Source: Rhodovulum marinum (GTDB lineage Bacteria > Pseudomonadota > Alphaproteobacteria > Rhodobacterales > Rhodobacteraceae). From it: a DNA stretch of 64,000 bases. The stretch is taken from positions 1 through 64,000 of the forward strand of contig NZ_SLXP01000017.1 of the NCBI RefSeq assembly GCF_004343075.1. The letters are read 5' to 3'. Made by a program: the position numbers and the translations under genes. The notes below the pieces were generated by a model. It was not told the DNA's origin. It saw nothing but the letters and a program-made list of their open reading frames with translations, and did no database searches. Below are positions 1-64,000 of the stretch, in pieces. How positions within the stretch are numbered: position 1 is the stretch's first letter; every line of letters starts with the position of its first letter.

Positions 1-29
1 TCTTCGGGCTTGTGCTTCTTCTGGGGCAT
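1..29 (-). CDS. IS3-family transposase OrfA, 5' end only (cut by window edge)
   Basis: An ATG at 27-29 on the minus strand opens a frame that starts MPQKKHKPEE before the window ends. This matches the highly conserved start of OrfA helix-turn-helix proteins of many alphaproteobacterial IS3-family elements, which usually begin MPRKKHKPEEIV. A GGAGGA ribosome site lies seven bases upstream. Only ten residues are visible, so the family call rests on that short signature. It implies an insertion sequence immediately left of the window; its terminal repeat should lie near 30-90, but I could not identify it. Confidence 0.55.
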
Positions 30-57
30 TCCTTCGTCCTCCATCTGGCTCGAAAGC

Positions 58-873
58 CTACTTCAGGGAGGACCACTTTTCAGGGGGCAGGCCAACCGAG
101 ACGCCATTTGCGACCAGTAGCGAGAATCCTGCCAGCAGCACCGTCATTTCAAGCAGGGTGTTCATGATGGAGTCGTGGGCGGCTCCCATGCCCTTCGCCA
201 CCAGGCGGCTGGAAATCTGGCTATCGAGCACCTCCGCGGCAAAGCTCAGCGCTGCGATGGCGGCGGAGTCATAGTCGCCGATTTCCCTGTCATAGTGGCC
301 GATGCTCGGCGTTTCGCCCGTGGCTTTGATCCAATACACGTTCATCAGGACAAGCCAGGGGTGGAGGGCATGCCCCCGGCCCTTGCGTCTCTTTTCAATT
401 GCCTCGGCTTCGATCTGTTCAAGGCAGTTGGCCAAGGTCAGCAGGGTCTTCTGCAATCCATCATATCGAAACCCCTTGCCGTCTGCCTTGATCGGAAAAA
501 TGGCCGACAGGATTTCCAGCGTGTCGGAATTTGCCGATGCGTCGTCCTGAAGCTCTCTACCCGCGGCCGTTCCCGCATCGGAGAGTTCACGAAAGACCGA
601 TCTATCGGCTATTGCGCGCGCCAAGCTGTCGGCCAACTCGTGGCTGGCGCGTTGTGCGCGGGAAAGCTTTTTCAAAGCTTCCGTTCGGGACGGCGCCGCA
701 GCCTGTCGGTCCATATGCGAGAAGTAGAAAGCACCCGCGACCCCGAGATAATCCTTGCCGATAGCTTGCACATGCGGGTCTGTAATCCGGGCCAGTCGGA
801 AGAACTCGGCAAACGTCTCTTCGGAATAGGAAGCCAACGCGCGCCGGTAATCGTCAAAAAACGCATCACTCAT
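58..873 (-). CDS. Hypothetical protein, translationally coupled to integrase
   Basis: A 271-residue protein with no family I recognise. I chose the ATG at 873 (protein begins MSDAFFDDY) over an upstream in-frame start at 906, because 873 overlaps the integrase stop codon by eight bases, a typical coupling arrangement. The sequence is mixed helical, with a charged RRKGRGH stretch near residue 160. A hydrophobic run close to the C terminus (about residues 240-260, LLEMTVLLAGFSLLVA) could be one membrane segment. Its position directly behind an integrase suggests an element-specific accessory or cargo gene. No catalytic motif is visible. Confidence 0.7.
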   Translation of the reverse strand: MSDAFFDDYRRALASYSEETFAEFFRLARITDPHVQAIGKDYLGVAGAFYFSHMDRQAAAPSRTEALKKLSRAQRASHELADSLARAIADRSVFRELSDAGTAAGRELQDDASANSDTLEILSAIFPIKADGKGFRYDGLQKTLLTLANCLEQIEAEAIEKRRKGRGHALHPWLVLMNVYWIKATGETPSIGHYDREIGDYDSAAIAALSFAAEVLDSQISSRLVAKGMGAAHDSIMNTLLEMTVLLAGFSLLVANGVSVGLPPEKWSSLK

Positions 874-2047
874 CAATGCGCTGCCCTTCCTTCGCGGCCG
901 TCGCATAGGCGAACATCGCCTCTGTCGCCTTGTTCACGGAATCGCGCACGGGGTCCAGGTTCAGGCGGGCATAGATCGCCGTCGACTGCTGGCTGCGATG
1001 GCCCAGGGACTTGCCGATGATGTAGCCATTGGCGCCGGTTGCGGCCTGGTAGCTGCCCAGGGTGCGGCGCAGGTCGTGAATCCGCAGGTCGGCAATCCCG
1101 GCCTCTTTGAGGATGCGTGCCCAGGCCTTTTTGGGATCGGCCAGGTGGCCTGACGCGCCACTGCCGGGAAACACCCACGGGCTGTCCGAGGCGAGCTTGC
1201 GTTCTTTCAGGATTTCCAGCGCTTGGGCAGGCAGGTGGACGATCTGCGCGTCGCCGTTCTTCGTCTGGCCGATCCGCCAGGTCGCCGTGCTGAAGTTGAT
1301 ATCCTGCCAGCGCATCGCGAGCGTATTGGACTTCCGCGCGCCGGTCAGCAGGGAAATCAGGAAGAAATCGCGCGCGGCCTCGTTCGGCTCGTTCGCCAGG
1401 GCTTCGAAGAACCGAGGCAACTCGTCGGGCTGCAGGAAGCGGTCGCGGCTCTGTTCCTTGAACTTCTTGATGCCCGCGGCCGGGTTCGTGCCGTCCCAGC
1501 CCCAATCAATCGCCTTGTTGAAGATCGACCGGACCCGCTCAAGCAGGCGGTTGGCCTGGTAAATGCCGTTTTCCTTCCCGACGCGGGCGTGCAAACGCTC
1601 CACATCGGATTTTGTAATCTTCGATATCTTGCGTTTGAACCAGTGGGAAAGGAACTTCGTAACTTCCCGCTCGTCGTATTTCCAAGAGCGTTTGTGAACT
1701 TTCGAATACTTTTCCAAATATTCCTCGAACAGCGCGCCGAACGTCATCTCGTCGCGGATGGCGCGCCGTTCCTTCTGCGGGTTCTTGCCGCTTGCAATCT
1801 CGCCCTTCGCCTTCTGCGCGAGCTTTCGGGCGTTCTCGATGCTGATATCGGGGAAGCGCCCCAGGAGAAGCCGCTCGGGGCGCCCCTCCACGCGCTTGTA
1901 GAGATAGAAGCTTTTGCTGCCGCCAGGCGAGACGGCCAGGACCAGGCCCTGTTCCCGCTCGTCATAGTAGTAGTCCCGGCTGCCCTTAGCGGCGGGCGGG
2001 GCCTTCGACAAGGCGGCCTTGGTGAAGTTCAGGCGGTGGCTGGCCAT
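866..2047 (-). CDS. int: Tyrosine site-specific integrase (P4-type, DUF4102 arm domain)
   Basis: A 393-residue tyrosine recombinase expected to integrate and excise a genomic island at a tRNA gene. The N terminus (about 1-95) is the arm-type DNA-binding domain: DYYYDEREQGLVLAV, then SKSFYLYKR and LLLGRFPDIS. The catalytic domain shows all expected motifs: R in LLTGARKSN, the HxxR motif in IHDLRRT, the second histidine in SLGHRS, and the tyrosine nucleophile in STAIYARL. Length is normal for the family. The ATG at 2047 has a GGGAGG ribosome site four bases upstream. Three tandem repeats lie immediately upstream and the tRNA-fMet fragment 169 bp further, the usual layout of a tRNA-targeting integrase next to its attachment site. 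Confidence 0.95.
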   Translation of the reverse strand: MASHRLNFTKAALSKAPPAAKGSRDYYYDEREQGLVLAVSPGGSKSFYLYKRVEGRPERLLLGRFPDISIENARKLAQKAKGEIASGKNPQKERRAIRDEMTFGALFEEYLEKYSKVHKRSWKYDEREVTKFLSHWFKRKISKITKSDVERLHARVGKENGIYQANRLLERVRSIFNKAIDWGWDGTNPAAGIKKFKEQSRDRFLQPDELPRFFEALANEPNEAARDFFLISLLTGARKSNTLAMRWQDINFSTATWRIGQTKNGDAQIVHLPAQALEILKERKLASDSPWVFPGSGASGHLADPKKAWARILKEAGIADLRIHDLRRTLGSYQAATGANGYIIGKSLGHRSQQSTAIYARLNLDPVRDSVNKATEAMFAYATAAKEGQRIDE

Positions 2048-2064
2048 GCTGCCTCCCGTGATCC

Positions 2065-2097
2065 AGTGCTACATCGGTGCTACGCTGGTGCTACACT
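2065..2097. repeat. Three tandem 11-bp repeats upstream of int (candidate arm sites)
   Basis: Three head-to-tail copies: AGTGCTACATC (2065-2075), GGTGCTACGCT (2076-2086) and GGTGCTACACT (2087-2097), sharing the core GTGCTAC. They sit 18-50 bp before the integrase start, between gene and attachment site. An 11-bp period places each core on the same face of the helix, as expected for integrase or excisionase arm sites; that role is inferred. Confidence 0.6.
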
Positions 2098-2215
2098 CTG
2101 GAGCAAATTTGGGCAATCTGGCGGCATGACGAGCAAGTCAAGAGTTTTCGTAACATATTGATATAAAAAGATAGAAATGCCTTCGGCGAATTTGAGCAAA
2201 CTACAGGCCCTTAGA

Positions 2216-2260
2216 CTCATAACCTGAAGGTCGTAGGTTCAAATCCTACCCCCGCAACCA
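2216..2260 (+). other. 3' part of tRNA-fMet: attachment-site (att) duplicate
   Basis: These 45 bases match the second half of a bacterial initiator tRNA, from anticodon loop (CTCATAA, anticodon CAT) through the T arm (GGTTCAAATCC) to the acceptor end CCCCCGCAACCA. The 5' half of the tRNA is absent; upstream sequence (…GGCCCTTAGA) does not pair. It is therefore a tRNA remnant of the kind left by island integration, not a functional tRNA. It lies between the tyrosine integrase and the 3' end of the first serine recombinase, whose last codons read through it on the minus strand. Confidence 0.85.
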
Positions 2261-3941
2261 TCTGAACCTTGCTCGCTACCATGCGAGGCTCAGAGCCGGT
2301 CTCCGGCGAATCCGCAACGGACTCGACCTGCTCAATTTCCTTTCTCTCTTCCGTGTTGAGCCTGTCCCTGGGCTTCAGAGACACGCCCGTTGAATTCCTG
2401 CTGTCCGAGACCTGAAGGATACCTGCAAGGTCTCCATACAGATCGACGATCAGTTCCGTCCGTTCCGCATTGGGCGTCAGGACGATCTTGTCGACAAGTC
2501 CCCGGATAAGCTGCGCCGACTCCGGCCGATGCGCCGGATCGTTCAGGTTGGCCAGCAACCCCTCGATGGCTTCTGCATAGCGCATCGCCATATTGGGATG
2601 CACGTAGACCGGCGCTTCTTCAGTGGCCTCCAGAAGCTCCACCAATTCGTCTTTGCGCGCTTGAAGGCTGTTCGCCTTCTCCGCAAGGAAGCTCGCCTGA
2701 GTGCCCTGCGCCACGAGCTGGAGGAAGTTCTCCATCTCGCGCTCAACCTTCGCCAGTTCCTTGCGATATCCAATGAGGTTGGCGTTGTGTTCCATGCGCA
2801 GACGGTTGATGTGCGCGGTGTATTCCTCGCAGAAGACCTTGGTCATCTCAGGGTTCATCAGTCGCGTCCGGAGCGCGCCGATCACCTTCTCTTCCAGCAC
2901 ATCCTGACTGATCGTCGTGCGGCAGTTGCAGGTTCCCTTATTGCGTGCTGTCGAGCAGCCGTAGCGTCGAGGACCGACGATGGACATCCCGCCACCGCAT
3001 TCTCCGCACTTCAGCAGAAATGAGAACAGATTGGGCGGGCGCTTCTTGTCCTGAAAGCGCGGACGCTTGTCGAGCTCGCCCTGGTGCTCCTTAACCTTCT
3101 GCCACGTCGCCTGATCGATGATCCGAAGGTGCTCGACCTCAACGCGCTTCCACTCGCTTTCGGGGTTAAGGCGCGAAATACGCTTCCCGGTGTCGGGATG
3201 CTTCTGATAGGTGAGCTTGTTCCAGACAAGCTGTCCGATATAGAGCTCGTTGTTCAGGATGCCCGTGCCACGATGACGGTTGCCATAGATCGTACTGGAG
3301 CCCCAAGCCTTGCCGGAAGGGCCGGGAATACCTTCGGCATTGAGCTCATGGGCGATTTTCTTCGGTGACTTCCCCCGAAGATAGTCCCCGAAAATCCGCT
3401 GGACGATACGCGCCTCGTCTTCGTTGATCGCGCGTTCGCCCGAGACCAGTTCGCCCTTTTCGTCGAGCGTGCGAATGACGTCATAGCCGTAGCATTTCCC
3501 GCCCGCGCTTTTGCCTTCGAGGATACGTCCTTCGAGGCCGCGTTTCGTCTTCGCGCGGATTTCCTTGATGTAGAGTGCATTCATCGTGCCTTTCAGCCCG
3601 ATATGCATCTCATCGACCAGCCCTTCGCTGATCGTTATAATCTGGATGCCCATGAAACGAAGTTTCTTGAAGACGGATGCAACATCGGCTTGATCGCGGC
3701 TAATGCGGTCGAGTGCTTCCGAAACGACAACGTCAAATTTGCGTTCCATGGCATCCAGAAGCAATTTCTGAATGCCGGAACGAATAAGTGTCTGACCCGA
3801 CTCCGCAGCATCGGAATAGTTTTGAATAATTTTGAGGCCGCGCCGTTTCGCTTCTTCGCCGCAAATACGAAGCTGGTCGTCGATGGATTTATCGGTTTGA
3901 AGTTCAGTTGAGTAACGGGCGTATGCTGCGGCTCTAATCAT
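2217..3941 (-). CDS. Large serine recombinase (resolvase/invertase type)
   Basis: A 574-residue serine integrase. Residues 1-140 form the resolvase catalytic domain, with the nucleophile in AAYARYSTELQ and the conserved ALDRISRDQ motif. A Recombinase domain follows (KRGLEGRI…GKSAGGKCYGYDV). A zinc ribbon near residues 310-345 carries LLKCGECGGGMSIV and later cysteines (GCSTARNKGTCNC), followed by a coiled-coil region. The ATG at 3941 has AAAGGA upstream and overlaps the preceding small gene by eight bases. The last residues (GVGFEPTTFRL) are encoded by the tRNA-fMet fragment read in reverse, a known hallmark of recombinases whose gene ends inside their attachment site. It probably integrated the element lying to its right. 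Confidence 0.93.
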   Translation of the reverse strand: MIRAAAYARYSTELQTDKSIDDQLRICGEEAKRRGLKIIQNYSDAAESGQTLIRSGIQKLLLDAMERKFDVVVSEALDRISRDQADVASVFKKLRFMGIQIITISEGLVDEMHIGLKGTMNALYIKEIRAKTKRGLEGRILEGKSAGGKCYGYDVIRTLDEKGELVSGERAINEDEARIVQRIFGDYLRGKSPKKIAHELNAEGIPGPSGKAWGSSTIYGNRHRGTGILNNELYIGQLVWNKLTYQKHPDTGKRISRLNPESEWKRVEVEHLRIIDQATWQKVKEHQGELDKRPRFQDKKRPPNLFSFLLKCGECGGGMSIVGPRRYGCSTARNKGTCNCRTTISQDVLEEKVIGALRTRLMNPEMTKVFCEEYTAHINRLRMEHNANLIGYRKELAKVEREMENFLQLVAQGTQASFLAEKANSLQARKDELVELLEATEEAPVYVHPNMAMRYAEAIEGLLANLNDPAHRPESAQLIRGLVDKIVLTPNAERTELIVDLYGDLAGILQVSDSRNSTGVSLKPRDRLNTEERKEIEQVESVADSPETGSEPRMVASKVQMVAGVGFEPTTFRL

Positions 3942-4149
3942 TTTTCAGTCCTTTCTTAGCAGGACTACTATACCGCACTTTGCGCGAATCTGTCACCTCT
4001 TTGTAGTCTTTATCCGCAGAAACCCTTGCGAGATGTCGAACCAATTCAGTAATGCGTGGATCGGAAATAGAGGCGGCGTTTACGAAATCCTTCGCGGCGC
4101 CTGCGAAGTTTTTCTTATCGCCTGAATTTCCCACTATTACCTCCACCAT
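3934..4149 (-). CDS. Small protein preceding serine recombinase
   Basis: A 71-residue protein starting at the ATG at 4149 (MVEVIVGN); a TTG start at 4185 would add 12 residues. Its stop overlaps the recombinase start by eight bases, so the two are likely co-translated. The C-terminal half (DPRITELVRHLARVSADKDY) resembles the layout of the small ORF in front of the second serine recombinase (HPALVGMARLLAQQAAREAR), suggesting a conserved accessory or directionality factor. That role is inferred; no DNA-binding fold is certain. Confidence 0.65.
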   Translation of the reverse strand: MVEVIVGNSGDKKNFAGAAKDFVNAASISDPRITELVRHLARVSADKDYKEVTDSRKVRYSSPAKKGLKND

Positions 4150-4227
4150 ATTTACAGAATACCACCCAAAGTAGTATGCCCGCAAATTTTGTTATGCTGC
4201 GCTGCAACGCGGTCGGCGCGCTTCTGA

Positions 4228-4255
4228 GGGGTGCTCACCCCCTTTCGGTAGTACC
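4228..4255. promoter_or_regulatory. Hairpin and GGTAGTACC motif upstream of the 259-aa gene
   Basis: A perfect six-base-pair hairpin GGGGTG-CT-CACCCC (4228-4241) is followed after a few bases by GGTAGTACC (4247-4255), a nine-base odd palindrome. The same core recurs twice in the other non-coding flank of this cassette (7749-7759 and 7795-7805). The gene start is at 4312. The role is unknown; an operator or cassette-boundary signal is possible. Confidence 0.4.
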
Positions 4256-4311
4256 AGTCAGGAGCTGCGTAGCGCCTTGATAATCGGTGCGTAGAAACTG
4301 ATAAAAACGGC

Positions 4312-5091
4312 ATGGACGCAGTGGATTGGCAGAAGGCGACAGAGGAACAGCGGGCACGCCTCTATCGGGTGGCCAAGGCCGTCATGGATAGCGCCGGGCT
4401 TGCGCCTGCCGAGTTTTACCGCGCTGCACTCAATGGTCAGATCGTCGATCCGGTCTCGACCGGCGGCAACTTTTCACGCGGTAAGATTGCACGCCGCAGC
4501 GCAGTCATGATCCATAGCTGGATTGAATCCAATCACTTGGACATCGCTCTTCGCGTTGCGCCGGAACTGTTCACACGTCCCGCCCGTGGCGGCTGGCTGG
4601 CCTTGCTCGAAGAGCGCACCCGTTATGGTGCACTCAGTTTGCTGCGGTTTTCGTCGCTGGGGTTGGTGCGCCAGGCGGGCAGGCATCCGATTGATGAGCG
4701 CCCCGTACGCCTCGGGGAAAAGTTCGCCTTCGCCCTGACCTCGGAGATCGCAGGTCATGCATTCGCCTTCCAGGAGGTGCGCGGCCTATGGCATCTCTTC
4801 TCGCTCAGTGAAGACCCCGCCGCTGCCTTCGTCAGTTGCGGCCATGGTCGCCATGAGCTTCCCCGCAAGGCCGATGGGTCACCACTTGCCTTGATCGAGG
4901 CTGACACGGACGGGCTGCACTCCTTCGTCTTTGTCGTCGTCGAAGATATCGACACGCTTGACGATACGGTTTCAGGGCTTCGCGGCCTTGCACTGCGGCC
5001 GGAACAACTCGGCGAATTGGCCACCATGCTGGCCGCGCTTGACGCGGGGCAATACGCTATTCACCGGATCAATATCCAATTTGTTCGATAG
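4312..5091 (+). CDS. Hypothetical protein (259 aa), cassette gene 1
   Basis: I do not recognise a family. The protein begins MDAVDWQKATEEQ. It has an N-terminal helical region that reads like a small DNA-binding-type helix bundle (about 1-60), then GKIARRSAVMIHSWIESNHLDIALRVAPELF, and a mixed beta-rich second half (about 130-230). No strong ribosome site precedes the ATG at 4312. It converges on the next gene with only eight bases between the stop codons. The pairing with a metallopeptidase-like gene is suggestive of a regulator and protease partnership, but nothing in the sequence proves it. Confidence 0.65.
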   Translation: MDAVDWQKATEEQRARLYRVAKAVMDSAGLAPAEFYRAALNGQIVDPVSTGGNFSRGKIARRSAVMIHSWIESNHLDIALRVAPELFTRPARGGWLALLEERTRYGALSLLRFSSLGLVRQAGRHPIDERPVRLGEKFAFALTSEIAGHAFAFQEVRGLWHLFSLSEDPAAAFVSCGHGRHELPRKADGSPLALIEADTDGLHSFVFVVVEDIDTLDDTVSGLRGLALRPEQLGELATMLAALDAGQYAIHRINIQFVR

Positions 5092-5099
5092 CCCGGACG

Positions 5100-6122
5100 C
5101 TATTCCGGTAAGCCGATGGAGCGGATCATCTGCAACAGGCGATTGTTCAGCGGCTTGAGCTCTGCCCATTGCTGCGCGCCGCGCGTTTTGAAGGCGCGGT
5201 GATCGTCGATCTCGCCAATCATCGCCCGCTGGATATCCTCGAACAGCCCGTCATATCCGCCCAGATCATCCCAGAGCTTTTGCAGGCCGATGACTTCAGC
5301 GAATATCTGCGAGCGCCCAAGCACGCGGCTGACCACCTCGCTCTGGTAGCGTTTGATTTCGGCTTCCGGCGGATAATAATCCGCCGGGATGGATTCCAGC
5401 CCCTCATGATGGGCTCGCTTTATCGCGGGGATATAGGGCAGCTCGACCAGATGCCCGAGCAGCATGAAAAGCCGTGTTGCCGCCCAGGGATGCGTCCGGT
5501 TTTCACCGTCGCAGGAACGCTCTTCATGCTCGATGATCAGGATCACGACCATGATGCAGGTCGCGTAATAGCGGAAGAGCACCCAATTCTCGGGCGAATA
5601 CGCCCCGAGGACTATCTCGGTTGAATCGTGATCAGTCTGGAGTTCCAGACAAAGCGGCGCAAGCGCCAGCTCTTCGCCGGTCAATTCCGCCAGCGGCGTA
5701 TTCACCGGCTCAGCGTGCGAGACGAGGCCATAGCGCGTGTCGGAACCGGCTTCGAGCAGCGCCGCGCCGCCGGTCAGGGAGAAGTGGCCGTTGGCATAGT
5801 GATTGAGCTCATGCTGCATCAACCAGCGGAGCGACATATCGACGGTGTGCGATGGATTCCCGAGCAGGTCGATCCGGTCGCCCTCAGGCAATCCTGCCGA
5901 TAGCTCAAGCGCGCTGTTCCACACCGCGTCGATCCGATCCACGACGCCGGTGCTGACATCAACAACAACGCCGTCTGACGCCATCGAGACCTGCGCGAAG
6001 AACGCGTCGCTCTCGACAATTTCCAGCCGCACGTCAGCCGGGAACGGGCTGCCCACCCGCTCATCATAGCGGTCGAAAGCGGCAGCCAGGGCATGGCGCA
6101 GGCGGACTTCTTGGTCTGTCAC
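5100..6122 (-). CDS. Putative gluzincin-type zinc peptidase (340 aa)
   Basis: The protein has an HExxH zinc site, QHELNHYANGH, at residues 103-113 (His104, Glu105, His108). It is followed about 50 residues later by LELQTD with Glu160 and Asp164, which fits the ExxxD third-ligand motif of gluzincins. A hydrophobic run near residues 185-200 (YATCIMVVILIIEHE) may be a membrane segment or buried helix. I cannot place it in a named peptidase family. It converges with the 259-aa gene and lies in the same orientation as the HEPN-like gene upstream of it (115-bp gap). This is a candidate defence or stress-response protease; activity is inferred from the motif alone. Confidence 0.6.
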   Translation of the reverse strand: MTDQEVRLRHALAAAFDRYDERVGSPFPADVRLEIVESDAFFAQVSMASDGVVVDVSTGVVDRIDAVWNSALELSAGLPEGDRIDLLGNPSHTVDMSLRWLMQHELNHYANGHFSLTGGAALLEAGSDTRYGLVSHAEPVNTPLAELTGEELALAPLCLELQTDHDSTEIVLGAYSPENWVLFRYYATCIMVVILIIEHEERSCDGENRTHPWAATRLFMLLGHLVELPYIPAIKRAHHEGLESIPADYYPPEAEIKRYQSEVVSRVLGRSQIFAEVIGLQKLWDDLGGYDGLFEDIQRAMIGEIDDHRAFKTRGAQQWAELKPLNNRLLQMIRSIGLPE

Positions 6123-6237
6123 GGAGCAGCCGGATTTGGGAGCGTCATCGGCGTGCAGATATGGCGAAGTCGATTTTGCAGCGCAACATCTCCAATGATT
6201 AATGCGGCAACAGAGGCAAAATCACAGTAGTTGAAAT

Positions 6238-7509
6238 TTAGAATGAGCGCATTACGGAGCTTGATCTAATTAACGCATTCTGAGCAACAAACTGCATTAG
6301 GTCTACATACGCCCAAAGCTCTTCTTCAGCTTTTGAAAACGGCAACAGCATTTCCGAGCGGATATTGTCCACATCATTTTTTGTGTGAACAATTCTACAC
6401 CGGATATCATAGAGGAGCTCTGCAACATCAGGGCGATGATCGTGACCTTTGCGGCCTAGGTTGATTGTTTTGTCGGTTATACCTTTCTGTTTCTTACTGA
6501 CAATTTCCGCCACATCCGCATTCTCTTCAAAGTAGCGCAATACGTCGTCGAGTGTTATGACTTCGGATACGGTTGCCCTTATTTGCTCACGCTCACTGCC
6601 ACCAACACGGCCACTCCCTGCGATGGTTGAAACCAATTTGGTGAGATCAGACTCTCTGTCTACCCTAAAGTTTGGATGCTTCAAAATCTTGCGAACTCCA
6701 CGAATGGCCTCCAGTTTCGCAAAGTTTGGAAAGTAGTATTCGGCAACTTGGTAATATGCCAGGAACTGAAGTAGTGGCATACCACGCGCGCTCTTCGCAT
6801 ACCAATAGAGGGAGATCGGCGCAGTGTCATATTCGAAAGACGGAAACTGTAGAGCTGCAGCTTCCTTGGAGCTAAATCCTTTCCGTCGTAATCCCCGCCG
6901 CCTGCGAAAGGATTTGCGCAATGAAAGCGTAACATCTCTTTCTAGGTCGATTTGAAAAAATAGCGAGTTCGAAATTACCTCAAGCGCGCTGAGCGCGGAA
7001 CTGTAGCTCTGAGGCTCGTTGAGAAATATCTTAAGGCTTAGTGGTGCCCGACCGCCAGCCCTTGAGGAGAAGACACGAAGACTCTCGCTGCCTGCTGAAA
7101 TTTCAAGCTTAATCCCGCTGGAGGATTCTGCTTGTAGAGATAATCCTTGGTTCTCATCATCCTCAAGAGCACCTTCTACCCCAGAAGAAAAACCCAATCG
7201 CCGCTCGATCATTGAGATACCACCGAACGCATCTCGCGTCGTAAGGGCTGCTTCTATCTCACCTCGTTTGAGATCAGCAATCGCATCATAGTCACCAAGG
7301 AATGTGAAGCGCTCGAATTCAATCGATAGAATTTCTTTTGCTTGGTCTTGACTCGAAATTGGAATACGCCTTGGCTCCGCCCCTGCTGGCATAAGAATAT
7401 ATTGCGTCTTTATTATATCATCGACGTACTTTGTTTCCCGAATTTCGGTGCCAATACCGGCTTTATCGGCGCGTTGAGCTATCTCTTCAACTAAATCTGC
7501 GTCACTCAT
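6238..7509 (-). CDS. Hypothetical protein with C-terminal HEPN-like motif (423 aa)
   Basis: The start at 7509 (MSDADLVEE) has GGGGGA five bases upstream; an in-frame TTG at 7548 is less likely. The body is unknown: an N-terminal region of about 100 residues, a basic patch RKSFRRRRGLRRK near residue 210, and a tyrosine-rich helical part (LLQFLAYYQVAEYYF). The C terminus contains LLYDIRCRIVHTKND near residue 370, in which RCRIVH fits the R-x4-6-H active-site motif of HEPN ribonucleases, common in toxins and abortive-infection proteins. Base composition is clearly AT-richer than the flanking genes, pointing to separate acquisition. The domain call is moderate; no homologue search was possible. 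Confidence 0.6.
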   Translation of the reverse strand: MSDADLVEEIAQRADKAGIGTEIRETKYVDDIIKTQYILMPAGAEPRRIPISSQDQAKEILSIEFERFTFLGDYDAIADLKRGEIEAALTTRDAFGGISMIERRLGFSSGVEGALEDDENQGLSLQAESSSGIKLEISAGSESLRVFSSRAGGRAPLSLKIFLNEPQSYSSALSALEVISNSLFFQIDLERDVTLSLRKSFRRRRGLRRKGFSSKEAAALQFPSFEYDTAPISLYWYAKSARGMPLLQFLAYYQVAEYYFPNFAKLEAIRGVRKILKHPNFRVDRESDLTKLVSTIAGSGRVGGSEREQIRATVSEVITLDDVLRYFEENADVAEIVSKKQKGITDKTINLGRKGHDHRPDVAELLYDIRCRIVHTKNDVDNIRSEMLLPFSKAEEELWAYVDLMQFVAQNALIRSSSVMRSF

Positions 7510-7790
7510 AAAATCCCCCAGCGTGGTTGCTTGATAATCTTGCTGCAAGTGTCTATTCTTACATGGATAATGAAGCTGCGTCTATGCCTATGCGATGGCC
7601 TAATGGAGTGAATTCTCGCAGCTCGCAGGATTTGAGTGAGTATGAATTCTTCCTGCTCACAATCGACGGCATTGGGGTTAATATTATTCCAGTGCTGGGG
7701 TAAGGTTGCCGACCAGGCCTTTTACATCGGGCTTAATCCCTGCGAAGATGGTAGTACCAATCCGGCCCCGTTATCGTGAACCGCAAGATG

Positions 7791-7809
7791 TGTGTGGTAG
7801 TACCACACA
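7791..7809. promoter_or_regulatory. Perfect 19-bp odd palindrome (candidate operator)
   Basis: TGTGTGGTAGTACCACACA is self-complementary around the central G at 7800. Its 11-base core TGGTAGTACCA occurs again 46 bp to the left (7749-7759), and the inner nine bases again at 4247-4255. Repeated symmetrical sites in the non-coding flanks of one cassette fit binding sites for a dimeric regulator. No candidate regulator is identified. Confidence 0.45.
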
Positions 7810-7919
7810 TCTTGGCAAGGGAGCCCGCTGCGCGCCCCCGTTGCATCCCCCCGGCCATGGCTCTTCCTGGGCGTTGAATCCATCCAGAGCCAGCAGACCG
7901 TATCGCCGGTCAATCCCTC

Positions 7920-7943
7920 GCAGGGAGACTTCGCTCTCCCTGC
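7920..7943. terminator. Nine-base-pair hairpin
   Basis: GCAGGGAGA (7920-7928) pairs perfectly with TCTCCCTGC (7935-7943) across a six-base loop CTTCGC. No T-run follows, so it may be a weak terminator for the restriction operon reading leftward or a structural element. Confidence 0.4.
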
Positions 7944-7984
7944 ACCCATCGACTTGGGCGGCGTTCCTGCCCCAAGACCCCTGA

Positions 7985-8120
7985 CCATTTCATGGAGACG
8001 ACTTCATCGAGACCAAGGACGGGAGCATGTCATAGCTGCCCTTCCTTGGAACCTTCCCATCGACCAACCCTGCGCGGATTGGATGCACGCCATTTCATGG
8101 AGACGCAATCGGCGAGACCA
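7985..8120 (+). repeat. Two-copy spaced direct repeat
   Basis: CCATTTCATGGAGACG at 7985-8000 and 8090-8105 is followed in both cases, after seven different bases, by CGAGACCA (8008-8015 and 8113-8120). The copies start 105 bp apart. Conservation of two blocks with a variable seven-base gap suggests a protein-binding site rather than recent duplication. Only two copies are present and they do not form a CRISPR array. Confidence 0.55.
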
Positions 8121-8149
8121 ACAGTATGCTGGTCGGATACGTGTGCAAG

Positions 8150-8866
8150 CTATGCCATCTGACGTTCAAGTCTCAGCTTTCTCTTCTCCCAATCCGGCAT
8201 TACGCAACGCAAGAGATCGAAGAACTCCCGCCCGTGATGGGGGTGTTTGATATGGCAAAGCTCGTGGGTGATCACATAATCAATAGCCTCTGTAGAGGCC
8301 CCGATCAGCGCTCGGTTCAGCACCAAATTGTGCCGCCCTGTCATTGACCCCCACCGAAGGCTCAGCTCTCGAATGATGATGCTGTTCGGAACGACCTTCT
8401 CAGGGTCTGGAAAGCGCCCTCGACAGATGTGCAAACGCTCCGCGAATTTGATCTGGGCACGCTGCAACATCCAGTGTCGCACAAGCTCGCGGGTCTGGGT
8501 GGCGCGACCTGGCTTCGTACTCCAAACCACCAGCTGACCGCGCTGCATCTTGACGATGTTCTGTATGCCGGGGATCACCTTGAGTTTATATTGGCGACCC
8601 AAGTACAGGTGGGTCTCGCCACCGATATAGCGCCGTTCTGGCGTTTTGGGCTGGAACTGGTCGTAGTAGCGCAGCTGTTTGCAAATCCACGGCGCGCGTT
8701 TGCGCACCTTCTCGATGATACGTTCAGAGCTTGCGTCTTCGGGCGCGACAACCTCGACCTGCTGGTTGGGCAAGACACTGATCGACAGGGTTTTGCGAAT
8801 CCGCCTCACGACAGAAAAACGGATTGTCTCGCTGCCGAAGCTTGCCTCAAGAACCTCGGCACTCAT
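8150..8866 (-). CDS. YgjP-type (DUF45/M48-like) metallopeptidase of the restriction operon
   Basis: A 238-residue protein with the DUF45/YgjP signature: an N-terminal beta domain (RRIRKTLSISV), RWGSMTGRHNLVLN, then the zinc site ITHELCHIKHPHHGREFF near residue 199, which provides HExxH plus a downstream histidine. Genes of this family are often found next to type I restriction genes, although their role there is not established. The start overlaps the hsdR stop codon by four bases (ATGA), so it is the last gene of the operon and translationally coupled. It could process the restriction complex or an inhibitor of it; this is inference. Confidence 0.85.
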   Translation of the reverse strand: MSAEVLEASFGSETIRFSVVRRIRKTLSISVLPNQQVEVVAPEDASSERIIEKVRKRAPWICKQLRYYDQFQPKTPERRYIGGETHLYLGRQYKLKVIPGIQNIVKMQRGQLVVWSTKPGRATQTRELVRHWMLQRAQIKFAERLHICRGRFPDPEKVVPNSIIIRELSLRWGSMTGRHNLVLNRALIGASTEAIDYVITHELCHIKHPHHGREFFDLLRCVMPDWEKRKLRLERQMA

Positions 8867-11800
8867 CCGGGGAACCTCGCCCGCGCGATATCCATGATCT
8901 GCAGCTCGATGTCATCGAGAAGGTCGAGGGGAATGTCGATGCCCTTCTCGTCGCGCACGACATCAAAGAAGTAGTCGTCGATGGCGTTGCGCATGTTGTT
9001 CTGCGCCATCTCGTTCGACCAGACATCGACGATGTGGTGATCTTTGACGATCCCGATGATCGACTGTGCGACATCGGCTGTCACCGTATCCTCAACGCCG
9101 CTGTTGATCTCCTTCAGGATCGGCTCAAGGACGCCGAAGACAGCTTGAGCGTCCGTGTCGCCCTTGATGCTTTCCGGCATGTCTCGGCCATGATCACGGC
9201 GCGCAACGCGCCCCGCCAAATCCACGACCGTCTTGAGGTAATCCTTCTCCGAAATCCGCTTCTCGCGGTAATCGCGGATCGTCTCCGCCAGCATCTCAGA
9301 GAACTGCCTGTAGAAGGAAGGGTCTTCCTCCATCTTTTCCGTGATCGTGCGTTTGGTGGCGCTTGCAATGCGATCCGCCTTGGAAGCAGCGGTCGTGCCC
9401 TCTTCTTCGATCACGGCGTTAAGAGCGTCAGGATCGTTGATGTTCACCAGGTCGATGATCACCTCGGCAGGTTTTGCCGTGACATGATCGTCGAGCAACT
9501 TCTGAATCTTGGGCTCGAACTCTTTCACATCGACGGTTTCCTGATAGCGTAACTGAACGGAACGCTTCAGCTCTGAGAAGGCTTTCCAATCTTTCGTGAA
9601 GGTGGCGACCGCCGCCTCGTCGAACACGTCATAGAGCTTCTCGGAGGACAGCGAGATGTGCAAGCAGCGACCATAGTCCTTCAGTCGAGAGTAGAAGTCT
9701 TCCCGCTTGGCATCATCCGCCAAGAGCTGCTCGAACTGCTCCATGTCCTTCTTGTTGCGAACCTCCTTGAAGACATCCCAGAGCTGGTCGTGCAGCTGCG
9801 GCAGCCTGCGGATTTCCTCGCGAATGTCGTGCAGCGATCCGGCAACATCCTCACCGTCGAAACCCTCAAACGCGCTATAGGTCGTCAGTGCCGCGTCGAG
9901 CTCGCCAAGCAGCCCTTCATAATCGACGATGAAGCCGAACTGCTTCTCCTTGTCGTCGTCCTCATAGAGACGGTTCACGCGGGCAATGGCTTGAAGAAGA
10001 TTATGTTCCCGCAACGGCTTGCACACGTAGAGCACCGTGTTGCGCGGGGCGTCGAAGCCAGTCAGAAGCTTCGAGACGACAATCAGGATTTCAGGATCGC
10101 CTGAGCCCTTGAAGGCGTCGATGATCTGGCGATTGTACTCGTCCTCGGTTTTGTGCCTGGCCATCATCTTGTCCCAAAACTTGCGCACCAAGTCCTTGGA
10201 TTCCTGATCGACCTCCTCATTCCCTTCCTTGTCGTCAGGGGCGGAAATGATGATCTCGCTCGTCACGTGGCCTATCTCGTCGAGAACCTCCTTGAAGCGT
10301 ACGGCAGCGGCCTTTGAGGGTGCCACCAGTTGCGCCTTGAAACCCGTCCCCTGCCAATACTGGCGGAAGTGTTCTGAAATATCGAACGCCTTGGCGCGGA
10401 TGGCTTGGCTTGTCTTTGACAAGGCATCCATGCGCGAGAATTTTCGCTTAAGATCGGCTTTCTGCTTCTCCGTCAGTCCCTCGCTGATCTTGTCAAACCA
10501 GGTATCGACGACATCGCCGCTGACCTGCTGCTCAACCAAGCGTCCTTCGTAAAGCAAGGGGACAACAGCCTCGTCCTTCACTGCCTGATCAATCGTATAT
10601 TTGTGAATCAGCCCCCCGAAGGTATCGAGGGTGTTCTTGTCCTTCTTCAGAAGCGGTGTACCGGTGAAGCCGAGATAACAGGCGTTCGGCAAGATGCGCC
10701 GCATCTTCAAGGCAAACTTGCCGTGTCCGCCATAGCGGCCTGTCTGGCTGCGGTGGCTTTCATCGACGAGAACGAAGATGTCGGCGCTATCGTCCTTGAA
10801 GTCGCCCGCCTTCATGGCGGTATCGAACTTGTTGATGATCGTCGTGATCAACGGCGTGCGGTTTCTGATCAGCTCGATCAGATTTGCCCCCGTGGCTGCC
10901 CGCACGGGTTCAAGGTCGCAGGACTTGAAGGTGCCCTTGATCTGCTTGTCCAAGTCATCGCGATCCGTGACGATCAGGATACGGGCGTTCTTCACGTCTT
11001 TGTCGAGCGCAAGCGCCCGCCCAAGCATCACCATTGTTAGGCTCTTCCCTGAGCCTTGTGTGTGCCAGATCACGCCACCTTTGCGACGGCCTTCCAGATC
11101 AAAACCTTTCAGGCGGGCAAGAGCTATTCTGATGCTGAAGAATTGCTGATGGCGGGCGATCTTACGCACCCCTCCATCGAAAACCGTGAAACGGCGCACA
11201 AGGTCGAGAAGACGCTCCGGGCGGCACATCGCATAGATGGCGCGATCCTGCTCACTGATCGATCTCTCCCCTCCCGCAGCTAGCTCCTCGAAGAAGACGC
11301 GCGCATCGGCCAAGTCGCCCGAGAAGACAGCGTTCGTTTCCTCTGCCGTCAGAGGACGATTGATCGCGGCGGAGATATCCGCATCCTGATCGTCTTCGTC
11401 GCGCCAGATTTGCCAGAACTTGCGCGGAGTGCCCACGGTGGCATAGCGGGCTTCTTGCCGCTTCATGCTCATCAATAGCTGCGCGTAGTGGAAGAGCTGC
11501 GGGATGTTGTCTTCGTTCTGATACCCGATTAGCTGGCTGTCAGCTTTCTTGAGCGACTCCGTGGGACGCTTGTTCTCGATCACAATGAACGGAATGCCGT
11601 TTACGAAACAGACGATATCGCAGCGCCGTGTCGCGGTGCTCGCCGTCCGCTCGACACTCATCTCCGCCGTCACATGGAAGACGTTGTTTTCAGGTGTCTC
11701 CCAGTCGATGTACTTGAAGGAATAGCTCTTGCTGTCGCCCTCAATCGCCTTGGAGATCGTCGTGCCCAGAACCAAGAGATCATAGATATCCTGGTTCGTG

Positions 11801-12078
11801 CCCTTCAGCCCCTTGAGCTTGTCAGGGGTTGGTTTGAGGCGGTGCAGCGCCTCGTGGGCGTCTTCCAGGTCGAAGGAATAGCTCTTGCCGCGATAGCTGT
11901 AGCTGTTGAGCTTCAGCATCTGCTCGACAACGATGTCGTCGAGGATCACGCTGCGTGGTTTCCCCCGCAACTGATCGACCTTCACCTGTGATAACGGCTG
12001 GAAGCCAAGCGCCACGAGCGTCTGGATCGCAGGTATCTGGGATTGGTACTTTTCACTGGGATCAAAGCCATCAAGCAT
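8863..12078 (-). CDS. hsdR: Type I restriction enzyme R subunit
   Basis: A 1071-residue motor and nuclease subunit that translocates and cleaves unmodified DNA in the HsdR2M2S complex. The N-terminal PD-(D/E)XK nuclease is complete: Asp154 in RRCDIVCFV, Glu168 and Lys170 in VIENKRP, and the following Q…Y pair in SQLIGYQ. The SF2 helicase core has Walker A QGSGKS near residue 340 and a DESH box (VDESHRSQTG) near 438, with later helicase motifs including LLTGFDAP and AIARVNR. The start overlaps the DUF6119 gene by eight bases and the end overlaps the peptidase gene by four. Length and motifs look intact. Confidence 0.97.
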   Translation of the reverse strand: MLDGFDPSEKYQSQIPAIQTLVALGFQPLSQVKVDQLRGKPRSVILDDIVVEQMLKLNSYSYRGKSYSFDLEDAHEALHRLKPTPDKLKGLKGTNQDIYDLLVLGTTISKAIEGDSKSYSFKYIDWETPENNVFHVTAEMSVERTASTATRRCDIVCFVNGIPFIVIENKRPTESLKKADSQLIGYQNEDNIPQLFHYAQLLMSMKRQEARYATVGTPRKFWQIWRDEDDQDADISAAINRPLTAEETNAVFSGDLADARVFFEELAAGGERSISEQDRAIYAMCRPERLLDLVRRFTVFDGGVRKIARHQQFFSIRIALARLKGFDLEGRRKGGVIWHTQGSGKSLTMVMLGRALALDKDVKNARILIVTDRDDLDKQIKGTFKSCDLEPVRAATGANLIELIRNRTPLITTIINKFDTAMKAGDFKDDSADIFVLVDESHRSQTGRYGGHGKFALKMRRILPNACYLGFTGTPLLKKDKNTLDTFGGLIHKYTIDQAVKDEAVVPLLYEGRLVEQQVSGDVVDTWFDKISEGLTEKQKADLKRKFSRMDALSKTSQAIRAKAFDISEHFRQYWQGTGFKAQLVAPSKAAAVRFKEVLDEIGHVTSEIIISAPDDKEGNEEVDQESKDLVRKFWDKMMARHKTEDEYNRQIIDAFKGSGDPEILIVVSKLLTGFDAPRNTVLYVCKPLREHNLLQAIARVNRLYEDDDKEKQFGFIVDYEGLLGELDAALTTYSAFEGFDGEDVAGSLHDIREEIRRLPQLHDQLWDVFKEVRNKKDMEQFEQLLADDAKREDFYSRLKDYGRCLHISLSSEKLYDVFDEAAVATFTKDWKAFSELKRSVQLRYQETVDVKEFEPKIQKLLDDHVTAKPAEVIIDLVNINDPDALNAVIEEEGTTAASKADRIASATKRTITEKMEEDPSFYRQFSEMLAETIRDYREKRISEKDYLKTVVDLAGRVARRDHGRDMPESIKGDTDAQAVFGVLEPILKEINSGVEDTVTADVAQSIIGIVKDHHIVDVWSNEMAQNNMRNAIDDYFFDVVRDEKGIDIPLDLLDDIELQIMDIARARFPG

Positions 12079-13738
12079 CGAGAGTCTCCTCGATTACTTC
12101 GCTCACCTCGTCACTCTTCGTCGCTTTCTTCTTCTTCACACCAACCGCCGCTGGTTTTTTAATCCAAGCAAACTCATAGCTATAACCCAGGGCTTTCAGC
12201 TCTCGCGCTGCTTGGCGCAGCGTGATCATACTAAAGAATGGGAGCTTGGGGCTGTCGCCAGTGCCAATTACGGCATAAACGACCGTGAAATCCTGAGGGC
12301 GGAAATCCTCGCCGTCCGCGCAAATTATCGTTTCAAAGCCTGTCTGTCCCGTCTCAGCCTGTATGACACCCACTTTCTCACGGGTCTTATCACGGCATGG
12401 ACCATCAAGGATGAGCACCCGACCTGAAACGGTGCCCTGGTTAAATAGATGGCTCAACCGTGAAGAGGATGTCTTATCTTTTACGTGGATCAGTCTGTTG
12501 TCTTTGCTCAAGAAATCGCAAATTTCAATCGTGGTCGCTGAGCCCGTGGGCTTCACCAGCTGCGCGTCTAGGCAAAGTAGATCAGGTTCTTCGATCTTGA
12601 GCCGCGCATTGTACTTCTGCTCGTTCTCCTCAGCCTTCGCTTCCGGCAGATCATACCGATCCAGCTTGTCGAAGAACTCTTGAACCTGTTTGGCGAGATC
12701 GCTTTCAACCTCGTACCATCGTCCGCCAGATAGTACATAGGTGCGACCGTCTATCTCGACTTCGCAGACCAAACACTCAGAGATTTTCCACTTGCCACCG
12801 CAATCGCGGCCTTCGTCATCGACTTCGTGCACGGTGTGGCCATTAAAATCGTCGAGCCCATAGTCAGTCTTGCCGCGCTCCTGGAGGGCTTCAAGATATC
12901 CGGAAAGGTCTAGGTCGGGATAAATCTGACTGCTGCGAAATCCCTTGTAGCGCAGCTGATTGCTTTTCTCAGGATCGTATATGACCGGAAAGGCAAGGTG
13001 GAGGCCTTCTGGGTCACCGCCTTTCACGGCGCCGTCAATACACGCGACCGCTTCGGCATTCAGCTTCTCAATGAGCTCGTTCTCGCGGACATGCTTGATC
13101 TGGTCGATCCATGCAAAATGCTCTTTGTAATCCTCTTTCTGGTAAACCGAATAGGCCTCGGCGCAGGCCGTGGAGAGGTCGGCCACTGTCATCTTGCGGT
13201 CCATCGAGAGAGCATCTGTTCCAGCCACGCGTGACGCGAAGGTCTTGTCCTTGGGCGTCCCCGCCAGACCACGCACGATGTCCCGTTCCACATCGATTAG
13301 AAAGGCTGTTTGGTCCGATCCACGGCTTGTCTGACTGCGGCGGGACAGCGTGTTTTCGTCTGGGGTGCGGACGTCAGCGCTCTTGAGTTGATTTGGATCG
13401 ACAGAGTTCAGCACGACACGCAGCCCGAAATCCTGTTCGAACTTCGCCGGATCAAGCTTCACATGCCCCATACCGAAGGAGACGGCGAACCATCGACCAG
13501 CGGCTTGAACAAAGACAAGCCCATACGCGGTGTTGTTGTAGAGCTTTTTTTTCTGCTCGTCAGAAAGCTCTAAGAACTTTGACCACTTCGGCGGGTTGCC
13601 CCCCATAGTTTCGAGAGCGATGAGCGCGCCCTCTAGCTTGTCCCAGGCGTCCAATTCCACGCCATCGCGCAGTCCATCTTTTGGCGCAAGGCCATGTTTA
13701 AGAAGTCGGATCGATAGTTTTTGTGTGTTCCCCTTCAT
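12071..13738 (-). CDS. DUF6119 / TIGR04141 sporadically distributed protein
   Basis: A 555-residue protein whose sequence fits the DUF6119 (TIGR04141) family, known to occur patchily among bacteria and often inside restriction loci. Family-typical segments are AYGLVFVQAAGRWFAVSFG, GHVKLDP, FEQDFGLRVVLNSVDP and the LSRRSQTSRGSDQ stretch (residues about 70-150). The C terminus is a lysine-rich tail. It is flanked by hsdS (four-base overlap) and hsdR (eight-base overlap), so it is built into the operon rather than inserted by chance. Biochemical function is unknown; a nuclease-like fold has been suspected for the family, but I see no clear catalytic motif here. Confidence 0.85.
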   Translation of the reverse strand: MKGNTQKLSIRLLKHGLAPKDGLRDGVELDAWDKLEGALIALETMGGNPPKWSKFLELSDEQKKKLYNNTAYGLVFVQAAGRWFAVSFGMGHVKLDPAKFEQDFGLRVVLNSVDPNQLKSADVRTPDENTLSRRSQTSRGSDQTAFLIDVERDIVRGLAGTPKDKTFASRVAGTDALSMDRKMTVADLSTACAEAYSVYQKEDYKEHFAWIDQIKHVRENELIEKLNAEAVACIDGAVKGGDPEGLHLAFPVIYDPEKSNQLRYKGFRSSQIYPDLDLSGYLEALQERGKTDYGLDDFNGHTVHEVDDEGRDCGGKWKISECLVCEVEIDGRTYVLSGGRWYEVESDLAKQVQEFFDKLDRYDLPEAKAEENEQKYNARLKIEEPDLLCLDAQLVKPTGSATTIEICDFLSKDNRLIHVKDKTSSSRLSHLFNQGTVSGRVLILDGPCRDKTREKVGVIQAETGQTGFETIICADGEDFRPQDFTVVYAVIGTGDSPKLPFFSMITLRQAARELKALGYSYEFAWIKKPAAVGVKKKKATKSDEVSEVIEETLDA

Positions 13739-14967
13739 GCCGCTGCCTCCTCATCGTCCGAGACCTCGACACGCCATTCGCCCGTCAGGAGCTTCTGCAT
13801 CAGACCACGCTTCTGGTCAGTCAGGGCAGCAATCTCCTCGTCCAGTAGCGACAGCTCCCGCTTGGCTTCCGTCAGAGCTTGTGCAATCCGCTTCTGTTCT
13901 TCGGTGGGCGGAACCGGCACTCGACAACTGAAGAAGTCGTCAGAGTAGAGGTTGAGCAAGCCATCGTTGCGAACACCCGAATTGATCAGGCGCGAGAGCT
14001 GATGGTTCAGCGCGCCTGCGGAGAAGAGGTGGTCATAGAACTCAGGGTCAAGACCGGGCTTCAGAGCAAAGCAATAATAGACGAACGGAACAAGCGCCGT
14101 GTCACGGTCAAGCCGGAACACGCAGCCATAGGGGGCAGTCTTTGAGTTGCCTTTATTGTAGGCGAACTCACCCTCATGAAGGAGCGTGTAGCGTTCGACG
14201 CTGCGCCCCGCCATGTCTCGCGCAAACTTGTCGGCTTGCATAAGGAAACCGGACTTCGCCGAGATTGTCATAACGGGATGATCGCCGCCCGAACTCTTTC
14301 GCTTAACTGGCATACAGACCTTGGAGAGCGGTTTCTGTTGCCAATGTTCTGGGAAAATCCCTCCACGCCCAATCGTTGTTTGCGAAAGGCCATCGAGCCA
14401 CCGCGCCTTCTCTGTCCGCAAGGAGTTGAGCTTTTCGAGTGCCTCGTCCCAGGTCCGCAGGATCGCTGCGATCTTTCGTTGTTCTGGCAGCGGTGGAAGC
14501 GGGATACTGAATTTCTCCAAATCAGCAAGGTTCAATCCTGGCTGGGCTCCGCCCTTCTGGTAGCGATAAACCTCTCGTTGGCCGAGCGCGGAACGCAGAA
14601 CCTGTTCAACAAACCCAGGTTCGGCCTTCTTAGGCTCAATCGCCACGCGCGCGGTGGTCTGAGTAATGTTAGCGCCTTCCAGCCAATCAGGAACAACAGC
14701 AACCGTGCCTGTGTTTGCGCCGACGATGGTAATCACCAAGTCCCCTGCACGCAGCTTGGAACGCTTGTAAGGCGCGTCAATTTCGGGCGTGACCCGTTTG
14801 AAGCCATCCAGATCGCGCCAGCCCGCCGAGTAATCGCGACCACGAACAAGAATTACACCGTCTTCAACGAACTGCCCTGGCTGCACGATACCGTAGGTGA
14901 TCTTGCGCCCCTTTTGCACAAGGCTGGACAAAGGAACTTGGCTGAACTCTTCACTATCTTCACGCAT
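13735..14967 (-). CDS. hsdS: Type I restriction enzyme specificity (S) subunit
   Basis: A 410-residue subunit with two target-recognition domains, which set the bipartite DNA site. TRD1 spans about 1-165, ending in SIPLPPLPEQRKIAAIL, and TRD2 about 205-370, ending in CRVPVPPTEEQKRIAQAL. Each is followed by a coiled-coil spacer. These paired PLPP…EQ motifs are the family hallmark. I chose the ATG at 14967 (MREDSEEF), which overlaps the hsdM stop; a TTG one codon earlier is possible. It shares the operon with a second, single-TRD S-like gene at its head. Confidence 0.93.
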   Translation of the reverse strand: MREDSEEFSQVPLSSLVQKGRKITYGIVQPGQFVEDGVILVRGRDYSAGWRDLDGFKRVTPEIDAPYKRSKLRAGDLVITIVGANTGTVAVVPDWLEGANITQTTARVAIEPKKAEPGFVEQVLRSALGQREVYRYQKGGAQPGLNLADLEKFSIPLPPLPEQRKIAAILRTWDEALEKLNSLRTEKARWLDGLSQTTIGRGGIFPEHWQQKPLSKVCMPVKRKSSGGDHPVMTISAKSGFLMQADKFARDMAGRSVERYTLLHEGEFAYNKGNSKTAPYGCVFRLDRDTALVPFVYYCFALKPGLDPEFYDHLFSAGALNHQLSRLINSGVRNDGLLNLYSDDFFSCRVPVPPTEEQKRIAQALTEAKRELSLLDEEIAALTDQKRGLMQKLLTGEWRVEVSDDEEAAA

Positions 14968-16480
14968 CAATCCCGAGCTCCTTCAGATAGCCCGACATCT
15001 TCGCCCGCACGTCTGCCAGCTCGTTCTCAATCCGCACGATGTCCCTCTGCACGGCGGCAACGTCGATCTCTTCCTCCGGCTCGAAAGTGTCTACGTAGCG
15101 CGGGATGTTGAGGTTATAGCCGTTCTCGGCAATCTCATCGGTGGTGGCGAGGTGGGAGTACTTATCGACCTCGGCGCGGGCGCTGTAGGTGTCGAGCACC
15201 CGCTTGATGTGCGTGTCTTCGTCCATCACGTTCTGGGCTTTGCCAGGCGTGAACTCCTTGCTGGCGTCGATGAAGAGCACGTCCTTGCGATCTGCGTTCG
15301 CGCCCCCCTCTTCACGAGAGCGGTCGAACACTAGAATGGCAACGGGGATGCCCGTGGTGGTGAAAAGGTTCGCGGGCAGCCCGACAACCGCGTCGAGGAG
15401 GTTCTCCTCGATTAGCTGCTGGCGGATTTTGCCCTCTGCCCCACCCCGGAACAGAACGCCATGCGGAACGATTACCGCCACGCGGCCTGACTGGCGCTTG
15501 GCGATCTCGATCATGTGCGTGATGAAGGCATAATCGCCCTTGGACTTTGGCGGGATGCCCCGCCAGTAGCGATTGTACTGGTCTGTGTCCGCGCCATCCG
15601 CGCCCCACTTGTCGAGCGAGAACGGCGGGTTGGCGACAACGACATCGAATTTCTGAAGGTGATCGCCCTCGATCAGCGCGGGGCTGTTCAGGGTGTCGCA
15701 CCATTCGATGCGCGCGGCGTCCTTGGCGTGCAGGAACATGTTCATCCGCGCCAGAGCCCAGGTTGCGCCGTTCACTTCCTGCCCGTAGAGCGCGAAGTTG
15801 TCGGAGCCGACAGCCTCCGCCGCCTTGATCAGAAGCGAGCCGGAACCGCAGGCGGGGTCGCAGATTGTGTTGCCTTCCTTCGGCGCGGCAAGCTTTGCCA
15901 GCAAGCCCGAGACGGCTGCGGGGGTGTAGAACTCCCCTGCCTTCTTGCCCGCGTCTGAGGCGAAGCGCGAAATCAGGTAGATGTAGGTTTCCCCGATAAT
16001 GTCTTCCTTCACCCGCGACGGGCGCAAGTCGAGGGCGGGTTTATTGAAGTCTTCGAGGAGATTTTTCAGGCGGCGGTTGCGATCCTTGGTGCGGCCAAGA
16101 TTCGACTCCGAGTTGAAGTCGATGTTGCGGAACACGCCTTCGAGCTTGGAGCGGTTCTTGTCTTCGATGTCTTCGAGGGCGATGTTGATCAGCTCGCCAA
16201 TGTTCGGCTCATTGCGCTGCTCATAGAGGTCGTAGAAGCTCGCGCCTTCGGGCAGGTAGAAGCGCTCGCGCTCCATGCGGCGGCGGATGCGGACATCATC
16301 GTCACCATACTGCTTGCGGTAGGTCTCGAAGTGGTCGTTCCAGTTGTCCGTGATGTACTTCAGGAACAACATCACCAGAATGTAGTCCTTGTATTGCGCG
16401 GGATCGACCGCGCCCCGGAAGGTGTCGCAGGCAGCCCATGCTGCGTTGTTCACTTCCGCCTGTGTCAGTTTGTCGTTCAT
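14960..16480 (-). CDS. hsdM: Type I restriction enzyme methyltransferase (M) subunit
   Basis: A 506-residue N6-adenine methyltransferase that protects host DNA and is part of the restriction complex. The SAM-binding motif I is DPACGSGSLL near residue 210 and the catalytic motif IV is NPPFS near residue 285. The N-terminal helical domain (DTFRGAVDPAQYKDYILVMLFLKYI) and a C-terminal coiled coil for contact with HsdS are present. The ATG at 16480 follows AAGGA by seven bases; the TTG two codons earlier is less likely. It lies 59 bp behind the mini GIY-YIG gene and overlaps hsdS by eight bases. Confidence 0.96.
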   Translation of the reverse strand: MNDKLTQAEVNNAAWAACDTFRGAVDPAQYKDYILVMLFLKYITDNWNDHFETYRKQYGDDDVRIRRRMERERFYLPEGASFYDLYEQRNEPNIGELINIALEDIEDKNRSKLEGVFRNIDFNSESNLGRTKDRNRRLKNLLEDFNKPALDLRPSRVKEDIIGETYIYLISRFASDAGKKAGEFYTPAAVSGLLAKLAAPKEGNTICDPACGSGSLLIKAAEAVGSDNFALYGQEVNGATWALARMNMFLHAKDAARIEWCDTLNSPALIEGDHLQKFDVVVANPPFSLDKWGADGADTDQYNRYWRGIPPKSKGDYAFITHMIEIAKRQSGRVAVIVPHGVLFRGGAEGKIRQQLIEENLLDAVVGLPANLFTTTGIPVAILVFDRSREEGGANADRKDVLFIDASKEFTPGKAQNVMDEDTHIKRVLDTYSARAEVDKYSHLATTDEIAENGYNLNIPRYVDTFEPEEEIDVAAVQRDIVRIENELADVRAKMSGYLKELGIDA

Positions 16481-16539
16481 TTTCAAATCCTTTTGCTAAT
16501 CATTGTGGGGCAGGCACATGTCCTGCCCCAAACGCTTTC

Positions 16540-16845
16540 TCAAATTAATCCACAGGGCGGGTTGAACTGCGCGCGAAGCTCGCGTTCGATCAGTATCCGA
16601 TTGGGTGCATCTGCGTAGATAGCGGCGACAGACAGTTCCACGTGCCCCTGGCCGCGCCAGCATGGTGCGCGGTCGTGGTTCGAAACCCGTTCTCGAATGT
16701 TCTGGGACTCTCCGACATCGACCACGTTCCAAGTGGACGCAACGCTGCGCCGTCCAAGGATCACGTAGACGCCGGAGCGCGCCTGCAAGTTGTTTTCATT
16801 GCCGAAAGGGCCTTCGGCGTGGTAGCTTCCAATGTTGATGGACAT
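16540..16845 (-). CDS. Mini GIY-YIG domain protein in the restriction operon
   Basis: A 101-residue protein that is essentially one GIY-YIG-like domain. GVYVIL (about 25-30) supplies the first half of the signature and VVDVGESQNIRERVSNH (about 41-57) the second half plus the conserved arginine. A glutamate in ILIERELRAQFNPP near the C terminus fits the metal-binding acid. The ATG at 16845 has GAGGTG five bases upstream. Such a small protein may be a nuclease, or a DNA-binding helper that has lost part of its active site. Its place between the S-like gene and hsdM argues for a role linked to the restriction system, which is inference. Confidence 0.75.
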   Translation of the reverse strand: MSINIGSYHAEGPFGNENNLQARSGVYVILGRRSVASTWNVVDVGESQNIRERVSNHDRAPCWRGQGHVELSVAAIYADAPNRILIERELRAQFNPPCGLI

Positions 16846-16895
16846 TATTCACCTCATGAGTTTGTCCGTTGCACTTTGCCCGCTTCCGTCCAAGG

Positions 16896-17528
16896 TCAGC
16901 GGGCGACCTTATGCCCAGCTTCATTGCCGTGAAGCTGGGCGTTTCGCACCTGACGCAGCAGGGCGAAGCTCGTGAATTCTTCTTTCTTGGCAGCCAGTTC
17001 GCGCAGCAAGCCAGCTTCCTTCGCAGCTAGGCGGCTTACCTCGACAACCAGTTTCTGGGTGACAAGATCGGGGATGCTGACGGGCATCTTGTCCAGGCAA
17101 TCACGCGGGATCATCCTGAGCTTCGTGCCGCGCGCGCAAGAATCGAGATACCGCTGCGCCTCGGGCTGATTGATGAGCCACGCCAAGAAGTCAGGCAGCA
17201 CCAAATCCTTGTTTGCCCGAAGGATTATGAGGGGAAGGAGGGCGACCGCCTCTTCGTCAGTGTCGCCCACCACGACCATCGCCGTATTTTTGTCACCTCG
17301 GGAGCGGAACAAAACATCCCCAGCTCCAACCGCGTAGCGATCTAGCCTTCCTTCCAGCTTATAGCGTGAGGCGGCTGCCAGCGGGACTTCGAAGTCGCTC
17401 CGCAAATCACCCATCTGAAGGGCGGGGATGCCCCGCAAGCCGTCCTCCACGAGGGCAGAGCGAGCCGTGAAGCCGCTTTGGATGCCGCACACATCCGATA
17501 GTGTTTTGATTTCATGTCTGTAGGTCAT
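16896..17528 (-). CDS. Single-TRD S-like protein (half specificity subunit)
   Basis: A 210-residue protein with one target-recognition domain followed by a coiled coil. It has IKTLSDVCGIQSGFTARSAL at the start, GDVLFRSRGDKNTAMVV in the middle and SIPDLVTQKLVVEVSRLAAKEAGLLRELAAKKEEF at the end. It is half the length of a normal HsdS. An ATG at 17528 (MTYRHEIK) is preferred over an in-frame start at 17567, because a strong promoter (17535-17563) lies between them, giving a leaderless transcript. As the first gene of the operon it could form an alternative specificity by dimerising, or regulate. It may alternatively belong to the family of stand-alone restriction-associated S-like proteins. Confidence 0.75.
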   Translation of the reverse strand: MTYRHEIKTLSDVCGIQSGFTARSALVEDGLRGIPALQMGDLRSDFEVPLAAASRYKLEGRLDRYAVGAGDVLFRSRGDKNTAMVVVGDTDEEAVALLPLIILRANKDLVLPDFLAWLINQPEAQRYLDSCARGTKLRMIPRDCLDKMPVSIPDLVTQKLVVEVSRLAAKEAGLLRELAAKKEEFTSFALLRQVRNAQLHGNEAGHKVAR

Positions 17529-17534
17529 GCTCAA

Positions 17535-17563
17535 ACAATACAACCCAACCCGCAAGCTGTCAA
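17535..17563 (-). promoter_or_regulatory. Sigma-70 promoter of the type I restriction operon
   Basis: On the minus strand TTGACA (17558-17563, perfect -35) is separated by 17 bases from TATTGT (17535-17540, -10). The predicted start of transcription falls at about 17528, which is the A of the ATG of the S-like gene, so the message would be leaderless. All seven downstream genes are in the same direction with short gaps or overlaps. Confidence 0.7.
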
Positions 17564-18028
17564 GCAAAATAATTGCAGTAGGTTTGGCTACTGTTCCGTG
17601 TGGGGCTGAGGTGCCTTACTCGCCAGGCTTTCACGCCGGTTGCTAACAGGACACGATTACTCTCAAGCGAGGTCATGGCGCACCGCTTCGCGGCCGGGCT
17701 GTCGTGAACCGAGCCCGCCCGTGGCGGTCTCGGCCTAGTGGCTTCCATCCCTTGCGCGTTTCAGAACACGGCCAGCCCGTTCGGGCTGAAGGCTGAGTGC
17801 ATTTGTATGGGGTCTGCGACCCCCCAGACCATCAAGACCAAGCCCTTCGCATAGGCTGCGGGCGTGCCCGGCGGTATCCCCGACCTTCCTCCCTTCGTTT
17901 CTCTCCGGTCGTGCAGGCCGGGTGATCCCCCTCCGCCGGGCACGGTCTTGACGGCCATCCCCCCGCTCATTGGCGCGGGCCTAGTCCGGTTGCATGCGCA
18001 ACCGGCTTTCAAAGAAAGGAAAAAGCCA
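17564..18028. other. Hairpin-rich non-coding region between restriction operon and ardC
   Basis: No supported gene. Several strong inverted repeats occur: AGCCCG/CGGGCT (17774-17787), GGGGTC/GACCCC (17809-17823), a 12-base-pair long-range pair CGTGCCCGGCGG (17863-17874) with CCGCCGGGCACG (17933-17944), and the 20-base repeat at 17986-18005. Such folded sequence directly before an antirestriction gene is reminiscent of leading-region single-stranded promoters or of a transfer origin; this is inference. Confidence 0.5.
17986..18005. promoter_or_regulatory. 20-base inverted repeat in the ardC leader
   Basis: CCGGTTGC and GCAACCGG pair perfectly around ATGC, ending 23 bases before the ardC start codon and just before its AAGGA ribosome site. 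Its position suits an operator or a leader hairpin that controls ardC. Confidence 0.45.
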
Positions 18029-18940
18029 ATGAAACAAGACGTTTATCAGAAAGTGACCGACAAGATTGTGGCCGATCTTGAGAAAGGCGAACTGACTTGG
18101 CTCAAGCCATGGTCAGCGGGCAACACAGATGGCCGCATCATCAAACCCCTGCGGCACAACGGAGTGCCCTATAACGGTATCAATATCCTAATGCTGTGGG
18201 GCGCAGCCATGGAAGGCGGCTATCTCTCCCCTTACTGGATGACCTACAAGCAGGCCAAGGAGATGGGGGCGCATGTCCGAAAAGGCGAGCGTGGCAATCT
18301 GGTCGTCTATGCCAACACCATCACCAAGACCGAGGAACAGGACGACGGCAGCGAGGAAGAGCGCAGCATCCCTTTCATGAAGGGCTATAGCGTGTTCAAT
18401 GTCGAGCAGATCGAGGGCTTGCCCGAGCATTACTATGTGAAGCCCGAGCCCGTCATTGACCCCGCCGAGCGGAACGAGCGCGCAGATGCGTTCTTTGCCG
18501 CAACAGGCGCAGACATTCGCCATGGCGGGAATTCTGCCCATTATGCAGGCGGCAGCGATCATGTGCAGATGCCCGTTTTCGAGAGCTTCCACAGCCCCGA
18601 GGCCTATTATGCGACCTTGGCGCATGAGCTGACCCACTGGACGAAGCACGAAACCCGCCTTGCCCGTGACTTTGGCCGGAAACGCTGGGGCGACGAAGGC
18701 TATGCCCGCGAGGAACTGGTTGCCGAGCTGGGCGCGGCGTTCCTCTGTGCTGACCTTGCCTTGACCCCTGAGCCGGGCGAAGACCATGCCGCCTATATCC
18801 AGCACTGGCTGAAGGTCTTGAAGGACGACAAGCGGGCGATCTTCTCCGCAGCCGCACACGCCCAGCGTGCCGCCGATTATCTGCACGGGCTGCAACCCGT
18901 CATCGACAAGGACGACAGCAAGCAAGGGGTTGCCGCGTAA
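18029..18940 (+). CDS. ardC: ArdC-family antirestriction protein
   Basis: A 303-residue ArdC-like protein. Residues 1-125 are the ssDNA-binding N-terminal domain: YQKVTDKIVADLEKGELTWL, KPWSAGN, then NGINILMLWGA and KGERGNLVVYANT. The C-terminal domain is zincin-like, with LAHELTHWTKHETR near residue 199 and the third acidic ligand in REELVAELGAAFL near 229. Proteins of this family bind single-stranded DNA and protect incoming mobile DNA against restriction. The ATG at 18029 follows AAGGA. It is transcribed away from the restriction operon. Its stop codon sits in the loop of a terminator. Confidence 0.93.
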   Translation: MKQDVYQKVTDKIVADLEKGELTWLKPWSAGNTDGRIIKPLRHNGVPYNGINILMLWGAAMEGGYLSPYWMTYKQAKEMGAHVRKGERGNLVVYANTITKTEEQDDGSEEERSIPFMKGYSVFNVEQIEGLPEHYYVKPEPVIDPAERNERADAFFAATGADIRHGGNSAHYAGGSDHVQMPVFESFHSPEAYYATLAHELTHWTKHETRLARDFGRKRWGDEGYAREELVAELGAAFLCADLALTPEPGEDHAAYIQHWLKVLKDDKRAIFSAAAHAQRAADYLHGLQPVIDKDDSKQGVAA

Positions 18941-18954
18941 GCGGCAGCCTTTTT
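18931..18954 (+). terminator. Rho-independent terminator of ardC
   Basis: TGCCGC-GTAA-GCGGCA (18931-18946), then GCC and TTTTT. The ardC stop codon TAA (18938-18940) lies in the loop. A second, longer hairpin GCGTCCGCC-TCC-GGCGGACGC follows at 18973-18993 without a T-run. Confidence 0.8.
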
Positions 18955-19212
18955 CTCTGGTCAGGAAAATTTGCGTCCGCCTCCGGCGGACGCACCTCCC
19001 TTCGGATAATAGAAACCAGGGAGGCCATTCGCTCATTGGACACATTGACTGGACATGCGCGGCGGATAAACGTTGCTTGCGGAGGCGTAGAACATTGTTT
19101 TGTATAGCAAAATCTTTCGCGCCACTTCATATGAAAAAGACTCGCCGCACTACAGAGAAGATTTTATAAATAGAGCAGTGTGACTTCATGAAAACTGTGC
19201 TAATTATGTAAC

Positions 19213-20730
19213 ATGGCACAAGATGTTCACACACTCCTTAAGTCCATCGGGCCGAGCTTAACATCTGACCTTATTGCGGAAATGGTGAAAGCTGGCGCGA
19301 GTGAGTCGGCCGCGCGCAAACGGGTCCAAAGAGAGCAAGAGAGCTTCGATGTGCAAAGGCTTGCGGGCTTGCGCTTCGAAAAAAACGCCCGCTTCATGTA
19401 TCTGGTGGACCAATATGGTACTTCGAAGTTCTGGCAACGATTTGATGACGCATGTCGTCGTGCGGGCAAGTCCTACTGGTCAACCATCGCGCTGCTGAAA
19501 GCTCGTGGAGGAGTTATCGCGCAAGACTTTTTTCCTATCGTTGCCGGAACGCCCCAAGCTCGCCAGAGGCAACTATCGCCCGACCGAATTTTTGAGCGAC
19601 TTCGTGCAATTAATGTCTTGGAAACCGTTGAGGACGATGGGCGCTCATATGTGCGGTTTCATCCTCTTTCCTACCCTCGTCAGAGTTTGGCAATGGTTCG
19701 AGCGGAGGAGATCGCAGAGAATATAGCATTACAAGGCATAAAGGATTGGGCTCGGCGCATTGGATTTGGTAGCTATGGGAAATTCGTGGTGCGAGGGGAC
19801 AACGCACCGTCAATAGTGTCAGGAATTCAATGGAGCATGACTGCACCGAGCTATATGAGGCCGTTGGTATCTTTCGATGGTGGAGCTGCTAAACCAGGAT
19901 TCTTTGTGTGTGATATTAACCTTCACGACGTGATCGGAGAGGAGGAAGCGCTCGCTTTTGTTAGAAAATGCGATCTTGCTGCGGCGCCCAAGAAAGTAGC
20001 GCCAATCATGCCAATGTTGGTGGCGCATGTTTTTTCTGCGGAAGCATTAAGTGTTTTGAGGTCAAAAGGTATTCTTGCCGTTACCCTGCAGAATCTCTTC
20101 GGAGAAGAACTGTCGGACGCATTAAGGGAGCTTGTTGTTATGTTGACCGACCTTGGCGCGCGCGCCGCAGCAAATCCAGAACATATTCGTAAGGTGATGA
20201 ATACACTTACGAAAATTGAGGGTGGCGCGGAAAATCTTCGAGGTGCGCTTTTTGAGCTAGTGGTTGGAAGTCTTGTGAAGGATGTTGAGGGAGGCTATTT
20301 GGTAACTGGCGAGCGCCGAACTGATTTACACACAGGCCGTAAGGCAGAGATTGATGTCCGTCTAGACCGAGGGGAAGACAAAGGTGTCCTCGTAATTGAA
20401 TGCAAGGCAAAAAAACCGGGTGCACGGGTGAGTGAGAGTGACGTAAAGAGGTGGTATGAAGACCGCGTTCCACTTATTTATTCCATGCTAACGACCGGTC
20501 GAGATGGCGATTTGGGTGCATATCGCTTTGAGCTTTGGACAAACGGATACTTTACTGACTCTGCAAAGGCTTGGTTCAAGAGGCAGAAACCTGCATTCGA
20601 CGGTTATTCTCTTGGGCTCAGAGATGGTACTGGACTGAAGGCATATGCACAGAGTGCAAGAAATCCTTCGTTGCGAGACACTCTCAATGAGCACTATTTT
20701 AGGAGTCCCGTAATGAAAGTCATAGCATAG
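19213..20730 (+). CDS. PD-(D/E)XK nuclease-like protein of unknown system (505 aa)
   Basis: I do not recognise the full-length family. The N terminus (about 1-50, LLKSIGPSLTSDLIAEMVKAGASESAARKRVQR) reads as a winged-helix or HTH domain. The C-terminal third holds a restriction-endonuclease fold: acidic residue in KAEIDVRLDRG near 379, and VLVIECKAKKPG with Glu and Lys near 395-397, fitting D…ExK, after a helix containing ENLRGALFELVVGSLV. Base composition is distinctly AT-rich against ardC and the conjugation genes. It stands alone between the ardC terminator and a convergent small gene. It is a good candidate for a single-gene defence nuclease; target and trigger are unknown. Confidence 0.65.
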   Translation: MAQDVHTLLKSIGPSLTSDLIAEMVKAGASESAARKRVQREQESFDVQRLAGLRFEKNARFMYLVDQYGTSKFWQRFDDACRRAGKSYWSTIALLKARGGVIAQDFFPIVAGTPQARQRQLSPDRIFERLRAINVLETVEDDGRSYVRFHPLSYPRQSLAMVRAEEIAENIALQGIKDWARRIGFGSYGKFVVRGDNAPSIVSGIQWSMTAPSYMRPLVSFDGGAAKPGFFVCDINLHDVIGEEEALAFVRKCDLAAAPKKVAPIMPMLVAHVFSAEALSVLRSKGILAVTLQNLFGEELSDALRELVVMLTDLGARAAANPEHIRKVMNTLTKIEGGAENLRGALFELVVGSLVKDVEGGYLVTGERRTDLHTGRKAEIDVRLDRGEDKGVLVIECKAKKPGARVSESDVKRWYEDRVPLIYSMLTTGRDGDLGAYRFELWTNGYFTDSAKAWFKRQKPAFDGYSLGLRDGTGLKAYAQSARNPSLRDTLNEHYFRSPVMKVIA

Positions 20731-20780
20731 AGCTTTTCGGACGCTGTGCTTCAGGGACGGTAAACGCCGCCGTGGAGCAT

Positions 20781-20801
20781 GCCCCGTCAGAGCGACGGGG
20801 C
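20781..20801. terminator. GC-rich hairpin between convergent genes
   Basis: GCCCCGTC (20781-20788) pairs with GACGGGGC (20794-20801) around AGAGC. It covers the stop codon of the leftward 64-aa gene and follows the rightward 505-aa gene by 50 bp. There is no T-run on either strand. Confidence 0.45.
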
Positions 20802-20981
20802 GGGGGCAGCGCGGCGGCGATTGCGCACGCGCGTTATGTTTTCGAGGGATGCCAGGATATTGCGGCGCTCGGGCGTGCCGGTGGACGTGGCCATCAGCAG
20901 GCGTTCAAGCGCGGCGTAAAGCTCATCCAGTTGGTCGTCGGTAAGCTGCTCCAGCTCGTATATGGTGAAGAATGCGATCAT
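20787..20981 (-). CDS. Small conserved mobile-element protein (64 aa)
   Basis: The start is the ATG at 20981, with AGGAGG seven bases upstream; longer readings lack a ribosome site. The protein (MIAFFTIYELEQLTDDQLDELY…) is acidic and helical, then basic (NITRVRNRRRAAP). Similar short proteins are common in alphaproteobacterial integrative and conjugative elements beside ardC-type and traG genes, but no function is known to me. The hairpin at 20781-20801 covers its end. Confidence 0.7.
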   Translation of the reverse strand: MIAFFTIYELEQLTDDQLDELYAALERLLMATSTGTPERRNILASLENITRVRNRRRAAPAPSL

Positions 20982-21455
20982 CGTGATCCTCCTGTTCTTG
21001 TCGTTGTCGAGCCCGAACCATTCGGGGCTTCGTTGAACAGGACGACCGGCCTCATCGTGCATGAGAGGGACACCTTCGGGCGCAACCTATGTGGAGCAGG
21101 CCTGCCCTTGTCCCGCCCCCTTAGGCCGCATGTGCCAGACCTGAATTTCTCAGAAGCCCCCTGAATGCGTGATCGGCAATACCGTCGAGAACAGGACAGG
21201 GAACGCAGGGTCAGCGGATTCCGCCATGTGTTGCGGGAGCCAGAGCTTGCCATCGTCCTTGGATGGGTTTTGCCCGTACATCGCCTGAATTCCTGACCGA
21301 ACGCGGTCGCCCGTCAATATCCTGCCCGCACCACCTCTGCCGCCTGCGGCTCGAAGCCTTGGCGAAGAGCCGTGTTGGACATGACAGCCGCCCTTCTCCG
21401 TCCGGTCTTGCGGAATGGCATGAACGAGCCAACCCCAAACCAAAGGAGAAGCAAA
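20982..21455. other. 474-bp spacer, no supported gene
   Basis: Open frames here are short and without good starts. One minus-strand frame ending at 21150 (…KDDGKLWLPQHMAESADPAF…) has plausible protein-like composition and may be a fragment, but it lacks a ribosome site and family resemblance. The divergent starts of the 64-aa and 79-aa genes bound this spacer, so both promoters should lie inside it. Confidence 0.4.
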
Positions 21456-21695
21456 ATGGCTGATACCCGCAACAAACAACAAAAAACCTCGCCCAAAGCG
21501 CCCGACTTCCTCGCGTGGCACGTCACGCAAAAGGGCGACAAATCCTACTGGAACAAGGTCGGTGCGGCCTGGGCGCACAAGGACAGCGCGGGCTACACCA
21601 TCCAGCTCGAAGTCGTCCCCATCAATGGCCGCATCGTCCTGCGCCAGCCCATCGAAGACCCGAGAGAGCCCGCAACAGACCAGGAGGGGGCATGA
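21456..21695 (+). CDS. Small conserved mobile-element protein (79 aa)
   Basis: The ATG at 21456 has AAAGGAG eight bases upstream. The protein carries a lysine-rich N terminus and then FLAWHVTQKGDKSYWNKVGAAWAHKDSAGYTIQLEVVP, a pattern I know from small unannotated genes of alphaproteobacterial mobilisable elements. It probably forms a compact beta-sheet domain. The stop codon overlaps the start of the next gene (ATGA), so the two are coupled. Function unknown. Confidence 0.75.
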   Translation: MADTRNKQQKTSPKAPDFLAWHVTQKGDKSYWNKVGAAWAHKDSAGYTIQLEVVPINGRIVLRQPIEDPREPATDQEGA

Positions 21696-21976
21696 GCGCC
21701 CCCTTCACCATCCGGATCGTGTGGCGCGGCATCGCCATTCGGGTGGATTATCATGCCTGCCGCTGGAACGGCCCGTGTGACCATGTCGAAATCACCTCCG
21801 ACAATCGCGTGCCGCTGCCCGTCACCGAAACCGGCTATCGCTCGCACTTTCTGCCTGCCGGGGTCGTGACGCCCGACACGCTCGAAGCACAGGTCACCGC
21901 ATGGCTAGACGAAGAAGCCGCCAAGACGGAATGGCAGCACTACCAAGAGGCCTCGCGCCAGATGACGCTCTTTTAG
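21692..21976 (+). CDS. Small hypothetical protein coupled to the 79-aa gene (94 aa)
   Basis: The start ATG (21692-21694) overlaps the previous stop by four bases and has AGGAGGGGG just upstream. The protein begins with a beta-rich half (FTIRIVWRGIAIRVDYHAC) and ends in a helix (EAAKTEWQHYQEASRQMTLF). The two genes are probably one functional unit of the element. No family recognised. Its stop codon is in the loop of a perfect ten-base-pair hairpin. Confidence 0.7.
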   Translation: MSAPFTIRIVWRGIAIRVDYHACRWNGPCDHVEITSDNRVPLPVTETGYRSHFLPAGVVTPDTLEAQVTAWLDEEAAKTEWQHYQEASRQMTLF

Positions 21977-21985
21977 AGCGTCATC
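21961..21985 (+). terminator. Ten-base-pair hairpin over the stop codon
   Basis: GATGACGCTC (21961-21970) pairs perfectly with GAGCGTCATC (21976-21985) around TTTTA. There is no downstream T-run, but the stem is strong enough to protect the transcript end. Confidence 0.6.
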
Positions 21986-22036
21986 TCAAATCCGCAGGTT
22001 TAAACAAAAATCCGTAGAAAATTAATAACATGACTG

Positions 22037-22042
22037 TATAAT
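22037..22042 (+). promoter_or_regulatory. -10 box upstream of the S74 gene
   Basis: A perfect TATAAT lies 33 bp before the ATG at 22076 in a markedly AT-rich leader. No good -35 match occurs at the expected distance. Confidence 0.4.
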
Positions 22043-22075
22043 GTAATAATTATTGCGAATTTATTGGAGGTCGAA

Positions 22076-22969
22076 ATGAGAGGGATGAGAATATTTTTAT
22101 TTGGGTGTTTACTGTATAGCGTTACGCTTTGCGGAGGGGTAATTGCGCAAGAAACCGCACCTGGTGATGCCTGCGCCGCCGGTGAAACCGACTATATTCG
22201 TCAAGTGGGAGGGCCGGAGACGAGTGGCGTTGTCCATATCATGCGTTGCGATGGAGCAAATTGGCAGCAGGCTTTGACTATCAATTCCGATGGGGAAATA
22301 GGTATCGGAACGGATACCCCCGGCGACCATCTCCATATTAATGGCACCTCACATACGGACTTAAGGATACAGTCGGAAGCGTTAGCGCATGTACGAATCT
22401 TTATGATAAATTCAGGCCGCACATGGCAAATTGACAATCGTAACAATCAAACCTTTAATATTCGTGATAATAGTACGGCGGACGCAATCAAAGACCGACT
22501 AACTATTAACGCATCCGGCAATGTTGGAATTGGCGCAACTAATCCGCAAGCAAGACTCGATGTCGCGGGTGACATCTACTATACTGGAATTATACGCGAT
22601 GTTTCCGACCGACGCGAAAAGGAGAGTATTCGCCCGCTCAAAGGCTCTCTTGAAAAGATACGGCAACTTGAGGGTGTGTCCTTTGTCATGAAGAATGATG
22701 AAGAGAAGCGCCGTGAACTTGGCTTGATTGCCCAGGATGTTAGCGCGATCTTCCCTGATCTGGTGGATGCTACATCCGATGGGCGGCTTGGTCTCAACTA
22801 TACCGGCTTCATTGCGCCGCTCATTGAGAGCGTTAAAGAACTTGACGCGCAAAACGACGACCTGAAGGCTGAAAATGCTGAACTCCGTCGCATGGTTCAT
22901 GAATTGACTGCCCGCATGGATGTGATCGAGGGCAAGCGACGTCCGCCGCTCACTCCCTATAATCAGTAA
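22076..22969 (+). CDS. Secreted protein with S74 intramolecular chaperone domain
   Basis: A 297-residue protein starting at the ATG at 22076, with GGAGG five bases upstream. It has a Sec-type signal peptide (MRGMRIFLFGCLLYSVTLCGGVIAQ), a beta-repeat stalk with two IGIGTDTP / VGIGATNP turns, and a C-terminal Peptidase_S74 domain from about residue 175 (VSDRREKESI, with the Ser and Lys of the self-cleavage dyad). This is followed by LGLIAQDVSAIFPDLV, a NYTGFIAPLIESVKEL helix and a coiled coil. S74 domains trimerise and then cleave themselves off phage tail fibres and some surface proteins. There are no phage structural genes nearby, so this is probably a surface-exposed trimeric protein. AT-richer than its neighbours. 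Confidence 0.88.
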   Translation: MRGMRIFLFGCLLYSVTLCGGVIAQETAPGDACAAGETDYIRQVGGPETSGVVHIMRCDGANWQQALTINSDGEIGIGTDTPGDHLHINGTSHTDLRIQSEALAHVRIFMINSGRTWQIDNRNNQTFNIRDNSTADAIKDRLTINASGNVGIGATNPQARLDVAGDIYYTGIIRDVSDRREKESIRPLKGSLEKIRQLEGVSFVMKNDEEKRRELGLIAQDVSAIFPDLVDATSDGRLGLNYTGFIAPLIESVKELDAQNDDLKAENAELRRMVHELTARMDVIEGKRRPPLTPYNQ

Positions 22970-22981
22970 GCGGTCGCTTAC
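22966..22981. terminator. Short hairpin over two convergent stop codons
   Basis: GTAAGCG (22966-22972) pairs with CGCTTAC (22975-22981) around GT. It covers the stop codons of both convergent genes (ending at 22969 and at 22978), so it could serve either direction. Confidence 0.45.
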
Positions 22982-23400
22982 CCCTTCTTCTCGTGAAACT
23001 CGTCCGCCCAGCCTTCATAGCCCATCGGCGGCATATCGTGGGGCGTGGTTAGCCCGTTGCGAAAGCGGTCGCACTCGTTCTCCCAAAGCCAAAACCAGAG
23101 GATATGCGCAATGGTGTAGTCGTCGCGTTTCAACTCGTCGGCCTCGATGACCCAATCGGCAATACGGATATCCGTGTTGGCCTCAAGGAAATCGGCGTAA
23201 GCCCAAGTCGATGCAGGCAGGAATATCAATTCTTCGACGCCAGAGGCGTTCGGATAGGAACGCGCTTCGGGCTCGTAATAAGGATGGTTTGGGGTCTTGT
23301 GGCGCAGCGCGTGCATGTAATCTTTGTGATCCATGCCCACAGGATAACAAAGAAGCGCCTTGCGGCGATTCAGGAAGATAGTCCTAGAAATCGTGGCCAT
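22978..23400 (-). CDS. Hypothetical protein downstream of the mobilisation genes (140 aa)
   Basis: The start at 23400 has AAGGGG just before it and overlaps the previous gene by 17 bases; an internal ATG at 23334 (MDHKDYMHALR) would give 118 residues. The protein is rich in aromatic residues (TIAHILWFWLWENECDRF) and acidic overall. It is the last gene of the leftward mobC-relaxase-traG group. I do not recognise a family. Confidence 0.65.
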   Translation of the reverse strand: MATISRTIFLNRRKALLCYPVGMDHKDYMHALRHKTPNHPYYEPEARSYPNASGVEELIFLPASTWAYADFLEANTDIRIADWVIEADELKRDDYTIAHILWFWLWENECDRFRNGLTTPHDMPPMGYEGWADEFHEKKG

Positions 23401-23692
23401 GCCCCTTGTCGAGTGCCTTGGCGGCTATCGGCTTGAACAGCCCTTTGAGCTTGCCGCCTTCGCCCAGCGTAAAACGAGGCTTCTCACTTGTGGTCTGGCT
23501 TTTCGACGGCAGATTGCGCCTGATACCGGCCATGCCGGGCGGGGCAAGGTTTGGCGCCGGTTTTCGTACCCAGGACGGCGGCGGCATATCATGCGAGCCA
23601 TTGTCCTTGTCCCTCAGCGGTGTGTTCTTGTGGGGAGGCAGGGATGACCCTGCCTCCAGGTTGAACGGGTTCTTCGGGGTCTTCTCGGACAT
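23384..23692 (-). CDS. Proline-rich hypothetical protein (102 aa)
   Basis: The ATG at 23692 (MSEKTPKNPFN) has an AGGAGG eleven bases upstream; an in-frame ATG at 23737 overlaps the preceding gene and would add 15 residues. The protein is low-complexity and proline- and lysine-rich, probably disordered (PPPSWVRKPAPNLAPPG). It is part of the run of small genes after traG. No function can be proposed. Confidence 0.55.
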   Translation of the reverse strand: MSEKTPKNPFNLEAGSSLPPHKNTPLRDKDNGSHDMPPPSWVRKPAPNLAPPGMAGIRRNLPSKSQTTSEKPRFTLGEGGKLKGLFKPIAAKALDKGHGHDF

Positions 23693-23717
23693 GGGGGGAA
23701 TCCCCTCCTCTGATGGC

Positions 23718-23960
23718 CTAGAACGGGATTTCGCCATCGGGATTGTCGAAATCCGGCGGCGGATTCATAAAGAGCGCCTCATAGGCAAACTCGTCGAGCA
23801 AGGTCTGGAGGATACCCGCGACCGCCACGGCATAGTCGGCGTAGAGGTCGCGGCTTTCGGTGATCCAATACCAGATCGACTCGACATTGGCGTCCGTCAG
23901 CGGCATGCCCGCCAGCTTCGCCGCCTTCATGAAATCCTCGGGTGAAAGCAACAGCGTCAC
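23718..23960 (-). CDS. Small acidic protein coupled to traG (80 aa, GTG start)
   Basis: A GTG at 23958-23960 overlaps the traG stop (GTGA). The protein (VTLLLSPEDFMKAAKLAGMPLTDANVE…) is helical and acidic and ends NPPPDFDNPDGEIPF. A longer reading to an upstream ATG would overlap traG by 160 bases and is less plausible. Coupling to traG suggests a partner in the mobilisation module. Confidence 0.65.
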   Translation of the reverse strand: MTLLLSPEDFMKAAKLAGMPLTDANVESIWYWITESRDLYADYAVAVAGILQTLLDEFAYEALFMNPPPDFDNPDGEIPF

Positions 23961-25882
23961 TTCGGCGCCGAGAAGCCGGTTGCAAACGTGGTGTTCCACG
24001 GCAAATCCTCCGTTTCGAATTGCGGCATGACGGTGGGTTTCCAGGGCGTGCTGAGCGACGAGGTTTCGGCCTTGGCGCGGAGATCGACGCCCATGGCCTT
24101 GAGGTCCGGGTTTTCGAACCACGGCGCGCGGTGCGCGATGATCGGGTTGGCGTTTTCGATGAAGAGCAGTTGCTTGCGTTCATGCAGCCGCATCAGCTCG
24201 TCGGGATAGGCCAGCTTGCGCTTGGCCGCCGCCCGCGTGTCGGTCTCGGTGGTCGAGTCCGAACTGCTCAGGCCACTGCCGCCCGAGCTTGTGCCGACCG
24301 TCCGCGCAATTGCCGAGCTGAAGTTCCAGACGGTGGTCTCGCCGCAGAGCGCGGAGAAATACTCCGCCGTCGTGCGATCCGTGCTCCCGAAATACTGCAC
24401 TACCCCCGAATTGCCGATGAAGGTTTCCCAGCCGTCGCCATAGACGCGCTTGAGCTGGCTGAGGTCTTGCACAATGCCCCAGAGCTGCATCCCGAAACCC
24501 GCCATCAGCCCATAGGCCTGTTCGACCATGGTCAGGTGGCCAAGCGCAGGCAATTCGTCGAGCAGGAACAGGATCGGCTTGTCGGGCTGCACCTCGATAT
24601 TGCGGGCATTGACGGTGATGGCTTGCTGCACCAGCAGGCGCAGCCACCGCCCGAACGCATGCAGCCGGTCGGCAGGCAGGCACAGATAGATCGTGACCTT
24701 GCCCGTTTTCAGCTCCTCGAAGCTGAAGTCGGATGCCGAGAGGTTTTCGCGCAGACGGGCGCTATCGAGGAAATGGGTTTCCGCCTGTGCCGAGGCCATG
24801 ACGTTGGACAGCAGCTTTTCATCCCGTTGCAGGAAGCGCGCGCCGGTGCTGGCCACGACATGGTGCGGGCTTTCCAGCATCCGCTCGAAGAGCATCTTCA
24901 GATTATCGCCATCGAGCAGCAGCAGATCGCGAACGCGCGGCAGGTGCCGTTGCCCGGCTTCGCGCTCGTCCGTCGCGACATAGAGGATCACGCCCTGCAA
25001 CAACCCCTTGGCTTCTTCCGCCCAGAACCGGTCACCGTGGCTGCCCTGCATGATCAGCGCATCGGCCAGCAGCATGGCGTTTTCAGTGATGTCCACATCG
25101 CCCGCTTGCAGCATATCCAGCGGATTGATGCGCGCGGCCTCGAACTCAAGATCACCGACGATGTTCCAGGGATCGACGGTCAGGACCTTTTGCCCCATAT
25201 CGCGGCGGGCTTTGGCCGTGATCTTCGCGTTTTCGCCTTTCGGGTCGATGACGAGCGCCGAACCTTTATACTTCAGCAAGTTGGGGATAATCTGCGTTAC
25301 ACCTTTGCCCGAGCGTGTCGGGGCAACTGTCAGCAGATGCCGGTCGCCCTTATAAGCAATGACCTCCTCCTCTGCGCCGTTGAAGAACGTGCCGAGCCGC
25401 AGCCCGTCCTTACCGAACACGCCGCGTTCCGTGAGTTCTTCGGCATCCGCCCATTTTGCAGAGCCGAAGGTGGACGGGACTTCGCCGAGTGCCTTGACCG
25501 CCGTGCCGAGCCAATAGCCGAGGGCTGCGAAAAACCCGATGGCCGAGAGCAGCGTGGTCAGGCTCCATCCCAGCGATCCGTTGTTGAAAACGGCGATGGC
25601 ACCGCCCACCGCAAGCGCGACCAAGGCAGCGACCTTGCGGAACTGCCGGGCTTTCGGGCTCAGAAACCAGCCAATCCCGAAGCCCAGGGCGGCCGACGTG
25701 CCCATCGTCGCGATCCGCACCATCATCAGATAGAGGCTCAGGTCGCGACTGCCGTATCCATATCCATAGCCATAGCTGCTATTGCCGAAGAGCGATTGCG
25801 CGACCGCTTCCCCGGCGGCAAGGACGGTCGTCCCCGCCAACACGGCGAGCGTTATGCGCCGTTTGAGTTTGAACCGTTTCAT
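23957..25882 (-). CDS. traG: TraG/VirD4-type conjugative coupling protein
   Basis: A 641-residue type IV coupling ATPase that links a relaxosome to a secretion channel at the inner membrane. The ATG at 25882 (MKRFKLKRR) follows AGGAG by ten bases. Two or three N-terminal membrane segments (ITLAVLAGTTVLAAGEAVA; a second cluster near residues 55-110) precede the ATPase. Walker A is APTRSGKGVTQ near residue 185 and Walker B is ILFLLDELPALG near 430. The TraG-type sequence PKGENAKITAKARR lies between. It lies 19 bp after the relaxase gene. No mating-pair-formation genes are in the window, so a helper system would be needed. Confidence 0.95.
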   Translation of the reverse strand: MKRFKLKRRITLAVLAGTTVLAAGEAVAQSLFGNSSYGYGYGYGSRDLSLYLMMVRIATMGTSAALGFGIGWFLSPKARQFRKVAALVALAVGGAIAVFNNGSLGWSLTTLLSAIGFFAALGYWLGTAVKALGEVPSTFGSAKWADAEELTERGVFGKDGLRLGTFFNGAEEEVIAYKGDRHLLTVAPTRSGKGVTQIIPNLLKYKGSALVIDPKGENAKITAKARRDMGQKVLTVDPWNIVGDLEFEAARINPLDMLQAGDVDITENAMLLADALIMQGSHGDRFWAEEAKGLLQGVILYVATDEREAGQRHLPRVRDLLLLDGDNLKMLFERMLESPHHVVASTGARFLQRDEKLLSNVMASAQAETHFLDSARLRENLSASDFSFEELKTGKVTIYLCLPADRLHAFGRWLRLLVQQAITVNARNIEVQPDKPILFLLDELPALGHLTMVEQAYGLMAGFGMQLWGIVQDLSQLKRVYGDGWETFIGNSGVVQYFGSTDRTTAEYFSALCGETTVWNFSSAIARTVGTSSGGSGLSSSDSTTETDTRAAAKRKLAYPDELMRLHERKQLLFIENANPIIAHRAPWFENPDLKAMGVDLRAKAETSSLSTPWKPTVMPQFETEDLPWNTTFATGFSAPK

Positions 25883-25901
25883 GTTCGTTGTTCTCCTGTT
25901 G

Positions 25902-27218
25902 CTAGAGCTCAAATCGCGGGCCACGATCACGGCGCCGCGTACGGTGAGGCGTCGCCTCGCGCTGCCGGTCACGCGGTGACCGGTCAGCGTCCGTCTCGGG
26001 GCTGCGCTCGGAGGTGCGCAGATATCGGGTGATGTCGCGGGCAAGCAGTCGGCGATTAGCGACATGCTTCCGGCGCAGGGCGTCGATCTGCTTTTGCAGC
26101 TCTTGCCGGTCTTTCATCTGGGCAAAGGCCAGCCGGTCGCGTTGCTCGCGGTCGCGCTTGGCGCAGGCAAGCGCATGCGCCTCGTTCTCCTGACGGATGA
26201 CGCGCGCCTTGCCGGTAACCTTGTCGAGCAGGCCTTTCAGCCCTTTGCGATAGCGCTCAGATCGTTCCTGCGCTTCCACTTGCCAGCGGTCTTGCTGTCG
26301 GTCTTTGAGGGTCTGGCGCTCCGTGCGGTGCGCTTTGACCATCTCGGCTTTCGCCTGCATGTGCGGAGCGAGATCGCGCTCATGCCTGGCATTCACCTCC
26401 TGGATGAAGGCCTTCAGCTTGGTGGTGAGGCGGGACCGGATGGCCGCCCTGGCCTCATTTACCGAGGGCAGGCCATCCGCCGCGCCGAACCGGGCGCGTA
26501 CCTCTTTGGTCTTCACCCCGATCCATTTCGGGAGGGCGAAAACCTCGCCCTCGATATTGAGAGCGACGAACCCGCGCCGGTCGCCCCTGGCGATGAAATA
26601 GCCCCGTTCGGCGAGGGCATTGCCCATCGCCGCCAGCGAATCCGACTGCGCCCATGCATCGCGGAACGCGTCCTTGATTTCGCGCGGGTCGAGCTTCAGG
26701 CGGCGTGCCTGCTGCCATTCATCGAGGGTGAAATTGAGGGGGCTCTTGCCGCCAAGCGTCTTCAGCCCCTCGGGTAGTCGCCAGCCGAAATCGAGATAGA
26801 GCTCTTTCGAGAGCGCCGTCAGCCTGTTCTTGAAATGCGGCAGATTGATCGCCGTCATGGTCTCGGCGTCGATCCGCGACCAGACGACATGGGCGTGCCG
26901 CCGCCCTTCTTTCTCGTGGATGACAATCGCCCGGGGTTGTCCGTCGAGGCCGAGCGCTTTCTCCGCCCGATCAGCCGCGTTCAGGAAATCCGCTTCGCTC
27001 GCCACCGCCTCTTTTGGCGGATTGAGGCTCAGCGAAAACATGAACTGCTTGCACTGCGTCGCCTTCGAGATCGCCTGCGCTTCCCGAAGGGCGCCGGTCA
27101 GGTCTTCGGCAACGAAGCCCCGAAGCTCCAGCAGTTCGACATGGTCGTTGTCCCGCTCATTAAGCAGATGGGCGGAGAGCTGCGTTGCGCCCGCGCGCTG
27201 AGAGCCCTTGAGGATCAT
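25902..27218 (-). CDS. Relaxase / mobilisation nuclease (VirD2-like)
   Basis: A 438-residue relaxase expected to nick the transfer origin and lead DNA into a recipient. The N-terminal part has KGSQRAGATQLSAHLLN (the start typical of this family), then the HxH metal-binding motif in VIHEKEGRRHAHVVWSRID near residue 130. The C-terminal half is a long lysine- and arginine-rich coiled coil. The start overlaps the mobC stop by four bases (ATGA). The clear catalytic tyrosine of classical MobP relaxases is not obvious near the N terminus, so the nucleophile is uncertain. Confidence 0.9.
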   Translation of the reverse strand: MILKGSQRAGATQLSAHLLNERDNDHVELLELRGFVAEDLTGALREAQAISKATQCKQFMFSLSLNPPKEAVASEADFLNAADRAEKALGLDGQPRAIVIHEKEGRRHAHVVWSRIDAETMTAINLPHFKNRLTALSKELYLDFGWRLPEGLKTLGGKSPLNFTLDEWQQARRLKLDPREIKDAFRDAWAQSDSLAAMGNALAERGYFIARGDRRGFVALNIEGEVFALPKWIGVKTKEVRARFGAADGLPSVNEARAAIRSRLTTKLKAFIQEVNARHERDLAPHMQAKAEMVKAHRTERQTLKDRQQDRWQVEAQERSERYRKGLKGLLDKVTGKARVIRQENEAHALACAKRDREQRDRLAFAQMKDRQELQKQIDALRRKHVANRRLLARDITRYLRTSERSPETDADRSPRDRQREATPHRTRRRDRGPRFEL

Positions 27219-27685
27219 AGCGTGAACCTCGATTTGGGCGGGGGCGTGGTCTTGGCGGTCGCGGCGCGGGCGAAACTCTGCGACGTGGACTCGGGCGGAC
27301 GCGGCTTGTCGCTGTCCTGAAGGCCAAGCGCGCGCATCAGCAGGACGCGCATGGCATGCACGTCTTCGCAGGCGCGCCTGATATCGGCCTTCGTCTCGTC
27401 GTCGAAATAGAGCGTGCCGGTATTGGCCGACTTGGCGAGTTGGTTGAGGTTGTTGCCGATCCGGCTCGCCCCAAGCGCGGCCAGCACCTCCGCCAGCAGC
27501 TTCTCGTCAGCCTCAGCCGCCTGACGGCGCTTGCGGTACTTCGGCGCGTCGGCCGCGAACACCAGCGACTTGATATACGACGCCAGCGGCATGCCACCGG
27601 CTTGCTGTTTCAGCTTGGCTTTCTCTTCGAAGCTCAGCCGTAGTGAGAACGGGGCTTCTCGTTTTCCAAATGGTCGGTCGGTCAT
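27215..27685 (-). CDS. mobC: MobC-like relaxosome protein (ribbon-helix-helix)
   Basis: A 156-residue accessory protein. The N terminus (APFSLRLSFEEKAKLKQQAG…LASYIKSLVF) is a ribbon-helix-helix DNA-binding domain. The middle contains the MobC signature LGASRIGNNLNQLAKSANTG. It would bind near the transfer origin and help the relaxase melt DNA. The ATG at 27685 opens the mobC-relaxase-traG operon. The 63 bases between it and the next gene are the most likely place for a short transfer origin, although no clear nick site is visible. Confidence 0.9.
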   Translation of the reverse strand: MTDRPFGKREAPFSLRLSFEEKAKLKQQAGGMPLASYIKSLVFAADAPKYRKRRQAAEADEKLLAEVLAALGASRIGNNLNQLAKSANTGTLYFDDETKADIRRACEDVHAMRVLLMRALGLQDSDKPRPPESTSQSFARAATAKTTPPPKSRFTL

Positions 27686-27748
27686 GGTCTGCTCTCCAGC
27701 CCACGACTGACCGACTATTCAGATCGAGATGTTCGCCGCCCGAAAGGC

Positions 27749-29551
27749 TCAGGCGGTTTGCGATCTCAGATGAACATCGGTGATGTCGTAGGCGTTGAAG
27801 AGCAGGTCAAATCCCTGTTTCTTCGCAGAAACCTTGGCTTCTGAGCCCTCAGGTAGGTTCAGATGGTTGCGAACCCCCGCAACCAACGAATCCGACACCC
27901 CGCCCGTAAAACGGCGGGGTTTGGCATTCCCGTCCCGCGAAAACGCAAGAATAGACCCAAGATCCCCGAAAAGCTCGATCGCGTGACCGTCTTCCGCGTC
28001 CGGATCCGGGATCAGCCGGATCTCAGAAACAAGACCACGCAGCAGATCCGCTGCCTCCGCCCGCGCCTCAGGGTCGTTCAGAGCCTTGGTCAGGTCCATG
28101 ACCTTCCGGGAATAAATATCCGACAAGCGGGGATGCAGCGTAACAGGCTCGGTCTCCGGCAGCGCTGCCAGCTTCTCTTCAAGCTCCGCACGTTCCGCCT
28201 CCAGCGCGTCCATCTTCGCCTTCATGCTCGGGTGGAACATGCCTTGGGTGATGGCGCTCACGATCGCATCGATCTCGGTCAAGACCTGCCCGTGACGCCG
28301 TTTTTGCGCTTCGCGGGTCGCCTGCGTCGCACGTCGCTCCCGCCGCATCTCTTTCCGGAATGCCTCGACAAACTCTCGGACCAGGTCTGGATGCATCAAC
28401 TCATGCTTGAGCCCTTCCAGCACGCGCCGTTCTACCGCTGTCCGGGAAATCAGCGCCCGGTTTGCGCAGGTTCCCCTGTTCCGGGCCCCCGAACAGCCAT
28501 ACTTCTTTCCGTTCATCAGCGTATATGCGGCCCCGCAGTCTCCGCACTTCAGCAATCCGGAAAAGAGGTAGGTTGGCCGTCGCGCCGCGCCGAAAGCATT
28601 CCGCGGCTGGTTCGAGGTCTTCATCGTCTTGCGGATGGCGCTCTGTCGCTCCTTGACCCTGTCCCAGAGGCCGTCATCGATGATCCGAAGATGCGGCACC
28701 TCCTCGATGATCCAAGCTTCCGGTGGGTTCAATCGTGCCTGCCGCTTGCCGGTCTCGGGATCCTTGATGAAATTCTGGCGGTTCCAGACCAGCTTGCCGA
28801 CATAAAGATCGTTATTCAGGATACCGGTTCCGCGCTTCCAGTTCCCGGAAATCGTCGAGAAGGACCACGTGCCCGCCCCCTTGCCGCCCGAGCGGGGCGG
28901 GGCGATCCCGTCCCTGTTCAACCCGACCGCGATGGTCCGTGGGCTCTTGCCCTGGTCATATTCCCTGAAAATCCGCCGAACGATCTCGGCCTCCGTCTCA
29001 TCGATCACGCGGTCTCCGGTCGTGAAGCTCCCGTCGGGCAGCGGCTGCCGGTTCAGGCGATATCCGTAGCTGATCCCGCCAGCCGATTTGCCCGCTTTCA
29101 CCCTGCCCTCCAAGCCTCGGTGGGTCTTCTGCGCAAGCTGGCGCAGGAACAGCGCGGACATTGTTCCCCCCAGCCCGATGTGCAGCTCGGAAATCTCGCC
29201 TTCCGCCTTCGTGAAGATGGCGACCCCGTTGAAGCGCATCCGCTTGTGCAGGCCCGCGATATGTTCCTGGTCCCGGCTCAGCCGGTCCAGCGCCTCCGCC
29301 ACCAGTACATCGAATTGCCCTTTCCGTGCCGCTTCCTGCATCTGCTGGAATTGTGGGCGCAGGTGCGTGGCCCCGCTGATAGCCATATCGTCGAAAACCT
29401 CGACCACCTCCCATCCCCGCTCCTCGCAGAGCCGACGGCAGGTCCGGACCTGGTCGGCAATCGAGGCTGGCGATTGCAAGTCCGTCGAATAGCGCGCGTA
29501 GATCGCAGCGCGCATGCGAGGAACAGTTCCAATGACGTCAGTCTTCATCAT
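27749..29551 (-). CDS. Large serine recombinase, second copy
   Basis: A 600-residue serine integrase, different from but parallel to the one at 2.2 kb. The catalytic serine is in AAIYARYSTDLQ, followed by ALDRLSRDQEH. The Recombinase domain contains HRGLEGRVKAGKSAGGISYGYR, and the zinc ribbon contains LLKCGDCGAAYTL plus GCSGARNRGTC. The ATG at 29551 overlaps the stop of the small upstream gene by 14 bases. The C terminus (SLVAGVRNHLNLPEG…) contains VAGV, encoded by bases matching the last 13 of tRNA-fMet, but then runs on for about 35 residues into other sequence. It may have been fused or rearranged at its attachment site. Confidence 0.93.
   Translation of the reverse strand: MMKTDVIGTVPRMRAAIYARYSTDLQSPASIADQVRTCRRLCEERGWEVVEVFDDMAISGATHLRPQFQQMQEAARKGQFDVLVAEALDRLSRDQEHIAGLHKRMRFNGVAIFTKAEGEISELHIGLGGTMSALFLRQLAQKTHRGLEGRVKAGKSAGGISYGYRLNRQPLPDGSFTTGDRVIDETEAEIVRRIFREYDQGKSPRTIAVGLNRDGIAPPRSGGKGAGTWSFSTISGNWKRGTGILNNDLYVGKLVWNRQNFIKDPETGKRQARLNPPEAWIIEEVPHLRIIDDGLWDRVKERQSAIRKTMKTSNQPRNAFGAARRPTYLFSGLLKCGDCGAAYTLMNGKKYGCSGARNRGTCANRALISRTAVERRVLEGLKHELMHPDLVREFVEAFRKEMRRERRATQATREAQKRRHGQVLTEIDAIVSAITQGMFHPSMKAKMDALEAERAELEEKLAALPETEPVTLHPRLSDIYSRKVMDLTKALNDPEARAEAADLLRGLVSEIRLIPDPDAEDGHAIELFGDLGSILAFSRDGNAKPRRFTGGVSDSLVAGVRNHLNLPEGSEAKVSAKKQGFDLLFNAYDITDVHLRSQTA
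27855..27885. other. Attachment-like sequence inside the 3' end of the second serine recombinase
   Basis: ACCCCCGCAACCA (27873-27885) equals the last 13 bases of the tRNA-fMet fragment at 2248-2260. Directly left, AGGTTCAGATGGTTGCG (27855-27871) is the reverse complement of the 17 bases at 2253-2269. The two parts form an inverted repeat, GGTTGCG/CGCAACC. This looks like a rearranged attachment core. Confidence 0.5.
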
Positions 29552-29714
29552 GCTCTGAAGGTCCTTCATGCATGTGCGGGATCGGGGTCTCGTTCTCCGT
29601 CAGTACGTCGTCACGGGCCTCCCGAGCGGCTTGCTGTGCGAGCAGCCGGGCCATTCCAACGAGTGCAGGATGTCGGTTCTCATTCCGAGCCGCAACTTCG
29701 ATATGCTTAGCCAT
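29538..29714 (-). CDS. Small protein preceding the second serine recombinase (58 aa)
   Basis: The ATG at 29714 opens MAKHIEVAARNENRHPALVGMARLLAQQAAREARDD…, ending in an acidic tail (EGPSEHDED). It overlaps the recombinase start by 14 bases. The same arrangement, with a similar L-x-R-x-LA pattern, occurs before the first serine recombinase. This suggests a conserved two-gene recombination module in which the small protein may assist or orient the reaction. Confidence 0.65.
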   Translation of the reverse strand: MAKHIEVAARNENRHPALVGMARLLAQQAAREARDDVLTENETPIPHMHEGPSEHDED

Positions 29715-30050
29715 TGCCCGCCTCCCCATGATGTGCCTGCGTGAGAAAACGGCCTTTGCGGGAAAACTGCCCAACGTTCGAAACGAAATTCCACATCGTC
29801 TTTCTCTTCTGCCTGCGCATCCTCTGCGGAAAGCCAGGGACGCCGATCTTCTTTTTGGGGCGCGTGATCCGCGCTCCGGCATGCAGGCTAAAAAGGATGT
29901 TTCGCACGCGATGCAAAGGGCGAGAGGCAAAAATAAAACTGTGGATTGTGCAGCCTATTCAGGGTGTTGAGCCCTTGTTTCCTTCCGGCAATGTCACTAC
30001 CGCGCGCGAGTCAATTCCCGGACGCACCCATATTGCGCGGCCGGGCGGCC
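29715..30050. other. 336-bp spacer at the right edge of the mobilisable block
   Basis: No supported gene and no strong repeat found. Promoters for the leftward recombinase pair should lie here. Base composition rises to very GC-rich just to the right, so this may be the junction between two acquisitions. Confidence 0.4.
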
Positions 30051-32153
30051 TTATGCGGACCGGTCCGAGGGTCTCCCCGAAAGGAATGGCCCCGTCTCCT
30101 CCGCCCCTACCGCCACATTGTCGCTGTCCCGAGACGACTGTCGCCCCGGCAACAAGGCCGTGAGCGCTGCGCCGGCCACCTCCCGCTCCTGCTCGAGTAC
30201 CTCGGCGATACGCAGGAGGTCGGCGATGTGGGCGTCCAGCAGGGCGGTGGCCCGGGCCTCGGCCGCGCGGAGATGGCGGTTCAGGCGGGCGCGCAGGGCA
30301 CGGTCGAGGGCGAGGCTCTCCAGATCGCGCGGCAGGGGCTGCCAGGCCGGGCCCATGCGTCCCATGCCCCATTGCAGCTCGATCCGGGCGGCCAGCTGCG
30401 TGGCCTGGGCTAGGTCGCTGTCCGGCCCCTCCCCGGCGCCGCTGGAGGGGGTGCCCAGCACCAGCTGTTCGGCCGCACGGCCGGCGAGGTGAAGGGCCAG
30501 CATGTCCTCGGCGCTGGCGCAGGTATGGAAGATCGGCTCGGGCGCAAGCACGGCGCCGCCCCGGGGCGAGACCTGCACCGAGCGTGCGGCCGGCAGGTCC
30601 AGCAGATGGGTCACCAGCAGGTGACCGGCCTCGTGCAGGGCGATGCGGCGCAGAACGCCCTTCGGGGTCGGCGGGCGCAGCCGGGCTGCGGCGCCGCGCA
30701 GGTCACCCAGGCAGACCGCCCGTTCCGCACTGCGGGCCATTGCCGCAGCCTGGCGGGCCAGGGCCACGAGATCGGCGCCAGTCAGACCGACCAGGTCGCG
30801 GGCCTCCGCGGCGAACTGCTCGGGGGGCAGATCGGGCAGATGCGCGGCGAGGATCGCGGCGATGCCGTCCTTGTCCGGCAACCCGATGGGGATCTTGCGG
30901 TCGAACCGGCCCGAGCGGACCACCGCCGGGTCGATGCGGTCGGGATGGTTGGTGGCGCCGATCACGATGACGCCCGCGGCCGCGTCGAGCCGGGAGAGCT
31001 GTTCCAGCAACCCGTTGACCGCGGAGGCCATGTAGCGCTCGTTGCGATCGCGTCCGCCGCGGCTGTGGAAGCTGTCCATCTCATCGAGGAAGAAGACCGC
31101 GGGCGCCGCGGCGATGGCGGCCTCGACATGGCCGTTCAGCGCGGCCAGCATGTCGCCCATATGCCCCTCCTTCTGGCATTCGGAGAAGCTGGTGGCGACC
31201 AGCGGCACCTCGAGCGAACCGGCCAGGGCGGCGGCGACCATGGTCTTTCCGGTGCCCGGGGGGCCGTAGAGCAGGAAACTGGATGGCACACGGCCCCAGT
31301 CCAGCGCCCCGGCGCGCCATGCGGCCACGTCCCGGACGAGCCCCTCCAGCTCGGTCACCAGGGCGGGCAGGCCCTTCACGTCGGCCAGGGTCGTCCGGGG
31401 CGCCGCGTTTGCGTCGTTGGCAACGATCCGGTCCAGCCGGTCCAGCACCGCCTCCGGGGTCGGGGCGGCGAAGGCGATGTCAAGATGCAGGGGCGTAAGG
31501 TGCCGCAGGCTGTCGGGGGCGGGCAGTCGATCGGGCCGGTCGGCCCCCCGGTGGGTCAGGGGCAGCAGGGCGGCCAGCATCTCCCGGTCCAGGAGCGGCA
31601 GAACCCGCGTGGCCGTCAGCAGGGGGCGCAGCTCCTCGCCCAGGGCGCTTGCATCCGGGGCGATGGCCAGCACGGCGTGGCCTGCGCGCAGGGCGGTGGT
31701 GATGCTTTCCCGGAATGCCGCCCGGCTGCGCGCGATGTCGGAGCGCAGGTCCCCGGGGCGGCGCTGCCCGACGATTTTGGCGCCTGCATGGCCCGCGGCC
31801 TGCAACGCCTCGCAGGCGGTGCGCGCAAGCTCCAGAAGGTCGGTGGGGACGGTGAGCAGGACCAGCGTTCCGGGCGCTCCCACGGGGGCGTCCTCCAGGG
31901 CCCGAGCGATACGCAGGATCAGCGACAGCGTTCCGGTAATGGGTGTCTCCACCCGCCGCCGGTCGCCGGGATCGCGTGCGGGCGGGACCGGAATGGTCCG
32001 GGTGTCCGGGAGCCTCGCTTCGGACTGGGCCATGAGATCGTCGGCGGTGGGCAGCGCATCGGCCTTGGTGCCCCGCGCGGCGGCGCGGATCTCGCGGGCG
32101 ACGCGGGCGCGGGCCGCGGCCAGGCCGGGCAGGGGGGAGGGCGAACTGGACAT
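30051..32153 (-). CDS. Soluble FtsH-like AAA+ ATPase with M41 peptidase domain
   Basis: A 700-residue protein. A unique N-terminal region of about 250 residues is followed by an AAA+ core: Walker A GPPGTGKT near residue 296, Walker B VFFLDEMDS near 350, and the arginine-containing GRFDRKIPIGLP. A peptidase M41 domain follows, with HEAGH near 506 and a later acidic ligand in GPDSDLAQAT near 579. This is the order found in FtsH, but no membrane segments are present, and the N terminus differs. Plasmid-borne versions of this type occur in Rhodobacterales; their substrates are unknown. It is the third of three leftward genes (174-aa, GIY-YIG, this one) with gaps of 100-180 bp. Confidence 0.88.
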   Translation of the reverse strand: MSSSPSPLPGLAAARARVAREIRAAARGTKADALPTADDLMAQSEARLPDTRTIPVPPARDPGDRRRVETPITGTLSLILRIARALEDAPVGAPGTLVLLTVPTDLLELARTACEALQAAGHAGAKIVGQRRPGDLRSDIARSRAAFRESITTALRAGHAVLAIAPDASALGEELRPLLTATRVLPLLDREMLAALLPLTHRGADRPDRLPAPDSLRHLTPLHLDIAFAAPTPEAVLDRLDRIVANDANAAPRTTLADVKGLPALVTELEGLVRDVAAWRAGALDWGRVPSSFLLYGPPGTGKTMVAAALAGSLEVPLVATSFSECQKEGHMGDMLAALNGHVEAAIAAAPAVFFLDEMDSFHSRGGRDRNERYMASAVNGLLEQLSRLDAAAGVIVIGATNHPDRIDPAVVRSGRFDRKIPIGLPDKDGIAAILAAHLPDLPPEQFAAEARDLVGLTGADLVALARQAAAMARSAERAVCLGDLRGAAARLRPPTPKGVLRRIALHEAGHLLVTHLLDLPAARSVQVSPRGGAVLAPEPIFHTCASAEDMLALHLAGRAAEQLVLGTPSSGAGEGPDSDLAQATQLAARIELQWGMGRMGPAWQPLPRDLESLALDRALRARLNRHLRAAEARATALLDAHIADLLRIAEVLEQEREVAGAALTALLPGRQSSRDSDNVAVGAEETGPFLSGRPSDRSA

Positions 32154-32268
32154 GGGGCAGCCTCCTGTTCCGGGAACAGAGGAAAAGCGGAAAAAACGGG
32201 GGAGTTGCTAGAGGGCAGGGCGGCGCCACCCAGGCCGGACACAGGGGGCCGGCCCGGGGGCACGCCGC

Positions 32269-33288
32269 TCAGCCCGCGCGGGGGACGTCGGGCGCGGCGA
32301 TGCCGCGGGCGATCCGGGTCAGCATGCGCTCGATCTCGGGCAACAGCCAGGGCGCGTAGATCTCGGTCACCACGTTGATCTGCCCGGCATAAAGCTTGGG
32401 CGGGATCACCGCCTTGGGAAAGCGGTGGCCCAGCTCGGCATGGGCGCGCTTCTCGGCGGCGCAGGCCGCATGGCCGGTGGGCATCGCCAGCAGGCGCAGG
32501 AAGGTGACTTGCGCGTCTTCCGGCAGGCCCAGCTGGTGGCGGAAGCGCTTCTCGGGATTGGCGCTGTAGCCGAGCTTGAGCACCGTCCGGCCGGTCCGGG
32601 GCAGGGTGATGCGGGCGAGATAGATGGTGGAGGGCTTGGCGGCCCAGCTCTCGCCGCAGACGGCGCAGTCGCACTGGCCCCAAGACATGTTGGCCACGGC
32701 AACGCGCTGCTCGTGGCCGCAGGCCTCGTGCCGGTAGAGGCGGTAATTGGAATTGCCCAGCGGGTCGGGACCGAGGCGGGTCCAGCCCTGGCGCCGGGCT
32801 TTGTCCTCTTCGCGGGCCTGCAGACAGGTCTCGCAGCGGATCGCCGTCTTGCCCGCGGCGGCTCGCTCGATGATCTCGAACTGTCGGCGCACCTCGTGGC
32901 CACATTCCGGAATGCGATAGCGCCCGTAATGGCGGTCTTCGGGGTCGCGGCCGAGATAGACCAGGCCGGCATCCTGCGCCGTGCTCCGGCGCCCGATCTC
33001 GGCGCAGCCCGCGCAGGCGGGTTGGGCGGTGCGCAGGGTGAAGACCTTTTGCGCGGTCACCGCGCCGCAGACCCGGCATTCCAGGGCCAGGTGATAGCGG
33101 TCGCGCACGCGGGCGAGGATGTTGAAGCCCTTGGCACGGGCGATCTTCTGCCAGTGATCCGGAATGGGGCCGTTATAGGTGACGGCCCAGGTCTCGGCCG
33201 GGACATGGCCCGAGCGGCGGGGGACATGGAGGGTGCTGCCGTCAAGCGAAACGGGCTGGAAGGCGGGGGAGGCGGGTGTCTTGCACAT
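32269..33288 (-). CDS. GIY-YIG nuclease with N-terminal zinc-binding repeats
   Basis: A 339-residue protein. The N-terminal two thirds contain repeated Cys-x2-Cys modules (ECRVCG, CAGCAE, RCETCL, CDCAVCG) mixed with aromatic repeats of the GRY/NYRLYRHEACGHEQR type. They look like tandem zinc-ribbon DNA- or RNA-binding units. The GIY-YIG domain starts near residue 208 (TIYLARI) and continues in VLKLGYSANPEKRFRHQL, with a conserved glutamate in AAEKRAHAEL. Cleavage of DNA is expected but unproved. The gene lies between a small protein gene and the FtsH-like gene. It is unrelated to the other two GIY-YIG genes in the window. Confidence 0.85.
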   Translation of the reverse strand: MCKTPASPAFQPVSLDGSTLHVPRRSGHVPAETWAVTYNGPIPDHWQKIARAKGFNILARVRDRYHLALECRVCGAVTAQKVFTLRTAQPACAGCAEIGRRSTAQDAGLVYLGRDPEDRHYGRYRIPECGHEVRRQFEIIERAAAGKTAIRCETCLQAREEDKARRQGWTRLGPDPLGNSNYRLYRHEACGHEQRVAVANMSWGQCDCAVCGESWAAKPSTIYLARITLPRTGRTVLKLGYSANPEKRFRHQLGLPEDAQVTFLRLLAMPTGHAACAAEKRAHAELGHRFPKAVIPPKLYAGQINVVTEIYAPWLLPEIERMLTRIARGIAAPDVPRAG

Positions 33289-33462
33289 GGCAGGATCCTT
33301 TTGAACAGGGGGCAGGGGCCAGGCGTGCGGAGCGCGCCCGATGGGGCAGGGCTTGTCCGGACAGGGACCGATCCCGGAAAACCGCGGGACAGACCGGTCC
33401 GCTCACCCGGGGCAAACGAGCACCGGATGCGGATGATCAGGTCAGTCCTGGAAAGGGGAGTG

Positions 33463-33987
33463 TCAGGCGGCCATAACAGCGCCCGCTGGGGGCAGGTCGC
33501 CGGGGCCGTCGCCGGTTGCGTCAGGCTCCAGCACCGCGTGGACGGCGGCCAGCACATGGGCCGCGCGGCCCAGGGTGCGGTTCACCATGCCGGCTACCGG
33601 ATTGGCGCCGGGGCACTTGAAGACGGGCAGCTGCATCTGGACCTGCTCGATCAGCTGGGCGCCGGCGCGGGGCGCCTCCAGCCCGAGGGCCAGCTGGAAC
33701 ATCAGGGCCATCTGCTGCAGCGGGCGATCCTCGTCCCGGGCGAGATGCATCGCCAGCACTGCCTCGGCCGCCGCCCCGGCGGCCTGCCAGGCGCGCTCGG
33801 CCGCCTCGGGCCAATGGGCCACCGCGGGATCCCAAGGCTCGACCCCGTCGAGGTCGCGCTCCGCGGACACCGCCGCCTCGGTCAGCGCCAGCAACTCGGT
33901 GAACCGCCGCGAGATCGCCGTATGCGCCGCCAGAACGTCAGCGCCTTCATTCCCCGGCGCAGGGGTGGTAAGCACAGTGTCAGCCAT
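33463..33987 (-). CDS. Hypothetical helical protein (174 aa)
   Basis: The ATG at 33987 (MADTVLTTP) has AAGGAGG seven bases upstream, so the ATG eight codons earlier is rejected. The protein is alanine-rich and helical (AAERAWQAAGAAAEAVLAMHL). No family recognised. It leads the three-gene leftward group with the GIY-YIG and FtsH-like genes. Confidence 0.7.
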   Translation of the reverse strand: MADTVLTTPAPGNEGADVLAAHTAISRRFTELLALTEAAVSAERDLDGVEPWDPAVAHWPEAAERAWQAAGAAAEAVLAMHLARDEDRPLQQMALMFQLALGLEAPRAGAQLIEQVQMQLPVFKCPGANPVAGMVNRTLGRAAHVLAAVHAVLEPDATGDGPGDLPPAGAVMAA

Positions 33988-34072
33988 GTCGATGTCCTCC
34001 TTAAGTGTCATCGGTGTGGTCAGGGCTGAGCAAGAGCTGGTACCTCTTGCTCATGCCCGACAACATGATATC

Positions 34073-34285
34073 ATGATCGCAAGATTGCAAGGGGGAAGTT
34101 CTCCGTTGTCCGAAAAAAAGCGTTCGAAAGGCCCTTCGGAGGGCGTACTTGTCCGGATGCCGGAGGAGCTCCTGCAAGCGCTCGATGATCAGAGGCGCCG
34201 CGAGGCGGACATTCCGGGAAGGCCCGAGATGATCCGCAGGATTCTTGCGGAGTGGTTCGCGACCAAGGAATGTAGCAAGGCCTGA
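34073..34285 (+). CDS. Small ribbon-helix-helix protein (70 aa)
   Basis: The C-terminal 45 residues (VLVRMPEELLQALDDQRRREADIPGRPEMIRRILAEWF) form a complete ribbon-helix-helix fold: a beta strand, a helix and a second helix starting with RPEMIRRIL. Such proteins act as dimeric repressors or antitoxins. The ATG at 34073 is the longest standard start; a TTG at about 34105 with GGGGGA upstream would give 59 residues. It is divergent from the 174-aa gene (85 bp apart) and could repress it. No partner toxin is adjacent. Confidence 0.75.
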   Translation: MIARLQGGSSPLSEKKRSKGPSEGVLVRMPEELLQALDDQRRREADIPGRPEMIRRILAEWFATKECSKA

Positions 34286-34438
34286 GGTGACCTGCGCGCC
34301 TCGACGTTCCACGGTGGCCAAGCAGAAAGTGTTTCGGCTTTCTAAAGGCCGGATGGTATCTTGGGCCTTGGCCAGAAGGAACAGCCCGTTCGGCCCATTG
34401 CGGTCATCCATGGCGGTTGCCCTGGCCGCACTGCAGCT

Positions 34439-36667
34439 TCACGGAACCGGCCATTCATGCAGGCCGCCGCATGACGTGAAGTCAGAGTGTCGGCAGTGCG
34501 AACAAGGCTGACATTGGGCGAAATGGCACCTAGGACTTAGGATATTTTCGCACGATTGGTCGCGAAGCCAGAGTCTGTCCTCGGGACTGACCTGCCGAAG
34601 AAGTTCGGAGGCAACCCGCTGATGCCCGAATCGGTTGAGGCGCGAGTATGCATCGGCTCCAAATTCGTCGCGTGACCTGATGTTAGCGCCGTACTCGAGT
34701 AGGATCTCGAGGAGCCACGGGTCGCCGAGCTCGGTTGCGTAGAGAAACGGCGTGAGCGGTTCCTGCCCAGGGCGCTGGTTCGGATCAGCACCGACGTCGA
34801 GAAGAAGGCGCACGATCCGTCGAGAGCTTGTGACATCCGCGGGCGCGCGCTCAAGGCGGGATGCAAGCAAGATAAGAAGATCCGGCTCGCGATCGATTCT
34901 GCGGGCAAGAATCTTTGCCTGCTCCGTGATGAAGGGCGTATTGGGCAGGAGAGGGGCCGGAACGCGTTCGATGTGGCGAGCGATGCATTCCGGGTCGCTG
35001 ATCCGAGTATGCGATCGCCGGGGATCCTCGAAATATCTCATCGCGACAAGAAGCGGGGTCCGGCCTTGGCGCCCGGCAAGCGTCACGTCCGCGCCCTTGT
35101 CGAGCAGGGCCTCGACCCAGTCGGCGCGGCATTGCGCAATCGCTTCGTGCAAGGGGGTGTGTCCCTGCCGGGTTTGTGTGTTAACCGTGTCCAGGGACGT
35201 GACCTCGATTAATTGCTCCACGCACTCCGCATTCTTGCCCTGCAAGGCCATGAGCAATGGCGATCCGCCGTTGCGATCCAGCTTGTCCGGATCGGCCCCT
35301 GCCTCGAGGAGTGCGCGAACCTTCTCTGACTGGCCGAGATTGGCAAAAAGCCCAAGCTGCGGCGTAGGGGTCCTTCCGTAGCCCTTGACCATGCGGTTCG
35401 GGTTATTGCGATCGGCATGACGTCGTTGCCACTCATCAAGATCCAAAAGGTGCGGTTCGAGCGCATCCGGTCTGACTTCGGCGCATGTCTCGGGAAACGG
35501 GTGCGGATAATCCCGCGCAAGGGCAAGGTCCGGCGACGGGATGTGGACACCAAGGCCGATCGATTCAGCGACCCGGGTCCACTTATTGAGGCACCTCTTG
35601 TCTTGGAGGGCAGCGGCAAGGATGAGCAGATGGTGCAGGCTGATCTTGAACTGCTGAGCGCTGCGGAAAAGAAACCAGGTTGCGGCCGTTTCAAAGGAGG
35701 CCAAGGCCTCCTTGTGTCTTCCCGTCTGCGCGAGGTGGCGCCCGCGAAAGACACCAAGCCCTGCCAGCCGCGGCTGACCGACCAGTGCCTCGCCGATGCG
35801 CTCCAGGAGAGACTCCACCCGTGTCGTCTCTCCGATCGCCTTGGCGCGCTGGGGATCTGTCAGCATTAGCAATTCATTGGCAGCCGTCTCAAGTTCTGTC
35901 TGCAAGAAGCATTCGTCTGAATAGTGGCCGTCGAGAAGTCCCTCGACCTCCTGCATAATCGCATTGGCATCCAGGAGAAGCGTATGCTCGGGGGCATGCT
36001 GCCCGGGATCAACAAACGCGAGTTTGCAGTAATTTTCGTAGGCTCGGGCCAGCAAAAGGGCGCGCGCAAACGGACGATTCCAACCTTCCATGAGCCACAG
36101 GATGGTTTCGATCCGCATGCCTTTTCCGGGCGTCGTCCAGTCGCGCAGGCGCTTTTCCCAGTTGCCCTCGCTATGGTGCGGCCCCAGTGCCGCCTCGAGT
36201 TCACGGGCAAGGTCTACGATCTTGCGGTCTTTCACTTGCGCCTGCCAGAGTAGGCAGGTCGCAATATCGGGGCGGGACAGGATCTCCTTGGACCCGACAC
36301 GAATCTCTATCAGCGCGATATCGAATAATCCGCGGAAGATCCCACCTGCAACCCGGTCGAAGATCTTCCGAATGGCCGGTGCGGGGATCGCGGCGCAATC
36401 GAGGTTCATGCAAAGACGAACGTAGGCCTCCAGGCCAAGTCGAACTTCGCGACGCCAGAAATCGTCATTGCCATTTGCCTTTTTTAAGCGCGCAAGATGG
36501 GTGTCTATTAGCTCCATCGCGGCGTCGACGGAAAGCGGATTTTCGTCATTCAGCCGCTGCAGGGATTTCTTCAACGCGTGATTTTGGTCATCGACGTGGG
36601 AGAAATTTCGGATGACAAATGCAATGATCTCGGACGGTTGCGGGATTGGAGTCAAATCAACTTTCAT
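34439..36667 (-). CDS. Ankyrin-repeat protein with large unknown N-terminal domain (742 aa)
   Basis: Residues 1-400 are helical and unrecognised, possibly tetratricopeptide-like (GRHLAQTGRHKEALASFETAA). From about 430 ankyrin repeats appear: LGLFANLGQSEKVRALLEAGADPDKLD, GSPLLMALQGKNAECVEQLIE, GHTPLHEAIAQCRADWVEALLDKGADV, and more to about 690. The C terminus is short and cysteine- and histidine-rich (RCHFAQCQPCSHCRHSDF), perhaps metal-binding. Ankyrin repeats mediate protein contacts. The ATG at 36667 overlaps the end of the small HicA-like gene by 11 bases, so the two are coupled. The role is unknown; the coupling to a toxin-like protein hints at control or targeting of it. Confidence 0.85.
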   Translation of the reverse strand: MKVDLTPIPQPSEIIAFVIRNFSHVDDQNHALKKSLQRLNDENPLSVDAAMELIDTHLARLKKANGNDDFWRREVRLGLEAYVRLCMNLDCAAIPAPAIRKIFDRVAGGIFRGLFDIALIEIRVGSKEILSRPDIATCLLWQAQVKDRKIVDLARELEAALGPHHSEGNWEKRLRDWTTPGKGMRIETILWLMEGWNRPFARALLLARAYENYCKLAFVDPGQHAPEHTLLLDANAIMQEVEGLLDGHYSDECFLQTELETAANELLMLTDPQRAKAIGETTRVESLLERIGEALVGQPRLAGLGVFRGRHLAQTGRHKEALASFETAATWFLFRSAQQFKISLHHLLILAAALQDKRCLNKWTRVAESIGLGVHIPSPDLALARDYPHPFPETCAEVRPDALEPHLLDLDEWQRRHADRNNPNRMVKGYGRTPTPQLGLFANLGQSEKVRALLEAGADPDKLDRNGGSPLLMALQGKNAECVEQLIEVTSLDTVNTQTRQGHTPLHEAIAQCRADWVEALLDKGADVTLAGRQGRTPLLVAMRYFEDPRRSHTRISDPECIARHIERVPAPLLPNTPFITEQAKILARRIDREPDLLILLASRLERAPADVTSSRRIVRLLLDVGADPNQRPGQEPLTPFLYATELGDPWLLEILLEYGANIRSRDEFGADAYSRLNRFGHQRVASELLRQVSPEDRLWLRDQSCENILSPRCHFAQCQPCSHCRHSDFTSCGGLHEWPVP

Positions 36668-36875
36668 GGTCGCGTTCCATTTCGCGGGTCGCGCGCCGGA
36701 TATCGCTCCGCAGGTTCAGCCAAGCCCGGCGATCGCTTGGTGTGCGCGGAGAAATGATGCGCCTCCCGTTGGCCAGGATGAGCTTTCCATGTCTCTTTCC
36801 TGACGCGAGTCGAGCACCATTCCCCAGCTCGGACTTCACCAGGCGATCAATGTCCTTGTCGGTCGAATAGGCCAT
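36657..36875 (-). CDS. Small HicA-like protein (72 aa)
   Basis: The ATG at 36875 (MAYSTDKDIDRL) has GGAG six bases upstream. The pattern of a basic helix, then GARLASGKRHGKLILANGRRIISPRTPSDRRA resembles the compact dsRNA-binding-like fold of HicA-type proteins, in which a GKHxK histidine is catalytic. The match is by pattern only. No HicB antitoxin is present; the overlapping ankyrin gene is the only partner. Confidence 0.55.
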   Translation of the reverse strand: MAYSTDKDIDRLVKSELGNGARLASGKRHGKLILANGRRIISPRTPSDRRAWLNLRSDIRRATREMERDHES

Positions 36876-36925
36876 GGGCGTCTCCAGGGGAAGGGATGGC
36901 TGAAACGCCGCCATCCCTGTTGCCG

Positions 36926-37081
36926 TCACTTCTTCACAGTCGGCTTACCGCCGTGTCTTGCCGCAGCGGCCTGCGCCCGTGCCGGGAAGCTGCCCTTGGG
37001 CGTCTGCCCTCCGGTTTTTGGAGCCTGCGTCGACTGGATGCGTGCAGCGGCAGAGCGGGTCATGGGGGTCGATTTCGACAT
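36926..37081 (-). CDS. Small SMP-like (seed-maturation-type) protein (51 aa)
   Basis: The ATG at 37081 follows AAAGGAG. The sequence MSKSTPMTRSAAARIQSTQ…GSFPARAQAAAARHG has the AAARIQS and FxARAQxAA pattern of short bacterial proteins annotated as seed maturation (SMP) domain proteins, common on alphaproteobacterial plasmids. Function unknown; likely disordered and positively charged. It heads the leftward group with the HicA-like and ankyrin genes (50-bp gap). Confidence 0.65.
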   Translation of the reverse strand: MSKSTPMTRSAAARIQSTQAPKTGGQTPKGSFPARAQAAAARHGGKPTVKK

Positions 37082-37196
37082 GGTCATCTCCTTTGGTTGC
37101 AAGGTCCCGAACAAATGCCATGAGCGATCGCGCGCGTCGTCTCCGAAAGTCGGGACAGCAATTCCGTTTCTTGCAGCGGGGGCGTTGTGGGAGTTA

Positions 37197-37475
37197 GGCT
37201 GGACCCACGGATCTCGCCTCCATGAACGCCTTCACATCTCGACCCGCCAGTACGCCCGGCTCGCCCGGGAGTGGGTGCGTCCCATCGGCCTGGACCCGGC
37301 CTCCTACGGCACGCATTCGATGCGCCGGACGAAGGTCGCCCAAATCTACCGGAAGACGGGCAACCTGCGGGCGGTGCAACTTCTGCTCGGCCATACCAAG
37401 ATGGACAGCACCATCCGCTACCTCGGCGTCGAACTGGAGGATGCTCTGGCGATCTCGGAGAGCGTTGAGATATGA
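37197..37475 (+). pseudogene. C-terminal remnant of a tyrosine integrase
   Basis: About 93 codons encode only the C-terminal half of a tyrosine recombinase: LHISTRQYARLAREWV, the HxxR-like HSMRRTKVAQIYRKTGN, then QLLLGHTKMDSTIRYLGVELEDAL, in which the last tyrosine is the expected nucleophile. The first catalytic arginine and the N terminus are missing, and upstream sequence belongs to the antisense small gene. The stop codon is intact and followed by a GC-rich hairpin. It is probably a decayed end of an earlier mobile element. Confidence 0.8.
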
Positions 37476-37482
37476 CGGCGAC

Positions 37483-37504
37483 GGGCCGCCTTCGCAGGCG
37501 GCCC
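37483..37504 (+). terminator. GC-rich hairpin after the integrase remnant
   Basis: GGGCCGCC (37483-37490) pairs with GGCGGCCC (37497-37504) around TTCGCA, eight bases after the remnant's stop codon. There is no T-run. Confidence 0.45.
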
Positions 37505-37784
37505 ATAACGGCCTTCCACCTTGGACACTATCGCAGCAGTGCAGCTTCCCCAGAACGGACATTCGCCGCAGGCGCAAGATCGGCTCTCAGTCGAGTCTCC
37601 ATGGCGCCGGAGTTCTTGCCTTTACAGGTCACCCCTGGTCGGCGGGAGGCAGCCCTTTTATGGCGTTCGTGCAGGGCCCAGAGTTCGCTCGGCTGCAGGC
37701 GCGAATTTCCACGGACTAACTCACGATAGCGGACACTCGGCAGGGTTACGCGCCATCCCTTGATGCCGCAGATGAACTGATGCG

Positions 37785-39147
37785 GTGGATGCCCCCACCC
37801 AGCGGCATCTCGTATGCCATGATGGTTTCATCGGAACCGAGCGGAGGGCACATCGATGACGACGAAGATCAACATGCTGGCGATCGACCTGGCGAAGGGC
37901 AGCTTTCAGGTTTGCGCCGTGGGGCCGGAGGGGACGGTTCTATTCAATCGAGGTTTGTCGCGGACACGGATGGCCGCGCTTCTCGCCGAGCAGCCAGCGT
38001 GCATCGTGGCGATGGAGGCTTGCGCCACGTTGCACCATTGGGGCCGGGTGGCACAACGGCACGGTCACGAGGTGCGGCTTGTCCCGGCGGCTTACGTGAA
38101 GCCTTTCGTGAAGCGCCAGAAGAATGATCGCGCGGACGCGGAGGCCATCGCGGAGGCGGCTTTGCGCCCGACCATGCGCTTCGTGGCGGTGAAGAGCGCC
38201 GAGACCCAGGGGCGCGCGGTCGCATTCCGGACGCACCAATGCCTGGTCCGGCAGCGCACGCAGCTCATCAATGCTCTCCGGGGTCATCTGGCCGAGTTTG
38301 GGCTCGTGGCGCCGAAGGGTCCGGCGAGCCTCAAGCTCCTTGAGAACGCGCTGGAAGACCAGGCTACCGACCTGCCAAGCCCGGTCCGGGAGATGGGCGC
38401 GATCTACCTCGACCAAATCGCGCAGCTCACCGAGGTGATCGAACGGCTCGCGGACGAGCTTGAGGCCGCATCGAAGACAGATGCGCAACTGCGCAGGCTG
38501 TGCACCATCCCCGGGATCGGCCCGGTCACCGCTGGCGCGGTCTCGGCGTTCGCACCGGACCTCGACACGTTCGACAGCGGACGCAACTTCGCCGCCTGGC
38601 TGGGCCTGGTGCCCCGGCAGAGCTCCACCGGCGGCAAGACCAAGCTGGGTTCGGTCAGCAAGATGGGCCAGACCGACATCCGCCGCCTGCTGATCGTCGG
38701 CGCCATGAGCGTGATCCGCTGGGTGGTTCGCAAAGGCGGCAGTTCGAACCGCTGGCTGGCTGCGCTGGTGGCGCGCAAGCCCAGGATGGTCGCAGCGGTG
38801 GCGCTGGCGAACAAGATGGCCCGCATGATCTGGGCCATGACAACGAAAAAGGAGAATTATCGGATGGCGTGACCCGAGCCCGGGACGGGCGACGGCACGG
38901 CATGGCCGCAAGGCCGGGGTGAGCGATCGACGAGGAGTAGGCGACACGGACTTCGAAGTTCAAGGCGGGAGATTCAGTCCCGGGGCTCGAGCGCTTGCAG
39001 CTCTCTGAACCGATGTGAACCCAGCCTTCCGAACAGCATACCGGCCCGTGGCGTCATGGAAGGCCACGCTTAGAGGCCTGACACACGTCCGATCGAAGAC
39101 CCTGCCGAAAGATCGAAGATTATGCTTGCCAAACAGGGGGCATCCAC
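37785..39147 (+). mobile_element. IS110-family element, IS1111 group, with subterminal inverted repeats
   Basis: A 12-bp sequence GTGGATGCCCCC (37785-37796) recurs in inverted form as GGGGGCATCCAC (39136-39147), on either side of an IS110-type transposase. Subterminal inverted repeats of about this length distinguish the IS1111 group from other IS110 elements. The 1,363-bp distance fits IS1111 members; the true ends should lie a few bases outside. Between transposase and right repeat are about 260 bases without a gene, the expected long non-coding end that encodes bridge RNA or target-recognition sequence. The right end lies 103 bp from the zorD stop. Confidence 0.75.
37856..38872 (+). CDS. 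IS110-family (IS1111 group) transposase
   Basis: A 338-residue DEDD-type transposase. The N-terminal RuvC-like domain has IDLAKGSFQVC (first Asp), VAMEACATLHHWGR (Glu), and KNDRADAEAIAEAA (Asp pair). The C-terminal Transposase_20 domain has LCTIPGIGPVTA and RNFAAWLGLVPRQSSTGGK with the conserved serine. All catalytic features are present and length is typical, so it could be active. It moves by a seekRNA/bridge-RNA-guided mechanism known for this family. Confidence 0.95.
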   Translation: MTTKINMLAIDLAKGSFQVCAVGPEGTVLFNRGLSRTRMAALLAEQPACIVAMEACATLHHWGRVAQRHGHEVRLVPAAYVKPFVKRQKNDRADAEAIAEAALRPTMRFVAVKSAETQGRAVAFRTHQCLVRQRTQLINALRGHLAEFGLVAPKGPASLKLLENALEDQATDLPSPVREMGAIYLDQIAQLTEVIERLADELEAASKTDAQLRRLCTIPGIGPVTAGAVSAFAPDLDTFDSGRNFAAWLGLVPRQSSTGGKTKLGSVSKMGQTDIRRLLIVGAMSVIRWVVRKGGSSNRWLAALVARKPRMVAAVALANKMARMIWAMTTKKENYRMA

Positions 39148-39250
39148 ACACGCCCCGGGTATGGCCTCGGTCGGATGAAAGTCGTGGGTCAGAGCATCCG
39201 TCCAGCATTTTCGTTCCCTTTCACATTTCCAAGCCGCAAGGTCTCATGAC

Positions 39251-42200
39251 TCAGCTGAATACATAGGTTCCGCCCGGCCCCGGATGGGGACAGGATGTGC
39301 CGTCTCGAGCGAAGGTCTCGACCATCGCATCCTTCACGCTGTCTCCTGCTCCATGGCGAACGGCTTCTTGCGCCAACATTTCCCGTAGCTGCTCCGCATC
39401 ATCCTGCGTATCTCCCGTGGGCCAGAGCGCAGAATTGGCAAGCTTGCGCTTCCGCTGCATGAGACTGTGCAAGAGGCAATCGAAACTGTGCGCGCGGTAA
39501 CTCGGGTGAATTGCCATCGGAACGTGAATCCGCACAGGCCGAGTCTGGCCAAGGCGGTGGACCCGGTCATTGCATTGCTCCTCCACCGCTGGGTTCCACC
39601 AGCGCGACAAATGGATTACATGCGTGGCAGCGGTTAGTGTCAGCCCGGTACCAGCGGCCTTCGGGCCAAGCACAAGCAGATCGAAATTGCCCTCTTCTTC
39701 AAGATTGGCCTGAAACCGGTTGACGATCTGCTGACGCTTCTGAATTGGCGTTTCGCTGTTTATCAGATCGATCTGATCAAGACCGAACTCGGCGCGGGCA
39801 AGTTCGATGAAGCGATACTGCATTTGCCTGTGTTCGATGAACACGAGCGCCCGTTCCCGGCTCTCCTTGATCCGGCGTAAAATGCCAAAGGTTGCTGAAA
39901 GCCGGGCCGAGGCCGCGATGAAATCCACGTCCGACGTTGCCTCATCCAAAGCCGGATGAACGGACACGGTCCGGATGTGATGCAGCAGCTTGAGGCCGGC
40001 ACCCTTACCTCCGGTGGCAAGTTGCATCCGCGCCATGTCGTAAACCCGCGCCTGGGCGGCAGGCATTTCGAGCGGGACCAGGACGCGGGTCTTGGTCGGC
40101 AGGTCACGCGCAACGGTCTCCTTAAGACGGCGAAGTGCCAACGGTGGCAGGTCGCCCTGCGCTGCGAAGACCCTCCCGTGCAGTTCTGCCATGTTGGTTT
40201 CGTCGGGCACGGCGTAACGGTTGCGGAAGTCCCGCAGTGTGCCCAGCGCTCCCGGCGCAAGCTGGTCCATGATTGCCCAAAGATCGACGGCGGAGTTCTC
40301 GATCGGCGTGCCAGTCAGGCCAATGCGAAAGTCAGCCTTCATCGCCCGCGCTGCCGCCGCCCGCAGGGACGCTGGGTTCTTGATCGCCTGAATCTCGTCG
40401 AAGACCGCCGCCGCAAAAGGAATGCGGGCCAACGAATGCTGGTAGTTCGTCAGCGTGGTGTAGGTGGTCAGCACCCAGGTCAGATGCCCTGCACCGGCCT
40501 TGGCTGCCCGCTCAAGGTCCGAGAAGTCCAGCAGAGCCTCGCCAGTCTGGGTATCCATGCCGCGCTGGCCCGCCTTTCGGCGGGCTCCGATCGCCGAGCC
40601 GTAGAGCCTGATCAGATGGCCGAGGCCGGGTCGACCGACATGGCGCGCCACCTCCTGTTCCCAGTTCTGCAGGAGCGAGGTAGGCGCCACGATCAGGATC
40701 GGGCCACGGCACTTCGTGCTTTCTGCCATGTGCTCGTTCAGCCAGACGAGAAAGGCGATCGTCTGCAAGGTTTTGCCCAAACCCTGTTCGTCGGCGTTCA
40801 GCACGCCTGGCAGACCGGCGGCCCAAGCGTGCCCTTGCCAGTCGAAACTGTCGATCTGATGCTCTTTCAGCGGAGTGACGAGGCTCTGAGGCAGGCGCAA
40901 GGGAATGGCCGGCGTTCGGGGCGGCGTTGTCGGGCGCCAATGCAACTCCTCGAAATTGTCGGCCGTCTGCAACACCAGCGGACCGGAAGGACCTTCTTCT
41001 GGTTCCGCGTCGGCAATGTCGCCGGCCCCGCCTTCTGCCCGACGTGCCGCGATCTGACCTTGTACCGCCGCTAGAGTTTCGGGCGTTGCAGGAACCTGAA
41101 CATCCCCAGAAGGGACGCTTTCCGTTCCTGCTTCAATCGCTTGCGCCAGATCTGCCGCAAGACTTTCGAGCCCTTCGACCGGAAGTGCAGAAATCTGTCG
41201 AGCGACCTCGAAGGTGAAAACCTCGGGCAGCCAGGTGGTGCCGCTGCTCTCGAAAAGATCGAGCGTAGGCGCCTCGAAGACCTCGATTCCCGTGACCCGG
41301 GCTGAAAAGGCGGCATACTCGGCCGTCTCGACAAGCACCGGTCCGGCAGCACGCTCAACGCTTTCCTCGCGCCCGGCATCATCGAGATCCGCCAGTTCGC
41401 CGCGCGCCTCGAGCGCGGCCTCGATTGCCCCCGTGATCCGCGGACGCGGATTGCGGATGAAGGCGGCCCGTTCCTCCCGCGGTGCCCGCTGCATCTCGGC
41501 CATCACCTGCAGCACGGGTGCGGCGGCACGGTCGATCACCAGGAATTTCCCGGGGCCCAGCCGAAAGGCATTGAGTGCTCCGCGACCGCGCAGTTTGCGC
41601 TGGAAATCGCCCAACTCCGCTCCGCCCAGTTCGGCCATGCTTTCGGGCACGCTATCGATGTCGTCGATGCGCCGGCCGGAAAACGGCACCACCTCGAAAT
41701 CAGTGCCCGACGCATCAGGGGATATCGAGAACCGATCCGCCAGCCCGACTTCAAGTCCCGACAGGAAATCGGTGAGCGAGAGCCGCGCGGCCCGACCTGC
41801 ACCGGCCTCGGTCACGCCGGGATCGAGTGCGCGCCGAAACCGCGCCAATGCCTCCCAGTCGGCGGCATCACCCTCCCCCGGCCGATGCGCCTCGGCCACG
41901 TCCAGCGCTTCCATCATCCAGAGCGGGATTCGCTGTACCCCGCGATCCGTCTCAAGGATCGCCCCGGTCCGGCGCGGTAACTTGCGCACTCCGGCCCGCA
42001 ACCACTCCAACCGAAGTCGGAACTCTGGCTCTCCCACGATCCCCTCGACATCGGTGCGCAGAACCAGATCGGTGAGCGGCGGAAGGCCCAGACGATCGGC
42101 AGTGTCGCCATCGAGCGCAGCAGCCAGCCGGTGCCCGAACTGGATCCTGTCGGCCTCGATCCGCAGGTCGTCGCCAAGTTCATCGGCGAGCGCACGCAGA

Positions 42201-42352
42201 TCGGCAATGGCAAGCGCGAGCTTGCGTTCGTCAGGCGGCAAATGCGTCAGGTCTGTCGGTTTCTTCGCTCGCAGCCGGTCAAGCAGTCCAGCGCGCTGCT
42301 GCGCAACGGTCAGGGTGATTTGGTCGGGCGTATGGGAAAAGGTCAGGATCAT
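39251..42352 (-). CDS. zorD: Zorya anti-phage system helicase ZorD (SNF2 type)
   Basis: A 1033-residue SNF2-family ATPase. The N-terminal half is system-specific. The helicase core has Walker A DEQGLGKTLQT near residue 522, DEIQ (VFDEIQAIKNP) near 651, LTGTPIENS, and the SNF2 motif VI sequence DRVHRLGQTRPV near 935. In type I Zorya, ZorD is the effector acting on phage DNA. The ATG at 42352, two bases after the zorC stop, is preferred over a TTG 33 bases upstream inside zorC. It is the last gene of zorABCD. The reading frame is intact to the stop, with an IS1111 element just beyond. Confidence 0.93.
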   Translation of the reverse strand: MILTFSHTPDQITLTVAQQRAGLLDRLRAKKPTDLTHLPPDERKLALAIADLRALADELGDDLRIEADRIQFGHRLAAALDGDTADRLGLPPLTDLVLRTDVEGIVGEPEFRLRLEWLRAGVRKLPRRTGAILETDRGVQRIPLWMMEALDVAEAHRPGEGDAADWEALARFRRALDPGVTEAGAGRAARLSLTDFLSGLEVGLADRFSISPDASGTDFEVVPFSGRRIDDIDSVPESMAELGGAELGDFQRKLRGRGALNAFRLGPGKFLVIDRAAAPVLQVMAEMQRAPREERAAFIRNPRPRITGAIEAALEARGELADLDDAGREESVERAAGPVLVETAEYAAFSARVTGIEVFEAPTLDLFESSGTTWLPEVFTFEVARQISALPVEGLESLAADLAQAIEAGTESVPSGDVQVPATPETLAAVQGQIAARRAEGGAGDIADAEPEEGPSGPLVLQTADNFEELHWRPTTPPRTPAIPLRLPQSLVTPLKEHQIDSFDWQGHAWAAGLPGVLNADEQGLGKTLQTIAFLVWLNEHMAESTKCRGPILIVAPTSLLQNWEQEVARHVGRPGLGHLIRLYGSAIGARRKAGQRGMDTQTGEALLDFSDLERAAKAGAGHLTWVLTTYTTLTNYQHSLARIPFAAAVFDEIQAIKNPASLRAAAARAMKADFRIGLTGTPIENSAVDLWAIMDQLAPGALGTLRDFRNRYAVPDETNMAELHGRVFAAQGDLPPLALRRLKETVARDLPTKTRVLVPLEMPAAQARVYDMARMQLATGGKGAGLKLLHHIRTVSVHPALDEATSDVDFIAASARLSATFGILRRIKESRERALVFIEHRQMQYRFIELARAEFGLDQIDLINSETPIQKRQQIVNRFQANLEEEGNFDLLVLGPKAAGTGLTLTAATHVIHLSRWWNPAVEEQCNDRVHRLGQTRPVRIHVPMAIHPSYRAHSFDCLLHSLMQRKRKLANSALWPTGDTQDDAEQLREMLAQEAVRHGAGDSVKDAMVETFARDGTSCPHPGPGGTYVFS

Positions 42353-42354
42353 GG

Positions 42355-43662
42355 TTAGATATGCCTGCGCACCCAGCTTTGCCAATCCCCGAGATGGGAT
42401 TTCGTCAGCGCCGAGTGGCGGGTTCGGATGTCTGCGACGTCGTATTTCTGCTGATAGAGTTTTGGCGCGAAACGGTCCGTGGTTTCGAATATGTGGACCT
42501 TGAAGTTGAATGTGCCTTCGACAACGATCTTATTCCCGATCCGCATGATCAGGAGCGATTTATCGCGTTCACCGATCTGATGCCCGAAGCGCTGAGAAAA
42601 GCGGCGTTCATCCGGTGGAAGCTTGGCCATAGCCGTGCGATAGCCGTCGTGGTTGAAAGCGATCCAGACCTCATCGATCCGACCCGTCTCATACATCAGC
42701 CACCAGAAATCCTCTCGGTCGCGCCACATGTGGCCACGCTCGACCTCGTCCAGCACACGGAACAGGAACCGGATATCGGCCCCCATCAACCAGCGCAGCA
42801 CAAGCTGTTCCAGACCGGGATCTACGAGGTTCCATACAGCGTGACGGTTGACCTTGGGGTGGCCGTAAAGCTCAGTCAGCCGGTCGATCAGCAGTGCCTG
42901 AATGTCCTTCGGCGGAGCAGTGCGCTGCCAGGGCTGAAGGAGCGCCGATATCGCTTCTGCAGCTCCCGTCGCGCGGGCAGGCTGCCCGGCCGGCCGCAGC
43001 CAGGAAAGCAGCCGTTCGATCTCGGCGCGCTGGGTCAGCCTGGGACCGATCTCGGTTAGAAACGCCAGATGTGCAGCATCAATCAACCCAGGTGCGTGCG
43101 GCGTGCGCAGCCCGATCCGGCGAAGCCCAACCCAGATGTCGTCCATTTGCATCATCCGCTTTGCAAGCGCCTTGGGCGCCTGGTCGACGTCAAAGAACTC
43201 CGGCACCTCGGCCACCAGCTGGCGCCACTGCGCCCCAAGGCGCGCCCTGGCACCTTCGAGCGCTTTCCCCAGCCGACGACTTGCGGAAGAGAGACCGTCG
43301 AAGGTTGCAATGTAGATCTGGACAAATGGGTTTAGGAAACCGGGCCGGATGGAGACGGCCAATTCGTCGATCAGGAATTCCCGGATTAGGTCCCAGTCGG
43401 AACAATCGCGCCAAGGTGCGGAGAACACCAGCCGCCCGACGCGCGAGACGAAGCTCATCGGCACCTTTTCCCACGTCCAGCTTTCGATCCGCGCCTTCAT
43501 CTCCTGCAACAACCGCTCAGGATCGTTCTCGACCGGCTGCTGTGGCGTACCGAAGCGATCGATCACCTTCTCGATGCTGCGTTCGATCTTCTCGAAGGAC
43601 GGGGCCGAGGGCATCTGCGGAGTCCGCATCCCTTGTAGCATTTCTGAAAGGGATTCCGTCAC
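42355..43662 (-). CDS. zorC: Zorya anti-phage system protein ZorC (EH-signature)
   Basis: A 435-residue protein placed exactly between zorB and zorD. Its C terminus bears the EH-signature features: RRFSQRFGHQIGERDKSLLIMRIGNKIVVEGTFNFKVHIF, and the terminal SHLGDWQSWVRRHI. In type I Zorya, ZorC is thought to bind DNA with ZorD. The start ATG overlaps the zorB stop by four bases. No frameshift seen. Confidence 0.92.
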   Translation of the reverse strand: MTESLSEMLQGMRTPQMPSAPSFEKIERSIEKVIDRFGTPQQPVENDPERLLQEMKARIESWTWEKVPMSFVSRVGRLVFSAPWRDCSDWDLIREFLIDELAVSIRPGFLNPFVQIYIATFDGLSSASRRLGKALEGARARLGAQWRQLVAEVPEFFDVDQAPKALAKRMMQMDDIWVGLRRIGLRTPHAPGLIDAAHLAFLTEIGPRLTQRAEIERLLSWLRPAGQPARATGAAEAISALLQPWQRTAPPKDIQALLIDRLTELYGHPKVNRHAVWNLVDPGLEQLVLRWLMGADIRFLFRVLDEVERGHMWRDREDFWWLMYETGRIDEVWIAFNHDGYRTAMAKLPPDERRFSQRFGHQIGERDKSLLIMRIGNKIVVEGTFNFKVHIFETTDRFAPKLYQQKYDVADIRTRHSALTKSHLGDWQSWVRRHI

Positions 43663-44687
43663 GGCTGCCCCCTGCGGCGCTGCAACTCGGCAGAAATCCG
43701 GCTGATATCCCGGACAGTCCGCGGGATCAGATCCTTGCCCGGTGGCACGTACATGATGAACCGGAGGTCAATCCGGCGGTTGGCGGCTTTCCCTTCGGGG
43801 CTATCGTTGCCCGCGATCGGGCGCATCTCGCCATAGCCCGCGACCGCCAGAACGGGCTGACCGAGCAGATTCTGAAAGGCAAGCATCGACGGCGCATCGT
43901 TCCTTGACGCGTCAGGCACTATCGCAGTGAAGGCAGACATCGCCCGACGCATCGACAAATCGATGTTCGAGATCTGCGAGCTGTCGGCATCTGTATGGCC
44001 CTCGATCTGCACGGTCTCGATCAGCACCAGACCGGGATTGCAGGTCTCCGAGATCGCCCCCCGGGAGCCGACGGTGAAACACGGCAATTGGCCTTCGAGA
44101 TGTTCACCCAGGAGTCGGATGATCCGAAGGCTGTTGCCGCTCAGACCACCCTGGCCCGAGGCAAAGAGCCCGGAGCCCTGAAAGCGCAGAGCATCGCCTT
44201 GCGCACTGACAGCCAGACCCTCGATCTTTTCCCGTATGATATCTTCCTGCACCGCGGCAGCAAGGCGCTCGATCATGTCATGTCGCGCACGGACTGATTG
44301 GGCGTTGTAGGCCTCAAGGGGGTCACGCTGCCTCAGTTTTTCAAGCGCTTCGGCAAGTTGCCGCTCGAGATCCGCAATCTTGGCATCCCGCTTCGCGATC
44401 TCCGCGTCCCGCGCTGCCACCTGCTGCTCCAGTGCCTCGATCTGCGCCTGAAGTTTCGCAATCGACAACATCAGGCGCTCGATCTCCTTCTTCGCCTCGT
44501 CCCGCTCCTGCACCACGGTTTCATGGATCGGACGCGGCACCACATCCTTTTCGTTGTATTGGCTGGCAAAGAAGGCAAGCAGGATCATCACAATGAAGAG
44601 GAAGCTGACGGTCATGTCTGTCATCGAAACGAATGCCGTTTCCGCTTCCTCCTCCTCACGCCGCCGGCGAACCCCCAAGCGCATCAT
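43659..44687 (-). CDS. zorB: Zorya anti-phage system stator-like protein ZorB (OmpA/MotB-type)
   Basis: A 342-residue protein with one transmembrane helix (about 25-44, MTVSFLFIVMILLAFFASQY). Asp24 just before the helix corresponds to the ion-binding aspartate of MotB. A long coiled coil follows (about 55-115), then an OmpA-like peptidoglycan-binding domain (VQIEGHTDADS, LSMRRAMSAF, GYGEMRP, NRRIDLRFI). ZorA5B2 forms a proton-driven motor in the inner membrane. The start overlaps zorA and the end overlaps zorC, four bases each. Confidence 0.95.
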   Translation of the reverse strand: MMRLGVRRRREEEEAETAFVSMTDMTVSFLFIVMILLAFFASQYNEKDVVPRPIHETVVQERDEAKKEIERLMLSIAKLQAQIEALEQQVAARDAEIAKRDAKIADLERQLAEALEKLRQRDPLEAYNAQSVRARHDMIERLAAAVQEDIIREKIEGLAVSAQGDALRFQGSGLFASGQGGLSGNSLRIIRLLGEHLEGQLPCFTVGSRGAISETCNPGLVLIETVQIEGHTDADSSQISNIDLSMRRAMSAFTAIVPDASRNDAPSMLAFQNLLGQPVLAVAGYGEMRPIAGNDSPEGKAANRRIDLRFIMYVPPGKDLIPRTVRDISRISAELQRRRGQP

Positions 44688-46729
44688 TTACGCCCTTGCT
44701 GCGGCTGGAATTCCTGCAACTGGTCGACGATTGCCCGTAGGGTATCCAGTGCCGTGTTCAGACTATTGGACATCTCGACGACATGAGACCGGATCGATTG
44801 CATCGCCCCCTCGGTCTCTGTGGCATAGAGTTCGAACGCCCGCCCGAGCCTGTCGTCGATGGTATCAAGCTGGTCGCCCTGTCCCTGCATCCGCCGCACC
44901 AGTTCCTCGACCCCGGCAAGCGCGTTTTCGATCGCGCGCTGCTGCGCACCCAGCGTTTCCCGCGCGGCCTCAAGCGTTTGGGCGGCATTGCGCGCGGTGG
45001 TCTCTGCGCTTCGGGTGACCGAGGTTGCAACCGACGCCGTGCTGTCGGAGAGCGTGCGAATGGCCCCCTCGATGCGCTCCGTCGTTGCCTGCACCGGCGC
45101 AGTCGCGGCGACAAGATCGTCGGCGGCATCTCGGAATTTGCCTGCCGCATCCGAGCCCGCCTGGGCGCCGGCACGCAGGCTGTCGGCCATTGAACGTGAA
45201 ATTGCGGCGCTTTCCTCAAGTGTTTTGACCAAGGCATCAAGCTGGGCCGAAGCGGAGGAAATCGGAGACAGCAGTTCGGCGCCCGCCTTTGCGAACATCT
45301 CGTCGGTCAACTCGGTAATCTTTCCACTGGTGGCCGAGAAGGCTTCCAGCACCACGCGTCCTGCACCGTCAATTGCATCGCCCGCAGCCGCGCCCGCCTG
45401 TTGCATCCGAACCTGAGCGGCTTCGGCGCCTTTTCGGGCTGCCCCTTCCATTTCTTCACGCATCGAGCCTGCCGCTGCGCGGATGTCGGCCGCAGCCTCG
45501 GACATTGCCCGCGCACCTGCCCCAGTGTTTTCGCGGATGCCTTCCAGCGTGCCATTCATCACCGACAAGAGCGTCTCCGCCCCCTGCGTGAATGTTCCAC
45601 TGGTGGATTGCGCAGTAGCGTTCATCGCAGCCCGCAGATCGTCTACAGCCTGCGCCACGCGCACCACAGCCTGATCCATCTCTGCACCCATCCGACCCGA
45701 GGACTCGTCCATCCTCTGGGCCAGTTGCGCAATCCTATCCCCCGCCTGCGCGATGCGTTCGCTGGCAACGGTCAGGGCACGTTCCACCCCGCTCGACACC
45801 TGCTGGGAAAGGTCGGCAGCCATGTTGCTGACGCTCGACGTGCCTTGCGAGGCCACCTTTTCCAGAATTGGCTGCATCGCTTCCGTGATCGAGGTTGTAA
45901 TCGCCAGCGGCACCTCTTCCCGCAAGGGCCGTCCCAGTTCGGCAACCAACTCGAAGCCAAGCTTGCGATTGGCTTCCTTCGCCTCGATCTGGGCCTTTAG
46001 TTGTTCAAGCGCGATCTGCTCCAAGCTTGCGAAGGTCAGACGTTCCTCCAGCAGGCGTACAAGCCGGTGTAACGAGGCTTCGATCTGCCCCATCCTGCGC
46101 CGAATTTGGATCGTGAGGATAATCGAGCAAACCAAGCCCGTCAGCGACATGATGAACTTGGCCGAAGCAATCTTGAGCAGATCCTGCATGGTGGCCGAGG
46201 TGATCTGGCGGTCAGCCATCTCATGCAGCGCAGCAATGAGGCCAAGGAAGGTCAGTGCGAGGCCGATCGAGACGAACATGCCAGGCATGATCCTCAGGAA
46301 GCCTGGGCCGTAGCCCAAGTCGTCAATATTGAAGAAGGTGGACGGACGTACGGTGTTGCGCATCACCGGCGGTTCGGCTCGATCATCGACGATCAAGGTC
46401 TCGCCAAATTCGTCCCAAGCCTCGCGAAGAGTCTCGCCTGCCTCCCCCGCAGCAATCTCCCGGAGGTCGGATCCAATCTGCCCGATCCCGCCTTGCGCAA
46501 TATCCTCTGCCGAAAGCGCTGCAATCCGGGAACCGAAACGGTGCAAAAGCACAGCTTGCGCCCGCATTCGGCGTACACCGACCGACATCAAAGCGAGGAG
46601 TGCTGCCAGAAGCAAGATGACAACGATGCCAGGCGTTCCATCGGCCTTCAGCAAGCCGGCGCAGAATAGGACCACCGTCTCAACGGGCGTTCCAGTTTTT
46701 TCAAGGAATAGTTCTACCGTGGCATTCAT
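44684..46729 (-). CDS. zorA: Zorya anti-phage system motor protein ZorA (MotA/TolQ-type)
   Basis: A 681-residue membrane protein, first gene of the operon. Membrane segments are at about 34-52 (IVVILLLAALLALMSV), 150-170 (FVSIGLALTFLGLIAAL) and 190-210 (FIMSLTGLVCSIILTIQI), the last two forming the MotA/TolQ channel signature. The remaining 450 residues are a long methyl-accepting-like coiled tail reaching into the cytoplasm, typical of ZorA and needed for signalling. The ATG at 46729 has no strong ribosome site, so the start carries some doubt. Confidence 0.94.
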   Translation of the reverse strand: MNATVELFLEKTGTPVETVVLFCAGLLKADGTPGIVVILLLAALLALMSVGVRRMRAQAVLLHRFGSRIAALSAEDIAQGGIGQIGSDLREIAAGEAGETLREAWDEFGETLIVDDRAEPPVMRNTVRPSTFFNIDDLGYGPGFLRIMPGMFVSIGLALTFLGLIAALHEMADRQITSATMQDLLKIASAKFIMSLTGLVCSIILTIQIRRRMGQIEASLHRLVRLLEERLTFASLEQIALEQLKAQIEAKEANRKLGFELVAELGRPLREEVPLAITTSITEAMQPILEKVASQGTSSVSNMAADLSQQVSSGVERALTVASERIAQAGDRIAQLAQRMDESSGRMGAEMDQAVVRVAQAVDDLRAAMNATAQSTSGTFTQGAETLLSVMNGTLEGIRENTGAGARAMSEAAADIRAAAGSMREEMEGAARKGAEAAQVRMQQAGAAAGDAIDGAGRVVLEAFSATSGKITELTDEMFAKAGAELLSPISSASAQLDALVKTLEESAAISRSMADSLRAGAQAGSDAAGKFRDAADDLVAATAPVQATTERIEGAIRTLSDSTASVATSVTRSAETTARNAAQTLEAARETLGAQQRAIENALAGVEELVRRMQGQGDQLDTIDDRLGRAFELYATETEGAMQSIRSHVVEMSNSLNTALDTLRAIVDQLQEFQPQQGRK

Positions 46730-47239
46730 GGTGTTCTGCGGCTTTCTGGGGCTTTGGTGTAAATCCGGAAACGTTCACTTCTTTCACCACATGACAAAAT
46801 TCCCCGAGAAGAAATTGCTGAAACACAAAGGGCAGAGGGATAGACAGTCCACCGATCTTGCAGTCTGATCGGACGGATGTTATCGCCTCATGACATTTGG
46901 GCAAACCGCTGATTTGCCACAACGACTCTGCAGGCGCAGCGAGTGTCTCCTCCGGCGGGCGGCGCAGCAGAATCAGAACAAGGACTTCGAGGCCTATCCC
47001 TTGTATCGCAGCGCACTCTCTGCGCATTGCGGCCGCTCGGACAAGACGCAACGGATCTATGGTGAAAGATCGAATCGACCGCCGCCCGCGGGCGCAATGG
47101 AATGGCAGCTCTTTCGGATCGTGGCGAGCCGCTTCGCCCATGCAGCGAATTCACACTCTCCGTCCGTTATTATCTAGGACGCTATAGATGTTATCTTGTG
47201 AGATAGACGACCCTCCCGGCCCTTACAAGGACATGAGCC
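46730..47239. other. 510-bp region between divergent zorA and Hsp70-like gene
   Basis: No supported gene; the longest antisense frames lack family resemblance and ribosome sites. The zorA promoter should lie in the left 150 bases. The right half has coding-like but unrecognised, probably decayed, sequence. Confidence 0.4.
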
Positions 47240-48487
47240 ATAACCGCGCCCACGCTTGCTCTGGATTTCGGCACCTCGAATTCCGCCGCGGCCCTTCTCG
47301 TCGAGGGCAAGGTCCAGCGCCTGCCGATCGAGGCGGGCGCCGACACCCTGCCCACGGCGGTGTTTCTGCCCTCGGATGGCGGTCCCATGCAGATCGGCCG
47401 GGCCGCCGATGCCGCGCTGACCGGCGGCGAGGACGGGCGCTACATGCGCGCGTTGAAAAGTGTCCTGGGCACGTCGCTCTTCCATGAAGAGCGCCGGGTC
47501 GCGGGGCGGCGGCGGGCGCTCGCCGGGATCGTCACCGCGCTGCTGGCCGAGGTGAAGACCCGCGCCGAGGCCGCCGCGGGCACCCGGTTTTCCCGGGTTC
47601 TGTCCGGTCGGCCGGTGCATTTCCATTCCGGCGATGCCGCGCGCGATTCCCAGGCCGAGGCCGATCTGCGCGCCTGTTACCGTGCCGCGGGCTTCGACGA
47701 TGTGGCCTTCCTGGCCGAACCCGAGGCGGCGGCCCTTGCCACCGGCGGGTATGCCCCGCACGCCGAAACCCGGCTGATCGTCGATATCGGCGGCGGCACC
47801 TCGGATTTCTCGGTGGTGCGGAGCGGTGCGGCGGGGGTGGAAATCGTCGCCAGCCACGGGATCCGGCTGGGCGGCACGGATTTCGACCAGGCCCTGTCCA
47901 TGGCCCGGGTCATGCCCCTGCTGGGCCTTGGCGGACAGTTGCGGCGCACCCTGGGCGACGGCCTGCTGCCGGTGCCCCGGGCGCTTTACGCCGATCTCTC
48001 GACCTGGGCGATGATCCCCTTTCTCTATTCCCGGGACACCGAGCGCGCGGTGGCGGACCTGCTGCGCCATGCGGTCGACCCCGTGCCCCTGGAACGGCTG
48101 GCGGCGGTGATCGAACACCGCCTCGGCCATGATCTGGCCTTCGCCGTCGAGCGGGGCAAGATCGCGGCCAACGGGGCCGAACCCGGGGCCTGCATCGACC
48201 TCGGGATCGTGGAACCCGGCCTGTGCACCCCGGTCACCCCCGGCATGCTGAACGCCGCCCTCGCCCCGGCCCGTGAGAAGCTGCGCGCGGCGATCTACGA
48301 CACCCTTGTCCTCGCCCGCGTGCCCCCGGCCGGGATCGGGGCGGTGGTGCTGGTCGGCGGCTCCAGCCTGATGTCCCTGGTCGCCGAAGAAGTCCGCGCC
48401 GTCTGCCCCGCGGCCCGTATCGATCGGTCCGACGCCTTCACGGCGGTGATCGACGGGTTGGCCCTGGCAACTGCCGGGCAGGGGTGA
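47240..48487 (+). CDS. Hsp70-like ATPase lacking a canonical start codon
   Basis: A 415-codon frame encoding only the Hsp70/actin nucleotide-binding domain, like YegD-type short chaperones. Motifs are TLALDFGTSNSAAALL (phosphate 1), LIVDIGGGTSDFSVV near residue 182 (phosphate 2), AEPEAAAL, and VVLVGGSSLMS near 371. The frame is open from a TGA at 47234, but the DFGTSN motif begins before any ATG, GTG or TTG. The codon at 47240 is ATA, ten bases after AAGG and where MTAPTLALDFG would begin if it were ATG. The next ordinary start is GTG at 47360, which would remove phosphate 1. There is no substrate-binding domain. It lies upstream of a WYL regulator and SbcDC-like pair. Confidence 0.8.
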   Translation: MTAPTLALDFGTSNSAAALLVEGKVQRLPIEAGADTLPTAVFLPSDGGPMQIGRAADAALTGGEDGRYMRALKSVLGTSLFHEERRVAGRRRALAGIVTALLAEVKTRAEAAAGTRFSRVLSGRPVHFHSGDAARDSQAEADLRACYRAAGFDDVAFLAEPEAAALATGGYAPHAETRLIVDIGGGTSDFSVVRSGAAGVEIVASHGIRLGGTDFDQALSMARVMPLLGLGGQLRRTLGDGLLPVPRALYADLSTWAMIPFLYSRDTERAVADLLRHAVDPVPLERLAAVIEHRLGHDLAFAVERGKIAANGAEPGACIDLGIVEPGLCTPVTPGMLNAALAPAREKLRAAIYDTLVLARVPPAGIGAVVLVGGSSLMSLVAEEVRAVCPAARIDRSDAFTAVIDGLALATAGQG

Positions 48488-48642
48488 GCGGCAGGGAAAG
48501 GGTTCCCGGTGCGACCTGCCGATACCCCGCGTCCCCTTTTCACCCTGGCACTCATTACGCATGACGAGGGTTGGAATCGCATCGACAGGCCGCGTTATCG
48601 GGCTTAGCCTTTGGCCACGTCAGTTCCTGTCACGGTGTACCC

Positions 48643-49641
48643 ATGTCCTTCGCAAAGGCCTCCGATCTGCTTCGCCTCGCTGAAATGGCTGCCGCCCGGC
48701 ACCGGGGTGTCGCGCTGGCCGAGATCGAGGAGGAATTCGGCGTCGACCGGCGCACCGCGCAGCGGATGACGAAGGCGCTGGAGGGTCTGTTTCCCGCGAC
48801 CGAGACCAGCACCGACGAGATGCGGCGGAAATACTGGCGGCTCCGGGGCACGGATGCGCGGCTGATGCTGACGCAGGGCATCCGCGACAGCGAACTGGCC
48901 GCACTGGAGATGAGCATCCGGCGGGCCGAGCGTGAGGGCGCATCGACGGATGTGAAGGCCTTGAAATCCTTGCGCGACCGGCTGCTGGCCGCGATGCCCG
49001 GGCCCCATGCGCGCCGGGCCGAGGCCGACGCCGAGGCGGTGCTGGAGGCGCATGGCTTCGCCTCGCGCCCCGGGCCGCGGGTGCGCAGCGACCCGCGCCT
49101 GCTGGCCACCATCGCAGAGGCGCTGAAGGCCCCGTTCATGTTGACGATCAGCTACCTGGGCAGCCGCGACAACGCCCCCCGCGAGCGGTTGGTCGAGCCC
49201 TACGGCCTGCTCTTGGGCACGCGGCGCTACCTGGTCGCAAGGGAGACGGGCGGCGACGGCCGGTTCCGGCATTTCCGGCTGGACCGGATGCAGGGCGCGC
49301 GGCTGATGGCGCAGTCCTTCGCCCGCGACCCCGATTTCGACCTGGAGGCCCACGCCGCCCGCGCCTTCGGCTCTTTCCATGCCGCGGGCGAATACGGCCC
49401 CGTCGCCTGGCGCTTCGCCCCGTGGGCCGCCCCGGTTGCGCGGGAATTCGTCTTTCACCCCGACCAGCACCTGACCGAGGAACCGGACGGATCGCTGACC
49501 GTGCGGTTCCAAGCCTGCGGTTGGCTGGAAATGGCCTGGCATCTCTATCAATGGGGCGACGGGGTCGAGGTGCTGGAACCGGAGGGTCTGCGCGCGCTGG
49601 TGGAACGTCATCGCCGGTCGGATTTTCCGGCCCTGCCGTAA
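48643..49641 (+). CDS. WYL-domain transcriptional regulator
   Basis: A 332-residue regulator. Residues 1-60 hold an HTH domain (LAEIEEEFGVDRRTAQRMTKALE). The WYL domain lies at about 155-230 (LTISYLGSRDN…RLVEPYGLLLGTRRYLVARET, then FRLDRM), and the WCX dimerisation tail at the end (VTVRF-type LTVRFQACGWLEMAWHLYQWGD). These proteins bind nucleic-acid ligands and often control defence loci. The start ATG (48643) lacks a strong ribosome site. It precedes the SbcDC-like pair by 197 bp and probably regulates it. Confidence 0.9.
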   Translation: MSFAKASDLLRLAEMAAARHRGVALAEIEEEFGVDRRTAQRMTKALEGLFPATETSTDEMRRKYWRLRGTDARLMLTQGIRDSELAALEMSIRRAEREGASTDVKALKSLRDRLLAAMPGPHARRAEADAEAVLEAHGFASRPGPRVRSDPRLLATIAEALKAPFMLTISYLGSRDNAPRERLVEPYGLLLGTRRYLVARETGGDGRFRHFRLDRMQGARLMAQSFARDPDFDLEAHAARAFGSFHAAGEYGPVAWRFAPWAAPVAREFVFHPDQHLTEEPDGSLTVRFQACGWLEMAWHLYQWGDGVEVLEPEGLRALVERHRRSDFPALP

Positions 49642-49838
49642 GGCTTGGGTGGTTGCGCCCGCGACCGGGCCCGTCCTGGCCGAATGACGTGACGGCGCCG
49701 CCCATGACAGGGTTTGACACCGTGATGCGATAGGCAAGGATCAGACTTGCCGATGGGCGAGTCGTGCACCCCGCAAACCGCCTGGGCTTGCATTGCGGTG
49801 GCCGGGTGTGCGTCAGGGTTTGTAAAGGAGTTCGACGC

Positions 49839-50951
49839 GTGTTCCGTTTTCTGCACAGTTCCGACCTGCACCTGGGCAAGCCGTTCGGCCGGTTCGACGG
49901 CGACCTGCCGGCGCTGTTGCGCGCGGCGCGCTACGCGGCGCTGGGGCGGCTGGCCGGGGCCGCGCGGGCCCATGGCGCGGGGGTGATCCTGCTGGCCGGC
50001 GACACGTTCGACGCGGAAACCCCGGCGCCCGCCACGATCCGCCAGGCGCTGCAGGCGATGGCCGAGGCCAGCGATCTGACCTGGGTGATCCTGCCGGGCA
50101 ATCACGACTCGCTGGCCGCGCTGGACCTGTGGCGGCGGGTGGCCGAGGCGCAGCCGGACAATGTGCGCGTCGCGCTCGATCCCACGCCGATCAGGATCGG
50201 TCCCGCCGCAATCCTGCCCGCGCCATGCACCGCGCGGCGGCCCGGGCGCGACCTGACCAGCGTGCTGGACCAGGCCACGCCAGAGGGGGCCTTGCGCATC
50301 GGCCTGGCCCACGGGGCGGTGACCGAGTTCTGCGAGGAGGGCGACGCCGCCCTGATCCCGCCCGACCGGGCCGCGCGCTCGGGGCTGGACTACCTGGCCC
50401 TGGGCGACTGGCACGGGCAGATGCCGATCGGCGCGCGGAGCTGGTATTCCGGCACGCCCGAGGCTGACAGCTTCAAGCATGACGCGCCCGCCGCGGCGCT
50501 GGCTGTCACGCTAGCGGGTCCGGGCGCCGCGCCAGAGGTGGTGCCGGTTCCGACCGGGGATTATGCGTGGGTGACCACGCGCCCGGACCTGTTGCCCGGC
50601 GAGGATGTCGAGGCGCGGTTGGCCGGGCTTCTGCCGCCGCCCGAGGCCCGGCGCAAGACGCTGTTCCGCCTGCGGCCCCAGGGGCGGCTGACGCTGGCCG
50701 AACGCACCCTGCTGGAAACGGGCGCCCGCGCGGTGCGCGAGGACTTCGCCTGGTTCGAGGCGGAGCTCGGCGGCCTTTCCATCCATCACGACGTGACCGA
50801 TCTGGATGAAATCGACCGCGCAGGCGCCCTGCGCCGCGCGGCCGAGGCGCTGTGGGACGAGGCGCAGAGCCCCGCCCTGTCGGAAGCGGATCGCGAGATC
50901 GCCGCCGCGGCGCTGGCCCGGCTTTACGCCCTGGCATCGGAGGTCGCATGA
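49839..50951 (+). CDS. SbcD/Mre11-like metallophosphoesterase
   Basis: A 370-residue nuclease. A GTG at 49839 with AAAGGAG eight bases upstream is the start (VFRFLHSSDLHLG). The metallophosphoesterase motifs are complete: SDLHLG, LLAGDTFD near residue 54, LPGNHDS near 87, and ALGDWHGQ near 189. It would be an exonuclease/endonuclease acting on DNA ends with the SMC-like partner encoded next, whose start overlaps its stop by four bases. Confidence 0.92.
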   Translation: MFRFLHSSDLHLGKPFGRFDGDLPALLRAARYAALGRLAGAARAHGAGVILLAGDTFDAETPAPATIRQALQAMAEASDLTWVILPGNHDSLAALDLWRRVAEAQPDNVRVALDPTPIRIGPAAILPAPCTARRPGRDLTSVLDQATPEGALRIGLAHGAVTEFCEEGDAALIPPDRAARSGLDYLALGDWHGQMPIGARSWYSGTPEADSFKHDAPAAALAVTLAGPGAAPEVVPVPTGDYAWVTTRPDLLPGEDVEARLAGLLPPPEARRKTLFRLRPQGRLTLAERTLLETGARAVREDFAWFEAELGGLSIHHDVTDLDEIDRAGALRRAAEALWDEAQSPALSEADREIAAAALARLYALASEVA

Positions 50952-53593
50952 AACTTCGCGCCCTCCAGCTCACCAATGTCCGCCGTTTTGCCGGGCAGAC
51001 CGCAGCGCTTGACGAAATCGGCGACGGGATCACGGTGTTCTCGGCCCCGAATGAAAGCGGCAAGTCGACCTTCTTCGACGCGCTGCATGCGCTGTTCTTC
51101 CAGCCCTATTCCAGCCAGAACCGCGAGGTGAAATCGCTGCGCCCGCATTCCGGGGGCGCGGTCACCGTGGCCGCCGAGATCGAGACCGGCGAGGGCCGGT
51201 TCCGGCTGGAAAAGACCTGGCTGTCGCGGAAATCGGCGAAGGTGACAGACTGTGCCACGGGCCGCCTGCTGGCCCAGGATGACGAGGCCGAGGCCTGGAT
51301 CGACCGGCTGATCCGGGGCGGGCTGGGTGGCCCGGCAGGGCTCTTGTGGGTGCGCCAGGGCGTGACCGCGCTGGAGCCGGACGGCACCTCGACCGCCGAG
51401 AAGCGCGAGCGGGAAAACGCGCTGGCCGCCCGACGCGACCTGATGTCGACGCTGGCCGGAGAGATCGACCTGATGACTGGCGGGCGGCGGATGGACCACG
51501 TTCTGGCCGCCTGCCGGGCGGAACTGGCCGAGATCGCCACCGCGACCGGTAAGGCCAGGGCCGGCGGCCCCTGGAAACGCGCCGAGGACGAGGTGGCGCA
51601 CCTCTCCGCGACCCGGGACACGCTGGCCGCCCAGGTTGCGGAACTGTCGGGGGCGCTGGAAGAGCGCCGCCGCGCCGAGGCCGAGCGCGCGCGGCTGGAC
51701 GATCCCGACGAACGCGCGGCGCGGGACAGCGCCCTGAAGGGCGCGCGCGAGGCGATGCAGGCGGCCGAAGCCCATGCCGCGCGGCTCGAATCCGCAGAGC
51801 GCGAGGTCACGATCGCCGGGCTGGAACACGCGGCGGCCGCATCGGCGGTCAAGGAGTTGCAAGGGTTGGAAACGGCCCTGACCGAGGCGCAGGCGGCGGT
51901 TGCGGCGGCGGCCGAGGCGGAACGGGAGGCGCAGGAGGTCCATGCCGCCCGCGTGACCGAGGAGGCCACGGCAGCACAGGCCCTGAGCGGCGCCGAGGCC
52001 CGGGTCAAGGCGGCGCGAGCCGCCCATGGCCGGGCGCAGCGGGCCGCGCTGGCCCGGATGGCCGTCGAGCGCCTGGGCGAGATGCAGGCGCGGCTGGAGA
52101 AGGCCGAGGCGCAGGGCAAGCACTTGGCGGAGGCGCGTGCGCAGGTCGAGGCCGCACCCGTCGATGAAGCCACGCTGGCCACGCTCGACGACCTCAATCG
52201 AAAGCTGAGTGCGGCGCAGGCCCGCCGGGATGCGCTGGCCGTGACCATCACACCCCGCTATTCCGGCGATCTGCGGATCAAGCTGGACGGCGAGGATCTG
52301 CCCGAGGGCACGGCCCGCCCGCTGCAGGACCGCGCCCGGCTGGATTTGCCGGGCCTCGGCGCGCTGGAGATCGACACCGGCGGCCGCGACACCGCCGAGG
52401 CCGCCCGCGCGGCGTGTGAAGCGGCGGAGCACGCCTTGCGCAACGTGCTGGAGGCGGCCGGCGTGACGACGCTGGCCGAGGCCCGGGCCGCCCATGCCGC
52501 GCGGCAAAAGGCCGAGGCCGCCGCCGCGCAGGCCACGCAACTGCTGGCAAGCCTCGCCCCCGAGGGGATGGACAAGCTGCGCGAAACCGTGGCCGCCCTG
52601 GCCCTGAGTGCCGGGGCCGAGCAGGCGGAAGAGGCCGGAGACCCCGACGCGCTCGCCCGGCAGTTGGAGGAGGCCGAGACCGCCGAGACCCGGGCCCGCG
52701 CTACCCTCGATACTGCGCGCAAGGCGCTGGCCCGGGCCGACATGGCCCTGTCCGCCGCCCAGACCGCGCACGGCCAGGCGCGCGAGGCCTATGAGGCCGC
52801 CCGCACGGCGCGCGGACCCGAGGCCGAACACGCCGAGCAGACCGCGCAGGCAACAGACCGGCTACGCCAGGCCACGGAAAAGCGGGACAAGGCCACCGCC
52901 GCCCGCGACGCGCTGGCCACCGAGGCCCCCGACATGGACACCCTGCGCGCGGAACTGGCCCGCACCGAGGGCGCGGTGAAGGCCGCCGCAGACCGGATGC
53001 GCACCCTGTCCGAACAGATCCACGGCCTCGACGGCACGATCCGCGCCCGCGCCGAGGACGGGATCGAGGAACGCCTGGCCGAGATCGAAGGGCAACTGGC
53101 CACGGCCGAGACCCGCGCCCGGCGCTACGCCCGCGAGGCCGCCGCCCTGCAAAAGCTGGAAGAGGCCCTGACCGCCGCCCGCCACGCCGCCCGCGACGCC
53201 TATTTCGAGCCGGTGAAGGCCGAGCTTCTGCCGCTCCTGTCGCTTCTGCATGACGAGGCCGATATCCGGCTGGACGATGCCACCCTCTTGCCCGTCGCGC
53301 TGACCCGGCAGGGGCAGGAGGAAGACCTCGAGATCCTCTCGGGCGGCACCGCGGAACAGATCGCGATCCTGACCCGCCTGGCCTTCGCCCGGCTCTTTTC
53401 CCGCACCGGCCAGAGCGTGCCGGTGATCCTTGACGACGCGCTGATCCATTCCGACGACGACCGGATCGAACGGATGTTCACCGCGCTGCACCGCGTCGCC
53501 GGCGACCAGCAGATCATCGTCTTCACCTGCCGCCAGCGGGCATTCTCACGCCTGGGCGGCGCAGAGGCGCGGTTCTCGATTGCAATGACATAA
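50948..53593 (+). CDS. SbcC/Rad50-like SMC ATPase
   Basis: An 881-residue coiled-coil ATPase. Walker A is APNESGKST near residue 36, the ABC signature LSGGTAEQ near 797 and Walker B VPVILDDALIHSD near 824. Long heptad-rich arms flank a central compact segment around residues 435-480 (YSGDLRIKLDGEDLPEG). No Cys-x2-Cys zinc hook is seen, so it is not a standard Rad50 and is closer to YhaN-type proteins. The ATG overlaps the nuclease gene, so the two form a complex that probably handles DNA ends. Whether its job is repair or defence cannot be told from sequence. Confidence 0.92.
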   Translation: MKLRALQLTNVRRFAGQTAALDEIGDGITVFSAPNESGKSTFFDALHALFFQPYSSQNREVKSLRPHSGGAVTVAAEIETGEGRFRLEKTWLSRKSAKVTDCATGRLLAQDDEAEAWIDRLIRGGLGGPAGLLWVRQGVTALEPDGTSTAEKRERENALAARRDLMSTLAGEIDLMTGGRRMDHVLAACRAELAEIATATGKARAGGPWKRAEDEVAHLSATRDTLAAQVAELSGALEERRRAEAERARLDDPDERAARDSALKGAREAMQAAEAHAARLESAEREVTIAGLEHAAAASAVKELQGLETALTEAQAAVAAAAEAEREAQEVHAARVTEEATAAQALSGAEARVKAARAAHGRAQRAALARMAVERLGEMQARLEKAEAQGKHLAEARAQVEAAPVDEATLATLDDLNRKLSAAQARRDALAVTITPRYSGDLRIKLDGEDLPEGTARPLQDRARLDLPGLGALEIDTGGRDTAEAARAACEAAEHALRNVLEAAGVTTLAEARAAHAARQKAEAAAAQATQLLASLAPEGMDKLRETVAALALSAGAEQAEEAGDPDALARQLEEAETAETRARATLDTARKALARADMALSAAQTAHGQAREAYEAARTARGPEAEHAEQTAQATDRLRQATEKRDKATAARDALATEAPDMDTLRAELARTEGAVKAAADRMRTLSEQIHGLDGTIRARAEDGIEERLAEIEGQLATAETRARRYAREAAALQKLEEALTAARHAARDAYFEPVKAELLPLLSLLHDEADIRLDDATLLPVALTRQGQEEDLEILSGGTAEQIAILTRLAFARLFSRTGQSVPVILDDALIHSDDDRIERMFTALHRVAGDQQIIVFTCRQRAFSRLGGAEARFSIAMT

Positions 53594-53732
53594 AATTCCG
53601 GCCTACGGGTCGGCTCTTTCGTAAGCGTTGTCTTGCACCCACCTGTTCCTGATCTCCGGGGTCTGCGATGCCATTCCTGCTTCGGAACAGGAATGGAGTT
53701 TCTCCATGGAGAGTACACTGGAGTTTTTCCGG

Positions 53733-55655
53733 TCAGGTGGTGTTGATGTGTCTGCCGGTGGTCGGCGACGGTGTCCTTTCGGAATTCCAGGACAGAGCGC
53801 GGAGCCTACCCGTTGCGCCGCTGCCATTCCGCCCCAATCCCCTCACCCCATTTCCGGCCCTCCCGCTTCCGGCTCTGCCTCCGGATCGACGCGGGCCGCA
53901 TTCCGGGCCAGCTTGGCGACCAGGCGGGGCAGGGTGGTTGTCCGGTCCGAGGCAGGGCAGATCGGGATGTGCGGCCTGCAGCGTGCCGAGGCGATCCCGC
54001 CAGGCGGCCGGGTCTTCCCGGAAGGCCGCCAGGGCTGCGGGGCCAAGGATCAGGACCGGGCGCGCGCTGTCCGGGATCGGATCCTCCAACCCCAGGACCG
54101 GAACGCGATCGCAGGGCAGGTCCGTGGCCGCGGCCAGCTGTCCCCGCAGCTTTTCCGGTGGGTCCAGATCAAGGCTGAGAATGGCCTGCCGATCCGCGCG
54201 CGCCCGCGCCGCGCGGCGCAGCACCGCCGCCCGTCCGGACAGCAGCATGCCCGGCGCGGGCGGGTTGAACGGGTCGGGCGGGGCCGGCAGGTGGTCGGAG
54301 CGCGCACAAAAGGCCTGCGCGAACACCTCGGCCGTGCCCGACGTCCCGGTCCGGGAAGGACGGCCCAGGAGGATGCGATCGGGGGTGGCCCGCGCCGCGC
54401 TGCCATCCGCGAAGACCAGGTCGATCCGGCGCGCCGACGCGTGGATGCGTTGGCGGAACCGATCCGCGCTTTGCCGGGCCGCTTTCAACACCCGCCCGAT
54501 CCAGGCGCCAAGGCTCAGCCGGTCTCCGCTGGCCCCTCCAGCAGCGCGCGCAGGGCTGCCACGTCTTGCGAAACGGCGTCCAGATTCTCCTGCACCGCCC
54601 CGAGCGCGTGGGCCTGCCGCTCCTGCATGTTCCGCATCTCCAGGATTGTCTTGATGAGCCGGGCCGCGGCGGAGCCCTCTGTCGTTTCCGGGTTCTGCAA
54701 GAGGTCCAGCAAGGGGTGCAGGGCCTGCACGTCCTTGCGCGTGTCCTCCAGCGTGCTCATCAGCACCTTTTCCGGGTCCGGCAAGGCCAGAGGCGTGGGC
54801 TGGGGCTGGATCATGGAATGTCTCCTGTGTCATGGGAAAAGCGGCCTGTTCGGGTCGTCCGGACAGGGTGTGCAGCATGAGGCCGGCGGCCAGCACCGGG
54901 TCCGCCCGGCGCAGGGCCGCGGCATGGGCGAAGCGGGCGCGCATGCGGGCCGGTTCGAAATCATGGCCCAGGGCGGAGAGGCGCAAGGACAGCGTGCCCG
55001 CGTGCCGGCAGACAAAGCTAGGGGTGCCATGGCCGGTGGTCTCGACCTCGACCCTTATCGGGCTGCCGACCGCCTCCAGCGCGGTGTTCAGCCCGGGCAC
55101 GTCCGTGGGCCGCCGCGCGAAGGCCGCGTTCAGGTCCCGGGCCAGGGGCGGGGCATGGACATGCGCCGATAGGCGCCGCGCGGGCGCATGGCCGGACAGG
55201 CGGACGGGCCGGCCGCGGCTGTAATACGGCTCTTCAAGGCCCAGCCGCCGGGCCAGCCCCCGGTGGGTCGTATCGGTATGGGCGGGGCTGGTGATGGGGC
55301 GCAAGGGAAAGCCGAGGAAGGTTCTCAACGCGGCGAAGCCATGGGCGTGATCGCAGGCCGCATCGGCGTGACGCACGAGGATCCAGGGCGCCATGTCGGG
55401 CGGCAGCCCGTGCCGGCCGAGCGCGAAGCGGAATACGGCCAGCCATTGGGGCCGGGAGAGCCAGAGCCCTTCCGGCGCCGACAGGGTGACGTGGACGAAC
55501 CCGTCCCGGTCGGGATCGGAAAAGCGCTGGAAGAACCGGCGCGCCCGGGTCGGGCTGGACACGGGCACCGTGCCGCCCAGCAGCTCATGGCCGGGCCGCA
55601 TGTCGTAGCTTGCCAGGCATTCGGCCGTCCGGTGAAATTGCAGGTGCGGCCGCAT
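53733..55655 (-). CDS. Relaxase-like protein; frame probably disrupted
   Basis: An uninterrupted 640-codon frame. The first 270 residues are relaxase-like: GFVHVTLSAPEGLWLSRPQW, then RHADAACDHAHG near residue 100, an HUH-type histidine cluster, and GFPLRPITSPAHTDTTHRGLARRLGL. The middle (about 280-380) is low-complexity and lies opposite a far better coding frame (54515-54814). The last 75 residues also look like shifted reading: another frame gives a natural ending, …LVAKLARNAARVDPEAEPE…, stopping at 53843. Two indels, one near 54860 and one near 53960, would explain this. It starts with the stop of the MobC-like gene (TGATG). It could be a pseudogene, a sequencing artefact, or a genuinely long protein. 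Confidence 0.6.
   Translation of the reverse strand: MRPHLQFHRTAECLASYDMRPGHELLGGTVPVSSPTRARRFFQRFSDPDRDGFVHVTLSAPEGLWLSRPQWLAVFRFALGRHGLPPDMAPWILVRHADAACDHAHGFAALRTFLGFPLRPITSPAHTDTTHRGLARRLGLEEPYYSRGRPVRLSGHAPARRLSAHVHAPPLARDLNAAFARRPTDVPGLNTALEAVGSPIRVEVETTGHGTPSFVCRHAGTLSLRLSALGHDFEPARMRARFAHAAALRRADPVLAAGLMLHTLSGRPEQAAFPMTQETFHDPAPAHASGLAGPGKGADEHAGGHAQGRAGPAPLAGPLAEPGNDRGLRRGPAHQDNPGDAEHAGAAGPRARGGAGESGRRFARRGSPARAAGGASGDRLSLGAWIGRVLKAARQSADRFRQRIHASARRIDLVFADGSAARATPDRILLGRPSRTGTSGTAEVFAQAFCARSDHLPAPPDPFNPPAPGMLLSGRAAVLRRAARARADRQAILSLDLDPPEKLRGQLAAATDLPCDRVPVLGLEDPIPDSARPVLILGPAALAAFREDPAAWRDRLGTLQAAHPDLPCLGPDNHPAPPGRQAGPECGPRRSGGRAGSGRAGNGVRGLGRNGSGATGRLRALSWNSERTPSPTTGRHINTT
54515..54814 (-). 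CDS. Small coiled-coil protein nested within the relaxase frame (99 aa)
   Basis: The ATG at 54814 has AGGAGA six bases upstream. Codons have very high third-position G/C and the protein (MIQPQPTPLALPDPEKV…) is a clean amphipathic helix (LIKTILEMRNMQERQAHAL…ALRALLEG). Both features favour this frame over the relaxase frame that covers it. In an alternative frame the upstream relaxase segment would stop with TGA exactly at this start (ATGA, 54811-54814), as in a normal coupled operon. It may be a relaxosome accessory protein. Confidence 0.65.
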   Translation of the reverse strand: MIQPQPTPLALPDPEKVLMSTLEDTRKDVQALHPLLDLLQNPETTEGSAAARLIKTILEMRNMQERQAHALGAVQENLDAVSQDVAALRALLEGPAETG

Positions 55656-56002
55656 CAGCCCCGCTCCGATCCCGCCGGCAAATGGGCCAGAAACAACTGT
55701 TCGGCGGCATCCAGCAACCGCTCGATCCGCTCCCGGGGGATCGGGCTGTCCGTGGCCTGGGCGTGGTGCAGGACCGCGTTCAGCAGTTCGCCGACCCGGG
55801 CGATATCGCGGGCCAGCCGTATGTCGTGCGACACCTGCGCGGACAACAGGCGCGTGCGGATGAACTCCGCAAGCTGGGCGTAACCGTGTTCCTGCGCCCG
55901 GCGCTGCAACTCTGCCTCCTCCGCGGGCGTGGTGCGGAACTTGATCACCCTGGAGCGCTTGGGGGTGTTCGAGGCTGCGAACGGTTCGGTCATGGTGCGC
56001 AT
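55655..56002 (-). CDS. MobC-like relaxosome accessory protein (115 aa)
   Basis: The ATG at 56002 has AAGGAGA seven bases upstream. The N-terminal half (VIKFRTTPAEEAELQRRAQEHGY…LAEFIRTRLL) is a ribbon-helix-helix domain as in MobC/TraJ proteins. The C-terminal half (LLNAVLHHAQATD…IERLLDAAEQLFLAHL) is helical. It overlaps the relaxase-like gene by one base and would bind the transfer origin upstream. Confidence 0.8.
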   Translation of the reverse strand: MRTMTEPFAASNTPKRSRVIKFRTTPAEEAELQRRAQEHGYAQLAEFIRTRLLSAQVSHDIRLARDIARVGELLNAVLHHAQATDSPIPRERIERLLDAAEQLFLAHLPAGSERG

Positions 56003-56420
56003 GGTCAGGTCTCCTTGTTTTAGCCGGGCTGACTTCGCCCGGGGTTGTATGGAAAACCTATGACACCACCCCGAAAATCCCGAGCGGGGCGGGGTCGAAA
56101 AGCGGCAGGGATCTGCAGGTTTCTGTGGAAAACGCGGCCGGTTCTCGCGGAGGCGGCGCGCAGGATGGGCCGTGTCGGCCGCGGCGCATGTTCACGCGTT
56201 TCCGGGAAGATGCGGACCGGCCGGGCGTGCGAGGAAATGTCGTTCAATAACGCCACCGGGCCCGCGCGTTAGGTGCTGACGCGCGAGCGATCCGCGTGGT
56301 GTATCGCGGACTGCGATAGTCCCCCCGCATCGCCCCGCCCTGTCCCTTCGGATCCAAGGACCATGGTCTTCTTGCTGAACCGGGCATTGACCGCATCGAG
56401 CGCCTGCATCACGGCGCGGG
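56003..56420. other. Non-coding region upstream of the second mobilisation operon; candidate transfer origin
   Basis: No supported gene. Inverted repeats include CCCCG/CGGGG (around 56069-56091) and CGCGGCCG (56133-56140) with CGGCCGCG (56176-56183). Position before a MobC-relaxase pair is where a transfer origin is expected, but no nick sequence is recognised. Confidence 0.4.
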
Positions 56421-56885
56421 ATCACGAGCGGGCTGGCACTGGAGGTCGTCTACCAGTCGATGTCGCGCCCGGAGTCGGGCGCGCAGGTCATCGAGCCCCA
56501 CGCCCTGGCCTTCGATGGGTTCCGCTGGCATGCGCGGGCCTTCTGCCGGCGGGACGGCGTGTTGAAGGATTTCCTGCTTTCACGGATCCTGGAGGCCCGG
56601 GACAGCGGGCTTACGGAAAGTGCCTCCGCGGACGACCGGGCCTGGCAGGAGAAGATCGAGCTGGTGATCGCGCCGCATCCGGGGCTTTCCGAGGCGCAGA
56701 CCCGGGTCTTCGAGATGGATTACGCGATGGAGGAGGGCGTGGCGCGGATCCCGGTGCGCCGGGCGCTGCTCCACTACGCGCTCAAGCGGCTGGGGCTCGA
56801 TACCGATCCCGACGCGCGGGCGCCGCGGGACCAGCAGATCGTGCTGGTCAATCGCGACGAGGTGATGGCGGCGCTTGGGGCGTAA
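56421..56885 (+). pseudogene. C-terminal remnant of a WYL-domain regulator
   Basis: The frame reads ITSGLALEVVYQSMSRPES, then VIEPHALAFDGFRWHARAFCRRDGVLKDFLLSRI, the WYL-domain core and its WxARxFC segment, ending in a WCX-like tail with a normal stop. The HTH and the first part of a normal 300-residue regulator are absent, and the region upstream is non-coding. An ATG at 56460 could still produce a 141-residue protein. It precedes the second restriction operon by 180 bp, where an intact regulator may once have acted. Confidence 0.7.
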
Positions 56886-57065
56886 AGCCTTTCGCAGGGG
56901 CAAATCCGGCCGTTCGATTTTGGTTTGCCAGTATCGAGCATTCGGAAGCCGGGCGGTTTTTCCACAGGAATCATCCTATGGGCGATTCCGTCACGGCGGC
57001 TCGTACCTTATTTAGGGGATAAGGTTCTGCCGGGAGGTCAGTAGATTGATGATAAGGTCGAATAG

Positions 57066-59084
57066 ATGAATACCCAGACGAAAAACACCTCTCTCGCGGA
57101 TTTCATCTGGAAGAACGCGGATGACCTCTGGGGAAACTTCAAGCACGTCGACTTCGGCAAGATCATCCTGCCCTTCACCCTGCTGCGCCGTCTGGAATGC
57201 GTGCTGGAACCGACCCGGGACCAGGTGCGCGAGACCGTCAAGACCATGAAGGACAGCGGGATCGACCTGGACGTCATTCTGCGCACCCAGACCGGCTACC
57301 CGTTCTACAACACCTCGAATTACGACCTGCGCAGTCTCGGCGCGACCCGGACCCGTCAGAACCTCGAGGACTACATCGCCTCCTTCTCGGACAACGCGCG
57401 GGTCATCTTCGAACAGTTCGACTTCGCGAACACGCTGGCCCGGATGGACAAGGCCGGGGTCCTCTACAAGATCTGTCAGAACTTCGCCGCCATTGATCTG
57501 CACCCCGACGCGGTTCCGGAACGGGTCATGTCCAACGTCTATGAGCACCTGATCCGGCGCTTCGGCGCCGAGGTGAACGAGGCGGCTGAAGACTTCATGA
57601 CGCCGCGCGACGTCGTCCATCTGGCCATCGAGCTGCTGCTCGACCCGGACGACCAGATGTTCATCGACAATCCCGGCCTGATCCGGACCCTCTATGACCC
57701 CACCTGCGGCACCGGCGGCTTCCTGTCGGACGGCATGGAGCACGTGAACGCGCTGCGCGACCGATATTCGGTTGCCCCGGTCATCGTGCCCTACGGGCAG
57801 GAGCTGGAACCGGAGACCCACGCCGTCTGCCTCGCCTCGATGTTGCTCAAGACCGTCGAGTCCGATCCCGGCCGCGACCTGTCGAAGAACATCAAGCTCG
57901 GCAGCACCCTGTCCGACGACAAGCTCGCGGATGAGCGGTTCCATTACTGCGTCTCGAACCCGCCCTTCGGTAAGAAATGGGAGATGGACCAGGCCGCCGT
58001 GGTCCGGGAGCATCAGGAGAAGGGGTTCGAGGGCCGCTTCGGCCCCAAGCTGCCGCGCGTCAGCGACGGGTCGATGCTATTTCTGCTTCACCTCCTTAGC
58101 AAGCTGGAGGCGCCGGAACGTGGCGGCGGGCGGGCGGCCATCGTCCTCTCCGGCTCGCCCCTCTTCAACGGGAACGCGGGGCAAGGGGAATCCGAGATCC
58201 GTCGTTACCTGCTGGAGGAGGACGTGGTCGAGGCGATCATCGCGCTTCCGACCGAGATCTTCTTCCGCACCGGGATCGGCACCTACATCTGGCTCCTGTC
58301 CAACAAGAAGCCGGCCGCCCGAAAGGGCAAGGTCCAGCTGATCGACGCCACCGCACTCTATGAGCCGATGCGCAAGAGCGAGGGCAACAAGCGCCGGAAG
58401 GTCGGGGACGGCCAGATCCGCCAGATCGTCCAGATGTATGCCGACTTCGCCGAGACGAAGGAGAGCCGCCTGTTCGACAGCCGCGACTTCGGCTACCGCC
58501 GAGTGAAGGTCCTGCGCCCGCTGCGCAAGAAGATCGTGATCTCGGCCGAAGGGCTGGCGGCGCTGGCGGATGAAACCGCATGGGGCAAGCTCGCGCCCGA
58601 AGTGCAGACCGCATGGACTGCGCTCTTCGAGGCGGACATGGGCGAGGCGCATGGCTGGCAGCGGTTCGAGGCCTGGGTCAAGAACGCGGCCAAACGCGAT
58701 GCGGGGCTGGGCAAGGTGAACGCCGCCCTCATCAAGGCGTTCCAGAAATCTTTCGGCGTGCGCGACACGGAACTCGATCCGGTGCGCGACAAGAAGGGTG
58801 AGATCATCCCCGATGACGCCCTGACGGATTTCGAGAACATCCCCCTCGGGACCGACATCCGGGACTACATGGCGCAGGAGGTGCTGCCCCATGCGCCAGA
58901 CGCCTATGTCGATGAGACATTCCGGGACGATTACGACGGCCAGGTCGGCATCGTGGGGTATGAGATCAACTTCAACCGCTACTTCTATGAATACCAGCCG
59001 CCCCGCGATCTTGAAGAGATCGACGCCGAGCTGAAGGCGGTCGAGGCGGAAATCGCTGCGGTGCTGGCGGAGGTGACGGACTGA
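57066..59084 (+). CDS. hsdM: Type I restriction enzyme methyltransferase (M) subunit, second system
   Basis: A 672-residue N6-adenine methyltransferase, longer than the first HsdM. Motif I is DPTCGTGGFL near residue 210 and motif IV NPPFGKKW near 297. An N-terminal helical domain (LADFIWKNADDLWGNFKHVDFGKIILPF) and an extended C-terminal region of about 200 residues (DPVRDKKGEIIPDDALTDFE…) are present, typical of the larger M subunits of this restriction subfamily. The stop and the hsdS start share one base (TGATG). It is not closely related to the 15-kb HsdM. Confidence 0.96.
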   Translation: MNTQTKNTSLADFIWKNADDLWGNFKHVDFGKIILPFTLLRRLECVLEPTRDQVRETVKTMKDSGIDLDVILRTQTGYPFYNTSNYDLRSLGATRTRQNLEDYIASFSDNARVIFEQFDFANTLARMDKAGVLYKICQNFAAIDLHPDAVPERVMSNVYEHLIRRFGAEVNEAAEDFMTPRDVVHLAIELLLDPDDQMFIDNPGLIRTLYDPTCGTGGFLSDGMEHVNALRDRYSVAPVIVPYGQELEPETHAVCLASMLLKTVESDPGRDLSKNIKLGSTLSDDKLADERFHYCVSNPPFGKKWEMDQAAVVREHQEKGFEGRFGPKLPRVSDGSMLFLLHLLSKLEAPERGGGRAAIVLSGSPLFNGNAGQGESEIRRYLLEEDVVEAIIALPTEIFFRTGIGTYIWLLSNKKPAARKGKVQLIDATALYEPMRKSEGNKRRKVGDGQIRQIVQMYADFAETKESRLFDSRDFGYRRVKVLRPLRKKIVISAEGLAALADETAWGKLAPEVQTAWTALFEADMGEAHGWQRFEAWVKNAAKRDAGLGKVNAALIKAFQKSFGVRDTELDPVRDKKGEIIPDDALTDFENIPLGTDIRDYMAQEVLPHAPDAYVDETFRDDYDGQVGIVGYEINFNRYFYEYQPPRDLEEIDAELKAVEAEIAAVLAEVTD

Positions 59085-60370
59085 TGCCCGCGCGCTACAA
59101 GACTATGGTGGATACCGGAAATTCATTCCTCGGGAAAATGCCATCTCATTGGACGGTCAATCGGGGCGCAGCATTTCTCTACGAAAAGAAAGTAAGAAAC
59201 GTCGGAACCGCCTCAACAAATTATCTGTCGTTGATGGCAAATCGTGGGATCATCCTTTACGAAGACAAAGGCGATGTTGGGAACAAGAAGCCTGAGGACT
59301 TGTCCAAGTGTAAAGTCGTCGAGATTGGTGACTTTGTGCTGAACAGTATGAACTATGCAATCGGTTCTTACGGTATTTCACCTTATAATGGTGTTTGCAG
59401 CCCTGTATACGTTATTATGAGAAACCGACCTGAAACGGCTGAGCATGCGTTTGTAAATTATATCCTTTCCAATAGGCACTATCAGACCTATGCGCAGTCG
59501 TTTGGCACTGGAATCTTGGATCATCGAAGGGCGATTGGTTGGGAGGAAATTAAGCAGATCCCAGTCGCGCTGCCCCCCTTGGAAGAACAAGCCGCCATCG
59601 CCCGCTTTCTAGACCAGGAAACCGGCCAGATTGACGGCCTGATCGAGAAGAAGACCCGGTTCATCGCGCTGCTGAAGGAAAAGATACTCGGCTTTTCGGA
59701 CTCGTGCGTTACCGGCCGCGACGACAGCCGACGCGTCCTCAAGGACGTCGATATACCGTGGGCACCTCGGATTCCGGAAGGCTGGACCGTGCGAAAGGGC
59801 AAGCATCTCTTCGAAGAAATGGCGCGCCCGGTGGGTCCAAACGATGAAATCATCACCGCGTTCCGCGATGGGCAGGTCTGCCTCAGGAGCAAGCGGCGAA
59901 CAGAGGGCTACACCTTCGCCGAGAAGGAAGTCGGATACCAAAGAATACTAAAGGGCGATTTGGTCATTCATACTATGGATGCCTTCGCCGGCGCGATTGG
60001 GGTTTCCGAAGACGACGGAAAAGCGACCGGCGAGTATGCGGTGTGCAAACCTCGCTCCGATGAGGCCGTCCCCGAATACTACGCCTACCTGCTCAGGTGC
60101 ATGGCGCGGCGAAACTACATCTATGTTCTGTGCCCATCTGTTCGTGAAAGAGCCCCGAGGTTTCGTTTTGTGCGGTTCGCGCCCGTGAAACTCCCCGTGC
60201 CCCCTCGCGAGGAGCAGCTTGAAATCGTTGATCGGATCGAACGTGCAACGGCACGAATGAAGAACCTGATCGCCCTGACCGAGCGCAGCATCGACCTACT
60301 TCGCGAGAAGCGTGCTGCCCTGATCACTGCTGCCGTGACCGGCAAGATCGACGTGAGGGCGGCGGCATGA
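59084..60370 (+). CDS. hsdS: Type I restriction enzyme specificity (S) subunit, second system
   Basis: A 428-residue protein with two TRDs: TRD1 (about 1-165, ending KQIPVALPPLEEQAAIARFL) and TRD2 (about 225-385, ending KLPVPPREEQLEIVDRI), each followed by a helical spacer (IDGLIEKKTRFIALLKEKI; LTERSIDLLREKRAALITAAVTGKID). TRD1 is encoded by visibly AT-richer DNA than TRD2 and the spacers, a sign that this recognition half was exchanged recently. Confidence 0.95.
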   Translation: MPARYKTMVDTGNSFLGKMPSHWTVNRGAAFLYEKKVRNVGTASTNYLSLMANRGIILYEDKGDVGNKKPEDLSKCKVVEIGDFVLNSMNYAIGSYGISPYNGVCSPVYVIMRNRPETAEHAFVNYILSNRHYQTYAQSFGTGILDHRRAIGWEEIKQIPVALPPLEEQAAIARFLDQETGQIDGLIEKKTRFIALLKEKILGFSDSCVTGRDDSRRVLKDVDIPWAPRIPEGWTVRKGKHLFEEMARPVGPNDEIITAFRDGQVCLRSKRRTEGYTFAEKEVGYQRILKGDLVIHTMDAFAGAIGVSEDDGKATGEYAVCKPRSDEAVPEYYAYLLRCMARRNYIYVLCPSVRERAPRFRFVRFAPVKLPVPPREEQLEIVDRIERATARMKNLIALTERSIDLLREKRAALITAAVTGKIDVRAAA

Positions 60371-60536
60371 CTTTTTGCGCGGACCGGTCGGTTTCTTATT
60401 GCTTTGGTAGGATTCCTGCCCTATCTACTGTCTCAACAAGACCCGCCACGCCTCGGACGGAGCCTCGGTTTCGCACTGCGCACCCCGGCGGGTTACTTGT
60501 TTTCAGGGTATCGCTTTCGCGGCACAGGAGTGCCGC

Positions 60537-61439
60537 ATGAAGTTTGAAAAGCCCGCCGTTTCTGTCCCGGATCAGGTCGAACTGCTCAAGCGCCGCGGCA
60601 TGATTGTCGGGGACGAAGCCCAGGCACAGCACTACCTGAACTTCATCTCCTACTATAGGCTGCGGGCCTACTGGCTGCCCTTCGAGGTGCCCGCCGCGAA
60701 CAACGGCGATCACGCCTTCCGTGACGGGACAACCTTCGAGGATGTGCTGACCCTCTACATCTTCGACCGCGAACTGCGGCTCTTGGTACTGGACGCCATC
60801 GAGCGGGTCGAAGTGGCCTTGCGCGCGCAATGGGCGCATCACATGGCCATGAGCCATGGCCCCCATGGATATCTCGAACAGGGTCACTATGCCCACATCG
60901 GGCGTCATGCCTCTGCCGTTGCCGAGTTGAACAAGGAATTCCACCGCTCGCGCGATACGTTCGCGACCCACTATCGCGACAAATACACCTCGCCAAAGCT
61001 GCCGCCGGTCTGGATGGCGGCAGAGGTCATGTCGTTCGGTTTGCTGTCGAAATTTTACAGCGACCTGAAACTGCGCAGCGATAGAAACGCCATCGCAGCC
61101 CTTTTCGCGCAGGACGAAAAGGTGGTCACGTCTTTCGCCCATCATATCAGCCATGTCCGCAACATCTGCGCCCACCATGGCAGGCTTTGGAACAAGCGCT
61201 TCACGGTGAAGATGACGGTTCCGAAATACCCCGCCAAGCTGCCCGTCGCCATGCGGGATGCCGATCCGCGCTATCTGCACAACACTCTGGTGATGCTCGA
61301 TTATCTTTTGGCCCTGATCGCACCGGGCAACGAATGGAAAAAGCGTCTTGTTGCCCTGATTGACGGCTGCCCGTTGGCCGATCCTGCCAGCATGGGGTTT
61401 CCAGCGGATTGGCGCGCCAGAGCAGTATGGAAGGTATGA
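60537..61439 (+). CDS. Abi-family (AbiD/AbiF-type) abortive infection protein
   Basis: A 300-residue protein with Abi_2 family features: [37 protein letters not shown] at the N terminus, [24 protein letters not shown], and a C-terminal HEPN motif [15 protein letters not shown] near residue 206, whose R-x4-H provides the ribonuclease active site. Such proteins are thought to stop phage growth by RNA cleavage. The gene sits inside the restriction operon, 166 bp after hsdS and 55 bp before the GIY-YIG gene, where it may act as a back-up when restriction fails. Confidence 0.9.
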
Positions 61440-61494
61440 AGATGCCGATTGCTGCCCCATCAAAGCTGGCAAGACTTCCGAAAGAGGCGTCGGC

Positions 61495-62421
61495 ATGACC
61501 ACAGGCGAAACCTTCGGGCGGACCATCCAGCTTTTCCTCGTCGACGGGAAACCCACGGGCCTGCGCAAGGCGACGATCCACGGCTGGACCGGCCTGTTGT
61601 TCGTCAGCGGCGCCTCAGCCTTCGGCGACCTGACCGCCCGATCCGAGGTGGATCGGACCGGGGTCTACATCCTGTCCGGGCCGGACCCGGACAAGCCCGG
61701 CGTGACCCGGGTCTATATCGGGTCCGGAAACTCCGTGTCCGAACGGATCGAACAGAGCGCGAAGAAGCGCGACTTCTGGGAAACCGCGATCACGGTCACC
61801 ACCAGCGACGACGACCTTTCGAAGGGACATGCCGAATATCTCGAGGCCCGTCTGATCCGCGTTGCCGCACAGGCGGGCCGGGTCACGCTGGACAACGGCA
61901 CTCATCCCGACACAGACCGCCGGCGCCTGCCCGAGGCCGATGTCGCGAACATGGAACAGTTCCTGTCGAACCTTCGGATCATTTTACCGGTCATCGGGCT
62001 CGATATGCTCAAGCCCCAGCCGCGTGCCGTGACGCAGGTCGCGAAACCCGCCGAAGACCGGACCGCCGAAGAGGTCCATTTCGAGATCCGTCACAAGAGC
62101 GGCGTTCAGGCGACGGCGGTCGAGGAGGACGGGGAGTTCGTGGTGCTGGAAGGCTCCGAGGCCCTGATCGGGACCGGATATGTTCAGCAGAGCTACGGCG
62201 GGCTGAAGGACAAGATGATCGCCGAGGGCGTCCTGATCCCGCACGCGGAGGACAGGATGCGTTTCGCGAGGCCTTGGCCGTTCAGCAGCCCCTCGGCTGC
62301 GGCGGCTGTCGTGCTGGACCGGAATAGTAACGGGCGGCTTGAGTGGAAGGTCCGGGGTTCGAAGCTGAATTATCACGAGTGGCAGCAGGCGCAGGCCGGC
62401 GGTACGGAGGTGACGGAATGA
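61495..62421 (+). CDS. GIY-YIG nuclease family protein with DUF4357
   Basis: A 308-residue protein. The GIY-YIG domain lies at about 50-140 (TGVYILSGPDPDKPGVTRVYIGSGNSVSERI, then EYLEARLIRVA with the metal-binding glutamate). The C-terminal DUF4357 domain begins near 230 (GTGYVQQSYGGLKDKMIAEGVLI, FSSPSAAAAVV). This combination is common beside type I restriction genes. The ATG at 61495 is chosen because the upstream extension overlaps the abi gene. The stop overlaps the hsdR start by four bases. Confidence 0.9.
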   Translation: MTTGETFGRTIQLFLVDGKPTGLRKATIHGWTGLLFVSGASAFGDLTARSEVDRTGVYILSGPDPDKPGVTRVYIGSGNSVSERIEQSAKKRDFWETAITVTTSDDDLSKGHAEYLEARLIRVAAQAGRVTLDNGTHPDTDRRRLPEADVANMEQFLSNLRIILPVIGLDMLKPQPRAVTQVAKPAEDRTAEEVHFEIRHKSGVQATAVEEDGEFVVLEGSEALIGTGYVQQSYGGLKDKMIAEGVLIPHAEDRMRFARPWPFSSPSAAAAVVLDRNSNGRLEWKVRGSKLNYHEWQQAQAGGTEVTE

Positions 62422-64000
62422 GCGACCTGCATCACGAGAAGCACCTCGAGTCCTACATTGTCCAGAAGCTCGCCGCCGCTGGCTGGCTGGTCGGCACGTC
62501 TGATGCCTATGACGCGGACCGGGCCATGTATCCCGAGGATTTGGAGGCCTGGCTGCGCGCCACCCAGCCGCAGAAATGGGACCGGCTTCAAGCGATGAAC
62601 GGCGAAAAGACCCTGGGCGTCGTCATGGACCGGCTGGAGACGGCGCTGGAAAAACAGGGGATGGTGCAGACCCTGCGCCGGGGCTTCTCCATCGCTGGCG
62701 CCGGTCACCTCGACCTGTCCGAGGCTGCACCCGAGGACCAGCGCAACGAGAAGGTCCTGCACCGCTATGCGTCGAACCGGCTGCGGGTTGTGCCGCAGCT
62801 GAAGTATCACCCGGGCCGCGAGCTCGCCATCGACCTCGGCCTGTTCCTGAACGGCCTGCCGCTGGCGACGGTCGAGCTGAAGACCGATTTCACCCAGTCG
62901 GTCGAACACGCGAAGGCCCAGTACCGGCGCGACCGCTTGCCCGTGGACCCGGTCACCAAACGCAAGCACCCGCTCCTGACGCAGCATCGCGGCGCGGTGG
63001 TCCATTTCGCGATGTCCGACAGCGAGATCTGGATGACCACGAAGCTCGCGGGCGACGACACCTTCTTCCTGCCCTTCAACAAGGGCGACAACGGCCGCGC
63101 CGGAAACCCTGCGCGGGCCGACGGTCAATACCCGGTCGCCTATTTCTGGGAGGAGATCTGCCAGCCCGACGCTTTCCTGCGGATCTTCCACAGCTTCGTC
63201 TATGTCGAGAAGAAGAACGTGGTCGACCTGAAGGGGAACTGGTCGGTCAAGGAGACCCTGATCTTCCCCCGGTTCCACCAGTTCGACGCGGTCAACAAGA
63301 TGATCGCCGATGCCAAGGAGAAGGGGCCCGGGCACCCCTACCTGTGCGAGCACAGCGCGGGCTCGGGCAAGACCTCGACGATTGCCTGGACCGCGCATGA
63401 CCTGGTGAAGCTGCGCCGGGACGACGGGACACCGATCTTCGACACGGTGATCATCGTGACGGACCGGAACGTCCTGGACGGGCAATTGCAGGACGCAGTC
63501 CAGCAGATCGACCACCAGAAGGGCCTGATCGCCGCGATCGACCGGGAGACCTCGTCGAAGTCGAAGAGCGACCAGTTGAGCGAGGCGATGCTGAAGGGCA
63601 CCCCGATCATCGTGGTGACCATCCAGACCTTCCCCTTCGCGATGGAGGCGATCCTGACCGAGAAGTCTCTTAGGGACCGGAACTTCGCGGTGATCATCGA
63701 CGAGGCGCACAATTCGCAGACCGGCAACACCGCGTCGAAGCTGCAGGCGACGCTGGCCCTGTCGGCGAAAAGCGACATGTCGGAGATGACGGTCGAGGAC
63801 ATCCTTCTGGAGGTCCAGCGGTCCCGGAAGCGGCCGGCGAACGTGTCCCATTTTGCCTTCACCGCGACCCCTAAGCACTCGACCATGATGCTCTTCGGTC
63901 GCCCGTCCGATCCCACCAAGCCCGCTTCGGACGACAACCTGCCGGTCTCTTTCCACAAGTACGAGATGCGCCAGGCAATCGAGGAAGGGTTCATCCTGGA
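62418..64000 (+). CDS. hsdR: Type I restriction enzyme R subunit, second system (5' part)
   Basis: The gene starts with the ATG overlapping the previous stop (ATGA) and continues past the window; 527 codons are visible. The PD-(D/E)XK nuclease is complete (Asp in LAIDLGLFL near residue 136, Glu and Lys in TVELKTDF near 155). Walker A is HSAGSGKTST near 312 and the DEAH box is IIDEAHNSQTG near 426. An FTATP helicase motif (HFAFTATPKHS) follows. No frameshift is seen in the visible part. It completes the second restriction system. Confidence 0.96.
   Translation, partial: MSDLHHEKHLESYIVQKLAAAGWLVGTSDAYDADRAMYPEDLEAWLRATQPQKWDRLQAMNGEKTLGVVMDRLETALEKQGMVQTLRRGFSIAGAGHLDLSEAAPEDQRNEKVLHRYASNRLRVVPQLKYHPGRELAIDLGLFLNGLPLATVELKTDFTQSVEHAKAQYRRDRLPVDPVTKRKHPLLTQHRGAVVHFAMSDSEIWMTTKLAGDDTFFLPFNKGDNGRAGNPARADGQYPVAYFWEEICQPDAFLRIFHSFVYVEKKNVVDLKGNWSVKETLIFPRFHQFDAVNKMIADAKEKGPGHPYLCEHSAGSGKTSTIAWTAHDLVKLRRDDGTPIFDTVIIVTDRNVLDGQLQDAVQQIDHQKGLIAAIDRETSSKSKSDQLSEAMLKGTPIIVVTIQTFPFAMEAILTEKSLRDRNFAVIIDEAHNSQTGNTASKLQATLALSAKSDMSEMTVEDILLEVQRSRKRPANVSHFAFTATPKHSTMMLFGRPSDPTKPASDDNLPVSFHKYEMRQAIEEGFIL

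Follow-up and report, generated by a model that had tools for sequence, protein, structure and literature searches.

A predicted mobile type I restriction-modification operon in Rhodovulum marinum, with a fixed core and an exchangeable defence slot occupied by a DUF6119 gene

Several described systems carry further genes within type I restriction-modification operons. The RRDM island of enteropathogenic Escherichia coli has the order rptR-hsdM-hsdS-darTG2-hsdR-M48, and its authors describe this position as a potential hotspot of recombination (PMC12255303). PrrC is embedded in the EcoprrI system, which keeps it silent (PMC3874165, PMC12707154). TgvAB of Vibrio cholerae, a type IV-like restriction system, is cited alongside RloF of Campylobacter (PMC11411939), and the embedding survey of Payne et al. 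2024, as reported in the same paper, describes defence genes that sit inside multi-gene defence operons.

The operon analysed here lies on the minus strand of a 64,000-nucleotide stretch of Rhodovulum marinum DNA (the window). We read it as a type I restriction-modification operon that is mobile and combines a fixed core with an exchangeable slot, a reading that rests on sequence comparison. Taken as a whole, that is the core, the swapping at the slot and the role of DUF6119 as a separate defence protein, it is given a probability of about 0.75. All seven open reading frames listed in an earlier note were found, in the order claimed. The first gene (16896..17528) encodes a half-S protein with one TRD and one helix; it has no Pfam or NCBIfam match, and PADLOC specificity-subunit models align over its one TRD (best 25 of 50 models, E 0.001). 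It is followed by a mini GIY-YIG-fold protein of 101 aa (16540..16845) and by hsdM (14960..16480), the DNA adenine methyltransferase subunit, which has an N6-methyltransferase domain with the NPPF motif and scores 291.5 bits with TIGR00497 (cut-off 242.75). The two Methylase_S stretches of hsdS (13735..14967), with their pattern of variable and conserved regions, identify a two-TRD specificity subunit. The slot (12071..13738) holds a DUF6119/TIGR04141 gene, whose product matches the two curated family models over nearly its full length (513 bits, cut-off 27; 450.5 bits, cut-off 35). The predicted ATP-dependent restriction subunit, hsdR (8863..12078), combines nuclease and SF2 motor in HSDR_N, SWI2_SNF2 and T1R_D3-like domains (TIGR00348, 457 bits; E-N-K and DESH motifs). 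Last comes a YgjP/SprT-type zinc peptidase (8150..8866; PF01863, 163 bits) whose HExxH motif reads HELCH. Models of the MADS defence system fell far short of their cut-offs (MAD2, 57.5 against 720 bits; MAD5, 31.8 against 400). The 4-8 bp overlaps reported earlier are present at the M/S, S/DUF6119, DUF6119/R and R/YgjP junctions only; upstream, half-S and GIY are separated by 50 bp and GIY and M by 59 bp.

The seven-gene order is not due to chance, since it recurs exactly in six of 62 loci selected by DUF6119 (L014, L042, L044, L045, L048 and L056). Core and cargo were told apart in a different sample, 20 intact-slot operons picked by hsdR alone. Every one of the 20 has half-S, M, S and YgjP, and in each the slot is filled, with eight cargo combinations in total; the mini GIY-YIG gene occurs in two. 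The divergence of half-S and of YgjP follows that of hsdR (rank correlations 0.83 and 0.94), whereas that of DUF6119 barely follows hsdR (0.29) or hsdS (0.10). The HExxH motif of YgjP is kept in all 61 loci with a match, copies included. In one of the 20 relatives, L103, half-S is broken, half-S and M each being split across two open reading frames. Judged on these relatives, the fixed core is half-S, M, S, R and the YgjP/SprT protease, and the mini GIY-YIG gene is a rare accessory. The view that all the extra genes are long-term parts of the system thus stands for half-S and YgjP and fails for DUF6119, which is replaced by unrelated genes elsewhere; the mini GIY gene, with its two occurrences, gives it little support. 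Nor can the overlaps serve as proof of long-term partnership. The last cargo gene overlaps hsdR by 4 bp in nine of ten annotated plasmid operons (L081 being the exception) whatever the cargo, and so the overlap is a property of the slot and not of one partner.

Among the same 20 relatives the slot holds DUF6119 in six; the other occupants are DUF3800, Shedu, HAD, a kinase pair, DUF2188 with DUF4917, and Kiwa. Some of this cargo matches PADLOC models of known systems (SduA; KwaA with KwaB; AbiD in a more distant operon), and DUF4917, DUF2188 and HAD match PADLOC candidate models. Operons whose M and R are 95-97% identical carry DUF6119 proteins that are just 32% identical, or a different gene altogether, and the breakpoints between near-identical operons fall at gene borders, which argues that DUF6119 is exchangeable cargo. 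The pair L048 (DUF6119) and L076 (DUF3800) is one case: their DNA is 92% identical over the 6.7 kb before and 96% over the 5.5 kb after, the differences being the TRDs of S and the cargo. Both hsdS TRDs are swapped between near-identical operons (20-residue TRD bins mostly 12-36% identical, against 94-100% in the conserved regions). For the occupant classes, an hsdR tree of 33 rows calls for at least 16 changes, where 8 is the minimum possible; shuffled labels require 19.5, and since none of 200 shuffles came as low as 16, some inheritance of cargo is visible too. Nor is cargo always exchanged, as L014 retains the window's DUF6119 with different S TRDs. The tree of DUF6119 itself (79 rows) implies no fewer than 7-8 moves into or out of the slot, and a 3-kb DUF6119 cassette is 96% identical between an in-slot copy (L020) and a free-standing one (L022). 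In L095, with an hsdR of 51% identity, the slot position has no gene. On these comparisons the hsdS-hsdR gap is an exchangeable defence slot of which DUF6119 is the present occupant. Recombination at the slot borders would swap entire cargo genes, keeping the hsdR overlap as a rule. Defence cargo at the hsdS-hsdR site was already known; DUF6119 as cargo, the swapping within one operon family and the operator described below appear to be new.

The DUF6119 protein is under purifying selection: six pairs give a dN/dS of 0.04-0.11, and one further pair was saturated. In its predicted structure, residues 369-530 resemble a PD-(D/E)XK nuclease core, with a fitting alpha-beta-beta-beta-alpha-beta order of elements. 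The VIA matches to HamA (Z 6.5, rmsd 4.4, 158 aligned) and EndoMS (Z 6.2, rmsd 3.4, 103 aligned) are, like all the others, below Z 8, a level that the tool calls common. Eleven fold entries among the matches listed reach a Z of at least 5.0; seven of these are what we take, partly from general knowledge, to be PD-(D/E)XK proteins, and four (Z 5.0-5.3) are CD38, a non-nuclease. Foldseek gave no match at E ≤0.001, nor did a comparison with viral folds, where the best hit was a phage exonuclease (E 0.048). Six residues (E373, D391, E405, D408, K420 and Q434) are invariant in 42 of 42 sequences, and the ExK position reads His-x-Lys, the histidine lying two before the lysine, in 41 of them. We take a PD-(D/E)XK-like fold to be likely; we would put nuclease activity somewhat above even odds and regard a role in defence as quite probable. 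PADLOC-DB 2.0.0 has no model that matches the protein, its profile shows no similarity to four Shedu-type proteins (probability 0.2%), and a search of PDB sequences returned no match for it (E 1), for the mini GIY protein (E 1) or for YgjP (E 0.01). A phage search yielded one record, at 25% identity. In the literature searched, from which bioRxiv preprints were excluded, DUF6119 appears only as a domain listed for one gene in a wheat MADS-box study, and nothing was found on TIGR04141, on type I restriction-modification with YgjP or on the combination of half-subunit, GIY and peptidase.

The mini protein has no Pfam or NCBIfam match, and the GIY-YIG assignment made earlier was based on a motif; its predicted structure (built from 7 rows, mean pLDDT 81) supports the fold. 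Foldseek pairs it with UvrC GIY-YIG domains at probability 1.00 but with E values of just 0.003-0.007 (best five), and GIY-YIG-type entries stand in the top VIA rows (Z 8.5, rmsd 2.5, 78 aligned). In GIY-YIG enzymes the first tyrosine and the arginine, histidine and glutamate have catalytic roles. Tyr27, Arg53, His57 and Glu87 are kept in ten of ten rows, two of which come from one genome; in the same ten rows aspartate replaces the YIG tyrosine, so that the second tyrosine is missing. The protein thus has, by prediction, a GIY-YIG fold, and its catalysis is uncertain. The YgjP/SprT protease may, tentatively, keep the R subunit in check or trim complexes that are damaged.

Upstream of half-S lies a promoter-like element, TTGACA-17-TATTGT (17535..17563, minus strand), the best of three matches (10/12). 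As shuffled sequences average 3.4 such matches against these 3, its support lies in its position and in the TTGAC that relatives conserve at the corresponding place. It ends 6 nt before the half-S ATG, so the transcript is possibly leaderless. An inverted repeat missed by the earlier note, CWGTA-N8-TACWG, lies 12 bp upstream of the -35 hexamer (CAGTA-gccaaacc-TACTG, 17576..17593, with neither strand assigned) and is a candidate operator; it is the single match in the window and in the 3.95-Mb genome. Of 33 operons, 29, among them that of the window, have CWGTA-N7/8-TACWG ahead of half-S, on plasmids and chromosomes of several orders and with differing neighbours; two other half-S clades have different repeats of their own. 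In all three clades the half-sites contain adenine, with an A-to-A interval of 7 or 8 bp by our count. This comes near the geometry of type I sites: one published table gives an interval of 8 for EcoKI and EcoBI (PMC3874165). Three ideas about the repeat were given up. LexA, whose site is CTGT-N8-ACAG, was put aside as its reader: read in the same register, our repeat has a spacing of 9-10, and the repeats of the other clades are unrelated. EcoR124 variants differ in helix length, which prompted the idea that an indel in the half-S helix accompanies the change between 7- and 8-bp spacers; the alignment has no such indel, and L087 and L090 contradict it. The rule that the spacer is constant within an operon holds in all 16 operons that have two exact sites and fails with one-mismatch sites (L050, L068, L090 and L092); L039, both of whose sites are inexact, breaks it as well.

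How the slot occupant relates to the enzyme can be viewed in more than one way. Were all seven genes one co-evolved machine, with DUF6119 and the mini GIY protein as subunits of the type I enzyme, the tight packing with its overlaps, the recurrence of the order and the purifying selection on DUF6119 would follow. This is very improbable given that DUF6119 diverges independently of M, R and S, that unrelated genes can fill this position and mostly keep the overlap, that L095 lacks a gene there and that the mini GIY gene is so rare. The narrower proposal, in which DUF6119 would be the nuclease cognate to the M/S complex, was abandoned, its divergence being unrelated to that of S (0.10). DUF6119 might instead be a guardian effector that the type I complex silences until a phage blocks the complex, in the manner of PrrC and EcoprrI (PMC3874165, PMC12707154); it shares its hsdS-hsdR position with DarTG2 (PMC12255303), and most cargo has the 4-bp overlap with hsdR. 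However, nine of 12 DUF6119 genes other than the operon's own, in the phylum and family samples, have no directly adjoining M, S or R homologue, and standing alone so often while diverging almost independently of S, M and R makes a specific silencing interface unlikely. The ATPase and anticodon-nuclease domains of PrrC were not found either, DUF6119 matching the DUF6119/TIGR04141 models only (E 0.001), and embedded TgvAB protected in the absence of the restriction genes, though less than the full cluster did (PMC11411939). We consider the guardian role unlikely, and likewise any PrrC-like arrangement in which the state of the restriction-modification enzyme controls the cargo. In the preferred reading DUF6119 is most likely a defence protein that works separately and would deal with phages able to evade or inhibit the type I enzyme.

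Within the core, and not as cargo, half-S probably serves as a regulator or as a second specificity. If it is an alternative specificity subunit, a complex of two half-S and two M would recognise a palindromic site and give a second restriction target. Its architecture of one TRD and one helix suits this, its divergence follows that of M (0.83), and EcoDXXI delta-C is listed with the symmetric site TCA N8 TGA (PMC3874165). Against it, the half-S TRD is not swapped as those of hsdS are, unlike a specificity under arms-race pressure (its pairwise identity averages 49%, that of the two hsdS TRDs 20% and 33%), and the adjoining palindrome occurs once in the genome; we regard this as a tentative possibility. 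The reader of the repeat might also be some regulator of the host or plasmid that has no relation to half-S, which is plausible at a little under even odds. Inverted repeats are usual for helix-turn-helix dimers, and the half-S proteins of L087 and L090, about 89% identical by our count, are paired with downstream sites whose spacers are 7 and 8 bp, a variation that is odd for a rigid S-type dimer. Yet the repeat spans replicons of several orders with different neighbours and changes between half-S clades, and no regulator gene was seen to recur beside the annotated operons. We propose that half-S with HsdM reads the operator and autoregulates the operon. In its fullest form, rather doubtful at present, half-S would be a methylation-sensitive switch, HsdM and two half-S reading and perhaps methylating their own operator. 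Transcription of restriction and slot cargo would then be tied to the methyltransferase level, for example on entering a new host. To our knowledge, no type I specificity half-subunit has been described as a transcription regulator.

If half-S does read the operator, half-S genes would gain a function, and the arrangement would suggest how these mobile type I operons can enter a new host without harm to it. The analysis also tells core from cargo within one restriction operon family and marks the hsdS-hsdR gap as a source of little-described defence genes, with DUF6119, DUF3800, HAD and the kinase pair as direct candidates. Natural swap pairs with near-identical flanks permit clean tests.

Among the closest known systems is the RRDM island, with which the operon shares defence cargo between hsdS and hsdR, a metallopeptidase gene after hsdR and a small first gene at the promoter; it differs in that the first gene is half-S where RRDM has the repressor RptR, and in its cargo, DUF6119 here and seven other combinations in the 20 relatives against darTG2 (PMC12255303). 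Like EcoprrI/PrrC, it is a type I operon with an additional effector gene inside it (PMC3874165, PMC12707154), whereas DUF6119 matches its own family models only and often occurs away from type I systems. TgvAB and RloF likewise lie between hsdR and hsdS, but belong to other protein families, and the passages on them mention neither a half-S nor a protease (PMC11411939). Shedu (SduA) and Kiwa occupy the same slot in relatives. Shedu, by profile, and the PDB entries, by sequence, showed no sequence-level homology to DUF6119, whose C-terminus has its nearest folds, among the matches listed, in Hachiman HamA and NucS/EndoMS. More broadly, the operon follows the general embedding principle of Payne et al. 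2024 (via PMC11411939).

The operon runs on the minus strand of the window from 17528 to 8150 and comprises seven ORFs: a single-TRD S-like gene (half-S), a mini GIY gene, hsdM, hsdS, a DUF6119 gene, hsdR and a YgjP gene. M, S, DUF6119, R and YgjP have strong family matches; half-S matches PADLOC specificity models alone, across one TRD. The earlier note took 4-8 bp overlaps as coupling several of these genes. Such overlaps are present at the M/S, S/DUF6119, DUF6119/R and R/YgjP joints, but not among half-S, mini GIY and hsdM, which are separated by gaps of 50 and 59 bp. Since the window also encodes a conjugative coupling protein and two serine recombinases, the operon probably lies in mobile DNA. 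An ArdC-type antirestriction gene (ArdcN plus zincin domain; 17864-18940, plus strand) is divergent from it, and a zincin-like metallopeptidase gene likewise precedes half-S on a Sulfitobacter plasmid (L076). At E 0.001, nothing in Pfam, NCBIfam or PADLOC matched the 505-aa protein encoded at 19213-20730 (plus strand); by eye, its C-terminal ID-V-...-VIECK resembles a PD-(D/E)XK nuclease. Adjoining the operon, a 436-aa protein (6238-7548, minus strand) weakly matches PADLOC DzbB (E 9e-8).

To separate core from cargo, the latter being whatever fills the slot between hsdS and hsdR, we considered operons selected by hsdR alone. Eleven plasmid records matched at ≥60% identity, the best 10 of which (H1-H10) were examined. 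Genome searches at E 1e-200 gave 6 of 385 class and 19 of 390 order genomes, own genome counted; 18 regions were retrieved, five matches of 40-42% identity (G731, G1137, G1023, G1259, G1144) being left out. Filtering for hsdR at ≥65% identity and for contigs that span both borders of the slot left 20 operons, with the exclusion of L089 (a copy of L083), of L093, L094, L097 and L099 (cut or broken) and of L095, L096 and L101 (more distant hsdR). All 20 carry half-S, M, S, YgjP and an occupied slot; in L103, half-S is split over two ORFs, as is M. The cargo is DUF6119 in six, DUF3800 in four, a small protein plus Ser/Thr kinase in four, Shedu+HAD in two, and Shedu+DUF3800, HAD alone, DUF2188+DUF4917 and Kiwa in one each; names were assigned by hand in L085, L090 and L098, backed by family searches, and in L092 and L100, backed by visible likeness to the L090 protein. 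More distant operons hold an AbiD-like gene (L104), DUF3800 plus a small protein (L105, L101) or small protein plus kinase (L106); the L095 slot is empty, and the gap of about 400 bp in L096 contains no ORF of 50 aa. DUF3800 (L076:8159-8998), the HAD-family PADLOC candidate PDC-S34 (L077:8150-8998) and the small protein and kinase genes (L081:7301-8841) all fill this slot and are further candidates for defence genes. Of the 20 operons, 7 have RhuM in the interval from M to S, and 2 have mini GIY in the interval from half-S to M. The hsdM-hsdS junction is a second variable place, with RhuM, a GIY-YIG gene or nothing (L077:4465-5490, L105:5371-6339); the GIY-YIG gene of L105 has a homologue with DUF4357 at L030:7807-8775.

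Pairwise identities point to the same division. Over the window and 25 loci with DUF6119 in the slot (325 non-independent pairs), rank correlation with R is 0.96 for M, 0.94 for YgjP, 0.83 for half-S, 0.61 for S and 0.29 for DUF6119; between S and DUF6119 it is 0.10. Four relatives (L042, L044, L045, L048) are 95-97% identical to the window in M and R and 32% in DUF6119. At the DNA level, these and L076 keep M through its end and, within S, the conserved central and C-terminal regions, and likeness resumes from R's first codons; the cargo and both S TRDs are replaced. L014 is the exception, retaining the window's DUF6119 with replaced S TRDs. L048 (DUF6119) and L076 (DUF3800) are 92% identical over 6.7 kb ahead of S and 96% over 5.5 kb past the slot, and the S-end sequence GCGGCATGA is common to both and the window. 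The sole stretch shared by L020 and L022 is a 3,029-bp cassette, 96% identical, in which a 446-aa gene lacking any Pfam match is paired with DUF6119 (L020:8656-11684), in the slot in L020 and free-standing in L022. The cassette also occurs in L019, L021, L023, L025, L026 and L107; L024 has DUF6119 without the 446-aa gene.

In quick trees, whose branches are long or unresolved, slot labels change 8 times on DUF6119 (79 rows; at least 7 changes forced by starred branches) against 25 with shuffled labels, so that slot members cluster; on hsdR (33 rows, nine occupant classes) the count is 16, whereas shuffled labels average 19.5, with 0/200 shuffles as low. Slot occupants thus appear to combine fast turnover with some inheritance. 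With dN/dS of 0.04-0.11, six pairs show purifying selection on DUF6119 (a seventh is saturated).

DUF6119 is sporadic (11/398 phylum and 3/295 family genomes, own genome counted in both). A genome-contig scan with a DUF6119 alignment yielded 62 loci, in 25 of which it stands directly ahead of hsdR; the operon there runs half-S-M-S-DUF6119-R-YgjP, at times with an extra gene between M and S or S and DUF6119. The seven-gene order put forward in the earlier note does recur: exactly, mini GIY included, in six of the 62 (L014, L042, L044, L045, L048, L056). Own genome aside, the phylum and family samples contain 12 genomes with DUF6119. By blastp with the window operon's proteins only, the gene occupies the slot once (L114), ends an R-M-S operon once (L111) and adjoins a type I system once (L113); in the other nine, no homologue of M, S or R immediately adjoins it, with an M-like gene at 5 kb in L122. 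Some free-standing copies, in selected loci that give no rate, have other defence genes nearby: a SacI-type system (L051, L058), a CD-NTase (L052), an ATPase protein matching SduA below threshold (L059) and, on plasmids, a NACHT protein (L108) and DUF3800 plus Shedu (L109). The sole phage record with a relative is Pseudomonas phage vB_PaeS-D14B (BK061476.1 38666-40060; 25% identity).

In an AlphaFold2 model of DUF6119 (42 rows, mean pLDDT 83.7), the C-terminal part matches HamA (Z 6.5), EndoMS/NucS (5.8-6.2), two CdiA toxin domains (5.8, 5.3) and SfsA (5.3), the CdiA domains and SfsA having the PD-(D/E)XK fold, and lower with EcoT38I and SduA (Z 4.5). Because CD38, not a nuclease, makes up 4/11 entries at Z ≥5.0 among the matches listed, and Foldseek with the model gave no match at E ≤0.001, a PD-(D/E)XK fold for this part is likely, not proven. 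E373, D391, E405, D408, K420, S425, S429, H430 and Q434 are invariant in 42/42; the ExK position reads His-x-Lys. For mini GIY, structure search backs a GIY-YIG fold, with Asp for the second tyrosine in 10/10 rows. Found in 1/72,556 plasmid records and 3/390 order genomes (own counted; one at 39% identity), it is nearly confined to the window-type operon, and might be either a nuclease in altered form or a helper that binds DNA.

Mean pairwise TRD identity over 33 operons is 49% in half-S, versus 20% and 33% for the two hsdS TRDs of the same operons; half-S, unlike hsdS, retains one TRD kind. Upstream of half-S, ahead of TTGACA-17-TATTGT, lies a candidate operator, the inverted repeat CAGTA-N8-TACTG (17576-17593). 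CWGTA-N7/8-TACWG occurs within the last 130 bp ahead of half-S in 29/33 operons, window counted (45 sites; hsdR ~65% or more, L029 with split hsdR included, L103 with broken half-S left out); L039, L045, L048 and L076 have no exact site there. Among spacers of 3-12, 7 and 8 alone occur, and in 16 operons the exact motif is present twice, mostly near -86 and -28. Shuffled upstream sequences have a mean of 0.10 sites and a maximum of 2, a descriptive comparison since the motif was derived from the same sequences. As the arms are constant and the spacers variable, shared descent alone is insufficient to explain this conservation. Outside the upstream regions there are 6 sites in 685 kb, in 6/33 loci (47 upstream when counted by start position); like distance from half-S and sequence likeness suggest one homologous place in hsdM, probably under coding constraint. 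The window copy (CAGTA-N7-TACTG, 15564-15580), which recurs at the corresponding place in five near relatives, probably reflects constraint on a Q-Y-x-R-Y stretch. CWGTA-N8-TACWG occurs once in the 3.95-Mb genome (N8 form only counted). Since window shuffles average 0.03 N8 sites, scaling to about two per genome, this rarity is attributable to composition, yet the site is private to the window operon.

Each of two other half-S clades carries a repeat of its own near -60. TATGAG-N5-CTCATA is exact in L019, L020 and L024, has one mismatch in L027 and is absent in L023, where the region examined is probably inside the gene. AGTTNGA-N7-TCNAACT is exact in L030, L031 and L105, has one mismatch in L106 and two in L033, and is absent near -60 in L032; exact copies lie near -10 in L030-L033 and L106. 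In the clade bearing CWGTA-N7/8-TACWG, 34 operons searched with one mismatch allowed contain neither repeat, and CWGTA-N7/8-TACWG itself occurs in 1/16 operons outside that clade (L095).

A constant operator would be expected to have a constant reader. Being swapped (S) or optional (mini GIY, RhuM, cargo), the other candidates would be excluded, and among the constant genes half-S, with M, alone looks suited to a split, inverted site. We therefore propose, tentatively (probability about 0.3), that half-S with M is an autoregulator. Against this, closely related half-S proteins go with both 7- and 8-bp spacers, and M and R co-vary with clade too. That the operator is read by a regulator encoded outside the operon is a serious contender, if short of even odds.

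Genes between hsdS and hsdR have precedents in DarTG2 (PMC12255303) and in TgvAB and RloF (PMC11411939), and PrrC is embedded in EcoprrI (PMC3874165, PMC12707154); in 2025 the hsdS-hsdR site was named a potential recombination hotspot (PMC12255303). As far as our literature searches show, which were aimed at matters other than type I operon operators, three things are new: DUF6119 in the role of cargo, the extent of swapping inside a single operon family, natural swap pairs included, and the operator at the half-S promoter. The proposed role of half-S as an autoregulator would have a known parallel in RptR, described in PMC12255303 as the first-encoded repressor of the RRDM island.
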